DNA from: Cephalotus follicularis
Lineage: Eukaryota; Streptophyta; Magnoliopsida; Oxalidales; Cephalotaceae
NCBI GenBank assembly: GCA_001972305.1
Contig: BDDD01000062.1
Span: 292,352-356,351, forward strand
DNA length: 64,000 nucleotides
Direction of reading: 5' to 3'
Position 1 is the stretch's first letter. Each line of letters opens with the position of its first letter. Made by a program: the position numbers and the translations under genes. A model generated the notes under the pieces. That model made no database searches. It was not told the origin of the DNA and saw only the letters and a program-made list of their open reading frames with translations. This document shows positions 1-64,000 of the stretch, piece by piece.

Positions 1-1559
1 ACAAAACATTGACTGACACAGTATAATGCGCGCAAGCCCACTGCCCAACCCATTACACCGCTCCGCACCGTATTGTGATTGCAGCAACAAACAAAACTCT
101 TGAGACATTTCGCCCATACCAAATTCCCAATTCCCAAATCGCATCACACACCATTTCGTTCGCAACCGGAAACCCTAACGCTGTCAACGGCTCCTCCTCA
201 TCTCCTTGCCTCCTCCTCATCCTATTTTGTTAGCAACGGGAACAACAAGTCACACTGTCAACGACCACACCCACGCTTGAAGACATTTTACCTATCCCAA
301 TTCCCAAATCGCAAATCACACAACCCTAACACTGTCAACGGCTCCTCCTCGTCTCCTTGCCTCCTCATCCCATTTTGTTAGCAACGGTAGCAAGTCGACA
401 ATGACCTATCCTCCTCGTCTCCTCTCACTGTCAACGGCTCCTCTCCTCCTCACCCTCTCACTCTCCTGAGACAGTTGATAGACAACGTATATAGGTAGGT
501 TAGTTCTTCATTTTCTTTTGTTTTTGTTTTTAGTTGGTGAATGATCATGATTTTTGACTGATTTGCTTTGCCTGTTGCATCCCCTGGTTTTTTTCTTAAA
601 TTTTCTTTGACTATTTAATTTATTTATACAAATTTTAATCACTATATTTTTTAGTTGTTGATAATTTAATTATTGAATTCAATGATAATTTATTTATTGC
701 TTTGCCCGTTGCATGTGGTTTTTGACTGATTTTTAGAGAATGATTTGCTTTAACGTTTGTAATGATAAGAGCAACTAAGTTCATTCTTAGTGACAGTGAA
801 TAATACTAGAGAGTAATCTAGTAGTTTGTCATATTCTGTGTGCATTGCATTGAGTTATGTGTGGGTTAGAGTACTTCTTCAAGAAGCTTGAAAATACAGA
901 CAACATTGAGTTATAGAACATATTTATGGGGAAAGCACAGTGCTTGGGAATGATATTTTTGGGTGATATTGTTGTTGCAATTCCACCTCTGTTTATTGTA
1001 TTTCTCAAATTTCTTTTGGACAAGAATATATACTCGACTATCTACTGTATAGCTAAAAAGGTAGCTCGCACTTGTTTTTTTCACCCAAAAAAAGATATAA
1101 TTCACTCTTTGGGTATTAATGTTACAAATTGACCAAAAAGATTGCAGTTTATGCCTCTGGAAGTAACTCAATCTTTTGTTGTTTTCAGTTCAGGTCTGTA
1201 TCTAAATTTACTTATGCTATTGATGTATTTTTAATACTCTTATGTTTTTTTGCCTTGACCAGGACATTGTAAAGCATATATCCAACAACACTCTAATAAA
1301 GTAAGCCATCCTGGTTCTTGATCAAGATGGGTTTCACTTATGAGGTGCCTTGTTCCCTTGAATGACCTTAATGCACATCTTATTGCTTCAATTTGTTTTC
1401 ATGTTTTAGAGCCATTTTCTTTGCCGATTTAATAGGTGTAATTGGTGATAATTTGTTGAATAATTGGATTATTTGATTAGTATTTGATATAATTAGATGC
1501 ATTATTAAGTATTAGATTTTTAGTTTTAAAAATTTTGTATTAATTTAATAATTTTAATT
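1..1559. other. Unrecognised DNA, possibly the body of a hAT-like element
   Basis: No convincing gene was found. Positions about 127-470 hold an imperfect duplication: a block around CTGTCAACGGCTCCTCCTC occurs near 180, 337 and, shortened, 427. This looks like CT-rich 5'-UTR or exon DNA, and GTAGGT-like donor sequence follows near 494. A 100-codon frame over 79-381 lies entirely in this repeat and is probably not a gene. The rest is AT-rich with short open stretches. Because a hAT-like terminus lies at 1743, this could be the inside of a non-autonomous element that has picked up host fragments. The left end is outside the window, so this is inference. Confidence 0.3.
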
Positions 1560-1743
1560 TAAAGTTTGAAAATACGGTTTTTACCCGCAATACCCGAAAA
1601 TCGCATTGTATTTTGGGGCAGGTAACCGCAACCCGAACTCCAAGTGCGGTTCGGGTGCGGTTTGGGATTTTTGGACCCGAAAAACCGCAAAACCCAACCG
1701 TAAAAAATTGTCGTTCGGTTTTTACCCGCATAAACACCTCTAA
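1560..1743. mobile_element. hAT-like transposon terminus (right end)
   Basis: The stretch is dense in alternating CGGTTTTTACCCGC, CGGTTCGGGTGCGG and CCCGAAAAACCGC motifs, the subterminal pattern common in plant hAT elements. It ends in AAACACCTCTA, whose reverse complement (TAGAGGTGTTT) resembles a hAT terminal inverted repeat. The base after it begins recognisable antisense-ORF sequence of the Tat-A element, so this is a sharp insertion junction. The partner terminus and the 8-bp target duplication cannot be seen. Confidence 0.45.
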
Positions 1744-3808
1744 GACAGTCAAAAGTTAGAGGGAGAAATACTTCTTGGTCAAGAATCTCTCTGGCTTCAC
1801 ACCCTGCCCGTGGAACGACACCCTGGATACCATGCGCCTTAACCAGAGGACATTTTTGACTAGGGAAGAAAAGGCCGACCTGGGAAGACTTTCTACCCTA
1901 GCGCCTGAGGAAGTGGTCGTGGTGGCGTTTGAGGCTCGCTTGCAGCAACTTGGGCTGAGCATATCCCCGGGCCGTAGGGCTAGCCTGGAGCTGGACGAGG
2001 ATGTCCCCTTGGGGGTTGAGAGAGGAAGAAACTTGGATGCCCGAGATGGACCTGCGTCCTCGGCAACTATCCAAGGAGAGAGCTATATTATGCTTTCCCT
2101 TGGATTATTTTTAACTTTCATTCATTCTTTGCATTTGAAGTTTTTCTAACCGTTCTCTTGTATTTCCCTACAGTGATGGCATATCAGGATTCCACCATGG
2201 ACCTTGTAAGGGTTGGTCGCGAAATGCTTGAGCTGCTGACCCCGAAGAGCAAAGGCGGGATGCTCTTAGGAGGCAAAAGGCCTTGGAAAAAACTAAGGCT
2301 ACCGCACAAGGGAGGGTAGCTAGGTAGGCCGCTGCCAGGGCCAGACTTGAGGGGCTATCACGGGCCCTGTCTGAAGAGGCCAGGCATGGGGCCGAGGAGA
2401 CTGATATTGATGATGCCATGGTGGCTAGTGACAGGGAGGCCGCGAAGGCCAGGGACAGGGAGGACGCGGAGGCCAGGGCCGCGGAGGCCAGGGCTGAGAT
2501 TGCTCTGGGCAAGAGGCCTGCTGATGTTGATCCTGTCCGTCCTTCAAAATGGCAGAGGATAGAGGTGGGGGATGCTCCTTAAGATGAAACTACCGAGGTG
2601 CTCTCCTATGACCTAGACCTCCCATGTCCTTCTGAGGAGCTCGAGCAAGTAAGGGAGATCCTCATGGAGCTTGGCAAATCAGGCGTTTGTCTGAAGACGT
2701 CCGAGGTCGCCATCGAACTTGGAAGGGCGTGCATTTTTCCCCATGAGCTAATGGTGAGTGAGAAATGGACCGTTGGTCAAACCTGGATAACCTCTTCCAG
2801 TGCTGCCTCAGGGTCTATGAGCTCTTCCCAAATTTCTCCTTTGAACAAAATTTTTGATTATTTCTAAACCTTTTGTTTCATCCTCGGGCTATGGTCGATG
2901 CCCACCTCATGATGGAGAAATCTGACCAGGAGACCGGCTTGAACGAGCAGCTTGGGGCTGAAAATGCCGAGCTCAAAAAGTCGTTGGACATTGCCCGTGC
3001 TCAGTTGGAGGAAGTGCTTGGGGCCCAGGAGACCATAATCGCTGAGAAGAACGAGGCCTTGGAGGAAGCCTCAAGGGAGAGGGGGCTCAAGATAGCCGCA
3101 ATGCGCCAGAACATCGAGCTCGAAAATAAGCTGAAGGCTCATGGCGATCAATTAATGAAGATCCGTGAGCTTGAAGATGCTCAGACTAAGGCTGCCGTGG
3201 AAAGAGATGTCCTGGACTTCAAGGCATCCTCGGAATTTCGGGATGCTCTGGACAACACCGTGGACAACTATAAGGCCTCTGAAGATTTCAACAGGGAGGT
3301 TTTTAAGAAGCCCTCGACCAATTTTCGTAGGGGGTTCTATACCTGTCGGAACATGATCGTGTGCCTGCCGGAGCTCCCATTGGACTCCATCATCTGCGAT
3401 CCCTCGGGGGTTGAGAATGACTTCCTCCCTGAAGGCATTGATGAAGCCGAGGAAGAGGCTCTTCGGGCCTATGACGAGGAGCAGAGTCATGCTCAGGAAC
3501 CTGAGTGGTTTCCTGATGGTCAAGAGATGGTTCTCTTCGTTACACCTATCGGGGAGGACAACCTCGAGCCCTTGGACATGGACCCTCTTTCTCGCATTGT
3601 AGCTGAGGACCCAGCTCCTGAGCACGTGGCTGTGGATCCTCATACGCCTGAAACCGAGGATCCCCATCTCGAGCCTATGGCTGAGGATTCTCCACCTCTT
3701 CCAACTGAACAAAGATCTGAGGATCCTCCACCGCCTCCTCCAATAGAAGAAGATGCTCCACCACCTCCTCCTACTGTACATGACATCCCTTCAGAGGATG
3801 AAAACTAG
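1744..3808 (+). pseudogene. Antisense ORF of Tat-A (gypsy-type putative transposon protein)
   Basis: This is homologous to the antisense ORF of Tat-C (42649 to 39921). Exon 1 is cut off by the hAT-like end; about 1744-2090 remains (motif FLVKNLSGFTPCPW). An intron follows with acceptor near 2173. Exon 2 runs about 2174-2812: Ala/Glu/Arg-rich coiled coil, then a VREILMELGKSGVCL block. Exon 3 is about 2888-3808. Exons 1 and 2 hold stops (the TAG near 1760 and the TAG at 2325 in the coiled-coil frame). Exon 3 is open for about 307 codons, with coiled coil, an aromatic-rich block and an acidic Pro-rich tail ending PSEDEN. The family resembles the putative gypsy-type transposon domain (PF04195-like). 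Its function is unknown. Confidence 0.75.
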
Positions 3809-3888
3809 AATAGCTTTTTTTTTCCTTTTTCCTTGCCTTGTACTTTTTTCTTGTTTTTGCAATGTAATTTTCTTTTGATGAATGGAAT

Positions 3889-6818
3889 TGTAACACCCCC
3901 GATCCGAGTCCACTAAATACTCAAAGCGAATCTCTAGGAGTTGGTGCGTTACGCCAGGGGTGAACCATTAACCATCAAATCGTTTAGTCATTTAACGATC
4001 TGTTAACCATTTAATCATTCCTATGGTATATTGTATTCGATAACCTCATAATTCCAAAATATGAAGAACTCAAAATTTTCATACACTCATCATGGCTAAC
4101 CTTTATTACAACAATTGATCCTAGCTTAGGTTCTCTTCAAAACATAACATCATTACTCAACGGAAACATCACATCATATTCAATAACTTCACATGACCAA
4201 AATATACTTACAACTTTGAACCCTAAGCGTTAAAATCATCACGCTTCTTATAATCTCAATTATGCTTTACACTTTCAACACTAACATCAAAACATCATGT
4301 TCTTATTTGAAAACATTATATATTATAACCTTCATTTCTATACGTTTACATCTATACATCGTCTGTCATAATACGTTACTCAGTTGAAAACATTAACTTA
4401 TTACCTAAAAGCAGTTGTACAAAACATTATTGCATAACATACTTCATTTCCAACACTTCTTTTACGAACTTCCTCTAAAGCTCACACTTTCATGTTCAAC
4501 CGTTTCCTGGAAAATTTATTTGAAAACAAGACATTGAAAGGAGTGAGTTCAAATAGCCCAGTAAAAATCATAGTCGTAAAACGTTATCGATATCCATTGT
4601 TTTTGATAATCTTTATCAAAATGTTTTCAAATCATACATTTCAAAACATCATTGAAAATCATCTTCTAGTTTTGTAAAACTAGAACATTTCACTGCCGAA
4701 ATCCATTATTTCTGATAATTTTCATAAAATCAGAACGTTTCCAAAATCATACATTTTCTGGTATATAGCCCAGCCATACTTAAAAATGAAAAATCATTTA
4801 AAATCCTTTTATGGTATAAACACCAGCACATTTCACATTCATTCCTCTTTTCTGATCATATCTCATGAATCAAAACATTTCATTTCTTTTTTTCCCCTGA
4901 TCATATCTCATGAATCAGAACATTTCACATTCCTTTCCTTTTTCTGATATTATCTCATGAATCAGAACATTTCATACATAACTGAGGGGTTATAAAACAT
5001 AAAGAACCCAATTGAACCATACTTTACCGGGGCATTGTGCACTCCCCGATTACTATCCGTACATCACATGCATGTCCGTCAGCATCTCGCTCCATTAACA
5101 TTAACCCTTCTCAGATTAATCCTCCTTGGATCTCAATCCAATAGTTGTTCATCTCAGTTCGTTACCTTTTTCCATCTCATAAAATCATTTCATAAAACAT
5201 TTCTTAATACTTTTAGTGATCAGCTCAAAACATTCATAAAACAGCATAGTACGACATCTTTTAAAACTAGTATATAAATAATCATTTCCAGAGAAATTTT
5301 AAAAGTAAATTTAAACATAGTTTTTCGTCAAGAAGTTGACAGAATTTCGAAACATACAAAATATAACAGTTTTACAACCTGCTGTAAAATATCAGAATAA
5401 AACAGAATATTAGACACTTTAGGAAATGAGTAGAATCCTTACGCATAAAAGAAGTTGCTGTAAAATATCAGAATAAAACATGACATTTCATGCTTTAGAA
5501 ATGAGTAAGAATCCGTACCTTGTTTTAATCTCCTTCTCTCATTCTCTCCCATGATTCATCATAGCCAAAACTTAACAGAAACTAACCCATTCTCAGTCGA
5601 AACTACACACATGCATAGCATTTATCAAACACAATATGCATGCTATATGTTCATAAACATGTCATACACCATACCTGTTAACAATAGTAACAGTTAGTCG
5701 AGTTGTAGGTTTAACTGCCGAATATTTCCAAGTTGCTGCTAACTGTCGATTATCATTTCCCTTCACTGTCAAACCAAATTACCAACTCGCTCACTGCACA
5801 TACAATACATTTTCATTAAGATCAACGTACATAAATCAACATTGCCGTCACCGGAGCGCCAGCCAGATTCTGGCCAACTCACCCATAAACAGGTTCCACA
5901 TTGAGTGATCTATTCAAAACCGCTCAAGACTCGCCGTGAATCTGCGTCGAACGCCATGTCACCGGCGACAGCGAGTTGCGACTCACTGAGTCGACTCGCC
6001 CGACTTCCACCACTTCGGTCACCACCCAAAAACGCCACACAACCATCAGTTCTACCCACCACTGTCCAAGACTCACCGAGACTCGACTCCAAATGCACGG
6101 TCTCAAGCGGCAGTGAGTCAACTCACTGAGTCGACTCAGCCAAGTGATTCCGGCCTATTCCGGCCAAGAAACGCCTCAACGACAGTCGAAATGGATAGAG
6201 ATGGCCTCCTAGATGAAGACCCGCTCCATCCGCGACGCTAATGGCGCCGGAATCGCACGGTCGTGACGCGCACAGTGACGAGGAAGAGTAGAAAAGAAAA
6301 GAGAAAAAGAGGAGAAGAGAGGAGAGGTTACCGCCAGGTGGAGGTCCTAGGCTGCTCGCCGTCCTCTCCCGGTCAGGTGGCTAGCTCCAGCGTTGTCTCC
6401 GGCGCCCTCTCTCTTTCTCTCTCCCGCGTTCTTTCCCTCTCTCCCTCGCCTCTGTCTCCCTCTTCTTTCTTTGCACGGGCGCATCATGCGCCCGTGTCTC
6501 TTTCTTTTCTTTCTTTAATTTGTTTCCCTCATTTTCTTCTTGGTATTTTACAAATAAAATATCAAGGCCTGGGTCCCGATCTTTCTGCGAATTGCGATAT
6601 TAATTACTATAGCTGCCACTAAAATAATCGTAATAATAATGCGAATACTGGGCCTTATAAGCGCGCATTAAAAATAGGATTTACTAGCCATTTTGGGCCT
6701 TATAATTGTGGCTTCAATGCGCAAAGCCTTTTATTACTCCAGGCCTCTATCGGCTTTATTACGACCATACACTGCACCAATTTCATAATAATTATTTTTG
6801 AAATTCTGGGGCATTACA
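3889..6818. mobile_element. Solo LTR, about 2.9 kb, chromovirus (Tekay/Del)-like
   Basis: The termini are TGTAACACCCC at the left and GGGGCATTACA at the right, ending TG...CA. The flanking pentamers GGAAT (3884-3888) and GAAAT (6819-6823) differ by one base and fit a 5-bp target duplication. Joining the flanks restores the 3' tail of the Tat-A antisense ORF as seen in Tat-C. There is no gag, pol or primer site inside. The right third (about 5830-6480) is GC-rich with CT-rich runs, like a promoter and leader. By layout the LTR probably reads on minus, but this is not certain. Short open frames here are incidental. Confidence 0.7.
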
Positions 6819-7335
6819 GAAATACAAAGCTTTTTTCACCCCGGATCACCTTTATGTGCTTTATTTGTGTTGTATGCCATGCTTGAGCTTTACTCGGACA
6901 CTTGCGGTTCCCTTAGGAAATTTACCCTAACTTATATACTTTATATGGTGGCCTTACAATTTTCAGGCCTAATTACCTAAGCTTCGTAGTCCCCTTAGGA
7001 CACTTTGTTTCAAAAGCGCTTAGGCAAAAGGACTTAGTCTTTACGAGTTCTGCTGTCTTCGTAGACCAAGTTTCAGGTCTGCTTTGACAAGTTCTTACGG
7101 GTTTTCCAAGCAGGGTCTCGTCTAGTCCGTTATATTCTAGACCAGGTCGCCGGAGCTTGTAGTCCATGTAGGGACACTTATTTCAAAAGTGCTCAGTCCA
7201 ACGAACTTGATCGTTGCGAGTTTTCATGGACTCACCTCTCAAAACACGATGTGGTTGTGGTCATGCATTGAAATGCTAACCGGTGTTTACTCCCTTGGGA
7301 GTCTAGTTGCTTCCTTAGAAGTCTTTTGTATGTGT

Positions 7336-7572
7336 AGTCTTAGGTGCTCCTTGAGAGGAGTCTTAGGTGCTCCTCGGGAGGAGTCTTAGGGTGCTCCTCG
7401 GGGGGAGTCTTTGGTGCTCCTCTGGGGGAGTCTTAGGTGCTCCTCGATGGGAGTCTTAGGGTGCTCCTGGGGGGAGTCTTTGGTGATCCTCATATGGAGT
7501 CTTAGGTACTCCTCGGGAGGAGTCTTAGGTGCTCCTCGAGGGGAGTCTTAAGTGCTCCTCGGGAGGAGTCTT
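7336..7572. repeat. 23-bp tandem repeat in the Tat-A 3' untranslated region
   Basis: About ten imperfect head-to-tail copies of a 23-24 bp unit of the form GAGTCTTAGGTGCTCCTCGG. It lies between the end of pol (7796, minus) and the antisense ORF, inside the 3' untranslated region (6819-7795). That region also holds a block shared with Tat-B and Tat-C (about 7670-7735 here, 19590-19640 in Tat-B, 38780-38830 in Tat-C). Confidence 0.9.
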
Positions 7573-7795
7573 TATTGAATTGAGACCTTGGTCTGTTTGG
7601 AATACTCCTTTGGGATCATGGTCGGGCATGCCTATATTAAAGCTTCATGGTTGAGGGAGTTGATCGGCGGCTATTCAGAGGTTTAAGGACATGAACATTG
7701 GGCCTCCGGTCCCTTGCAAACTTGGAACTATGATCTTTGCACACATTTTTTGAGAAAATTATTGACATTCTTGAATTTGTACAACTTACAAAGAA

Positions 7796-10700
7796 TCACT
7801 GGTAATACTTCCTCAAATGCTCAGTATTCCAAGCTCTGGGAATCTCCCTGCCCCCCAGAGTTTCAAGTTTGAATGTTCTTGGACGGAGCACTCTCTTGAC
7901 CTTGTATGGTCCTTCCCAATTAGGGGCTAGCTTTCCTCTGGTACCGGTGGGACCTGCAATAGCTGAGTTACGTAGGACTAGGTCTCCTTCCCTTAGTGGT
8001 CGGGGGTGTACCCTTTTGTTATAGTAACGGCCCACCCTCTGTTGGTATGCTGAAACTTTGATAGTTGTCTTATCTCTGAGCTCTTCCACTAAGTCGATTA
8101 GGGTCCTCAACCCTTCTTCATTATTTCCTTCGCTGAAATGTACAACTCTTGATGACTGTACACCAATCTCCACATGTATTATAGCTTCAGCTCCAAAACA
8201 AATGTTGTATGGGGACTCACCAGTTGTAGTCCGATGAGTGGTTCTATAAGCCCATAGTACACTTGGTAGCTCCTCTGTCCATCTTCCCTTGCTATGCTCA
8301 AGGCGCTTCTTCAAGCTTGAGATGATTTCTCTGTTGATCACCTCGGTTTGACGATTGCTTTGGGGGTAGGTTACTAAGGCTAGCTTATGCTCTATTCTCC
8401 ATTCTTTACAAAAATAATGGAAAGCCTGGCAATCGAACTGCTTCCCATTATCTGAGACTATTACTCTTGGGACTCTAAATCCACAGATGATTGATTTCCA
8501 TACGAAGCTCTTCGTGTTCTTCTCTGTGATCGTGGCCAAGGTTTCAGCTTCTACCCACTTTGTGAAGTAGTCCACTGTCACAATGAGAAACTTCCTCTGC
8601 CCTGTTGCCATTGGTAATGGTCAGGCGAAATCCATCCCCCACTGAGTAAAGGGACAAGGGGCAATGATAGATGTCAACAGTTCTGAGGGTCTCCTGCTTT
8701 TATTGGCATACCTCTGACCCCTATCATATTTCCTCACAAAGTCTATGGCATCTTGATGCATGGTCGGTCAGTAATAGCCCTACCTCAATAATTTGTGGGA
8801 CAAGGTTCTGCCCCAAGTGTGATTGCCACAGACTCCTTCATGGACTTCCCTTAGAGCATAATCGGCCTCTAGGGGAGTCATGCATCTCAGTCAAGGATAG
8901 GGGAAAGACCTTTTGTTGAGGATCCCATCTCTGAATTGGTATCTGTTTGCTCGGTACACCAGTTTTCTCGCTTCAGAGGGGTCCTCGGGCACAATTTCAT
9001 TCCTCAGCCAATTGATAAATGGAGTCATCCAGTTTGGCTCCTGTGGAGCATCTATGTCCATCACGTCTACTTTTGAGATGGTGAGCCTATCAAGGTAGTC
9101 CATCAGCACGGTTCTATTTTCCTGCAACTCCTCCGTCGTTGCTAACTTGGACAACTGGTCTGCTTGAGCATTTTCTGCTCTAGGCACCTTCAAGACTCTA
9201 AGCATTTGGAAGGCTGACTTCAGACTCTGAAAGTATGCTAAGTACTTAGCCATGAAATCTTCTCTGGCTTCATACTCCCCACTCACCAAGCCAACTACCA
9301 GCTGAGAATCACTAGAGACTTCTATCTTTTGAACCTTCAAGTGCTTCGTTATTGTCAGCTCGGTGATCAGAGATTCCCACTCGACCTCATTGTTTGTGGC
9401 CTTAAATCCAAACCTCAGAGCATATTCTATGGTCCACCCATCTAGAATTACTAACACCAATCCTGCTCCACTACCGAAGATGCAGGACGAGCCATCCACG
9501 GACAACTTTCATAACCCCTTCTCTTCTTCAGAGGTGTCTTCTTCCATACACCCTGTAAGTGTATGATCTCCTATAAAATCTGTCAAAACCTATGATTTTA
9601 TTCCTGGTCTGGCTTCAAACTTTACATCATACTCGCCTAATTCGACCGACTACTTGATCAGGCTTCCTGAGAGGTCTGGCTTCGCTAGTACTTGTCTTAG
9701 TGGTTGGTCGGACAGGACCTTGATAGTATGATCTAGGAAGTACGGCCTCAACTTCCTTGTAGCTATAATCAGAGCATAAGCAAATTTTTCTACCTCCGGA
9801 TACCTCCCCTTAGCATCGTTCAAGGCCTTGCTGACATAATACATTGGCCTTTGAACTTTCTCCTCTTCTCTGACAAGCACTGCACTCACTACGCCCATTG
9901 TTGCCGCAAGGTACAAATACAGGTCCTCCCCGTCCTTAGGTTTTGATATTAGAGGAGGGGAAGTCAGGTATTCCTTCAATTTGTCGAAGGCTTCTTGATA
10001 TTCTTCCGACCAAGAAAATCCCTTAGGATCTCTCAACACTTTGAAAAAATGGAGACACTTCTCTGCTGACTTCGAGACAAACCTGCTCAGGGCTGTTATT
10101 ATTCCGTTCAACCTCTGTATATCCCTGATGGTCTGTGGAGGCCTCATGCTCTGTACTGCTGAGATTTTCTCTGGGTTGGTCTCTATTCCCCTGCTTGAGA
10201 CCATGAACCCGAGGAACTTACCAGAGGTGACCCCAAAAGTATACTTCGAAGGATTGAGCTTCATCTTATATCTTCTTAACACCTCAAAAGTTTCCTCCAA
10301 GTCTTTAATGTGGGGGCTCCTTGCTGGCGTCTTGACGAGCATGTCGTCAATATACACATCCATATTTTTCCCGATCTGAGACTCAAAGATCTTGTTGACC
10401 AACCGTTGGTAGGTTACCTCGGCATTCTTTAATCCAAAGGGCATGACTTTGTAATAGAACATGCCTCTATCAGTAATGAAGACTGTCTTGTTCTCATCGG
10501 GTCCATACATGGGGATTTGATTATACCCCGAGTAGCCATCCAAGAAGCTTAGAATCCTATACCCTGAGGTTGCATCCACCAACTGATCAATCTTCGAGAG
10601 GGGGAAGTGATCCTTTAGGCAAGCCTTGTTGAGGTATGTGAAGTCAGTACACATCATCCACTTGCCATTTGCTTTCTTGACTAGGATTGGGTTAGCCAGC

Positions 10701-11626
10701 CAGTCAGAGTAGTGCACTTCCCTGATGAACCCCGCTTGTAACAGCTTGCTCACCTCCTCAGATATTACTTGCTGCCTTTCAAGAGCGAAGTTCCTTTTCT
10801 TTTTCCTGGTCGGAGGCCTCATAGGATCCACACTTAGCTTGTGCACCATCACTTATGAGCTGATCCCATTGACCTCCTCTGCCGACCAAGCAAAATCATC
10901 TTTATTATTTCTGAGAAACGTTATCAGTTCCTCTTTCTCCACATCTCCAAGTTGTGAGCCGACTTGGATAATTCTCTCTTTATTGCCCTCCTCCAAGGGC
11001 ACTTGTAAAACTTCCTCAACAGGCTGTGGACACTCGGGCTCCACATCCCCTATGAGCTCCACATTTGCTATGGACAATGCCTTCTCTTTTCCCTTGTCCA
11101 TCACAGTAGTTTTGTAGCATTGCCTTGCTACCTATTGGTCACCTTTGACTTCCTCTACGCCAAACCTTGTTGGGAATTTCATCACCAAGTGTCTCGTAGA
11201 CACTATTGCCTCCAACAAGTTCAAACCTGGACGCCCGACTATGGCATTGTATGGGCTTGGTGTGTCCACTACCAGGAATGTCATCTGTACCTGGGTCTGA
11301 CGTGGGGCCATGCCTATAACCACGGACAGGTCAATGGATCCCATAGGATGGACCATCCCCCCTGCAAAACCAACCAGTGGAGTTTTCACGGGCCTGAGTT
11401 GGTCGGTCGGTATCTTTAGCTGATAAAATGCATATTTATACAAGATATCGGCCGAGCTCTTGCTGTCAATTAGGATCCTCTTCATAGTGAAAAGTTCCAC
11501 CGGAAAAGTTACCACCACTGGATCATCATGAGAGAAACGTACTCCCTCATAGTCCGCCTCGGAGAAGGATATCACCTCCTCATCTCCACCAGTCTTCAAC
11601 CTCTTGCTATGCTGAATATGTTGCAC
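7796..11626 (-). pseudogene. Tat-A pol: protease, RT, two RNase H domains, integrase
   Basis: A single reading frame runs the whole length with no frameshift but about nine stops, at 11132-11134, 10853-10855, 9650-9652, near 9608 and 9510, four more at about 8770-8900, and one near 8621. Order: retropepsin-like region (catalytic DSG changed to DSK); RT with YIDD; RNase H; a second archaeal-type RNase H starting SVDGSSCIFGSGAG; an integrase zinc-binding region that has lost its CxxC; the integrase core (DYFTKWVEA, DNGKQF, EVINRE); and a C-terminal domain ending EHLRKYYQ. Most stops fit CAG to TAG or TGG to TAG/TGA changes. It is not functional. Confidence 0.9.
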
Positions 11627-13193
11627 TGCAAGGGATTGCCTTCCATAGGCCTTTCTAGACCTATTGTAATCGCCCCCAGATGCGACCCCTCCAGAGATTG
11701 TATGGATGACACCTCTGGGCTGCTGCTGTTGGTCCTCTGGCTGTTGTGGAGCTTATTCTCTAAGGAGTGTTCCTATCCACATAATTAAGTAGGTTCCCCT
11801 TGCGGATCTTCAGTTGCCTGCACTCCTCGGTATCGTTCCCGTGGTCACGATGCTACCGAAAATATTTTTCTGTGTCTCTCTTCTCAACTGAGGACCTCAT
11901 TGGTGCAAGCCATTGGATGGGGACCTTATCCTTCTCCACTGCAAGTATCCTAGTATGTGTGTCCAGGAGAGGGGCGAAATTGTTGTGACTCCTCTCTCCT
12001 AGAGAGCTTGTGTCTGAGGTCATTCTTGTGGAGCTCAGACCTCTCCTTCCTCTTCTCTTTCTTGCCGGGAGCATTTCGTGAATGCTCCCCTTTCTCCACT
12101 TGATGGCCCGACCAGGATGTTTTTTGTTTCATGGCTGCCATCCCTTCCTCGGCATTGATGTACCTCACTGCTCTTCTCAGCAGGTCCGCCATATCCACCG
12201 CGGGCTTCTTCAGCAGAGAGAAAGTGAATGGGGAGTTCTCCCCTACACCACGTTGATCAAATGGGTTGAGTTTCTCCTTTGCGTGATGCTGTTGAGGAAC
12301 TTTGTCACGAACAGTTCCGCAAACTGATCGAAATTCTCCAACGATCCCTCTGCTAGGGTAGAATACCACGACTGGGCTGCTCCAGTCAGTGTTGCCAGGA
12401 ATCCTCGGCAAAGTGTGGCGTCCGAGGCTTGGTGCACTAACATGGTTTGGATGTAGGTGCACACATGTTGGATGGGATCCATGGACCCATCATACTGCTG
12501 GAGACTCGGGAACCGGAATCCACGAGGGACACGGTCCTTCATGATCTCGGATGTGAAGGGGTTGGCGCTAATGTTGAGCACCTTGGACAGATATCCCCTC
12601 GTTTGCTCGGCTCCTCGAATCATTTTCTCCATCTCAGCAAGCCTTCTGTTCATTGCTTACTCAACATCTTCAATGTTCCTAGCCCTGCTAGAAACCTGTG
12701 ACTCCCTCGCTAGTGTGGCCATGTGGTCCAATCTGCTTCCCCGCACTGTTCCAGTCCTACGCGAGGCATTGGAGCGCCCGCGCATCTCCTCAGCACCCCC
12801 TTGACGATCCACTTCCATCGCTTGGTGCTCGGAGTGCTCTGGTCGGGGATTGTTGTTGTGATCCCGGGCAATTGAGGACTCTGCCATCTGAGATGTATTA
12901 ATCTCAGCTCTCCTCCTCAGGGGTGTATCAACCCCTGACTGCCTTGGGGGGAGCAGGCCCCTTGGCAGGTTTCTCCTTTGCTCACGGGGGTGTTGGTTCT
13001 CCTAGGCCAGCCTGTGCTGTCCAGATTGTCCTCGGCTGATAGCTCGGGCAGGTCTAACCTGGCCCTGGTTTGCTAAGTTGGTGGCCAACAGATTGGAAAG
13101 ACGCTCCATCCCCCGGAAGAGTTGTCCGAATTACTCCCCAGTGATGGGAGCCTGCTCAACAGCGGTGGCAACCTGGCCATCGGCAGTGGGGTT
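11627..13193 (-). pseudogene. Tat-A gag, truncated and broken
   Basis: The capsid-type retrotransposon gag domain is recognisable (DPIQHVCTYIQTMLVHQASD and FVTKFLN within 12243-12653). It aligns with Tat-C gag. An N-terminal part with TGEx(L/F)xQ and RLxxLL motifs lies near 13090-13190 but has no start codon. A deletion of roughly 110 bp at about 12240 removed the segment between HLINVV and FTFSLLKK and shifted the frame. Further downstream pieces are HKLSRREES and the HTRILAVEKDKVPIQW block. The region to 11627 is full of stops. No primer site is present upstream. Confidence 0.85.
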
Positions 13194-13805
13194 GATATGT
13201 ATCCCCTAAGGAAATGTCCAAGGATCTCGGACATTTCCCTGATCTCCACCGGATTTAGTGCCAGTACGCCTATTAAACGCGCTTCTTTGAGTTAGTAACG
13301 CCCGACCACGTGTCTGTGTCTCTGGAGGACATCTGTCCTAATCATCCGAGAACACGTGACAGAGTTTACGGGTTAAATTTTACCCGTATCACATGTAAAT
13401 ACTTAACATTCAATTAAGTAATATTAAAAAATTATGTTATGATATGTAAACAATAAAAAAACGTGTCATGTACAGATATTCACTTTTTTCTTAAATAACA
13501 CTTAAGCAATTAACGTGTTTGTATACTATGCTGACATAAGAGTTAAGTTTGAAACAAATGGATAAAAATGAAACAAATAATGTTCGTAGATATTTTTGTG
13601 ATTAAGAGATGTTTTATAAATACTGATAAATCGAAGTGAGCCGTGTCGCGCGTAGTGTACACTCGCCTTTTTATTTGTACAAGAACATAAGATAAATAGA
13701 TGAGAATAAAATTAAAAAATAGAAAATTTTAATATAGTAGCGGGCTCCACGGTCATGCGCAGAGCACGTGCCATTATAATATTAAAGATTTGATTATGCA
13801 TGTAG
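13194..13805. other. Intergenic DNA between Tat-A and the AAA-ATPase gene
   Basis: No gene seen. The left part (13194-13400) is more GC-rich and contains a short hairpin, GGAAATGTCC (13210-13219) pairing with GGACATTTCC (13229-13238), of unknown role. The right part is AT-rich and probably includes the 3' untranslated region and polyadenylation region of the AAA-ATPase gene, which ends at 13806 on minus. No single polyadenylation signal stands out. Confidence 0.5.
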
Positions 13806-16800
13806 CTAGATTATCTTGAGTGCTCCTTTCATATTGTTCGCTTGTTTTTCAATTCCACCTTCTTTCTCTTGTATTGCTGCCTTGCAAGGTTCACCTTCTT
13901 CGCTTTCTCTCTTCTTACCTTCAAGGAACTCTATTAAACTTTGCAGCACAGTTTCAGGCTCATCATCCCTCATCAGTTGCTCGCCAACTTCGGCAGGAGT
14001 TACCTTCGATGTTACAATTAGTTGTTCAATCTCTGCGTAAAGTGAGTGCTCTGTTATCCCAAGATAATTGGAGGCTAGCATCTTGAATCCACACGGAGTG
14101 CAGTAGGACATGTTGATGTGTAGATCCATACGTCCAGGGCGCAACAAAGCTGGATCAAGTTTTTCTATGTGATTGGTTGTGAACACAATGATCCGCTCAT
14201 CCCCGCAGCTTGACCATAATCCGTCCACGAAGTTCAGTAGTCCTGATAGTGTCACCTGAAACTAACTGAAGATTAGTAAGCCAAATAATGGTCAACATTC
14301 GGTTTGCATGTAGTAGCTGTAGAAAATGCATTGTTCATCTAGTGAGAGACATCATGTCCTCCACTGATCGAGAGGCCTTGTTGTTAAACAAAGTTCTCTT
14401 ACGCAAACATGCATATAGATGCATAACATAAGGCATAATATATACGGATTATATATATTTTCTCTATGGTGGCATTCCTTAATGGCTTAAAGCAATCAAT
14501 ATATACCAGTATATGGTGCTTCTAATCGAAAGTACGAAAGGCAGTAGTACAATGACAAGCATCGGATCCTTATGGTGTCTATTGATAGGTGTTTGCTCTC
14601 AAATGGAACACGGAAAAGAATCTCTTTGTCTAACCCTTGTCGTAGTTAGCTAACCTCCGTTCATTGGCGTTTATGATAATAAGAAGAATTATGTAACCTT
14701 TACCCACTATAGATGGAGTCCTTAATTTGAGACATAGATAGCTTGACAGACATCTCTATACAAAATACATTCAAATTTATTGAAGCATGAATATTTTTTT
14801 ATTTCGTAGTTGAATGGTATTAGGACAAATGGTAGGATTTGTCTTTTAAAACAAGAAAAAAAATAGCAATAATAGCATTTTATTTTTTGTCTTCTCATGC
14901 ATTATTGGTTCTTGCTTTTTTCATCAACCTTTTCATTTATGCAATTTTCTTAACATGGTATCAAATTGATTAAAAGATTTGAAGGGCTCGTGAATTTTTC
15001 TCTCCTCTAATCTCTAACTTCCTGTCGATTTTTTCCTTTATTGATGGTGACTGGTAATTTGCCAGCATCTCCAGTTTTTAAAGGATAAGGTTATGGTTTT
15101 TTGTCGTCAAGGATGCTGTTGATTTATGAGATACAGTGTTGAAGAGCTTTTCTTTACCTAATGAGGAGTTTCCAAATGATATTCTGGTGACTTGAATCAA
15201 GAATATGAATGAAGAAAGTATGAAGAATTTTAAAGCATTTTCTTTTCTCTACTCAACAGTTTTATGTACTTTGTTTCCTAGAACTGTGCCCATTTCAACA
15301 GCAAACGAGGTTTGAGACACATTGAAAGAGGAATTTCAAGGTTCTTATAGAACGAAGACAATTTAAGTGTTGCACTTGAGGAGGGATTTCGACAATTTGA
15401 GGATGAAGGAGTCGGAATCAGTGAAAGATTTTGTTTCAAAGCTGAGGGAAGTGGTGAATCAGATGAAGATTTATGGTAAAGTTTGGATAAGGAAATTATA
15501 GGAAAGATTTTGATAAGCCTACCTAAAAAATTCGATTCTAAAATTGCTGTGATTGAAGAATCGAGGGACTTAACGAAGAATACTGTGACCAAACTAATTG
15601 GCTCACTACAAGCACATGAGCAAAGGTTGAGGAATAGAACTGAAGTAGTTTGAGATATTGTTTTTCAAGCAAATCACAAAGGGATGCCTGCATAAAAAAA
15701 AAAAAGAAGGAAAGAAAAAGTCCTAATTTGATCAAAGGCAAGAATGGGCAATGCTCAAAAGGAGAAGAAAACGCATTTTTCACCATGTGGCGTTTGTTAG
15801 GGTACGAATTGGAGGAGTATTGTTGGTACAACAATAAAGCTCTAGTGACATGTTGATTCTGTAAGAAGAAATGCCATGTGAAGCGTTTTTGCAAGTTGAG
15901 GCAAGGTGATCAACTTAACAACTACAACAGAACGAGTCATAGCAGGTGAATTTTGCTGAAAATAAGCAATATGTAGATCATCTTGCATGGTTGTACAGAT
16001 TGGAGTCAGTACTTATAGACATTCTTGGTTGATAGATGGTGCTTAAACAAATCATACGACATTCAATCTAGATTTTTTTACATCACTGGATACTTCTGTC
16101 AAATTTTCAATCAAGATTGGTAATGACAAAATTTTTGAAGTTGTTGGAAAGGAAACGATCGTTGTTCCTATCAAAAGAGGTACTAAGTTTATTCATGAAA
16201 TTTTTTTAGTGCCTGATATACACCAAAATTTGTTGAGTGTTGCACAGATGATGAAAAAAAGGCTATACTTTATATTTTAAGGTGAATAGTTGCATTATTT
16301 TTTTTCCAACAAATGTCAAAATTGCTTATGTTGTTATGAACGATAATTGTTTTCCTATTAACTAGGATCATGTGTTGATGACGCTACAAATGATGAGTAC
16401 AATTGTGATCACGATTGTGTTGAGGAGGAGAGTGGTCATGATGAAGATTCTTCAACTCGCAATACAAGATCCATTAAGAACATTTATCAAATGTGTAATT
16501 TGGATGTCATTGAGCCAACCTACTATTTTGAAGCTGCAAAGTCTGATGAATAGAATCATGTATTGAATGAAGAGATTTATGTTTCGCAGTCTGAAGGGTT
16601 TATTGTTTTGAGTTAAAAAGATAAAGTGCACAAAGTGAAAGGGACATTTTATGAACTCAAGCAAACACCAAAGATATGGTACAGTAGGATTGATTCCTAC
16701 TTGACTTATCAGAATTTTAAGAGAAGTGGCAATGATGATTTGAAAACTATAAAAATGTTTAAGAAAGATACGCACAATGAGTTTGTGATAATCGATTTGC

Positions 16801-19800
16801 AGCAAATGAAGTTCTTTCTTGATATAAAGGTTTATCAATCTTCTTCTACTTCCTAGAGCTAAGTTTAAGTTCCTAAGATCCAAGTTTGGAGTTATGAGCA
16901 AAAACTTCAAAGATGATTGAAGGATAAAGTATTTTTTTTTAGGAAAAATCTCATAATAGCACTATAAAAAAGTAGTGATTTTTCAATTTGACGCACACAA
17001 TTTCTTTTCTTAATTTGGTACGTTACAGTGAAAAAAAAACCCAATGTAGTGCACGACGTCAGCTGCTGTTAACAAAATTGGGAGAAACCTATGAAATGAC
17101 ATTGTTTTGTATAACGACAGTTGACGGTGTTTCGAAGGTTTTTCCTGAAACGGTTTCGTTTCAGGGGTTTCTCCTGATTCTGTTAATAGCAGTTAGTGGC
17201 GTGCGCCACATTGAAATTTTTTTCACTGTAGTGCATCAAAGTGGGAAAAAATTTTGTGCATCAAATTTATTGATGCGGAAATCAACTTCACAACAGTTGT
17301 CCACTTGTGGAGGTTTGATTTGTTGAGAAAAGCGTTGGATGCTCTAAAGAAGGTACTGGGTTTAAGTTTTCTGGTCTTTCTTGCACACAAATAAGGCAAA
17401 CTATCAAAAGTCTAGGAGTTTTTACTCCCGGGGATCCTCCAATGCTTAAGTCAGTTGTTTTGCAGAGAAGATAAAGTAAGAGTACGGTGAGTTGGTCGAC
17501 CCCCTCATAGTCTTCCTTGAGGGTATTTATAGCTATACCTGTTGTAACTGTCTCTGACTTTCTCATCATCATGGAGGAGATTAATGGTCCCTTAGAAACA
17601 TTGAGTGTTTCCTCATCTTTAATTTAAGGAGTTATTTCCCCATTATCACCACGATGCTGGGCGTTTTACCCATGTTTTTGGGTTTAAGTGACACGTGTCA
17701 AGCCTTATTAATACAAGAATTTTTCTCATATCTGTGGCCCCCTTTCTCCTTCTTCTCTGAACTTTGTAGAGGAGGAGGAGCATTTATGAGATGGTCTTGC
17801 TTGAGCAGGTCTTGCTGCTCAATTGAGCCCATTTTGGCTTACAGGATTCTCTCGCTTTTGGGGAGTCAAGCAGACTTACAGACTAGCTACTCCTGAGGAA
17901 GGACACTTTGGTTGGGGCCGTGGAAGACTTCAAGGCTTAGGCCGAGTTTTAAGGTGGCTGCTCTTCATCCTGAGGTTCCTCTGACTCTCTGCAGGAGAAA
18001 GAGTCACAGAGGGCAGAGCTTCCAGATTTGACTGTCCTGTCTTCCGTTGATGATGCCGAAGAGCTTCCTCTCTCTGAGCCTGCTTCAGAGACCGTTGTTG
18101 CTCCTCAGCCCTAAGACCTAGCTCCAGAGCCCTAGCTTCTGTATTTCTATTTGCATGGTTCCTTTGTATTTTTATAATTGTTATTCTGGCAATGCAATAA
18201 AACTTTGTTTTTTGTTTCATTTAGTCTGGCGTCTCCAAACTTTGTCGATTTGAGCTCTTCAATTCCCTCAGGAAAATTTGCATGAGATCGCCCAATATCT
18301 TCCGTACTGGCCTGATATTTTTCAGACCAGGTCTCCTGGGGGCACTTGTATCAAAGCGCTCAACCAATGAGACTTGGTCTTCGTAGATCAAAATATGTTT
18401 TAGGTCTGGTCTGACAAGTTCTTATGGGTTTGCAAACCAAGATTTCGTACTGGTCTGATAATTTTCAGACTAGATATCCTGAGCTTTTTAGCCCCCATGG
18501 GAGCATTTGTATCAAAGCGTTCAACCAACAAAATTGATCTTTGCGAGTTCTTACGTATTCGCAGATCAAGATACGATTTTAGGTCTGGTCTGACAAGTTC
18601 TTATAGGTTTACAGACCATGATCTTCTCCCTAGGGATCCTTTGAATAAGCTTGTATTAAAGCTTGGAGAGCTATGTAACTGTATCAAGGACCTGCTCTAA
18701 TTGCTCCGTTGGGAGTCTTGAATAAGCTTTTATTAAAGCTTTAGTCTGCTTGAGACTGGGAGAGCTGTGGTCCTGTATCAAGGACCTGCTTTGATTTCTC
18801 CCTTGGGAGTCTTTAATAAGCTTGTATTAAAGCTTTAAAGGAGTCTGCTTCAGACTTGGAAAGCTGTGGACCTATATCAAGGACCTGCTCGAATTGCTCC
18901 CTTGGTAGTTTTTGAATAAGCTTGTATTAAAGTTTTAAAGGAGTCTTCTTCAAACTTGGAGAGTTGTGGACCTGTATCAAGGCCCTGATCTGACCAAATC
19001 AGACTTCAAGAGCTATGGTCCTGTATTAAGAACTTGCTCTGACCAAAGCAAACTTCTGGAGCTAGGGTCATTTATTAAGGACGTGCTCTGACTGAAGCAG
19101 ACTTCGAGAGCTAGGGTCCTGTATTAAGGACTTGCTCTGACCAAAGCAGACTTTGGGAGCTAGGGTCCTTTATTAAGTACTTGCGTTTATCGAAGCAGAC
19201 TTCGGGAGCTAGGGTCCTTTATTAAGGACTTGCTCTAACCGAAGCAGACTTTGGGAGCTAGGGTCCTGTATTAAGGACTTGCTCTGACCGAAGCAGGCTT
19301 CGGGAGCTATGGTCCTTTATTAAGGATGTGCTCTGACCCAAGCAGACTTTGGGAGCTAGAGTCCTGTATTAAGGACTTGATTTGACCGAAGCAGTCTTCG
19401 GGAGCTAAGGTCCTGTATTTTGGGAGTTATTCGGCTGTGAGTTTTGAATGAGCCTTTATTAAGGTTTTATCCTCTATACTGTTAAACATGTATTAAGGCT
19501 TTATCCTCCATACTGTTAAGCCTGAATTAAGGTTTGGAAAGCCCTGGTTCTGTATCAAAGATCTGCTCTGACAGAACTGTTGAAGGCTTTTTAGAGGTTT
19601 AAGAACGTGAATATTGGACCTCTAGTCCCTTGCAAACTTGAAACTGATTCTTGTGTTCAAGAGACATCATCTTTATTGAATGGATTGAACATTTGTACAT
19701 ACTTCACTAATAGCACTTCTCTGTTGATGACCTCTGCTTGGCCACTGTTTGCTGCCTCTCTGGGAAAAAGTTTCACTTCTTCTGCTTGGTCGGGGGTTGC

Positions 19801-22800
19801 TCGGACTCTACCTCTCCTCTGAGCTCCACATTCGCTATGGGTAGAGTATTTCCTTTCCCCTTATTCTTTATAGTAGTTTGATAACACTGCCTTGCAGCTT
19901 GCTGATCTCCTCTGATCTATCCCACACCAAACCTGGTCGGGAACTTCACTAGCAGGTGCCTTGTTGACACTATCACATCCATTACGTTGAGTCCTGGACG
20001 CCCAATTATTAAGTTGTAAGGGATTGGTGTATCAACCACCAAGAAAGTCATCTGCACCTGGGTTTGACAGGGGGATGAGCCTGCAATGACAGACAAGTCA
20101 ATGGATCCCAATGGAATGACTGTCTCTCTCGCAAAACCAATCAGAGAAGTTTTCACCGGCTTCAACTGGTCCTCTGGAAACCTCAGTTGATCAAATATTG
20201 GTTTATAAAGGATGTTTGCTGAGCTTCCACTGCCTAAGAGGACTCTATTCATGGTGAACAATTCCACCAGAAGAGTGACCAAATCTGACTCTGAGAAGGA
20301 TATCACCTCCTCTTCTCGACCAATCTTCAACATTTTTTCCTACGTGTGTTGTTGCTGCACGGAAAAGGTCTGTCTTGCAAAGGCCTTTCTGGCCCGATTG
20401 TGATCGCCTATAGACGCGATCCCTCCAGAAATGGTGTGTATCACACCTCTAGGTTGTTGCTCATCTCCCTGCCGTGAAGCTTCTTCTCCGCGCTTCCTTC
20501 TTCCCTGGGGAGCATCCCTATCCACATATTCCCTCAGATGACCTTTACGGATTAGGTCCTCTATCAGATTTTTTAACTGCCTACACTCCTCTGTATCATG
20601 CCCATGATCACAGTGGTATCGACAGTATTTGTTCGAGTCCCTCTTGTCTGTTAGGGATCTGAACGAAGCTGGCCACTGGATTGGGACATTATCTTTCTCA
20701 ACTGCGAGGATTCTGGTCCGTGTCTCCAAGAGAGGGGCGAAAGTGTTGTAATTAGGGATTGATGATCCTCTTTATGGTGAGTCCTCCCTCTTGGAGAATT
20801 TATGCCTCAGGTCACCTTCCGTTAGCTCTAGTCCCCCATTTCCTCTTCTCTTTTCTAGTCATCAAACCCTCCTCTGCATTTACATACTTTTCAGCTCTTC
20901 TAAGGAGGTTTGCCATATCTAGGGCAAACTTCTTCATCAGAGAGAAAGTGAAAACTGAGTTGTCTTTCAACCCGTTGTTCAAGGCTTCCAGAGCAAAAGA
21001 AGGTTCCATGTCCTTTACCATCAAGGACTCCTTGTTGAATCGAGTCAGGTAGTCTCCAAGGGATTCATTTTTTTCTTGCACCACGTTGATCAGATGATTA
21101 GAATTCTTTCTCTGTGTGGTGCTATTATGGAATTTTGTGACGAACATCTCACTGAATTGCTCGAAGTTCGCCACAAACTTCGGGGGCAACGTGGAGTACC
21201 ATGTCTGAGCTGAACCCGTAAAAGTCATTGGAAGTCCTCGACGAAGGATTGAGTCTGAAGCTTTGTGCACTAGTATGATCTGGGTGTAATACCTCACATG
21301 CTGTATTGGGTCAGAGGACCCGTCATATTCTCTAAACGTCAGGAACCCTCTCAGCATAGGATCCCTCAGTATCTCTGGAGCAAAGGGAGTGCAGTTTAGG
21401 TTCCGCATCTCTGACAGGTATCCCTTTGTCTGCTCAGATCCTCTGAGCTTTTTCTCCAGCTCTGCAAACCTCCTATTTATGGTTTGCTCAATGTCTTCTT
21501 GGTCACTAGACTTGCTAAAGACCTACGATGGCCCTCCGGTTGGTCTGACGGAGTAGTCTGACTTGCTCCTTAACCGTGATTCAGTCCTACGAGACACGTA
21601 GGAACGTGCACGGGGCTCCTCTTCGTTTGCGTAGGAATCTGAGTAGTCTTCCTCCATTGGATCTTGCTCTGATGGGACCTGTTGGGGATCATAATTATAA
21701 TCCCTTGCACTTGAGGACTTTACTCTAAAAAATGTATCAATCTTTGACCGTCTTGGAGGGCGTGCGGCCCTCATTTGCGGGTTTCGTCTGACCTCTTGGT
21801 GAACTAGAGGTTGTTGTTGTTGTGGGGCTGGTTGGGTTGGTCCAGCCTGATTCTGGCTAGCCAAATGGTTTGCCAGCAAAGTAGTGAGCCTCCCCATATC
21901 TTGGAGGAGTTGGTTAAACTGCTCACCGGTGAAAGGAGCTTGACCAGGAGTGGCCGCAGGGTTGGTTCTCTTTGGAGGCATTGTTGAATCAATTCACGTC
22001 GTGTTTCCCACAGACGGCGCCAACTGTTGATGTGGAAATCAATTTCATAACAATCCTCCACCTGTGGAGGTTTTATTTGTTGGGAAAAGTATTGGATGCT
22101 CCAAAGAAGGTACTGGGTTTGAGTTTTCTGGTATTTCTTGGATACAAAGAAGGCAAACTATCAAAAATTCAGGAGTTTTTACTCCCGAGGACTCTCCGAT
22201 ACTTAAGCCAGTTGTTTTGCAGAGAAGATAAAGTAAAAGTACGGTGAGTTAATCGACCATCGCATAGTCTTTCTTGAGGGTATTTATAGCTATACTTGCT
22301 GTAATTGTCTCTGACTTACTCATCTTCATGGAGGAGATTAATGATCCCTTGAAAACGTCGGGCATTTCCTCATCTTTAATTTGAGGAGTTATCTCCCCAT
22401 TATCACCATGATCTTGAGCATTTTGCTCATGTTTTTGGGTCTGAATGACATGTGTCAATGCCTTATTAATACAAGAATTTTTTTCATATCAAAATTAAAA
22501 AATCATTATTTTTTAAAGACATCATCTTAAAATTTTTCTTTTCTTTTTTTTATATATTTAGAAGGTAAATTGTATTAGGGCAAGTGATATAATTTGTGAG
22601 GACAAAACAACCATTTTTTTGGTAAATCTTTGCCGCATAATCACAAAAAGCCAAGCCAAATATCAAAATCCCGAAGCTAACGCACAGGAGAAAAAAGCCT
22701 CACAGCAAAAGCAAAATAACCACAGCAGCTTTTTTTTTGTTTTTTTTTTTGGTGCTCTCATGCATAATTGGTTATTGCTTTTAACATCGACCTTTTTGTT

Positions 22801-24038
22801 TATGCAATTTTCTTAACAAAACTATTGGTTGAGAAAACGTACACAAAACTATTCAGTTGTCCTGCTAATTTCAGCAGAGGCCCGAAATTTATGTTAATAA
22901 ACAGAACATATTCTTTTAGACAACAAATTAAAATATCATACTCTAATAAACAACCATTGACTCTTGAACAATCAAAAGATAGATAGATACATAAAAGTGA
23001 TAGAACAACGATTACCTGATTCCCTTCATCAAGTCGATGCATAAATCTATTAGGAACCATAGCTCTAGCTTCAGCAAGCCTATCCTGCAAGTCAATTGAA
23101 CAATCGATGTCCTCCACCACCAGAATCGACTTATTTCCGGTCGAAATCAGCAACTTCCTCAGCTCATTATTCCCTCTAATCTCAGTCAACTCCAAGTCAT
23201 ATATATCAAAGTTAAGATAATTAGCCATTGCAGCTATCAAGCTTGATTTCCCTGTCCCTGGAGGACCAAACAACAGGTACCCTCTCTTCCAAGCTTTCCC
23301 TACTCTCCTATAATACTCCTTTCTCTTCACAAACCTCTCCAAATCCTTCATTATCGCTCTCTTCACATCCAAATCCATCGCCAACGTCTCAAACCTCGCC
23401 GGATGGTCAAGATTGACCGATTGCCACGCATCTCGCCTTCCGCTCATCCTGTCATAGCCCAAAGTATGCAACTTCAATCTTTTCGTTTTCTCTTTCACTT
23501 CTTTAGACTTGGCCAAAACATAAGGCAAGTAAGTCTCCACCACCATTTCCCTATGTTTCTTGTTGAAACTTAGCTCGAAAGCCCTCTTATCGGATTCCAT
23601 CACGGGGTTATAAGGATCAGGGCCTGGTACAAGCCTTGATGGTACTTTTTTTGTTACAAACTTCCATTTTAATTTAACCCCATTAGAGTTGTCAATGATC
23701 TCTTCGTTTCCATCAAGTGAAATTGTGATCTTGGATTCTTTTTTGCCTAGTGTAGCTTTGATCCTCTTTGCGTTGGTTTGTGATGTGGGTTCCAAATAAA
23801 GCTTGGCAGCATTGTAGATGTCGTTGTGGTTTAGGCCATCGTATTCATCTATCACTATGGTTAGCTCCGAGGTGAAGGAGGCGATTAGAGTTTTGAATTG
23901 CGAGAAAATGTAGTCACGAAGCTCGCAAGGGACGAAATCTTTGGCTATGGATCGGATTACCATTGCTGTGGCAGCTGCTGAGGCAACTGTAGAGACTATA
24001 GTCTTGGTTGATGGCATTTGGGTTGTGTTGGAGAACAT
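13806..24038 (-). CDS. AAA-ATPase, plant BCS1/ASD-like, two exons
   Basis: Exon 1 is 24038-23016 (341 codons) and exon 2 is 14255-13806 (149 codons plus stop). The 23015-14256 intron has donor GTAATC and acceptor TTTCAG and is in phase 0, giving 490 residues, normal for plant AAA-ATPases of this group. The N-terminus (about 12-35) is hydrophobic, a likely membrane anchor, followed by the AAA-associated N-terminal domain. The AAA module has Walker A GPPGTGKSS (258-266), Walker B ILVVEDID (305-312), and in exon 2 the sensor Asn369 and LLRPGRMD with Arg380 and Arg383. All catalytic residues are present and both exons are open, so it is likely functional. Relatives act at mitochondrial or ER membranes; the partner is unknown. 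The intron is almost wholly transposon DNA. Confidence 0.9.
14256..14814 (-). other. 3' part of the AAA-ATPase intron outside transposons
   Basis: This is AT-rich intron sequence between the exon 2 acceptor and the left LTR of the intronic Copia element. No coding remnant or repeat structure was recognised. The short counterpart at the other end of the intron is 22819-23015. Together they suggest an ancestral intron of roughly 0.75 kb before insertion. Confidence 0.5.
14815..14955 (+). repeat. 5' LTR of the intronic Copia element (internally deleted)
   Basis: Ends CTTAACA and is followed at once by TGGTATCA. It aligns with 22571-22818 at both ends but lacks the middle of that copy. Confidence 0.65.
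15330..16856 (+). pseudogene. Copia gag-pol remnants
   Basis: Fragments appear in Copia order across several frames. A gag (UBN2-type) part lies at about 15340-15650 (ESVKDFVSKLREVVNQMK, then a KLIGSLQAHEQRLR-like segment). A broken zinc knuckle is near 15850. A protease-type SWLIDGA segment is near 16025, and an LLSVAQM-type linker near 16235. RT pieces follow at about 16560-16830 (EEIYVSQSEGF, YELKQTPKIWYSRIDSYL). Integrase and most RT are missing, so a large internal deletion preceded the MITE insertion. Stops are frequent and nothing here can be expressed as a polyprotein. Confidence 0.75.
17268..17733 (-). repeat. 3' LTR of Tat-B
   Basis: Matches 22025-22491 along its whole length. A TATA-like stretch (CTATAAATACCC on minus) lies near 17525. 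A purine-rich tract, the likely polypurine primer, follows at about 17735-17750 (read on minus). Confidence 0.85.
17734..18205 (+). pseudogene. Remnant of the Tat-B antisense ORF
   Basis: Only the C-terminal part is recognisable. A frame through about 17985-18120 reads as an acidic, Ser/Pro/Val-rich tail with an EEL-LSEPASETVVAPQP-like ending, matching in position and composition the acidic Pro-rich C-terminus of the Tat-A and Tat-C antisense ORFs. A poly(A)-like AATAAA occurs near 18196. The upstream domains are absent. Assignment rests on position and composition more than on sequence identity. Confidence 0.4.
18636..18985. repeat. About 115-bp tandem repeat in the Tat-B tail
   Basis: Roughly three to four imperfect copies, each containing AATAAGCTTGTATTAAAGCT, GAGTCTGCTTCAGACTTGG and CTGTATCAAGGACCTGCTC. 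The unit appears related to the shorter repeat that follows. Confidence 0.8.
18992..19420. repeat. 49-bp tandem repeat in the Tat-B tail
   Basis: Nearly nine copies of a 49-bp unit of the form GAAGCAGACTTCGGGAGCTA plus GGGTCCTGTATTAAGGACTT plus GCTCTGACC. Spacing between copies is 49 bp, for example starts near 19144 and 19193. Confidence 0.9.
19740..21981 (-). pseudogene. Tat-B gag-protease fused to an integrase scrap by deletion
   Basis: gag starts at ATG 21981 (MPPKRTNPAATPGQ), 44 bp from the LTR edge. The capsid region (EYDGSSDPIQHVRYYTQ, FVTKFHN) runs to 20812 with one stop at 21523-21525. After a frame change near 20800 comes the CRYHxDHGHDTEEC zinc-finger-like motif (about 20600). A stop at about 20340 is followed by the protease region, where the catalytic DSG reads GSG, so it is inactive. 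Near 19760 the frame jumps to NSGQAEVINRE, an integrase-core motif. About 3 kb of pol between protease and integrase is therefore missing. The element could only move in trans. Confidence 0.85.
22005..22022 (-). promoter_or_regulatory. Primer-binding site of Tat-B
   Basis: On minus this reads TGGCGCCGTCTGTGGGAA, identical to the Tat-C site and separated from the LTR by two bases. Such sites in Tat elements are usually assigned to tRNA-Arg; the tRNA was not checked here. Confidence 0.8.
22025..22491 (-). repeat. 5' LTR of Tat-B
   Basis: Reads TGATATG...CATCAACA on minus, followed by two bases and the primer site. The TSD base run AAATT adjoins at 22492. Confidence 0.88.
22571..22818 (+). repeat. 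3' LTR of the intronic Copia element
   Basis: Begins TGTATTAGGGCAAG and ends TTTTCTTAACA. Its last about 75 bp closely match the end of the left LTR (14955), allowing for T-run length differences. Confidence 0.65.
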
Positions 24039-25942
24039 TTTGTGCTTCTGTTAGTGGCCTAGTGGGTTTTTTAGAGGGTATGTTTTGTGGATTTTTTTTC
24101 TCAAGGAGGATTTTGTTATTAGATCATGTGATGGGGTTATGAAGTTGGGGGTTGTAAAGGGTAAGTGACAAAAATGAAAGGGATGTGAAAAAAATGGTGG
24201 ATTTGGAGAAAAATTAAGGAGGGAGTGATTTAGGGCTTTGGTGCTTCTGGGTTAAAAGGGAAGATAAGAAATGGGGTTTGTGGGATTTTTGGTTGGTTGG
24301 AAGTGCAATGGATTTGGTGTTTCTGTAACTGTGGTGGCGAAGTGAGGATGGGGAAAAAGTCTTGACATGTGATTTGAGTTTGGCTAGGCTTTTGTTATGA
24401 GTGAGAGAAGAAAGTATGCTAAGGATTTTTTTTTTTTTTTTTTGTAAATGTATATTGATATGTTATATCTATATGGTGTTGATTAAATTTAGTCTCACTT
24501 ATGTAAAGATTAAAGATACATAAATAATTGTGTGATTTTGGGTCTCTCTCCTTGTGGATGAAGGAAACTTCCCATATTGACTTCTATTCCAGGATATAGG
24601 CTTACTCACAAGTCATAAGAATTAGTGTGTACCAATTTCTTATTGTTGGTGACCACAAATGAGTTGGTTAGTGTTTTACAAGCTATAAGGTAGAGCGTGG
24701 AGTTGATCCATTTCAAACACACCTTCTATGAATTTTCTTTGTAACTCCCTTGGGTACTTTCTGTCTTCTTGCTGTGGAAATTATCTAGTTCTAGCCTTGT
24801 AGGGGCCATTGCTTACCGAACCAATTATCTAATGAAATGAAGGAATGCTCACGGTCGTAAAATATTCTCTCTTTGTCATTATATTGGAAGAGTCTATGTT
24901 TAGACTTTAGAAGGACTTGGCTTGCAGACTAGTCTAATGGATCCAATGAATCACATCCTGCCGTTAATACCTGGACCACCAGTCCACCTTATTTATAAAT
25001 CTATTTAATTTGTTAACGAAATATAGACACAATTTGGCAACCACTTCCTTTCATCCTTTGAAACGAAAGCTTTGAGAGTTAATGAATGGTTGGCTTCTTT
25101 TAGATGTTCTATCTGTTAAATGTTCAATTCAAAAACCTATCTGCATATATGTGAAAAGGAGGATTCTCTTGGATTCGGCTCCTCTCCTCTCCTCGTGAGA
25201 ATAGTCTATTTGTATTGCCTAACGCATTTTTTGTTTGTTTTTCATCTCTCGTACGCTAGTTTTATTAGAACTCCCTCAAGGTGCCCAGTACAAGAGAATA
25301 TCATAATTAACTTTGTCAAGTACCTAAAATAGACAAAGCCTCTATGCAAGCCCTTAATAACGGGATGAAAACGCGATAACTCAGGTATTGGTTTGTTGCG
25401 CGCACGTTACACGGTAAGGACTAATGTAGTAAGGGCTTGAGTTTGTTTGACTCTCATATCATATTAAACTAAATTTAGAACTACAAATGTATGTTTTGAA
25501 AGAGAAAAAGGAGTCTATCAAATTAATTGATGATCCTTCCATGTTTAACCAATATATGACAAGTTTTCTTCTCAACAATATCGATCTATTTACGAAAAGA
25601 TAAAAAAATCACCGATTTCGTGTTATTAGATTTTACCTCCTCCTTGACAATATATCAAAATACTAATGCTATAAATTACGACACAAATACGAATGCAAAA
25701 TGTTAGTGGCTATATCTGGCGAACCCTGAAATTACGATCCACTTTCGGCAGAAGTTTTAGACAATGGTTAATGTTAGCATATTTTACATTGATTAGATAA
25801 ATAGGTGTGAGACTCATCTTTGTTACTAACATATTTTTAGACTGCTTCAAACTTTAACATGGCATGAGAGTTATACCTAAAAGTCCTGAACCTCTTTTTA
25901 TTTAAACATTTAAAACTCATTCCAGTCAACTTGTACGATTTT
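24039..25942. other. Upstream region of the AAA-ATPase gene; otherwise no gene seen
   Basis: The first few hundred bases should hold the promoter and 5' untranslated region of the minus-strand gene. No single TATA box is decisive; an AT-rich TATA-like stretch lies near 24445-24475. Positions 24540-25060 look like old untranslated or repeat DNA but were not recognised. A short possible inverted-repeat element with ends CAAGCCCTTA and TAAGGGCTTG lies at about 25346-25440. Confidence 0.4.
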
Positions 25943-26343
25943 TGATATCTCTATCAAGCAATCAATCACACAAAAAATAACGATAAAATAAAAGACACAG
26001 AGTTATCCAGGTTCACCCCAATTCAAGATTACGTCATGTACAAGGAGATTTTATTATAGATTCAATAATTTACTCACACATCTCTCTGTTACAATGAGGA
26101 ACCATCATAAGAGATTTGTTTATATAGGCAATACTAGAAAACCCTAACATTCAAGTAGCTATTCATAGGTCAAGCCTAAACTACTAATAATTAATATATA
26201 AAACCAGGCATGCATCCGATTAAGACCCGCTGATCGGGCAACGGGACCCCCGTCGGCTCACCGGAGAGCGGAACCTCCGGTATTCCATCCGATAAAGTCA
26301 TAGTCGTATTGTTGATATGTCAAAATAAATATCAACTCCAACA
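25943..26343 (-). mobile_element. Possible Copia-type solo LTR or TRIM
   Basis: On minus the stretch starts TGTTGGAGTTGATATTT and ends AGAGATATCA. It contains the TGTAACAGAGAG...GTGTAAATT-like and GGGGTGAACCTGGATAACTC-like stretches typical of the R-U5 part of small plant Copia LTRs. No target duplication was found and no second copy is present, so the boundaries are tentative. Confidence 0.35.
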
Positions 26344-26382
26344 CAAGTAGCATGCTTTTATATACGGACATTTAGCTTTAAA

Positions 26383-26685
26383 AGTTATGGTGAAATACAA
26401 AAAACCCCTCGAGATTTAAACTCGATAACACTTAACCCCTTGTATTTTCAAATATTACATATATCTCATTGACTTACGATTTATGTTTATAATAAAGGGG
26501 GTTAATCCTTAAACATACTCAAACATGAGGAGGTTAATCATTAAACGGACTCAAACATGAGGGGGTTAATGGTCAAACGGACTCAAACCTGAAGGGGTTT
26601 TTGTAATATTTGAAAACAGATGGGGCAAAGTGTTAACGAGTTCAAATCTCAGAACAGTTTTTGTATTTTACCCTAAAAATTAACA
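26383..26685. mobile_element. MITE with long terminal inverted repeats inside a duplicated segment
   Basis: The left end GGTGAAATACAAAAAACCCC pairs over about 75 bp with the right end, whose reverse complement starts GGGTAAAATACAAAAAC. Both arms end in TTTCAAATATTACA. The centre holds three to four copies of a roughly 30-bp unit GGTTAATCNTTAAACGGACTCAAACATGAG (given as two parts: GGTTAATCNTTAAACGG and ACTCAAACATGAG). Flanking copies of a roughly 50-bp host segment starting CTCCAACACAAGTAGCATGC occur at 26336 and 26692. Confidence 0.7.
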
Positions 26686-27045
26686 ATTGTCTCCAACACA
26701 AGTAGCATGCTTTTAGATACGGACATTTAGCTTTAAAAGTTAACAATTGCATATTTTTATGATGCAAAACCATGTGCAAATAACTAGTCTAGTTTCAATA
26801 GCAATTATTATGCAAAGATATAATCAGTGGATAATGCGTAGTTTGCATATCAAAATTCATAACCATATATTAGTTCTTATGCTCAATTCCCTAACAAGTG
26901 GAGCAAGCAATATGCTCAACTCCCTATCAAGTGGAGCAAGCAATTACCGCTAATGTGCACAAAATGTCTTCCTTGCCAAAGAGAAAAACAATAACATTAA
27001 CAATGCAATTTGAAGGGATTTGTGCAGCCGATTTTGAATGAATAC

Positions 27046-27682
27046 TGATAGGGGAAAAATCTTATATATAAGCCTGGTGACGCACGTCACTAGGGAAGGG
27101 CAACAACTGTCCTCCTAGGAGATGGGTACGTGGAATATGTCATGTCATCAACCAATGAAAAAGCCGCCTAAGCAGTCTGACACGCCACACAGGTCAGGAG
27201 GTCAGGCTTGCACGCCCACGCAGCCACTCAGGTAGGCTGACACCCCGTCATATCAGTATGGGAAAAGAAAATGACAAGCCGCCACAGCCCTCCAATCTAT
27301 TAATGGGCTTGCGGCCATGGCCACCAAATGGGGAGGAGACCAAGGGAGATGTCAGGGCCACTGACGTCATCTCCCTAGGGGCAACCAACTCCCGATTGGA
27401 CGTTGACATTCCTATAAATACCAGTTCAACAGTCAATACAAAGGTCAACCATTTTTTCTAGCACACAAAGAACAAAAATACCCTCTGTACAACTGCTAAC
27501 TTGAGCGTCGGAGTGTCCTCAGGAGAACAACCTCATGGACCTTCTATCTCTCTCTCTTGCTTGTGCAGGGATCACCAGTCATCACCAAAAACCCCTTTCT
27601 CGGACAGATTCCCGCGTTCCCCTAAAACAAATCAAGCCCTAACACGTAGGGTACTGTTGTAGGAGAGATTTCTGCATCAACA
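27046..27682 (+). repeat. 5' LTR of Tat-C
   Basis: 637 bp, starting TGATAGGGG and ending GCATCAACA. The TATA box TATAAATA is at 27413-27420. It matches 43568-44213 throughout. Confidence 0.95.
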
Positions 27683-27684
27683 GT

Positions 27685-27702
27685 TGGCGCCGTCTGTGGG
27701 AA
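27685..27702 (+). promoter_or_regulatory. Primer-binding site of Tat-C
   Basis: TGGCGCCGTCTGTGGGAA, two bases after the LTR, the same as in Tat-B. It is probably primed by tRNA-Arg as in other Tat elements (not checked). Confidence 0.85.
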
Positions 27703-27727
27703 ACACAGCAAGAAGCCATTGAGAATC

Positions 27728-29696
27728 ATGCCTCCGAGGAAGCACATCAACAACTATTCCGGTGCGGGTGGAAGCCAGCCTGCCGCTGGAAGCGATCCAG
27801 CCCAAACTGCTTAAGCGGTCGCCGTCATAGAACAGGCTCCCGTTACGGGGGAGCGATTGAACCAAATGATTGAAGGGGTGGAGCGCCTCACCGAGTTGCT
27901 CACCGCCGCCTTGGCAAACCAACAACGTGCCAGAGCTGTCCCGTCAGCGATCCGAGGAGTTTCTGGCCACAACAGGCCAGTGGTGGAGATTGGGCACCCC
28001 CGAGGTGCCAGGCGAAATCGTCCAAGGGGAGACGAACTTCCCCCTAGGCGGTTAGGGGACGACCTTCCCCTGGGGAGGAGACCTGAGACCCATATATCTC
28101 AGAGGGCAGAGTCCTCAACTGCCCGGGATCAGCCCAACGATCCCAGAAGGGCGCGTCCTGAGCGCCAGCCAATGGAAGTGGATCCCCAAGTTGAGTCCCG
28201 GGGTGCGGAGCAGGCACCGGTGCGCTCCAACGCTTCGCGCAGAGCGGGAGCGAAGCAGAAGAGCAGGCATGACCACACAGCCGCTTTGGCCGGGGGGTCA
28301 CGTGTTTCTAGCAGGGCCAGGAACATTGAAGACGTGGAGCAGGCAATGAACAGAAGGCTTGCGGAGATGGAGAGAAGGCTCCAAGGAGCCGAGAAGCCAA
28401 AGGGATATCTGGCGGAGGTGCGTAGCCTCAGCGCCCACCCATTCACAACAGAGATCATGGAGGAGCGCATCCCCAGCGGATACCAGCTCCCTAGCCTCGA
28501 CAAATATGACGGGTCTGCAGATCCCCTCCAACATGTCCGCACCTACATTCAAACCATGCTGGTGCACCAGGCCTCGGACACTACACACTGCCGAGGTTTC
28601 CCGGCGACGCTGACTGGATCTGCCCAATCATGGTTCTCAACCCTGGCTCAGAAGTCGGTGGAGGATTTTGATCAACTTACGGAGATGTTCGTCACTAAAT
28701 TCCTCAACAGCACCACGTAGAGGCGGAACTCCACCCATCTGATCAATGTGGTGCAGGGGAGGGACGAGCCACTGAGGGACTACCTCACTAGGTTCAACAA
28801 GGAGTCCCTCACGGTGAAGGACCTAGAGCCATCTTTCGCCATGGCAGCATTGAACAACGACCTGAGGAACAACTCCTCTTTCACTTTCTCCCTTCTGAAG
28901 AGGCCAGCCCTGGATATGGCCGACCTGCTGAGGAGAGCAGAGAGATATGTGAATGCGGAGGAGGAGATGGCGGCCAAAAACAAAAAACCCCCTGGTCGGG
29001 CCATCAGGAGGAGATATGGGAGCATTCACGAAATGCCCCCGAAAAAAAGGAAAAGAAGAGGGAGAGGTCGGACTTGACCAAGGACGACCTTCGACACAAG
29101 CTCTCCAGGAGGGAAGGCTCGACTCAGGGAGGGGCACCTATCCCTTCCTACAAAAACTTCGCCCCCCTCCTGGACACACGCACCAGGATACTTGTCGTGG
29201 AGCAGGATAAGGTCCCCATTCAGTGGCCTGAGAAGCTGAGGTCCCCAACAGAGAAGAGGGACGTGGAGAAATACTGCAGGTACCACCGCGACCATGGGCA
29301 CGATACCGAGGAATACAGGCAGGTGAAGAACCAGATTGAGGATTTGATCCGGAGGGGGCATTTGCGCAAGTATGTGGATAGAGAGGCTCCCCAAGGAAGA
29401 AGGGAGAAAAGGAAGGAAGAGGCCCCTCGGCGGGAGGAAGAGCAGCAGCAAAAGCCCAGGGGTGTTATCCACACCATCTCTGGGGGGGTCGCGTCTGGTG
29501 ACGACCATAAGAATGCCAGGAAAGCCTATGGGAGGCAGTCCCTGGCGGTACAGCAGGTCCATCACAGCAAGAGGTTGAGGACTGGCGGAGATGAGGAGGT
29601 TATATCCTTCTCCGAGGCAGACTATGAGGGAGTACGTCTCCCTCACGATGATCTAGTGGTGGTAACTCTTATGGTGGAACTTTTCACCATGAAAAG
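27728..29696 (+). pseudogene. Tat-C gag, 5' part, up to the nested insertion
   Basis: ATG at 27728 (MPPRKHINNYSG). There are in-frame stops at 27812-27814 and 28718-28720 (CAG-like to TAG), and a frameshift at the A-run near 29040. The capsid domain (KYDGSADPLQHVRTYIQ, FVTKFLN) lies around 28490-28720. The zinc-finger-like CRYHRDHGHDTEE region is near 29275; the final Cys of the family motif reads Tyr. The frame then enters the protease linker (VELFTMK) and is cut by the Copia insertion at 29697. The rest of the polyprotein resumes at 35014. Confidence 0.9.
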
Positions 29697-30528
29697 TGAA
29701 AGTAATGTATGGCAATCTTAAACAAGAAAATTGTATGCGGAAATTACAATTTAAACTATGAATGTAAACAATCTCACAATAACAAATAAATTAAAGAGTT
29801 AAGGGATAGAGATTATGCAAACGGATTTATAGTGGTTCGGCAAATCCGTGCCTACGTCCACTTTCTCAAGAACCCCTTGAGTTTCCACTAGAATCCACTA
29901 GCAACCTTTGATTTTTCGCTTACGGGTGCAAATCAAAGCAAACCACCTTACACTTGATTTGGATTCCGGGTGCAAATCAAACAAACACCTTACAAGGGTT
30001 CACTCCCCTCAAATACAAAGAATGATAAAAGTGAATTGTGTTGTGTTTACAATAACCTCTCAAAGGATGGATATGAAAGTGCTAGCTTAGTTACAAGCTT
30101 TGGATATTGATTTGAAAGATGTAAAATAGCTCTAGTGTTGCTTGGAAGTAATATGTATTTGCTTGTTATCTCTTGATATGTCTCTTGTGTAAAAATACCA
30201 CATTCTTCCTTTTATAGAGATCCTCCAACGGATCTATTTTTAGGCATTCAGACCAAATCCAGCCGGCTGGATTTTCCTTGCAGTCGGCTGGTAAAATGTT
30301 GTGCATTTGTAATTATAGCCGTTGGAGGGAGGCAGACGGCTGGATGGACTGGGCAGTCGACTGGAAAGCCTTGGCAGTCGACTGATGCTCTGTTCCAGTC
30401 GGCTGTTTGGGCTAGAAATTCGATTTCCAAAGCTCCTAATATTGCATGATTTTGACATTTAACATACTGAAATTAACTCATCTATCATTTATCAAGTCTT
30501 AAGCATTTGTCCAAGTAATTTAGCAACA
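29697..30528 (-). repeat. 3' LTR of the nested Copia element (short form)
   Basis: 29697-30433 aligns base for base with 33936-34672. The remaining roughly 95 bp to 30528 do not match the other LTR. The outer edge here is placed at TGTTGC (minus, 30528) next to a purine tract; alternatively the LTR is simply truncated at 30433. The TATA box is at about 30209-30216. Confidence 0.75.
30259..30406. repeat. Palindrome array in the 3' LTR (6 copies, 21-bp spacing)
   Basis: Copies of the 12-mer CCAGTCGACTGG-like palindrome start at 30259, 30280, 30332, 30353, 30374 and 30395. Spacing within clusters is exactly 21 bp, while the 9 bases between copies vary. The array lies upstream of the LTR TATA box when read on minus. 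Confidence 0.9.
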
Positions 30529-31017
30529 ATTCTCCCCCTTTTTGTATGCCTCGTTTCAAAAAGACAATATAAAAGCAATGTATACTTAAGCAATTTTGCA
30601 AATGCAATACTCAATTTTACCAATCTATCAACATCAATCTTATCAATGCAATACCAATAAAACATAATCAATAAAACATCTCCCCCTTTTTGTCAAGCAA
30701 CAAAAAAAGTTGAAAGAGACTCCCCCTTATTCATAGCATATGTGTAAGCCTTTTAACAATGGGCTTGAGTAAAAGCAAATTTTTCTTTAACTAAGTCATA
30801 CTCAAATTTAAAATATGGAGAGGAACCATAATAACAAGCATAACCTTTATATATATTCAACTCCATCAACACAATATATAACAATGCAAGTTTATTACAT
30901 AAACTTCAAAGTCATCTTACAATAAAAACACCAAGTTTCTCAAACACAAATTACAAAAATCATAACAAGTTCATCACACAATACAAAATGAAAATGTGAT
31001 ATGCATAAGATGTTTGC

Positions 31018-32133
31018 TCAAGAAGATCCGGGAAGTGGTGGTTGAGGGAAGGCATTTTGGAGCATTCGGATCACTTGGGCCATTTGTGCGTCTTGGGAGT
31101 CTAAGCGATCATAAATTTGATCCACCCTTCCTTGAATGTATTCCATCTTTGCTTGTAGAGACTCCATGGTTGGCCGACTAATACCACTTCCACTTCCACT
31201 TCCACTTCCACTTGGCCTCACTTTGAATCTATCTCCGTCATCATCTTTTTCCTCTTCTTCACTGACATCTCTCCCAATATCTACATCCGGTTCCCTTACC
31301 GGTGCTCTTCCTCCAGCTTGTATCTTTACCCATAAACCATCTTCGAACTTGATATTACAATTCCTTAAACCGGCTTTATTGATCAATTGTTTGGATTTTG
31401 GTTTGACATTGTATTAATCATTTAGGTCAATATCTAGGGTAGCTAGAATCCTACTTAAGAGCATAGGATATGGGAGGTGATTTGGTCTTGACAAAATATG
31501 GTTGACAATAAGGTATGGGAGATTGACAAGAGTTCCATTCTTTATGCAAGCTATTAACTTTAGGTCTCGCTCGGATGGGAGGGTATGCGAGCCTTCTCTT
31601 GGCAACAAAGTGTTGGTAACTAGCAAGAGGAGAATACGAGTAGCTATGGGCAAATGGCTACTAGTGACGGTCATAATGGGATTGACATTAGGCCGTTCTA
31701 AGCAAATTTTCAATGCATCGGATTTTTCGATATCATTAAAGTGTGTGATACCGGTGCATGGAATTCCTAGGGTTTCTCCTATGAATTCAGGGGTTATTTC
31801 AACAGCAACACCAAGAACAAAAGATTTGGCAAAACAATTAGAGGATTTATCTAGGTTAGCATAAAAAAGTTTCACTATCCTAGGGTAAATGGGGTGTGAT
31901 GAACACAAATAATCAAACCATCATAATTGTTCAAGCCATGGTCTAATAGAAGCAATATTGCAAGTTAAAACAGCCCTATCTAACCATTTCTCATTATGTA
32001 ATTTGACAGAATTCAAAGTGAAGGTATACCTCTCTTCATTTTCCTTTGAGAGGAATAAGTCACCATTATAATCCATCCTTGCACTTGAGCTTCCTTGCTT
32101 GGTTCCCACACTTTTCCTCTTCCTTGATGCCAT
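31018..32133 (-). pseudogene. Envelope-like / putative plant transposon protein ORF
   Basis: ATG at 32133 in a good plant context (ATCAATGGC), starting MASRKRKSVGTKQG. One frame runs 371 codons to 31018 with two internal stops (31921-31923 and 31414-31416). The N-terminus is basic. The middle (IYPRIVKLFYANL, then PEFIGETLGIP and LPYPMLLSRIL) resembles the envelope-like protein of SIRE-type Copia elements and the putative plant transposon protein domain (PF20167-like). The C-terminus has an acidic patch, a Gly-Ser run and a predicted short coiled coil (MESLQAKMEYIQGRVDQIYD). Function is unknown. Upstream lie a TATA-like box (32223-32230) and a palindrome array, as if it had its own promoter. 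Confidence 0.75.
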
Positions 32134-32222
32134 TGATGATAGAGGGACGATTTATGGGCGATTTTTAGGGTTTGGCAGTGTTTTTGGGAGAGAAGGTTGT
32201 GAGAGGGAAGGAGAAAAACGCG

Positions 32223-32230
32223 TTTTATAA
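32223..32230 (-). promoter_or_regulatory. TATA-like box before the envelope-like ORF
   Basis: On minus this reads TTATAAAA, followed by a CT-rich, AAACCCTAA-containing leader of about 90 bp and then the ATG at 32133. The palindrome array begins about 20 bp upstream. The arrangement copies that of the LTR promoter. This is inferred from sequence; no transcript is known. Confidence 0.5.
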
Positions 32231-32249
32231 AAAACTGTTCTGTGTAAAA

Positions 32250-32323
32250 ACAGTCGACTGGTGTCATTAGGCAGTCGACTGGATCATAGACAGTCGACTG
32301 GACCAGGACACCAGTCGGCTGGA
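32250..32323. repeat. Internal palindrome array (4 copies)
   Basis: Copies of the palindrome start at 32250, 32271, 32290 and 32311, so the spacing is 21, 19 and 21 bp. Three are perfect CAGTCGACTG, including a GTCGAC centre, and one is CAGTCGGCTG. Confidence 0.9.
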
Positions 32324-32671
32324 ATCTGCAGAAAATGAAATTGGCAGATTCGAGTCTTTTCTTTGATCCGAATAGTGACTTAGATATCTGAGCATTTTGA
32401 TATGATTGAGTTGAAAACTCAATGTTTGATGCAAGACATGTTTTAAAAACAAACATAAAATCAATCATGTAGTTGCATTCAAAAAATCATAGCACATATA
32501 CACATACCAATTGTCATGACATGTACAAAAACAAAAAGTACTTACTACACGCGTGCTCACTGATCATATTTATATCTTGATGTTCCATAGAACCATTTCC
32601 TTTGAGCACACCTACAAAGTAAGAAATTTAAACTTTTGGTACCCAAATAAATTTGGGTCCTTGAGTGTTAG

Positions 32672-33880
32672 TCACCTCTTTAAATCATCAATTTCTTTTG
32701 ACATAGAGATAGCATTTTTCTTTAAAGTCTTATTTTTCAAACAAGCATTCTCATACTCAACATATAAATTCTCATAAGCATTTTGTAATTCATCAAATGT
32801 AAAGTTTACCTCATTTTCTTCCTCATCCTCAATTGCCATGTAAGCAATGTGTGCAACTTCTTCATCGCTTTCCTCTTCGGAGCTTGAGGAGTCACTATCC
32901 GACCATGTGGCTACCATCGCTTTCTTCTTCTTGAAGTGTCCATTCTTTTTCTTGAATTGCTCTTTCTTTTTAAGGTTTGGACATTCGTTTTTGAAGTGGT
33001 CGGGCTTCTTGCATTCATAGCATGTTGGTTCTTCCCGTTTGCTTGGTTCTTCATCTTGAAGGTAATTCTTTTTGAAATTCGTTTTACCTTTTTGATTCTT
33101 GAGGAACCTTTTGAATTGGGAGGTAATAAGCGCAACATCTTCATCTTCATCACTTTCACTATCTTCCTTTGAAGCTTTGAAAGCGATTGCCTTTTTCTTC
33201 TTGACTTCCACATTCTCATGATTCTTCATTGTTGTCTCATGTGTCATCAAGGAGCCTAGGAGTTGTTCGAGTGGAAGAGTGGAAAGGTCCTTAGCCTCCT
33301 CAATTGCCGTCACTTTTGGAGTCCAACTCTTCGGCAAGCACCTCAAAATTTTCCTTACAAGTTCTTGGTTAGAATATGATTTGCCAAGATTATTAAGAGA
33401 ATTAATAATGGTAGTAAAGCGAGTAAACATATCACTAATACTCTCATTATCATGCATTATAAACAATTCATACTCATGTACAAGCATGCTTATTTTAGAT
33501 TCCTTAACTTGATTCGTGCCTTCATATGTGCCTTCTAATAAATCTCACATTTCTTTAGCCGAATCACACGAGGATATCCGATTAAATTCATTAGGGCCAA
33601 CGGCACAAAATAAAACATGTTTTGCTTTAGAATTTAATTGGAGCATCCTAAAGTCATTGTCATTATATTCATTTTCCGGTTTAGGAGAGACTACTCCTTC
33701 TATAGTTCTAGTGGGCATTCAAGGACCATTAACAATTATATGCCACAATTGATAGTCAAGGGATTGTAAAAATATGGTCATCCTAGTCTTCCAAAAGCTA
33801 TAGTTGTTTCCATCAAAAAATGGAGGTCTAGTAATGGAGGAACCTTCTAATCCCATGCTTAGGTTCATTTGGTTTGCCAT
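32672..33880 (-). pseudogene. Copia gag (UBN2 type) of the nested element
   Basis: ATG at 33880 (MANQMNLSMG), 43 bp after the primer site. One frame to 32672 with two stops (33719-33721 and 33545-33547, the latter at a usual Trp position). It contains FFDGNNYSFWKTRM near the start, the UBN2 core (ISDMFTRFTTIINSL, LRCLPKSWTPKVTAIEE), and a zinc knuckle CYECKKPDHFKNEC (CX2CX4HX4C) with Asp for the usual Gly. Lys-rich and Ser/Asp/Glu-rich tails follow. Just after the stop another frame shows GPKFIWVPK, the motif that precedes protease in SIRE-type elements. Sequence homologous to pol ends there. Confidence 0.85.
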
Positions 33881-33922
33881 GGATCTTTATATCTCTAACA
33901 ATTAAGAATAAAGAGATAACCT

Positions 33923-33933
33923 CTCTGATACCA
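33923..33933 (-). promoter_or_regulatory. Primer-binding site of the nested Copia element
   Basis: TGGTATCAGAG on minus, two bases inside the 5' LTR end, complementary to initiator tRNA-Met as in most plant Copia elements. Confidence 0.85.
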
Positions 33934-33935
33934 AC

Positions 33936-35008
33936 TGAAAGTAATGTATGGCAACCTTAAACAAGAAAATTGTATGCGGAAATTACAATTTAAACTATGA
34001 ATGTAAACAATCTCACAATAACAAATAAATTAAAGAGTTAAGGGATAGAGATTGTGCAAACGGATTTATAGTGGTTCGGCAAATCCGTGCCTACGTCCAC
34101 TTTTTCAAGAACCCCTTGAGTTTCCACTAGTTACCACTAGCAACCTTTGATTTTCGGCTTACGGGTGCAAATCAAAGCAAACCACCTTACACTTGATTTG
34201 GGTTCCGGGTGCAAATCAAACAAACACCTTACAAGGGTTCACTCCCCTCAAATACAAAGAATGATAAAAGTGAATTGTGTTGTGTTTACAATAACCTCTC
34301 AAAGGCTGGATATGAAAGTGCTAGCTTAGTTACAAGCTTTGGATATTGATTTGAAAGATGTAGAATAGCTCTAGTGTTGCTTGGAAGTAATGTATATTTG
34401 CTTGTTATCTCTTGATATGTCTCTTGTGTAAAAATACCACATTCTTCCTTTTATAGAGATCCTCCAACGGATCTATTTTTAGGCATTCAGACCAAATCCA
34501 GTCGGCTGGATTTTCCTTGCAATCGGCTGGTAAAATGTTGTGCATTTGTAATTATAGCCGTTGGAGGGAGGCAGTCGGCTGGATGGACTGGGCAGTCGAC
34601 TGGAAAGCCTTGGCAGTCGACTGATGCTCTGTTCCAGTCGGCTGTTTGGGCTAGAAATTCGATTTCCAAAGCCACTGGTTGAATTGTGCATTTCTTGGCA
34701 GTCAGCTGGAAAGCCTTGGCAATCGACTGGATTGTCACGGCAGTCGACTGGGGACCTGAGGCAGTCGGCTGGCTGGAGTGCAAATGAAGTTTCTGGGTTT
34801 GTTTGAAGGTCCAGTCGGCTGGTCATACTTGGGCAGTCAACTGGATTGCCTGTTTCTGCAATATAAAACCATTGCAACACTTTCAACATTACAACCAAGT
34901 GAGTATATGATATCAAAACATGCATATAAGTGTTTCTTGATTGTTACTTGTTTGTTAATCATCGAAACATAATCTTTAACACAATTAAAGGGGTGGCAAA
35001 ACCCAACA
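33936..35008 (-). repeat. 5' LTR of the nested Copia element (long form)
   Basis: 1073 bp, TGTTGGG...CTTTCA on minus. The TATA box TATAAAAG is at about 34456-34449. U3 holds the 12-copy palindrome array and an outer part absent from the other LTR. Confidence 0.9.
34498..34843. repeat. Palindrome array in the 5' LTR (12 copies, 21-bp spacing)
   Basis: 12-mers close to CCAGTCGACTGG start at 34498, 34519; 34571, 34592, 34613, 34634; 34698, 34719, 34740, 34761; 34811, 34832. Within each cluster the step is exactly 21 bp, with variable 9-bp spacers. The nearest copy is about 42 bp upstream of the TATA box (minus). Confidence 0.95.
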
Positions 35009-35013
35009 AAAAG

Positions 35014-38000
35014 AATCCAGATTGACAGTGGCAGCTCAACCGACATCCTGTACAAGCACGCCTTTGATTAGTTAAGGATACCGGTCGATCAGCTGAAGCC
35101 AGTGAAGACCCCACTGGTCGGGTTTGCAGGGGAGATGGTCCATCCCCTGGGATCCATCAACCTGTCGGTGGTTGCAGGCACAGCTCCTCGCCAAACCCAG
35201 GTGCAGATGACTTTCCTGGTGGTTGACACGCCCAGCCCATACAATGCAATAATCGGGTGACCAGGGCTGAACCTGATGGAGGCGATAGCGTCCACGAGGC
35301 ACCTACTCATGAAGTTCCCCATAATGTTTGGCGTGGGAGAAGCCAGAGGGGACCAGCAGGCGGCCAGGCAGTGCTATAAGACTGCAGTTACGGACCGCGG
35401 GAAGGACAAGGTTCTCCCCATCGCGAACGTGGAGCTCAGAGGGGACGTGGAACCTGAGCGTCCACAGCCTGGTGAAGATGTGGTCCAAGTGCCGCTGGAG
35501 GCGGGCAACCCCGAGAGGGTCTTCCAAGTCGGCTCACAGCTCGGAGAGGTGGAGCAGGAGGAATTAATAACATTCCTCCGAAATAACAGAGATGGGTTTG
35601 CCTGGTCGACAGAGGAGGTCCCCGGGATCAGCCCAAGCGTAATGGTTCACAAACTAAGTGTGGACCCAGCGAGGACCCCGACCAGGCAGAAGAAGAGGAA
35701 CTTTGCTCCTGAGCGTCAGCAGGCAATAGCCGATTAGGTGAGCAAGCTCATGCACGCAGGGTTCGTAAGGGAGGTGCAGTACTCAGACTGGTTGGCGAAT
35801 CCGGTCCTAGTCAAAAAGGCAAACGACAAGTGGAGGATGTGCATTGACTTCACAGACCTCAACAAGGCTTGTCCTAAGGATCATTTCCCTCTTCCAAAGA
35901 TAGACCAGCTGGTGGATGGACCTCGGGCTACCGAATGTTGAGCTTCTTGGACGCTTACTCGGGGTACAATCAGATCCCTATGTATGAGCCCGATGAAGAC
36001 AAGACAGCTTTTATCACTGAGCGGGGGATGTATTGTTATAAGGTCATGCCCTTTGGTTTGAAGAATGCAGGGGCCACCTACCAACGACTGGTCAGTAAGA
36101 TCTTCGAGCCCCAGATTGTGAGGAACATGGAGGTCTATATCGATGACATGCTCGTCAAAACCCCAGACAGGAGCCTCCACATCAAAGACCTGAAGGAGAC
36201 ATTTGAGGTACTGAGAAGATATCAAATGAAACTCAATCCTTCCAAGTGCACTTTTGGGGTCACCTCGGGCAAGTTCCTGGGGTTCATGGTCTCAGGCAGA
36301 GGAATAGAGGCCAACCCGGAGAAGATCTCAGCGGTTCAAGATCTGAGGCCTCCCCAAACCGTCAGGGATGTGCAAAAGCTGAATGGAAGGATAGCGGCCT
36401 TGAGTAGGTTTGTTTCGAAGTCAGCAGAAAAATGCCTCCCGTTCTTCAGGGTGCTGAGGGACCCCAAGGGGTTTTCCTGGTCAGATGAATGCCAAGCAGC
36501 CTTCGACAAGTTAAAAGAGTACCTGGCTTCCCCGCCCATGATCTCAAAGCCTAAGGACGGGGAAGACTTGTATTTGTACCTTGCGTCCACCCCGGGCGCA
36601 GTGAGTGCAGTGCTGGTCAGGGAGGAAGAGAAGGCTCAAAGGCCGGTGTACTATGTGAGCAAGGTGTTGAAATATGCTGAGGGGAGGTACCCGGAGGTGG
36701 AGAAGTTCGCCTATGCTTTGATCATCGTAGCCAGAAAATTAAGGCAGTATTTTCAAGCCCATACAATCAAAGTTCTGACTGACAATCCACTCAAGCAAGT
36801 TCTCGCAAAGCCTGACACCTCGGGCAGGCTAATCAAGTGGTCGGTCGAGCTAGGCGAGTATGATGTTAAGTTCGAAGCCAGGACAACAATCAAGTCACAG
36901 GTTCTGGCAGACTTCGTTGGAGACAATACACCTACGGAGTGTATGGAGGAGGACCCCTCTGAGAGCGAGAGGGAGAGATGGAAGTTATTCGTGGATGGCT
37001 CTTCCTGCATCACGGGCAGTGGAGCAGGGCTGGTATTGGTAAGTCCAAGTGGGTGGACATTGGAGTATGCTCTGAGGTTCGGCTTCAAAGCCACAAACAA
37101 CGAAGCTGAATGGGAAGCTCTTATAGCCGGGCTGACAATTGCGAAGCATATAGAGGTACAGAGGATAGAAGCATCCAGTGATTCTCAGCTAGTGGTTGGT
37201 CTGGCCTGTGGAGATTACGAGCCCCGAGAGGATTCAATGGCAAGATACTTATCACACTTCCGGAATTTGAAGCCAGCTTTCGAAGTTCTCAGAGTTATGA
37301 AGATACCCAAGGCAGAAAATGCCCAGCAGACCAGCTATCAAAACTAGCCACTGCAGGGGAGCTAGAGAAGAATCAAACCGTGCTGGTAAATTACTTGGAC
37401 AGGCCCACCATCTCCGGGGTAGATGTGATGGACATTGACTTACCCCAGGAGTCGAACTGGATGGCCCCATTTATTAACTGGCTAAGGGATGGAAGTTTAC
37501 TCGAGAACCCCGTGGAGACAAGAAAACTGGTATACAGAGCGAACAGATTTCAGCTCCGTGATAGGATTCTCTACAAAAGGTCCTTTTCATTCCCCTGGCT
37601 GAGATGCCTGGCTCCCCTAGAGGCTGATTATGCTCTAAGAGAGGTCCATGAGGGAGTGTGTGGCAACCATACAGGGGGCAGGACGTTGTCCCACAAGCTG
37701 CTAAGGCAAGGCTATTATTGGCCGACTTTGCAACAAGACGTTGTTGACTTGGTAAGGAAATGTAACAAGTGCCAGAGGAATGCAAATATAAGCAGAAGAC
37801 CTTCTCAGCCTCTGACATCTATAACGGCCCCCTGGCCCTTGGCATAATAGGGGATGGATTTCGTGGGACCACTTCCAATGGCGACAGGCCAGAGGAAGTT
37901 CCTCATTGTAGCAGTGGACTATTTTACCAAGTGGGTAGAGGCAGAACCCCTAGCCACTATCACAGAGAAGAACACCGAAATCTTCGTGTGGAAGTCCATC

Positions 38001-38684
38001 ATCTGCAGATTCGGAGTCCTCAAGACAATAGTCTCGGATAATGGGAAACAGTTTGACTGCCAGGCTTTCCGGGACTTTTGCCAAGAGTGGAGAATAAAGC
38101 ATAGGCTCGCCTCTGTGGCCTACCCCCAGAGCAATGGCCAAGCAGAGGTAATAAACAGAGAAATCATCTTGGGCTTGAAGAAGCGCCTTGAAGACAACAA
38201 GGGAAGATGGACTGAGGAGCTACCAAGTATTTTGTGGGCGTATAGAACTACTCCTCAGACCACGACTGGGGAGTCCCCATTCAGTCTTTGCTTCGGAGCG
38301 GAGGCCATGATACCGGTGAAGATTGGTGTCCAGTCACCAAGGGTTGTGCACTTTACAGAGCAGAACAACGAAGCAAGGCTTAGATGCCTCCTTGATCTGG
38401 TAGGAGAGCTCAGAGACAAGGCCGCCATCAGAGTCGCAGCTTACCAACAAAGGGTGAGCCGTTACTACAACAAGAGGGTGAGTCCCAGACCACTAAGGCA
38501 AGGAGATCTGGTCCTGCGCAACTCAGCGATTTCAGACCCCACCGGTACTAGAGGAAAGCTAGCCCCTGCCTGGGAGGGGCCATACAAGATCAAGAGAGTA
38601 CTCCGACCAGGAACATTCAAACTTGGAACTCTGGGGGGTAGGGAGATTTTCAGAGTTTGGAATGCTGAGCATCTGAGGAAATAA
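35014..38684 (+). pseudogene. Tat-C protease, RT, two RNase H domains, integrase
   Basis: Resumes after the nested element. The protease has an intact IDSGSSTDIL. Stops are at 35069-35071, 35258-35260, 35735-35737 and, in tandem, 37845-37850. Frameshifts are near 35915 (inside RT) and 37325. RT has YIDDMLVK (about 36138). RNase H is followed by a second, archaeal-type RNase H (LFVDGSSCITGSGAG, ATNNEAEWEALIAGL), a hallmark of Tat elements. The integrase zinc site (HEGVCGNH...CNKCQ) is present, and the core has DYFTKWVEA, DNGKQF and EVINRE. The C-terminal part ends EHLRK. The enzyme motifs are intact although the frame is broken. Confidence 0.92.
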
Positions 38685-39920
38685 TACCAATAGTTGTTAA
38701 ATGTACACAAACTCAAAGAGGAAATAAATCAGACTTTTTCTTCAACTCTCCCTTCAAAAATTGTATTCAAGACTATAGTTCCAGGTTTGCAAGGGACCGG
38801 AGGTCCAATGTTCATATCCTTAAACCTCTGAACAGTCGCCGACCAACTCTAACAAGGCCCCCCAGGGGGCAAAGCAACAAAGCCTCCCCATCAGGGAAGC
38901 ACCAAAAAGACCCCGGGGGGCAGACCTAACAACGCTAAGCAGGGGAAACTACCCCAACCCCCAGATTTCACCCCGGCTGCGTACCCAAGGGTTTCGCCGG
39001 GGCATACCTGAAAAAACATCTCCAGGGGCCGGGCTGATCTGAGGTCGGGAGCACGGGAAAAACTAGGCCAAACCTCTTACTCTCCCATAAAGCCCGCACT
39101 CGGGCCCGGGCACCAATGCCCGAGGACTCCACCAGACCTCAGCTTATGGTTGATTGACCCGAGCTCCCTAGCGGAGCACTCAATGAAAAAGCCTCCCCCG
39201 GAGGAGCACGTGAAGACTTCCAAGGAAACAATAAGGCTCCCCAGGGAGCATCCCCTGGTCGGCAATCCCACAGGAACTTGTTCGACCGGACCCGAAGTCG
39301 TGTCTTGAGAGGCGAATCCATGGGAACTCGCAACGATCAAGTTCGCTGTACTGAGCACTTTGATACAAGTGTCCCTACGTGGACTGCGAGCTTAGACGAC
39401 CTGGCTCACGACTTGCTGTGCCAGACGACAACCTATGCGGCAAACCCATAGGAACTTGTCCGGGCAGAGCAGAAGCTTAGTCTACGAACACAACAGAATT
39501 CGTACAGGCTAAGTCTTCTTTGCCTAAGTGCCTTTAAAATGAGGTATCCTAAGGGGACTACCAAGCTTGGGAGATCAATTTCAGAAACTGTTATACCATT
39601 TATACTTCATTATCCTAACAGGACTACAAAACCTAAGTGATCAAGTTTGTAAAGTTAGAGGATTGTTATGTTGTTTGCGTTCAATTACCCCAAGGGGACA
39701 GTGCAGGCCCGGGAAGAGTGCAAGCGCTGCGCGCAATGCAAGCAGAGCCCGAGGCCAGGGAGTACTATGCTTCCTAAGTACTTCGTGAATTGTTAAAGCA
39801 AATAAACAAAATGGACAATTTAAATGTAAAAACACTTCATTGTATTGATAACTTAAGATTACAAATCTGGAAAGAGGGAAAGTTACAAGGCAAAGCTAAA
39901 AACAAAAGAAAAAAGCTATC
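38685..39920. other. Tat-C 3' untranslated region between pol and the antisense ORF
   Basis: No coding sequence. It begins with the block shared with Tat-A and Tat-B (about 38780-38830, including GGAGGTCCAATGTTCAT). pol (plus) and the antisense ORF (minus) converge on this stretch, so it should contain 3' ends for both strands. Confidence 0.7.
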
Positions 39921-42649
39921 CTAGGCCTCGTCCCCTGAGGGGATCTCTACTATCGGCGGAGGGGGAGGAGGAGCGTCTTCTTCGGTTGGGGGAGAAGGAG
40001 GAGGAAGGTCCTCAGGACTGGGACCGGGAGGGGGAGCCGCATCATCCTCGGCCGTTCCTGCCGGGGCGGGCTCCTCGGCAATGAGCCGCGAGAGAGGCTC
40101 GGCATCAAAGGCGACCTCAGCAGATGCGTTGAAGGGGACAAGGTCATGGACGTTGGGCGACCAGCGGGGGTCCTAAGCTTGGCTCTGCTCCTCGTCAAAG
40201 GCTCTGAAGGCCTCGGCCTCGGCCTCTTCGACACCCTCCAGGATGAAGTCGTACTCAGTCACGGAAGGACCACAGACGAAGGAGCCCAACGGGAGGTCCG
40301 GGAAGCACTCAACCATGTTCCAGCAGGTGTAGTACCCCCGGCGAAAATTGGCTGAGTATTTCTTCAAGACCTCACGGTTGAAGTCCTCAGAGACCTTGTA
40401 GAGCTCCACAGCCTAGTCCATTGCATCTCGAAACTCCGCCGAAGCCTTGAAGTCCAAGACAGCCCTCTCCGCAGCGGCCCTGGCCCTAGCGTCTCCAAGC
40501 TCTTGACACTTAGCCAGCTGACTACTAAGGACCTCCACCGTGCCTTCGAGCCCGGCTGCCCGCTCCGCAACCGCAATCTTGAGCCCCCTCTCCCTCCGAG
40601 CCTCGGCCATGGCCTCTTCCTTCTCAGGCGCCAGCTTTTCCTGGGCCCCCAGCACTTCCTCCAGCTGGGCGCGAGCCGCGGCCAGAGATCTGCCCAGGTC
40701 GGCGTTCTCGGCCCCCAGCTGCTCATTCAAGCTGGACTCCTGGTCTGTCCTCTCCATCAAGAGATTGGCGTTGACCATAGCCTGTAGAAAAGAGAACGCG
40801 TTAATACGGGTTTAGGAAAAAAGTTCAAGTCCAAAGAAGAAGGTCAAGACAGGTGGATTTACCCGCTGGCAGCACTGGAAGAGGTTGGTCCAAAGCTGCC
40901 CGACCGTCCACTCCTTCCTCATCCCTGCCTCGTAGGGAAACAGACATGCCCGGCCCAACTCCGTGGCGACCCCCGGCTTCTACAGGAACACACCAGCTCG
41001 CCCAAGCTCCCCCAGGATATCTCTCACCTACGCGAGCTCCGCAGCAGGGTAGAGATGGTCGGGATCACACAGGATCCTTTCGGCGGCCTCGCCCTTGGGG
41101 GCCTTCCCTTTCTCTGTCTGCTGCCTCTTCGAGGGATGGCCAAGCTCCCCGTCGGACATGGACTCCCTGGCTGAGGCGTCCGGGACCTCTCAACCAGCTC
41201 CGGCCCCTTCGACAACCCTGGCCTCAACGTTACGCACCGCCTCGGCGGCACGCTCCTCCTCAGTGGCCCAGACCTTCTCAGCCCTGGCCTCCCTCTCCTT
41301 CGCATCAGCGGCCGCCGCAGCCCTGGCCTCCCTGACCGCGGCCGCCCTTGCCTCCCGGGCCCCCCTCTCCTCAGCATCACTTACCGCCCTGGCCTCCTCA
41401 GAGATAGTTTGGGGCAGCTGGTCCAGCCTGGCCCTGGCCTCAGCCTGCCTGGCCGCCCTCCGCGACTTCTCCAGGGCCTTCTGCCTCCGCTCAGCGTCCC
41501 TCCTCTACGTACCGGGGTCTGCAGAGCGGGCCTGTTCGCGCCCGGCCCTGATCAGATCCATAGCAGAGTTCTACGTGCCATCTCTGCACAGACAAAGAAA
41601 GAAACAGTTAGAGACTTTGAAAGAAAAAGGGTTTAGCACATACATTAAAAATGAACTAGCCCTAGAGAAGGCATAGTACGGCTCTCTCCTTGCGGGGCCG
41701 TGGAGGAAACAGCTCCGCCATGACTGTCCTGCTCTCTCTCTCTCTGCACCCCCATGAACACCTCCTCGGCCTCCAGCTTCAGCCTAGCCCTGCGGCCCAC
41801 AGACATGCTTAGCCCGTGCCTCCGCAGACGGTCCTCAGACACGACCTTCAGCATGTCCTCCGGCTCAAGGGCCGAGAGCCTCCTCAAGTCCGCTACCTCC
41901 TCCCTGGTCAGAAAAGACCTCTGGTTCAGGCGCCCGGTGTCCAGTGAGTCTGTCCAGGGGCAAGGCGTGAAGCCAGGGAGGTTCTTGACCAGGAAGTACT
42001 TCTCCCTCCAGCGCTTGACCGATTTGGTATTCTCCGCCAGCAGTTTGGGGCGGCTCACACGCGACTTGAAGTGAAAGCCACGTTTCTTTGGTGTAGGAGC
42101 CACGGTATAGAACTCCTTGAACAGCCCAACGGTGGGCACCGCGCCCGCTTCAAGGCACCGCACGAGGAACCCCACGACGAACCCCCAGGACTGAGCTTGC
42201 AGCATCAAGGGGTGGATATGGTAATGCCTGAGGACAGTGACGGCGAATGGAGGCAGCGGGAGCCTCAACCCGTGCTCCAAGGCGTCCTGGAACACCACGA
42301 AGTACCCTGGCTGGGTCACGATAACTGACCGGGGGTCAGCTGGGATCTCCAAGTCCAGCCCCCCGGGGATGGCATACTCCTTAACCAGCTACTCCAGTTT
42401 GTGTGGGCACATGGTGGTCTCTTCAAAATCTGCCCTGAAGACCTGGACTCCGGCCCCCGTGGCCTCAATGTTGGGATTCCCGGCGGCGGAGGCCTCCATC
42501 TCCACCTCCATATCAAGGGGACGGACAGCAACTGTTACCCCCGTGGACGCCCGGGCAACTGCTTCAGGGCCCCTCACGAATCTCTTGGTTTGCTTCGTTC
42601 TCGCCATGAGGTTGTCAGAGAGAGAAGACGCGGAGGACGAGGTGGTCAT
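39921..42649 (-). pseudogene. Tat-C antisense spliced ORF (gypsy-type putative transposon protein)
   Basis: ATG at 42649 (or 42607, MARTKQTKRFV). Exon 1 to about 41690 holds the conserved domain (LEHGLRLPLPPFAVTVLRHY, MLQAQSWGFVVGFLVRCLE, then GFHFKSR), resembling PF04195. An intron of about 100 bp has acceptor TGTGCAG (near 41591). Exon 2 (to about 40865) is an Ala/Glu/Arg coiled coil followed by VRDILGELGRAGVFL. A second intron has donor GTAAATCC and acceptor CTACAG. Exon 3 (about 40781-39921) is coiled coil plus an aromatic block and an acidic Pro-rich tail ending IPSGDEA. Stops at 42389-42391, 40413-40415, 40173-40175 and several in exon 2 inactivate it. Function is unknown. Confidence 0.8.
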
Positions 42650-43167
42650 GGGTAGCTTAGACAAGGGAAGGGGTGAACAGAGATGGGCTCACCTGTGTTC
42701 TTGCGTTAGAAGGAAGATGAAGTTTGAAGGTGCGAAGGTCAAAAGCTTTTTTTCTGTTGCTCTTAGGGTTTGAGAATGCTTAAAGAGAACCCCTAGAGAA
42801 GGAAGGGGTATTTAAAGACCCCAAGGGTGAATCTGGGCCGTGGATCCCAAAGACCATCAAGGGTGGAGATCCCCCTGACAGTTCAGGAACGGTTAACGAA
42901 GGGTCATGCTCGGGCATCGAAACGTCAGACCTTTAAGATCTCGAAGGGACATGCGCAGGCATCGAAGCGTCAAGCGTTTAAAAAATCAAAAAATTACAGC
43001 GTAATGATGAGCATTAAGTGTGTATTAAGTGAGGGGGCATGGCTCGAGGCGACACCTGCCATACCCTACCTTAATTGACAGATGGGGTGGTTTGCTAGAC
43101 TTGGACCCAGTTCACCCAATGCGAGGTAAGGCCTAGGAAGGCCCCACAAGCCTACCCATGAGGGATC

Positions 43168-43490
43168 CTCGGCTCGGCCTCTTCCCTTCACCTGGTCAGC
43201 CCAGGAAGGCTCCGCACGCCTGCCCAGGAGGGGCCCTCGGCTCGGCCATTTCCCTTCGCCTGGTCAGCCCAGGAGGGCTCCGCACGCCTGCCCGGGAGGG
43301 GTCCTCAGCTCGGCCTCTTCCCTTCACCTGGTCAGCACAGGAAGGCTCTGCACGCCTGCCTAGGAGGGGTCCTCGGCTCGGCCTTTTCCCTTCGCCTGGT
43401 CAGCCCAGGAGGGCTCGGCACACCCGCCCAGGAGGGGTCCTCAGCTCGGCCTCTTCCCTCCGCCTGATCGGCCCAGGAAGGCTCCGTAAG
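43168..43490. repeat. 68-bp tandem repeat upstream of the Tat-C 3' LTR
   Basis: About 4.7 copies starting near 43168, 43236, 43304, 43372 and 43440. Each copy contains CTCGGCTCGGCC, TTCGCCTGGTCAGCCCAGGA and GGCTCCGCACGCCTGCCC. It is GC-rich and lies between the antisense ORF's promoter side and the polypurine tract. Confidence 0.92.
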
Positions 43491-43550
43491 CTGATCCAAG
43501 TTTTGGGTCCTCAACTCTGCTCCCCCTCCTCTGCCCTAGCCAAAGAAGTA

Positions 43551-43563
43551 GGACCAGGGGGGG
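43551..43563 (+). promoter_or_regulatory. Polypurine tract of Tat-C
   Basis: The tract GGACCAGGGGGGG lies four bases from the 3' LTR start, where second-strand priming would occur. Confidence 0.6.
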
Positions 43564-43567
43564 TGTA

Positions 43568-44213
43568 TGATAGGGGGAAAATCTTATATATAAGCCTGGT
43601 GACGCGCGTCACCAGGGAAGGGCAACAGCTGTCCTCCCAGGAGATGGGTACGTGGAATATGTCATGTCATCAACCAAGGAAAAAGCCGCATAAGCAGTCT
43701 GACACGCCACACAGGTCAGGAGGTCAGGCTTGTACTCCCGCGCAGCCACTCAGGTAGGCTGACACCCCGTCATATCAGTACGGGAAAAGAAACTGACAAG
43801 CCGCCACAGCCTTCCAATCCATTAATGGGCTTGCGGCCATGGCCACCAAATGGGGAGGAGACCAAGGGAGATGTCAGGGCCACTGACGTCCTCTCCCTAG
43901 GGGCAACCAACTCCCGATTGGCCGCTCTTCAGTCACTGACATTCCTATAAATACCAGTTCAACAGTCAATACAAAGGTCAACCATTTTTTCTAGCACACA
44001 AAGAACAAAAATACCCTCTGTACAACTGCTAACTTGAGCGTCGGAGTGTCCCCGGGAGAACAACCTCCTGGACCTTCTATCTCTCTCTTGCTTATGCAGG
44101 GATTACCAGTCATCACCAAAAACCCCTTTCTCGGACAGATTCACGCGTTTCCCTAAAACAAATCAAGCCCTTACGCATGGGTTACTGTTGTAGGAGAGAT
44201 TTCTGAATCAACA
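43568..44213 (+). repeat. 3' LTR of Tat-C
   Basis: 646 bp, matching 27046-27682 with scattered substitutions and a roughly 11-bp insertion near 43925. The TATA box is at 43946-43953. Confidence 0.95.
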
Positions 44214-44218
44214 AATAC

Positions 44219-45368
44219 CAAACATGTAATTCATAGTAACTATATGTCTCTTTGATTGTGCAAATTGAGATCCTCTTCCGTATTGGACAGTACGATACAA
44301 TGTTCTTTCATTTCTCACAAAGGGATTTTATGAAAACTCACGCACAGAAAATAAAAGAACATACAAAAAGTGCACTATACATACTCTTCTCAACTGGAGA
44401 GGAGCCAGATCCAGATTGTGTTTAGATATAAAGATTAGCCAAATTTTATTTATGGGACCTTACCAATCAAATTATCGAATAAGATGCACATGATCTGATT
44501 TGAATGCACGATAATCCGTAAATGTGGGTGTTAGAGGTTGGTCCACACTAATGCAGAGTACAAATATTGTTCACCAACTAAACATTGAACTATTTTTGTT
44601 TTATTTGTAATGATTACTCAGTGAAACTAGACGAGTTAGCAAATTTCCATCGCAATCACTTACCATGTCTAAATATGAGGAGCCAAAGTACTGAATCCTG
44701 AACAAGACTTGCAAGTTGTTTCTTAATGGAAATCTTTGATCCTTAATCATAAGAGAAGTCAGTCACTACAATAATATTTTATGCTTAATTCCAAACAGAA
44801 TAGAACATAGCAGTTGTGATAACTTGCAAATAAATTAAAATTAATATGTTCCATCATAAATAGATAAAAAAATAAAATGGAACATCTTTTGCAAGTGGAA
44901 GAGTCAGGATAGTGACACTGAGTGAATACCAACTCACCATGTACTTACTAAAGAACTTAACCGGTGACCCAGATGCCCAGATTAATTTGGTCTGTGTTAT
45001 ATTTTGAGATTTAGATGCTTTTCTAGATTGGCCAGTTTTATGTAATGGTAGATCTCCGCAGTCAAATATTCAACTGTGGATAGCTTTATCCTTTTGCTTT
45101 TTGAAATTTGAATAACTAGATTGGAAATATAGCATCAAAGCATTTTATATTAGAACATGATTTAGAATAAGAGTAAATTATATTTTTGTCTCTCAAATAT
45201 GAACTAATTCACTAATTTGAAATAATCTACAAATCCATCTATGCATTCATTCTCTCTCATACTATAAAAAAATCAATAAAAACTAATATGGAGCATTGAT
45301 TATTGAATTTTAATGTTCATATTATGTTATGGTGTTTTTATCAATGGCAATGTGTGATTTATGGATTG
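44219..45368. other. Intergenic DNA right of Tat-C
   Basis: AT-rich, with no gene or domain recognised. Its left edge continues the sequence found left of Tat-C (26743-27040), so both belong to one pre-insertion locus. A 25-base stretch around ATATAGCATCAAAGCAT at about 45127 recurs near 45924. Confidence 0.5.
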
Positions 45369-45373
45369 ATTTG

Positions 45374-45796
45374 TGATATGGAAAAAAATTCATGTATTAT
45401 TAAAACAAATATGTTTGAGTACGATGTCATAATGGGGAGGAAATGCCTATATCCCGTAATGAAGAAATGACCTAAAATCTCGACCATTTATATGGGACTC
45501 ATAATTATCTCCTCAATGCTAGCAGTTCAGGGACGTTACAGTCATGTAAGGCTATAAATACCCTCCAAAAAAGATAGTGTGGGGATCGACCAATTTACCA
45601 TTCGAACTTACTATTTTCTCTGCATAACAACTGATTTAAGTACCGGAGTGTCCACAGAAATAAAACCTCATGGATGTTTAATTATTTGCTTTATTTGTGT
45701 GCAGGGAAGAAGCGAGAATCCTAAACCAAACACAATCTTCGCACCGTCCAGCATTTCCTTCAACAAATCAATGTGAAGATGATTTCAGCTTCAACA
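45374..45796 (+). mobile_element. Solo LTR of the Tat-B family
   Basis: Starts TGATATGGAAAAAAATTC and ends TTCAACA. It aligns with the reverse complement of the Tat-B LTRs along its length (TAAGTACCGGAGTGTCC, TATAAATACCC). Flanked by ATTTG at 45369-45373 and 45797-45801, a perfect 5-bp target duplication. This shows full insertion followed by LTR-LTR recombination. Short open frames inside are incidental. Confidence 0.85.
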
Positions 45797-46246
45797 ATTT
45801 GTATATAAAATCAAAATAAATGAACTAAAATAAATTAAAACAATTTTGTATTATCACGAAAGCTGGGTTGTATTTAATGTCAAAACTAGAAGACTAAAAT
45901 ACGATATACTTTTCAGAATAAATATAGCATCAAAGCATATTATATCAAAACCTTCCCAACCATAAATCAGTTGGTTCAGATTCTGGGTCTTTGTTAAGGC
46001 AATCTTTGTTGCATAAGCAAGTATAAAGTTTATCACATAATATAGCTTAAAATAACTATAGCCTAACAATTCTATCTACCAAGTCCTAATCAATAGCCTG
46101 GAACAATAATAATATTCTAAACCAACAAAATTGTAAGAAGCAAAAACTGATTCATAGAAAAACTATATTGCATATATGATTTGCCAATATACACAACCAT
46201 AGTACTAATGCACAAAAAAAAAAGAAAGAGAAATAGAAAACTGAAA

Positions 46247-46924
46247 TCACAGCGATACTTCTTCTCTAAGAAACCTCTTTTGCCTTTCAATGAAAGCCTC
46301 AATTGTATCACGAAACTCTTCACTGCTCATATGATCTTTAGGGTATGAATTTTTCACTAGCTTGTCACCAGAATCAGTAACCTTCTTGTAATTTTCTGTC
46401 CCCAATCGCCTTAATATCTGGGATGATTTATCACAATCTACACGCTTAAAATTCTCCGATTTAGTTCTTCTATAATCCTTGGCTTCCATAGAAGTCCAGT
46501 TACCATCTGCAACCATCTTCTCTTCACTTATGTTCTGCTTTTCTCTGTTTTCAACTTCATATATACTTATATTCTGGCTTTTTTTACTCTTTCGAACAAA
46601 CTCTTCATAGATATCGTTTTTCGAGTTCCTTGTGGTAGAAGTAAGAGCTGAAAACTGACCAGACTTAGCAAATAGAGTGATGATAATCACATTGCCAACT
46701 ATGAACACGAAGCGAGGACTTACAAGGATAATTGACAAGTCCTTGAAGTACCCCCCAGAATTCTTGACAGCAACTGGGACTTTAGCAGTGAACCGGGAGA
46801 TCAAGACCAGAACAACACATAGTCCAACTAACCTGCACAAGTTTGCTATGTTTTGAAGCTGACGATTCTTGAGGACCGCATTTGCCTTCACAAATCTGAT
46901 GTAATTGACCTGGAATGTGTCCAT
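46247..46924 (-). CDS. DUF4408/DUF761-type membrane protein
   Basis: Single exon, 225 codons, intact. The N-terminal half carries two hydrophobic segments (about residues 29-45, LCRLVGLCVVLVLIS, and 70-88, FVFIVGNVIIITLFA), as in DUF4408 proteins. A long polar middle follows. The C-terminus reads MSSEEFRDTIEAFIERQKRF, the short conserved DUF761 motif found at the ends of many plant proteins. The start ATG at 46924 is the first in frame after an upstream stop. A TATA box lies about 360 bp upstream (47288-47281). The family has no firmly established biochemical role; members are small, often stress-responsive membrane proteins. No transposon lies within it. Confidence 0.8.
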   Translation of the reverse strand: MDTFQVNYIRFVKANAVLKNRQLQNIANLCRLVGLCVVLVLISRFTAKVPVAVKNSGGYFKDLSIILVSPRFVFIVGNVIIITLFAKSGQFSALTSTTRNSKNDIYEEFVRKSKKSQNISIYEVENREKQNISEEKMVADGNWTSMEAKDYRRTKSENFKRVDCDKSSQILRRLGTENYKKVTDSGDKLVKNSYPKDHMSSEEFRDTIEAFIERQKRFLREEVSL

Positions 46925-48105
46925 TCCTATATGGAAATTTGAAAGAAATAATACAATCCCAAAGAAAAAATAAATTGAATTTTGAGGATTTTTTGAGTTT
47001 CACTTGAAAGGAAATTGGTTGTGAACGATAGTTATTATGGTTGCTACTGTCTCTCTGTAGAAAGAGAGGAGAGCGTATATTAAGATCATAGTAGATAGTG
47101 AAAAGAATTTGCTATTTGGGTTCATGGAATCGAGGAGTGAAAGGAAAGTAAGGACCAAAGAAGAGATACAGGTGATAAAACAGAGGAAACAGAGTGAGCT
47201 ATATTGATTATGTTTTTGTTTCTTTAAGGGTAATGTTTTTTCAGTTGTTTTTCATGTTTGGAATTGTTTATTATGGATGCTATTTATAGGAGATTGTAAT
47301 CCGTGATTAATTTTTTTCTTTTCTTCTTATATTCCATTTTCTTTTTCTTGACAGGAAAAGCACATTAATATATTCCTTCAATTATTTACTTTATTGACAA
47401 TATGGAGTTGTGGATTTGTCCACAGCACTATTGCACTTTTATCATGTATTATTCTCAACTAATCTCATAGTGCTTTGTGCCATGATTTGGAGCCATATCT
47501 TTTCCATTTATAATTTACAATAAGCTGGAATTGCAATTAGGGTATCCTACTACCACTAGTATTATTATCCACAATTAGCAGAGATAGTGACCAACAGAGT
47601 TAAGTACACAATTTATTTAGAATATACTAGGAATAGACAGATAAGCATATGTTCATTTGATAACTTGTTTTTCACATTAACAATGATACTCTTCCACACG
47701 TTTTGTACACATGCATAAGTTTTACAAACACAGCTAGAAGCCACAGTGACTTAAAAATAAAGACACATAAAATTATTATTTTGTTGGTCTTTTGCTTATA
47801 AAATTAACATTATTTTTTTTTATTCCATATGCGATGAAATTATCAAAGAATTGATTGCGTGATCAATTTAGAATGTTGCAATGCATTCAAAAAAATTAAA
47901 ATTAATTTGTTGATGATAATTGGAAAATAATTATTGACATATATTGGTAGTTTTTTTTTTTATAAAATCAAATATTAATCAGAGTTTAATTTATTTCATT
48001 TATGTGGTTTATGATATTAAATTTAACTTTTTTGATATATTAAATTAGAAATATGATGATTTATCCAAATCATATTTATTAATTATTTTATGTATAGGGG
48101 ACGAG
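46925..48105. other. Promoter and upstream region of the DUF4408-type gene; AT-rich intergenic DNA
   Basis: 46925-47280 should be the 5' untranslated region, with a CT-rich run on minus near 47050-47080. Beyond about 47300 the DNA is AT-rich with long T runs and no recognised feature, up to the Copia LTR at 48106. Confidence 0.5.
47281..47288 (-). promoter_or_regulatory. Probable TATA box of the DUF4408-type gene
   Basis: TATAAATA on minus inside CCTATAAATAGCAT. It is 350-360 bp upstream of the ATG, which implies a long leader. Confidence 0.5.
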
Positions 48106-48609
48106 TGTGAGAATATTTTCTTATGTGGCCTTATATTAATTGGGTATTTATTAATTAAATAAAAATCAGGCTAACTATTGGTCTAATAAAGTGAGACATA
48201 CATACTATAATTAAGTCTTATATGGACTGGCTAGTATGAGTTGTAATAAACTAATTAGACTTTTGATGAGAGGGCTTATTAGATTACTAATAAAGGACTA
48301 TAAATAGCTAGGTCTCATCTTTTAACCCTAATGTCCTTAATTAACACAAAAGAAAAACACACACATTCAAAAAGAAAAGAAGACAGACGATTGCTCTTAT
48401 GTGTGTATTACGGTGTCTCATCGAGCCAATGTTCATAGGGATTTAAGAGAGCTGTACCTTGTCTAATCAGGACTACTACTGATTTCTGTTGCTTATAAGG
48501 ATCCTAAACAAGGTACAATTTCTGTTATGTTATTTTTAGGTGTTTCTTTTCTATCTAGGGTGATCCTTGAAGTTGATAAATTGATTCGGCATTCAATTTT
48601 TATCTTACA
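48106..48609 (+). repeat. 5' LTR of the interrupted Copia element
   Basis: 504 bp, TGTGAGAATA...TCTTACA. The TATA box TATAAATA is at 48299-48306. The primer site TGGTATCAGAG follows at 48612-48622. Confidence 0.8.
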
Positions 48610-48611
48610 TT

Positions 48612-48622
48612 TGGTATCAGAG
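48612..48622 (+). promoter_or_regulatory. Primer-binding site (initiator tRNA-Met)
   Basis: TGGTATCAGAG two bases after the LTR, the standard plant Copia site. Confidence 0.85.
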
Positions 48623-49692
48623 ACTAGATCAGAACTGAAATCCTAATTAAGTTAAAGAAATAATTATGCATGATTCATAATGAGGCTGTGGCTTTGTCGC
48701 TTCATGACTTTATGGTTTAACACTTATTTGATGCTTTTAAGTTTAACGCATAAAGTTCCGTTGAAAACGTCAATGCTTCACCTAAAGTGTAGGCGGTTGC
48801 ACGCCAAGCGCCAACGCTTTAGTCGACGCTTTGTGTAACCTTCTGCGCTTTAACATAGCATCGAAGTTTACAACTTTAAGCGTCGACCGTTTTCTCAAAA
48901 CCGTCAGCGCTTTTAAGCCTTAAGCATCGACGATTTTCTCAAATCGTCAGCGCTTAACACTTTATACCAGCGCTTAACATCAGAGCTTGCCATGGTTAAT
49001 ATATGTGTTTTGTCAAATAGAAATGGTAGTTACGACACATGATACATACATATTGCGAGAATCACTTTATATATTTACATACAAACAAATGCGCATACAA
49101 CCAGTAATATATTTTGGAATTGTGATATTACATGCGTGTTCATTCAATTATTAAGATACTTAAACAATGTAATTAGCATGACTTGTGATTTTAGGGACAA
49201 AGCCCATTTTGTCTATCATTCTAAAATCACACTATGGTTTGATGAGGGTAATATAAGGTATATTCCAGTATGAAATAGTTTCATGGTTTGGTCAAGATGC
49301 AGTCACCAAAGTGGCCTTCTTGATTGGATTTATGATATCTATCTCGTATAATAGTGGGATTTCTCTAATTCTTGTGCATGATCATACGCCCAAAGGAGGT
49401 GGTTATGTATTAGAATTAAAAGTGTGCATATGGAGCATATGGTTGGGAATTGACTAGCCATGGAAGCCTATACACCCAAAGGTGGTGGGCTATCAATGGT
49501 TAGATTATATTCGCATGGCCGTTTCTATGTAAAAGTTTTACAACTGCATGTCATGCATTCACCCAAAGGTGTTTGTATGGTGATGCCTGCAGACTTTCAT
49601 GTGTGCTTATACAGTTTCAAGTGACACATTATTTGCTCTCATTGTGCTAATATTTTATGTTGTTCATTTAATAGTACATTATCTGTCAACAA
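48623..49692 (+). other. Long repeat-bearing leader of the Copia element
   Basis: About 1.07 kb without a gene. 48760-48990 is rich in GCGCTT and AAGCGTCGAC-like words, including a near-duplicate of about 40 bp (around 48875 and 48925). 49380-49580 holds three separated copies of CACCCAAAGGTG-like short palindromes (near 49388, 49470 and 49560). These could fold in the RNA leader; the role is unknown. Confidence 0.6.
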
Positions 49693-50500
49693 CAATATGG
49701 TATCTATTGAGGTCCTAATTGGGTTAAACTTCAAGAAATGGAAGGAAGACATTGAGTTTGCTATGGAAATGGCAAATGTTGATCTTTCCCTTGCTACGGA
49801 TAAACCTGGGGACTTGACTGCCACTAGCACTGAAGATGAGAAATCAGTGCATATTGTCTAGATGAAAGTAAGCGCATTTGCCTACTGTCCATGAGGAGGT
49901 CGGTCTTGGATCACCTAAAAAGTGGTTTGCCGATAGATTGTACTGCTAAGGAAATGATGACTGCAATCAATGTGAGGTATCGTGTCTCATCGAATGCTAA
50001 TATAGGGTATCTGCTGCAAGGACTCTTCAAAATGAAGTATGATGGTAATTGAGGGGTTAAGGACTATGTTTTTCATATAGTAGACTATCAGATCAAGCTG
50101 AAGGCTCTTAAAGTTGATCACCCTGATACTTGCATTGTGCACCAAGCCTTGAACTCTCTTCCTCCTAAATTTAGTATCATCAAACCAACTACAACTCTCA
50201 AGATGAATCATGGTCAATCAATGATTTGATTTCTAGGGTTGTTGCTGAGGAGGAAAAGCTGAAGAAGGAGAAAAGCCAAGTTTATTTATATGTTGCTGGT
50301 TCAAATTCTCACAAAGGTAAGAAGCCCAAAAACTATACTAATAAGGTTGCTCAGGGAACCACTAAAGAACCTAGTTCGTCTAATAATATGGGTCCGAATA
50401 ATATTTCTTTTAAAAAAAGGGTGATCACTGTTTCTTTTGCAAAAATAAAGGTCACATAAAGAAGGATTGTCTGAAATACAAAACTTGGTTGGCCAAACGT
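49693..50500 (+). pseudogene. Copia gag
   Basis: Starts around 49693 (NNMVSIEVLIGLNFKKWKED), typical of the Copia gag N-terminus. There are stops near 49859 and at about 50050 and 50226, and frame changes after that. A degraded zinc knuckle with a KxKGHxKKDC pattern falls near 50435-50475, across a frameshift. It leads into the protease region without a gap. Confidence 0.75.
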
Positions 50501-53126
50501 GAGAATAAAGGTAACTATGCTTTGACACTTGTTTGTGAATCCAATCTATCTGAAGCTCTATCTAGTTCATGGTGGCTAGATAGCGGTGCAACTAACTATG
50601 TTACTTTTACCATACAGGGGTTCATAAATCAGAGGAAGCCAAATAAGGATGAGTCGAAGCTCATGGTTCAAAATAACAAAGATGCAGACATAGAGTACGT
50701 GGGAGATGTCAATTTATTTTTGGATTCTGGTTTTAAATTGATGTTAAGAAATACTCTTTGTGTACCATCCTTTAGAAGGAATTTAATTTCTGTTTCTTTG
50801 TTAGACAATCTTGTCTTTGAATTTGAAATAAAAAACTCTACGATTAATCTCTTTTTCAATTCAAATATGGTTGGCCATTGCATATTGTCTCATGGACTAT
50901 ATAGAGTGTGTTTGACTCCCACTAATATCTATGTTTGTTATAATGTTAGTATCATTGCATCTAAAAAACCCTTACCTAAGGAACAGTCTTTCATGTTATG
51001 GCATAAAAGACTTGGTCATATCTCTAGGGAAAGAGTCGAAAGGCTAATAAAGTATGACATCCTACCCATTCTTGAATTCGGTGACCTAGATACATGTATA
51101 GACTGCTATAGGAGCAAAATGACCAAGATAAGGAAGAAAACGGCAGTCCGTAGTTCTGATGTACTAGAAGTGATTCATACGGATATCAGTGGACCATATT
51201 CAGCCACCTTATGTTGAAATTTTTATTTCATTACATTCATTGATGACTATTCCTGATATGGTTATCTGTTCTTAATTAAGGAAAAGTCTCAAGCTCTTGA
51301 GAAAATCAAGATCTTTCAGATTGAAATTGAGAAGCAGTTGGAAAAAGTCATCAAGGTGGTTAGATGTGACAGGGGTTGTGGGTATTATGGCAGACATGGC
51401 GATGCTAGATAGCTTAAGGGCCCATTTTCCAAATACTTGGAGGATTATATGATAGTTGTTCAGTTTACTATGCTTGAAAGTCCTGAGCAAAATAGAGTTG
51501 CTGAAAGACGTAACCGCACACTTATGGAAATGATGAGAAGTATGATTAGTATGACGAACTTACATGAGTTTCTTTGGGGTGAAGCCTTGAAAACAGCTAT
51601 TTATATTCTAAACATAGTTCCAAATAAAGCTATTACACTTAGTCCTTTCGAGTTGTGGACTGGACGTAAACCTAGTCTTAATCATCTTAAAGTTTGGGGT
51701 TGTCCTGCAGAGGTGAAATTGTATACTCCAACTTTAAATAAGTTGGATTCCAGATCTACTAGTTGCTTCTTTGTTGGTTACCCAGATCATTTGAAGGGGT
51801 GCCGTTTTTATAACCCCTACTGAGGTACTAGAACTGTGGAGTCACAGACATCAAAGTTTTTAGAGTTTGATGTAGCTGAACTGGGTGATTGCTCTCAAAC
51901 CATTGAAAATAGTAGAAATCAAATGGCGACTGTATCCTTTTCTTTACCCACTAAGATGAATGTTGATCCTATTACACATGAAGTTGCACCTGTGAAGTTC
52001 AAACGCCTATTATTAGTGCTGTTCAGGAGCCTATTGTTGATACTGCTCCTATGGATATTCCTCAGACACATGATGTTGAAGCAGAAGTTCCAGTCAGGAG
52101 ATCGACTCGTGAGAGGAGATTAGCGATACCACATTGCTATGAGATTTATTTGGGAGAAAGTGATTACGATATCAGTTGTGTGATCGACCTATTGACTTAT
52201 TTGGATGTCGTTTCTAGTCTTCAATCAGATTTGTGGCTGGATGCAATGAGAGATGAGATACAGTCAATGAGACACAATGCTGTTTGGGAACTTGTTGAAT
52301 TACCTAAAGGCTGCAAACCTATTGGTTGTAAATGGGTTTACAAGACCAAAAGGGATTCTGAAGGGAAGATTGAGAGGTTTAAAGCCATGTTGGTAGCTAA
52401 AGGATTTACACAGAGAGATAGGGAATAGACTATAATGGAACTTTCTCTCCAGTCTCTTCAAAGGACTCTCTCAGAGTAATCATGGCATTAATAGCTCATT
52501 TTGATTTGGAGTTACACCAGATGGATGTAAAAACTGTAATCCTGAACTGTAATCTTAATGAGGAGGTCTATATGGTGTAGCATGAACATTTTGCAATTGA
52601 TGGTAATGATCATCTTGTTTGTAGACTCAAGAAATCTATATATGGTCTCAAACAAGCTTCGAGACAGTGGTACTTCAGGTTTGATGATGTTGTGACTTCT
52701 TTTGGTTTTAAAGAAAATCCAATGGATCAGTGTATATATCACAAGTTCAGTGGGCGCAAATTCATCATTCTTGTGTTCTACGTGGATGATATCTTATTAG
52801 CAAGCAATGATCTAGGCATACTACATATGACTAATCAGATATTGTCTAGTGAGTTTGACATGAAGGACCTTGGTGATGCTTTTTTTGTTCTTGGCATTCA
52901 AATTCATAGAGATCGTTCTCGCTATCTGTTGAATCTATCTCAAAGGGCTTATATTGATCAAGTTTTGGAGAGATTCAGCATCCTAGATTGCAAACCGGGG
53001 AATGTTCCTGTTCTCAAAGGTGATAAGCTGAACTTGTTACAGTGTCCTAAGAATGATGTTGAAAGGGAAGCCATGAAGAAAGTGTCATATGCTAGTGCAG
53101 TTGGGAGCATCATGTATGCTCAAGTA
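50489..53126 (+). pseudogene. Copia pol: protease, integrase, RT (5' part)
   Basis: The protease reads WWLDSGATNYVTF (about 50572). The GAG-pre-integrase region (MLWHKRLGHISRERVERL) and the CIDCYRSK zinc site precede the integrase core, which has lost clear parts: stop at 51215, stops near 51256 and 51411, though EQNRVAERRNRTLMEM is present. RT follows from 52150 (LWLDAMRDEIQSM, ELPKGCKPIGCKWVYKTKR). Stops and frameshifts fall at about 51825, 52000, 52428 and 52579. YVDDILLA (about 52780) is intact. The frame is open from about 52590 to 53126, where the next repeat begins after SYASAVGSIMYAQV. Confidence 0.88.
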
Positions 53127-55898
53127 TGACATGCCCGAACCCAGCCCGGCTGGAATCCGTCGCGCCCGCTATGAGGCCAAGCCTTCCATCAGATACTCAC
53201 CTCGTAGGTTAAGCAAAACAGAGTTTCAGAAAAACATTTTAAAACAGAAGAAATCTTCAAAACATAGAGAAAAACAGAAAGTTTCTTGAAAAACTTGAAA
53301 ATAATTCTAACTCTTAAAATTTTACGAAAATCGGGCATGTAGTATTCGTTTATAGGACTATGCCCCCTGTAAATAAAAACACAATTCATAAAATCACACT
53401 CCCGAAGGAGGAAACAGTTTGTAATGGGCTCAGCCTTCAGCAGACTATAATTTAAAAGCAGAAACAAGTAAGGGTTGGGCTCTGCCTCAACCATATTATC
53501 AAAACAGAAATCAAAACAGGGCTCAGCCCTTTTTAAACTTACCAACACATATAAACATTTATCCAAAAACATAAGTAATGTATAATTAAAAAGTTTATGC
53601 AATGATGGTATACATATGTTGACTCTGGTAGGCATGCCCTTGTGGTCTCACCTCAGCAGACAGACAGACTCCAGCTGACAAAGCGCAACAGACTAACCTG
53701 TCAGAATTAAAAACAGAAAACAGAGGAGAGGGTTAGTCCACAGGACTAGTGAGATGGAACAAAAGACTCCGCAGAGTTTTGCTCGTATATAAATATCTTT
53801 GCAGAAATGTTACAAGCAAAAGTAAAATAAACTTAAACTGAATTCCAGAAACAGAATGAAAATCAGAAATAGTATAAACTTCAAAATCCAAATTATAAAC
53901 ATATTATAAAACAGTTTCTTACAGAATCAGCAGAAAGTCAGATTCTTTTCCCAAAACAGATTTAATTCTTCAGAACTCAGATATATGTATTATTTAAAAC
54001 AGTTTAAAATAGAATAAATATATAAAGATGCCATGGGTCTACTAGGTAAGGTTGACGCCTGGGCTCCGTCGGGCCGAACGTCCAGCAGAAATAGTGGCAA
54101 TGACACTGTCATGTCAAAGCATCAGAACAGAAGGTCATACACATGTAGACAAGCCTCTCATGGGCATCAGATACATATATAATACAATACCGAGATCTCC
54201 ATGAATCTAAACATATTTAACAGATTCAGCAGATACAGAAATTACCAATGTCTCAGAACAGATTAAAAACAGATTTCAAACGGATTTAAACAGATACAAC
54301 AACTCATCAGTGCCGTCAAAACATATTTAAACAGATACATAAATCATTTTTCTTATCATATACAGATATAACAGAAAATAGTGTCATAGTATGACTATAA
54401 CCATGCGAGCATTTGAAAACAGTAAATGAAAGTTTCAGATATTAACTTAAACAGATTTTCAGAACAGAAACAGATCCGGATTCATTCAGATACAGAATGC
54501 AAAACATAAAACGTATCAAACATTCAAACCATTAGAAGAAACTCAAGAGTAAAAAGGTTAAAGAAAGTGTTACACTCACAGTACAGACGAGCGAGTCCCT
54601 CGACTGGTCGCCTCCATGGCTGACCTCAAAGGCAGGATCCTCTGCCAACAGACAGACGGACAGCAGACTATCAGAACTCAAACACGTACTAAAACGTGAA
54701 ATGCTTTATGCAGTGAAATACGTGCAGATGTCAGAAAACTATAACCGATCAATATTGTTAACAGAACAGAAGTCAGATTATTAAAAACATCTTTTAAACC
54801 TTCAGTTTAAATATCAGTTTGAAAACATTAAAGTAAGTCCAAGTGGTTGTCCGAGTTATCCAATTTCGAGTCATATAAGCAATTCAAGTTCATATACAAC
54901 AGAAATAGATACAGGAATGCAGAAAATAGTAGAAAACAGAACTAACGGGACAGAGTTCAGAATTTACCAAAAGCCGATAGAACGAAGCACAGAGTCAGAA
55001 TCCCGCAGCAGAACTACAACGGATCACATCACCGCGGAAAACGGAGTCGAAAAACTATCAGAAATTTCTCGTCGGAGGGTCGCCGGCGCGTGACAACCAC
55101 GTGCGTCGCCGGTCAGCCGCAGAGGTCGTATATGGCGCGCTGGAGGCCGGGGAGCACGGATCTGAGGCGCGTTGGGTCTGGAGCCGCCGCATCTGGTCAG
55201 AACGACCGCGTTGACCGTGGCTGTCCTTCGCCGCCGATCGGCGTTGCAGACATTGTCACGTGTCGGGGCTGGTACCGTTCGAACGGCCGCAACTCCAGGA
55301 GTTCGAATCTGGGCTCGCCTTGCTGTGACGACCACCGGAGATGCCGGAATGATGAAAAACAGTCGGAGAGAGAGAAGAGCTCACGGCGCACAAACAGCGC
55401 TGTTGCCGGCGTCGAGGCTGGGGCCGGTGTGCTCGGAAGGTCGCTGTGGTTTGACCGATACCCTCGCCGGCGTCAGATCAACACTGACGCCGACGGCAGA
55501 GGCAGAGAGAGAAAAGGAATGGGAGAGAAGAGAGAGAAAATCGGGGGGAGAGAGAGAGAGAATGGCCAAAAATGATATAAAAATTGGCATTTCTCATTAT
55601 ATACAACCCAAAACGAAGTGGGTTTTTGCCAGAATTTAACTGATACGGACAGAAATTGGATGTTTAGGACATACCACTTGGGATATTTTTCAGAATCAGC
55701 AGTCATTTCAGAAAAACATCATTTAATTTACAGAAAGGCAAATTAATTTATTATGCAGAGAACCATCAGAATAAATCACAAAATTTATTAGTGTCATGAT
55801 GCATGTGTCAAGAGAGCCAGAAAAACAGATTAATAGACAGACAGACAGAAGCTCCGCAGGCTCATAGACATCGACCGTACAAGGACACGGATGTCACA
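53127..55898 (-). mobile_element. Long solo LTR, about 2.8 kb, chromovirus-like
   Basis: On minus it starts TGTGACATCCGTGTCC and ends GGGCATGTCA. Same type and layout as 3889-6818: AT-rich body with ACAGA-rich runs and one GC-rich block (55000-55560) with GAGAGA stretches, probably the promoter and leader. It has no coding domains. The flanks AAGTA and TACTA do not match, so the target duplication is lost or the right side was rearranged. Several long open frames in the GC-rich block show no known motif. Confidence 0.6.
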
Positions 55899-58800
55899 TA
55901 CTAGGCCGAATATTTATTTTGCATTCGAACTTTTTGGTAGGTATCTGTAAGGCACAAAGGCCGGTAGGACCAATTTTGGGAATTAAGCCATTAGGGTGTT
56001 CAATTTTAAAATTTTTGTTCAAAGGCCTCCAAGCAAAGGGTCACCCTAATAACTATGTCCAAAATAGTCCCAATAATGTCAAAGGATTACTAATTAATCC
56101 ATTCAATTTAACCACAAAACAATCCAAGCATCAAATGGTGGCGGGTTGAGCTAGGGTACCATGAACCCTAGCTTGGCCTACACATTAAATGGACTAGGGT
56201 TTTCACACCAAGAACCCTAATCCAAAGCCATAAAACCCATCACTAAGAAAGGCCTTAGGGTTCCTAAAAGGAACCCTAAAAGTGTCGGCTAGGGTACGAA
56301 ACCCTAGCCCCAAAGCCGAGCCCAAAGGCAACCATAAAAAGGAAGAAGAAAAAGGGGTGATTTAGGAACCATTACCTAAGGCCTTTAACTCCTTCACTTT
56401 GAGTGCTCACTCTACACTTTTCCAGGCTTTAAGATCCTCCAAAGATGCTCCAAAAAATGTTTTCCTAGGTCTTGGAATGATGGCTCAAAGTGTTTAAGAA
56501 CCTAAGCTAAAATCACTCTAGGTAAAGGTTAAACACATTGTGTGAATAACCTCCACCTATAATGAATTTGGGGGTGCGAGAAGGATTGAGTGTTGCTCTA
56601 TCTTTTGTGTGATTTTAGCTGATATTGTCCTCTTGAAATGGACTTGAAAGTCATGGCAAAAAGAGACAAGAAAGGTAGAGAAGAGATAGGTCCAACGGGT
56701 ACACCAAAAGGTGGGAGAAAAAGTATGCTAAGAATGAAGTAATGTATGTATTGTTGTGAGACAAGCATTTTGTCTCTTTTGTCTATTTTTTGTATGGTCA
56801 AACTCGGCCACACATGACAAGGAATGAAGGGGAGCCATACCTCTTGTAAGGGCTGCCCATACATTGTAAGATGAAGGCCATACTCATGTAAGAGGTGACC
56901 ATACCTTGTGTCATAGTTGGAGTGTAAAACACTCCAACACATGTGACTTTTAATTTGAATTTTGGAGGCTATGAATGGGCTTTAAGCCAGCCGAATTTTG
57001 AGGCATTCCAAGCCTTAAATTCGGCCCCATATGGCTAGGGTTATGCCAAACCCTAGTCGTCCCAAACCCCTATCTCTTGGTTGCTTGTACAACACTCAAC
57101 GTGTTTACTTGTTCAACACTCAACCCTTTGACTAGAATATTTTATTATGGTGATGTTAAGACTAATGTCTAGGAAATAAAATATTCTTATCAAAATAACA
57201 TCTCCCAGATACTATCCTCTCACTAAAGGACATGTCACCCGACGTATCAACCTGTTCCAAAATCACGCGGGACCCTAAAGCCCGGTTGGTTCCCGGTACA
57301 ACGATAAGTTTCCCAGAACATCTCATATTCTGGTACGATCATTCTAATAGTTCCCAACTATCAAAAATAGCCCCGGTGTGATATCCAATCACTCCTCGGA
57401 TATGTGGACCGAAGTTCCACGTCTATCAGTTGTTAGCCGGTTAACCGGTGCTCTTACCCTGTCTCAATTTGCGTGCAGTGTATCCCTTGTCATACTTGGC
57501 TTAGACCGCAGCCTAGGATTTGGATAAATGTCAACCCTAGGTAATGTCATGATAACTATAAATTCGTAAACGCACTGAGACTATCGACTGACCCTCAAGG
57601 AACGTTTTTAGTCTGCCTATACCTGGCCAGGATTTTAAGTCTACAATGGTTATAGATATTATAGAGCCGTTCACCCTTATTACGGGTGTGACGATCCCAT
57701 GTTACGCCAACTCGCTCATACACCAATGTAGATGCCCAAAGACCCAAAGACAACCCTTTTTCCTTGTCGTGGTTAGACCTGGGGAAGGCGGAAATCAAAG
57801 TTAATAAGTTTCTACATGATGTATGCCAGCTGCTCAGGTCTAAGGAACATCACAAGTCATAAATGGCTTACTAGCCTCCCATGGCTATACACTACCGAGA
57901 CAATTAGGAATCCAATTGACATAGGTAATGACCATCCAAATTGGTTTCCTATGGTGGGTCAGTTCAGTGTAACATGCCCCTCGGTATGCACCTCGCATCA
58001 GCTTTAGGGTTATACCCAAGTGGTAATGAGATACTCCACCCTCCACCTAAACCCCGAGAGCAAGCATAATATGGCAAGTCTTAGCAGTTTATCAATTGCC
58101 CTAAGAAAGTGAACCTACGACTTGAAACGTTTAGTTTGAAGGGAGTAAGGATCTCATTCTCATAACCTCCCAAGCACGAGATCTAACCCCTCTAATGACA
58201 GGGCGCTATATATGTATTAAGCTAATATGGAAATTAGGATGATCCAAATATATGGTTTGGGATGTTAGATTAGGGTGTCCCTGTAATCCACAAGGTGGAT
58301 GCAAGCATATGTTCTGTACATATGATATACTCTTTAATCATACATCTAAATTTCATTCATGTTCAACGTGCATATATTAGTACAAATTGGCATATTGCTA
58401 TATGTATTATCCCAAACCGTTGAATCGGATCAGTTGATCACCATGTCAACTGAATACACATATAGTGCCCTATCGATAAAGGGTTGGATCTCATGTTTGG
58501 GAGGTTATGAGGATGAAATCCTTACTCCCTTCTAACAAAACGTTCCAAGTCATAGGTTCACTCTCATAGGGAAATTGATGAACCGTAAAGACTTGTCGTA
58601 TTATGTTTGCCCTCTTGTGTGTGAAGGATGGATGGGTAGGCTTGCAATAGAGAATCATCACACCTGTATTGACGGTGATCAGCTCTATAGTATCTATGAT
58701 GATTAAGACTTGAGGTCTTGGCTAAGCACTTAGGGAGATTGAAACGAGGTTTCATTGGGAGTCTCCCAAGAATCTTAATATGTTCATGGATTTATAGTTA

Positions 58801-60543
58801 TCGTAGCTTTACTTAGGGTTGATAATAATCCAAACCCTAGGCTACGATCGGAGCTAAGCATGATGAGGGATACACGACACGTAAGCCGAAAACAATGATA
58901 AAGTACTAGATGATCTGGCTAACGAATGATAGATGTGATATACACGAATCCGGGGGTGACTGGAGGTCACACCAGAGCTATAGGATAGTCTAGGACTATC
59001 ATGATAGTCGTACCAGGATCATGGGATTTCTGGGAAGCATATCATCGTACCGAAACTCATCCAGACTTTTGGGTTCTACCTGATTTTGGAACAGGTTGAC
59101 ATGTGTGGCACACAAGTCATTTAGTGAGAGACTAACATCTGAGAGGTGTTAATTTGCTAGTGAACTTTCCATTTTCTGATTATATATTAAGCATTAGCAT
59201 AATGGATTCGTTTCAAGCAAAGGGTTATTTGTTGTAACCGATAGGTGTATTTGTGCATCTAATGGTGGAGAGAGTTTGTGGACATGTGGGCTTATTGGAT
59301 TTGGGATTTCCTATCCCACATTGGGTTGAAATTGGGCCTTGTTTAAGGCTTGTGTATGGCCAGCCCAAAGAGTAAGCTTTGATGGTCCAATTGTAAATAC
59401 CATAGCCTACTAAACTTGACTATTCAAATGTGATCAAAATATGCATTTGTGTAATGCAGTTTTACTCTTTCTTTTCTACCTTGTTTTTGCCAAATTTGAG
59501 GCACGTGGGGGTGTCTTGGACGCCAAGAAAAGGATACATGAGTTGGCCATTTGTCATGTCTTAATTAGGCATGTGTAAGAATTGATTTTTCTAATGTATT
59601 CTTACTTAACAAATAAGACAATGGCTAGCACATTCAACTCATACATTCGGTTTTCACCTAAGAAATAGCAAGCTCTCTTTTTCTCTTCTCTTTTCCTTCT
59701 TTGTCGTGAGTGTGTGCTTCATTCTTGAACACACCAAGAGCTTGTGTGCTCTCCAAGAGAAGAAGAACAAAATAACCTTATCTTACCCTCCATAATCATA
59801 ATAGGCGGAGATAGTTTCTCATTGAATCTATCTTTACATGTTATGATCTTTAGATTAGGTTAAACACTTAAGCCTCCATATATGTTCATGCTAAGGGCTT
59901 GAACATCATCTTTGGTGAAGGAGCAAAGCTTGGATCAAAGTGCAGAGGGAGCACTAGAAGGAAGGAGTGAAAGATTTGGGTAATGGATCTAAACTCTCTC
60001 TTTGTATAATTGTTTTTTGGGGCATGTTACGTTCGGATTTGGCTAAATTTTTTGTACCCTAGCCAAGCCCATGTGTTCCTTGAATGGAACCCTAGAAAAC
60101 CCTTGGGTTTGTGCCATAGAGATAGGGTTTAGATATGCAAATGTTAACCCTAAAATTGGGAACCCGAAGCTAGGGTTAATGAATCCCTAGCACAACCCAA
60201 ACTCTAATATTGCTTGGAATGTGTAACTGGTTCAATTGATAGTTACATTAGTGATCCTTGGAATAATTGAAGCAATCTTGGACCTATGGTTTAGGTAGTC
60301 TCAATGTGTGGAGACTTAGAGAAACCAAAATTTTAAAATGCATCCATAAACCCTAATATGCCAAAATTGATTCAATGCCTTTAGAGCCTTTCCAACATGG
60401 GATGCACACATATAGCAAGGGTGCCATTTTTACGGATATGCACATAGAACATAAATTGAATCAAGATTGTATCAACTAGGACTACAACACATAAATGTAT
60501 GCAGCCAACCCTTTTGGTTTGTAGGGACACCCCTAATCTAACA
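55899..60543. repeat. Large diverged inverted duplication
   Basis: The left arm (about 55899-58262) and right arm (about 58405-60400) are inverted copies with many mismatches. Anchors are CAACCTGTTCCAAAATCA (near 57249, and inverted near 59090) and CATAACCTCCCAA (58161, inverted at 58509), both symmetric about position 58335. A further roughly 140-bp sequence starting TGTTAGATTAGGG is found at 58263-58405 and inverted at 60400-60543, giving the right arm its own terminal inverted repeats. No transposase or other coding domain was seen. The element type is unresolved. Confidence 0.7.
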
Positions 60544-61144
60544 GTATCAATCTAACCCTGGTCATGATCACTGGGTGGCCGCCAAGAAGGTTTTAAGATA
60601 CTTGAAAGGGACAAGAGATTTTATGCTGACTTATAGGCGGGTTAAGGATCTACAGTTAGTGGATTTTACATATTCTGACTTTGCTGGCTGTCAAGATGAC
60701 AGAAAGTCTACATCAGGTTATGTTTTTATAATGACAGATGGGGCAGTATCTCAGAAAAGTGCAAAGCAGACATTGATTGTTTCTTCGACCATGCAGGCGG
60801 AGTTTGTAGCATGCTATGGAGCAGCTACGCAAGCAGTTTGGTTCAAGAATTTTATGAGGACATTCACTGTTATTGATTTTGTGTCTAGGTCTATCCGGTT
60901 GTATTGTGATAACAGTTCTGTTGTGTTGTTTATTAATAATAATAAATGTATCACATGGTCTAAACACATAGAGATAAAGTACTTAACCATCAAGAAAAAG
61001 GTTAAGAATGGTGACGTTACAATAGAGCATATTAGTACAGATGATATGGTTGTTGATCCCTTAACTAAAGGCCTTCGTCCTTGTGTTTTTGAGAGACATG
61101 TTGCTAGCATGGGCTTGATTGCATCATGGGATGGGTTTGTTTAG
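60544..61144 (+). pseudogene. Copia pol, 3' part (RNase H)
   Basis: Continues the polyprotein cut at 53126. It holds AAKKVLRYLKGTRDFMLTY, then SDFAGCQDDRKSTSGYVF, CDNSSVVLFINNN, KHIEIKYLTIKK and VVDPLTKGLRP, ending near the usual C-terminus at 61144. This part is open, with intact RNase H motifs. It has no start of its own and is separated from the rest of pol, so it is not expected to be expressed. Confidence 0.9.
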
Positions 61145-61767
61145 TGGGAGTCAGTCATTTATATTGCTCTATTTTTGTTTTCATCTGTGCTATTTTATCT
61201 TTTGATACTATATCCTATCCTACTACCAACTGACCTTACCAACACATTTTGTATCAAAAAAATTATTAGATGTATATTGAACCCACAAATTCAAGTTTCT
61301 AACTCTGCCTCTATTTAGATATATTCCAAAAAAATTGGAAAATGTTCTAGTGTTACGACAAAACTGTGGGGATTGAGAGATGATCTTCGTATATCTGACA
61401 AAAGGGGGTTTTCCAAGCTTTTCGTAATCTTAGATGCTAAATTAGTTATTTTCTTAGTTCAATCTACTAAAGATTTGGATACTCATCATTACTCTTATCT
61501 GATTAATGACTACAACTGACAGAGGCTAATCATTGCACGGACATAATGACAAAATTGGAATTGGGTATTGGACTTCGTTTATTTTTGAGAACACACCAAA
61601 ATATATTTTGGTTCAACGTAAACTAACCTGAGGGGAGTAACATACCCTCGAATTGGTTTAATTAAGACTTATTATATATGAATTTTCTTTTCAACAACAT
61701 ATATCAGAGAAGTGAATACAATGTGACATAGTATACGAGAGTATGCTATATCATTTTTAAACTTATT
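61145..61767. other. Unrecognised AT-rich DNA after the Copia element
   Basis: No gene, LTR or repeat was recognised apart from the purine stretch at the start. The expected 3' LTR of the Copia element is not here. Confidence 0.5.
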
Positions 61768-62475
61768 TGTAACGCCCCAAACCCCAAGGGTCAACCCCCA
61801 AGGTTTGACGCGCTACTAACAGTATCATTCATTATCCAATATTCAGCGAAAAATTAAAAACTTTTAACAATGTAATAATGCATGCAGAATCAATCCAATT
61901 AAATATCATTTTTGTGGATAAACCCTGTGTTATACAATACTGTTCATAAAAGCTCTGCCACAAGTCGACAGGTCAAGAAATACAATATTCAAAAATATAA
62001 ATGAGTTGGTCATCGATCTAGTGTGGATGAGACTCATCCGAGACTTCAATCCTCATCTTGCTGCGGAGCTCCACCTGTACCTGACCCATTACATTAAAAT
62101 GCAATGGGTCAGCGACCACTGGTCGTGTAGGAACTACAACCCACTCATGCATGAAGATGCAGATGTAACAGGCAATAAGCAATGCAATGAGATGCAATAA
62201 TAACAGTACAGTATAACACTTCATTCATTCGCTACTAGCAATCAATAACAGTACGATATTCCGTATCATTCCTTAACAGTCATTCACAGTCACTAACAGT
62301 CATTCACAATCATTAACCGTCATAATAAATCCTTCCTCGGCATCCCCTAGTAAAGGAGGGGCAATAACGCACTCCAGACGTTAAGGCAGAGGAGCTGGGA
62401 CAAGAACACTATACAGTAACAGTGATAGACAGTAACAGTGACAGTCGGTGCACTATCAACCTTGGTGAACCTCCT

Positions 62476-62605
62476 GGATCATCTCGGTCAGTGACCCAAT
62501 TCGGATCATCTCAGTTGGTGACCCATTGGATCATCTCGAGGGATAGGCTTCCTGGATCATCTCTATCGGTGACCCTATTCAGGATCATCTCCGTTGGTGA
62601 CCTAA
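62476..62605. repeat. About 26-bp tandem repeat
   Basis: Five imperfect units starting GGATCATCTC followed by a variable GTNNGTGACCYA part. Confidence 0.8.
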
Positions 62606-62864
62606 TACAGTACAGTAACACTACACTATATAATAACACTACTGTCATTTTGGGGCCTGCCTCTACCCCATTGCACTATATTAATTATACTTTGATTATG
62701 CTATTTTATACTACACTTATCATTATTATAATATCATAAACCCTACACTTATCACTCACTGCACCTATCACTTATATATTAATAAAACCTACACTTATCA
62801 CACACATATATATATTATAACACCTTTCACTGTAGCATCACTTCATTCTTATATAACTCAGAGT

Positions 62865-64000
62865 ATGATGCATGTAAAGATTGGTGCCTTTCGTGCTAGG
62901 GTGCATGGACGTATGCTTAAAATGCATGGCAGAGGGCAATGCTCGGCACTATGGCAGAGGGCGAGTTCACATGTGTTGTGTGCATGGCAGAAGACGAGAT
63001 CGGCATGCAAGCGCCTATGGCAGACGAGAGCGCTTCAGCACCGTTACAAGCGCGGATTGTGAAAGAAATGGTAGAGAGTAGGACGCATGAAGAGGAAGGC
63101 TCGCTAGCGTCGCAGGCTTCGCATGCAGAGGAGCGCTCGTCATGTGGCCATGTTATGGACGCATGCTCATAACGCCCATGCATGGAACAGTGGAGAGCTC
63201 ATTTCATTGCACTCGGCATGCTCGGCGAGCATGACAGAGGACAGCTCAATGCATGTCAGAGGAGAACTCAACAGTGCACGTGGGTGCCATTCTTGGAGGC
63301 GTAGCAGAGAAGGGTGCTCAACATGCGTGCTCAGTGTTCAGCGCCGTAACAGAGGAGAGCCATAGGCTTTGGCAGAGGACGCATGCATGGGAAGCATGCT
63401 CGGTGAGCTCAGGCATTTCAGTGCCACCTCGGGCGCCATTGCAGGGAGAGCTTGGCACCTTGGCGCCGTGGCTCCCCGGCATGTGGGTGCTCGGGCAGTG
63501 GCTCCTCGGCACTACAACAATGGCACCTCGGGCGTTTTGCACAGTGTGGCGTCCTTAGTTGCATGACATGCTCGGGACGTTCCAGTGCTCAACACCATCT
63601 CCGTGGAGAGCTTTGCACTTCGGGTACATGGCAGAGAAGAGGGCCAAGTTCAGCGCTAATGGCACCTCGGCACTATTGGGACCTTGGGTGCATGGCAGTG
63701 GCACCTCGGCACATGTCAGGGCAGCGCTGTGCATGCATGGAGAGCTCTGGCAACGGCGTTGCATGTAGAGGAAGCATACAAGGGGAGCTCAGCTATAGTG
63801 CACCCTGCCATACTCGAACATTTGCTGAGGTCAGGCGCTATGTTCAGTATCTCGGGCGTGTGCTGTGGGCGATGAGGAGCTCAATACTGGCGTCCTCGGC
63901 GCCTTAGGCATGTACAGAACATATGCAAAGGACAGTGGGGAGCTCATCATTGGCCTTCCCGGCGCCATGGCACCTGGTCATCTCGGAGCATAACAGTGGC
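62865..64000. repeat. GC-rich irregular repeat block
   Basis: Over 1.1 kb of recurring words (GCATGGCAGAGG, GGCACCTCGGC, GAGCTC, CATGCTCGG) in shuffled order with no fixed period. Open frames in several phases follow from the composition and match no known protein. Confidence 0.6.

Follow-up and report, generated by a model that had tools for sequence, protein, structure and literature searches.

Palindrome arrays with a two-turn step in Copia and Ty3/Gypsy LTRs of Cephalotus follicularis, a candidate promoter module

Palindromic repeated motifs (RMs) that precede the TATA box of the LTR and, in elements with an ENV gene, that gene as well were described in 13 Sireviruses by Bousios et al. 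2010 (PMC2829016), with at least eight RM copies per element. Nearly all of these RMs have CGG-CCG cores and form CpG islands, and they were reported to be lacking in classic Copia elements, with Ty1/copia as the group compared (PMC2829016). The RMs were suspected to be sites for stress factors, with the factor left unidentified in that account (PMC2829016). Maize Sireviruses likewise have cis-regions rich in palindromes within the regulatory portion of the LTR; these evolve rapidly and are a hotspot for small RNAs (Bousios et al. 2016, as reported in PMC5311732). Part of what appears to be new below may already be contained in that work. Clustered LTR sites for a host factor, gained by duplication and retained in several lineages, are also known from the COPIA78/ONSEN heat elements (Pietzenuk et al. 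2016, PMC5059998), which resemble the arrays reported here in these respects but differ in having a known factor (HSFA2), tight nGAAn clusters, and gains in COPIA families.

The window analyzed here is a 64,000-nucleotide stretch of the C. follicularis genome (contig C62 of G000, 1.58 Gb in size; all loci with L numbers are from this same genome). Like the Sirevirus RMs, its palindromes occur in high copy before both an LTR TATA box and an ENV-like ORF (PMC2829016). The Vitis RM CGGTCGACCG, the Tnd-1 RM ACAATCGATTGT, and the window-type site CAGTCGACTG have a TCGA center in common, and all three fit CRRTCGAYYG (PMC2829016). In contrast to the published RMs, with their CGG-CCG signature and CpG island, the window site CAGYCGACTG has neither, although the Tnd-1 RM also lacks CGG-CCG (PMC2829016). 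Step length, polarity, and four-site blocks are not given for RMs in the available text of Bousios et al. 2010 (PMC2829016).

The window array and its host element

A first-pass annotation of the window had described twelve copies of a 12-bp palindrome at an exact 21-bp phase. There are indeed twelve sites, recognized by motif matches in the U3 of an LTR (34499 to 34843, minus strand) in runs of 2, 4, 4, and 2, and a TATA box is close by. The unit is shorter than had been proposed, since the perfect 12-mer CCAGTCGACTGG is found at none of the twelve sites (one to three mismatches each), while all twelve fit the sense sequence CAGYCGACTG with zero or one mismatch. Measured along the sense strand from one 10-mer start to the next, the steps are 22, 50, 21, 21, 21, 64, 21, 21, 21, 52, and 21, so that seven of the eight within-cluster steps have the annotated length and one is 22 bp; the last 12-mer starts at 34833 and not, as annotated, at 34832. 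Free variation of the 9-bp spacers was borne out, with mid-spacer information close to zero in the 370 sites described below. The array does lie upstream of the TATA box, but the sense strand is the minus strand, and the TATAAAA (34449 to 34455, read from 34455 to 34449) begins 44 bp past the last palindrome instead of about 42 bp. Matches to the 12-mer with up to three mismatches numbered 31 in the whole window, compared to a mean of 16.2 and a maximum of 27 in 100 shuffles.

With 12 copies and a TATA box at +44, the array has the features by which RMs were recognized, namely, at least eight copies of a palindrome ahead of the TATA box in the LTR. The GC content of the window array is 0.50 and its CpG observed/expected ratio is 0.59, compared to 0.57 for the whole window, and we rejected the cluster as a CpG island on this ratio. 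The CGG-CCG signature is likewise absent, the window-type site having CAG-CTG. Three other repeats were seen in the window: nine copies of a 49-bp unit with the inverted repeat CCGAAG..CTTCGG (18971 to 19419), which perhaps mark another LTR with palindromes of its own; ten copies of a 23-bp unit (7336 to 7572) downstream of a minus-strand integrase-like ORF; and a GC-rich 68-bp unit repeated five times (43131 to 43486).

The array belongs to a Sirevirus-like Copia LTR retrotransposon on the minus strand (29697 to 35008), flanked by matching AAAAG target-site duplications read from the sequence (left, 29692 to 29696; right, 35009 to 35013). In sense order, the element consists of the 5' LTR, primer site, gag, a second array, an ENV-like ORF, three copies of AGGGGGAG, and the 3' LTR; pol is missing from this copy. 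The 5' LTR (33936 to 35008, minus strand) has the ends TGTTGGG...CTTTCA and is followed by the primer-binding junction (33923 to 33935, minus strand), in which the LTR CA precedes GTTGG TATCAGAG. The gag gene (32672 to 33487, minus strand) is of Copia type with a zinc knuckle (PF14223, 6.6e-17; PF00098, 2.7e-4). The internal (linker) array (32250 to 32322, minus strand, motif matches) has four palindromes with steps of 21, 19, and 21, and a TATAAAA (32223 to 32229, minus strand) lies between it and the ENV-like ORF, a fragment matching PF20167 (31414 to 31908, minus strand; Pfam E value, 1.4e-21) with an ATG upstream at 32133 to 32131 and one in-frame stop between. Polypurine tract (PPT) octamers AGGGGGAG are at 30720 to 30727, 30680 to 30687, and 30532 to 30539, all on the minus strand. 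The 3' LTR, identified by similarity to the 5' LTR, is a remnant lacking its 5' end (29697 to 30434, minus strand) that is 97% identical to the 5' LTR over 300 bases (K2P, 0.0248 over 739 aligned bases) and holds six of the palindrome sites (30260 to 30405, minus strand, motif matches).

Several published marks of Sireviruses recur in the Copia elements that carry such arrays. Coding regions are of Copia type, with the PF14223 match of the window gag and an RVT_2 match (2.4e-77) in the L015 element. The Sirevirus junction CA-ATTGG-TATCAGAGC is exact in L016 and reads CAATTGGTATCAGAGA in L012, and the window and L007 elements have CAGTTGGTATCAGAGA, with 2 of 16 positions changed. Among four elements examined, the terminal PPT AGGGGGAG-AT stands directly before the TG (TGTTGG) of the 3' LTR as AGGGGGAGATTGTTGG in L007, L011, and L020, with one change in L012. 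PPT octamers are multiple, with three in the window element and three or four in L007, L011, L012, L020, L025, and L026. There is a C run close to the end of the LTR alignment in L020, the one element examined for it. The order in L015 is a pol ORF (RVT_2), a palindrome array, and a PF20167 ORF, and an array precedes the ENV-like gene in 8/8 Copia elements with a tblastn match to the window ENV-like ORF; these eight come from loci picked for arrays, and PF20167 itself was scanned in the window, L011, and L015. From its position, we infer that PF20167 is the Sirevirus ENV. By these published sequence marks, rather than by an RT tree, the Copia array carriers are classed as Sireviruses.

The Sirevirus copy is nested in a plus-strand Ty3/Gypsy element (27857 to 29691 and 35014 to 38684). 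By eye, the flanks of this element can be read through the insertion in a single frame (MK-R-IQIDSGSSTDILYK), indicating that the protease region was the insertion target. Two related elements have unusual structures: one (L011, 2625 to 7250) with 98.6% identical LTRs contains the ENV-like ORF only, with no gag match, and is a nonautonomous form; another (L020, 4330 to 5726) includes an exact 698-bp tandem duplication that takes in the internal array.

Site sequence, steps, and blocks across the genome

Exact site pairs at any step from 10 to 40 numbered 48,687 in the genome, compared to 166 for a reversed-pattern control, and the steps among the pairs listed (the first 100 on contig C1) were exclusively 19 to 22 and 27 to 28. 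This count provides a check free of the selection in our sample, in which L007 to L026 and L028 to L037 were chosen by a pattern requiring a step of 19 to 21 and hence have at least one such pair each. In a set of 370 sites (window plus 20 hit-centered loci), the ten core positions carry 1.2 to 2.0 bits, and the next base out and the one following it carry 0.23 and 0.31 bit. The conserved core is thus 10 bp, and the outer C/G of the proposed 12-bp unit holds only 0.23 bit. The commonest forms, with strands pooled, are CAGTCGACTG (145 sites) and CAGCCGACTG (107 sites).

Among the 279 steps of up to 30 bp in these loci, 5 were 19 bp, 69 were 20 bp, 168 were 21 bp, 17 were 22 bp, 1 was 23 bp, and 19 were 27 to 30 bp. 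The 21-bp step of the first-pass annotation is therefore the mode in related loci (168/279) but not a constant, with 259/279 steps falling between 19 and 22 bp. Ten later loci, drawn from the same pattern hits but retrieved only after the rules had been fixed, have 102 steps of up to 30 bp, and all but one of these are 20 to 22 bp. The two-turn step expected of related LTRs thus recurs both in the sampled loci and in the ten later ones.

With steps of 19 to 23 bp counted as continuous, 69 runs had four sites, compared to 27 with one, 45 with two, 12 with three, 1 with five, and 8 with six. Among 57 four-site blocks from long arrays, CAGCC predominates at the two end sites (42 and 40 blocks) and CAGTC at the two sites between them (40 and 38 blocks). 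Gaps between blocks of 49 to 52 and 60 to 65 bp recur, and one recurrent gap is 28 bp. In counts that include related copies, the circular concentration at 10.5 bp falls from 0.85 among steps of 30 bp or less to 0.55 among gaps longer than 40 bp. The earlier proposal that the sites occupy one DNA face consequently holds inside blocks and is lost between them. We rejected same-face phasing across the whole array, as gaps of 28, 50, 52, 60 to 65, and 72 bp are not locked to 10.5 bp.

Arrays in Ty3/Gypsy chromoviruses and their relation to the Copia arrays

In a first sample of 49 arrays, 20 clustered with Copia arrays, 27 fell in another similarity cluster (part of which was assigned to an element, L010 and L021 being the firm cases), and 2 stood alone. 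In L010, a gypsy b array is present in both LTRs, around Retrotrans_gag, Ty3_capsid, RT_RNaseH, and Integrase_H2C2 domains. In L021, gypsy a and gypsy b arrays are both present in each of two 2.7-kb LTRs flanking a Ty3-type gag. In L015, about 50 bp separate the end of an ORF with SH3_Tf2 and a weak chromodomain match (7.6e-5, below the Pfam cutoff) from the gypsy b LTR that follows it. Thus, arrays are present in Ty3/Gypsy LTRs, beyond Sireviruses, which were the one Copia lineage surveyed. The L010 and L021 LTRs end in GGGGTGTGACA, as do Del/Tekay type A LTRs (PMC4029996). Del/Tekay LTRs (Cruz et al. 2014, PMC4029996) are long and have a U5 GGG at -8 to -10, like those of the gypsy a/b carriers, and eudicot Del LTRs were reported there to be without CpG islands; the string "palindrom" is absent from the main text of that article, whereas the LTR here bears two palindrome arrays. 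With gag-pol plus chromodomain, a long LTR, and the U5 GGG as markers, the gypsy a/b carriers fit a Del/Tekay chromovirus. The open-license literature, to which the search was confined, yielded no account of gypsy LTRs with arrays of this kind, an absence that carries little weight.

A second gypsy family, B2, comprises arrays in L009, L013, L015, L019, and L022. In L022, the array follows a Chromo ORF (1.6e-6), and in L013, it precedes a primer site and gypsy gag, consistently in strand, and these neighbors place the two arrays in putative chromovirus LTRs; the assignment and orientation of the L009, L015, and L019 copies rest on similarity. Comparisons among these modules and the Copia LTR and Copia internal arrays exclude L027, L014, L024, two L023 arrays (4644 and 9897), one L015 array (7461), second LTR copies of one element, and the second L020 internal array, which is an exact duplicate.

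The asymmetric site variant has a strict polarity. Read in the sense of the element, CAGCC sites outnumber CAGTCGG sites 71:0 in Copia LTR, 7:0 in Copia internal, 8:0 in gypsy a, and 5:0 in gypsy b arrays, and B2 arrays show the reverse, 0:11. Across 64 sampled arrays, 226 sites follow the majority polarity of their own array and 2 oppose it, a labeling under which arrays with a single variant site agree trivially. CAGCC pairs of the same polarity number 32,561 genome-wide on both strands, compared to 92 for the control. Strict polarity is not predicted by a plain symmetric dimer; the dimeric binder of the first-pass annotation follows from the symmetry of the site but does not account for the polar variants. 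Two arrays in L024 (3293 to 3438 and 4243 to 4364) cluster with no other family, and one of them has mixed polarity; the locus holds a further Ty3/Gypsy gag.

The flanks and spacers also have sequences in common. In the orientation set by polarity, a GACAGA box lies at +8 past the last site in 4/8 Copia internal and 5/8 gypsy b arrays, and L012 (Copia) and L013 (gypsy b) both have CAGTCGACTGGAAATTCGACAGA. The box is at +9 in 4/5 B2 arrays, inverted, which puts it on the upstream side in B2 element sense; together with the 0:11 polarity, this indicates that B2 carries the module inverted. GACAGA was found beside 0/8 Copia LTR arrays and 0/7 gypsy a arrays. Copia LTR and B2 arrays have 42 spacer 6-mers in common (500 shuffles: mean, 16.3; maximum, 32), compared to 15 when B2 is reverse complemented, and Copia LTR and gypsy b arrays have 19 (shuffles: mean, 5.9; maximum, 18), compared to 1 when reversed; these shuffles preserve base counts only. 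In pooled spacers, shared words exceed shuffles for 7-mers (39 versus 8.5) and 6-mers (65 versus 37.4), while 5-mers show no excess (121 versus a mean of 115). The 6-mer excess is absent between Copia LTR and gypsy a and between Copia internal and any gypsy set, and wherever gypsy a or B2 is the gypsy partner in those comparisons, more words are shared after its reversal (16 versus 8, 9 versus 3, and 11 versus 3).

Taken together, the recurrence of site, step, and internal polarity in chromovirus LTRs, along with that of the flanking box in two out of three gypsy array types, indicates that the module was probably shared between the superfamilies. A polar module of four-site CAGYCGACTG blocks, often with GACAGA, may have passed between Copia Sireviruses and Ty3/Gypsy chromoviruses, at least for part of the arrays and inverted in one family. 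Two superfamilies whose coding regions are independent would then run on a single host transcription switch whose sites number in the tens of thousands in each genome; we put this forward tentatively, at somewhat less than an even chance. The superfamilies could instead have gained arrays independently on one host factor, with no exchange of DNA. In the case of heat elements, LTRs are known to have acquired factor sites repeatedly (PMC5059998), and the spacer 6-mers of Copia internal versus gypsy arrays and of Copia LTR versus gypsy a arrays are shared no more than by chance. The B2 box being one base off, the lack of a B2 LTR pair, and the richer reversed sets weaken the case for exchange and strengthen that for convergence. 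However, polarity within arrays and the GACAGA box at +8/+9 point to common descent, as does the excess of spacer words that Copia LTR arrays share with B2 and with gypsy b, which is confined to the polarity orientation (42 versus 15 and 19 versus 1), and we consider independent gain unlikely.

TATA placement, conservation, and candidate binding proteins

The distance to the TATA box is characteristic for several array types. The TATA box is at +43 to +45 in 7/8 Copia LTR arrays, +100 or +101 in 5/7 gypsy a arrays, and +110 to +127 in 4/5 B2 arrays. In Copia LTR arrays fetched later, it is at +44 to +46 in 9/9 (five flagged by the pattern and four with TATTTAA read from the flank). For gypsy b, no TATA was found up to 140 bp downstream (0/8), and TATAT/TATAA occurs at +247 to +266 in 7/8. 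The pattern is loose, as it also matches within 140 bp upstream in 7/8 Copia LTR (four at -73), 2/7 gypsy a, and 3/5 B2 arrays, and the evidential weight is in the fixed place of the TATA box, not in its mere presence. Of the Copia internal arrays, 1/8 has a strict TATA; at about +20, we found by eye TATAAAA (window), TTTAAA (5/8), or TTAAAA (2/8), followed by a CT-rich leader and the ENV-like ATG. In the window, this region (32131 to 32322) contains the internal array, TATAAAA, CT-rich leader, AAACCCTA, and ENV-like ATG, and the layout recurs in seven other Copia elements. It is possible that this array and TATAAAA form a promoter for the ENV-like gene.

Within resident elements, the palindromes have changed faster than their surroundings. 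In seven LTR pairs pooled, post-insertion changes numbered 29/750 in palindromes, 18/962 in spacers, and 136/6093 in flanks, with palindrome change exceeding that in spacers (Fisher P = 0.016) and in flanks (P = 0.011). The excess over spacers is seen in 5/7 pairs; it is absent in L007, and neither class has changed in L010. Transitions account for 24 of the 29 palindrome changes, and 12 of the 29 struck the central CG, as deamination of methylated CG would. These 12 changes are the one hint that bears on the first-pass suggestion of the CG-containing center as a possible methylation switch. Between elements, palindromes and spacers diverged by 6.1% and 27.9%, respectively, in gypsy b (8 elements), 11.4% and 35.4% in gypsy a (6 elements, without L010), 6.9% and 43.9% in Copia internal (8 elements), and 8.4% and 32.6% in Copia LTR arrays (7 elements, without L026), with flanks at 30 to 39%. 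Palindromes are thus 3.1 to 6.4 times less diverged than spacers in the four modules tested, a ratio somewhat inflated by near-consensus references, as sites were defined in one element and mismatches read in others, and based on counts that are not independent, as elements within a module are homologous. Faster loss in resident copies combined with retention between elements argues that selection keeps the sites while elements replicate.

Our best reading, which we consider likely, is that the array acts as an activating module upstream in the LTR promoter, is bound by a host protein, and is shared across superfamilies. The host protein would recognize CAGYCGACTG sites by their sequence and occupy blocks of about four of them, two turns apart, probably as a dimer and cooperatively. 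The symmetric 10-bp site, the two-turn step, and spacers constrained in length but free in sequence fit dimers lying side by side. Bound beside the TATA box, such a protein would drive transcription of the element, activation being suggested by the position of the arrays and their retention between elements, and the second array ahead of the ENV-like gene would probably serve that gene likewise. Protein-binding sites, as proposed in the first-pass annotation, remain the best reading, as conservation and step hold, but with phase inside blocks only. It had left open a host or an element protein, and arrays in the LTRs of chromoviruses, which are unrelated elements, favor the host.

We weighed other functions for the sites. 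They might serve an element-encoded protein (gag or ENV-like) that chromoviruses parasitize, as the second array stands before the ENV-like gene in all eight array-picked Copia elements that have this gene. However, Pfam identified no DNA-binding domain beyond the zinc knuckle in the gag or ENV-like ORF, a zf-C2H2 match in an ORF after gag in L027 is under the cutoff (24.1 versus 26.2 bits), and unrelated chromoviruses carry similar arrays, making an element protein improbable. Little credence can be given to a role at the RNA level, in which hairpins of the 3' LTR transcript would feed small-RNA silencing or aid packaging. The LTR palindromes of maize Sireviruses are small-RNA mapping hotspots (PMC5311732), and positions 34498 to 34645 fold better than shuffles (z = -3.3 sense and -5.9 antisense), but good folding is expected of any array of 10-bp palindromes. 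The sense variant tolerated, CAGCCGACTG, which creates a C-A mismatch, outnumbers the G-U-compatible CAGTCGGCTG by 91:0 in Copia plus gypsy a/b arrays (0:11 in B2), where a constraint on sense RNA would favor the opposite. Variant polarity thus disfavors RNA hairpins, though both strands fold well.

The host factor could be a DREB/CBF-type AP2 protein, as GTCGAC/GCCGAC resemble the CRT/DRE core CCGAC, in which case induction by cold or drought would be expected. Barley CBF1 prefers (G/a)(C/t)CGAC, and the commonest variant (107/370, strands collapsed) holds GCCGAC. A CCGAC element has also been proposed in the LTRs of the alfalfa MCIRE retrotransposon (PMC5059998). The outer CAG...CTG, however, is conserved about as well as the core (1.4 to 2.0 bits) and should be needless for a monomeric AP2 site, so that we doubt this assignment strongly. 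Neutral tandem duplication, with the phase merely the unit length, is very improbable, in agreement with the first-pass annotation: blocks look duplicated and the inter-block gaps of 49 to 52 and 60 to 65 bp recur, but spacers are 28 to 44% diverged and palindromes 6 to 11%, far from equal conservation and despite the faster post-insertion change of palindromes, and steps are mostly 19 to 22 bp though spacer letters are free. The same contrast between post-insertion and between-element divergence led us to reject a plain 21-bp minisatellite.

As far as the open-license literature was searched, the two-turn four-site blocks, the strict variant polarity, and the contrast between decay and conservation are new, as are the similar arrays in Ty3/Gypsy chromoviruses, the nearly fixed offset of GACAGA, and some similarity of spacers. 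Literature matches to CAGTCGACTGG, judged from titles and the starts of abstracts, look like primer or construct strings. Palindromes in Sirevirus LTRs have been known since 2010 without a binder or mechanism, and a compact grammar (a 10-bp site, two-turn step, four-site block, polarity, and fixed TATA distance) and a signature of selection are now added. Now that nearly the same grammar is seen in a superfamily unrelated to the first, the question of the repeat-binding protein becomes directly testable. If Copia and Gypsy elements do exchange promoter modules, this would mean coregulation of a plant's retrotransposons and a shared target for the host.
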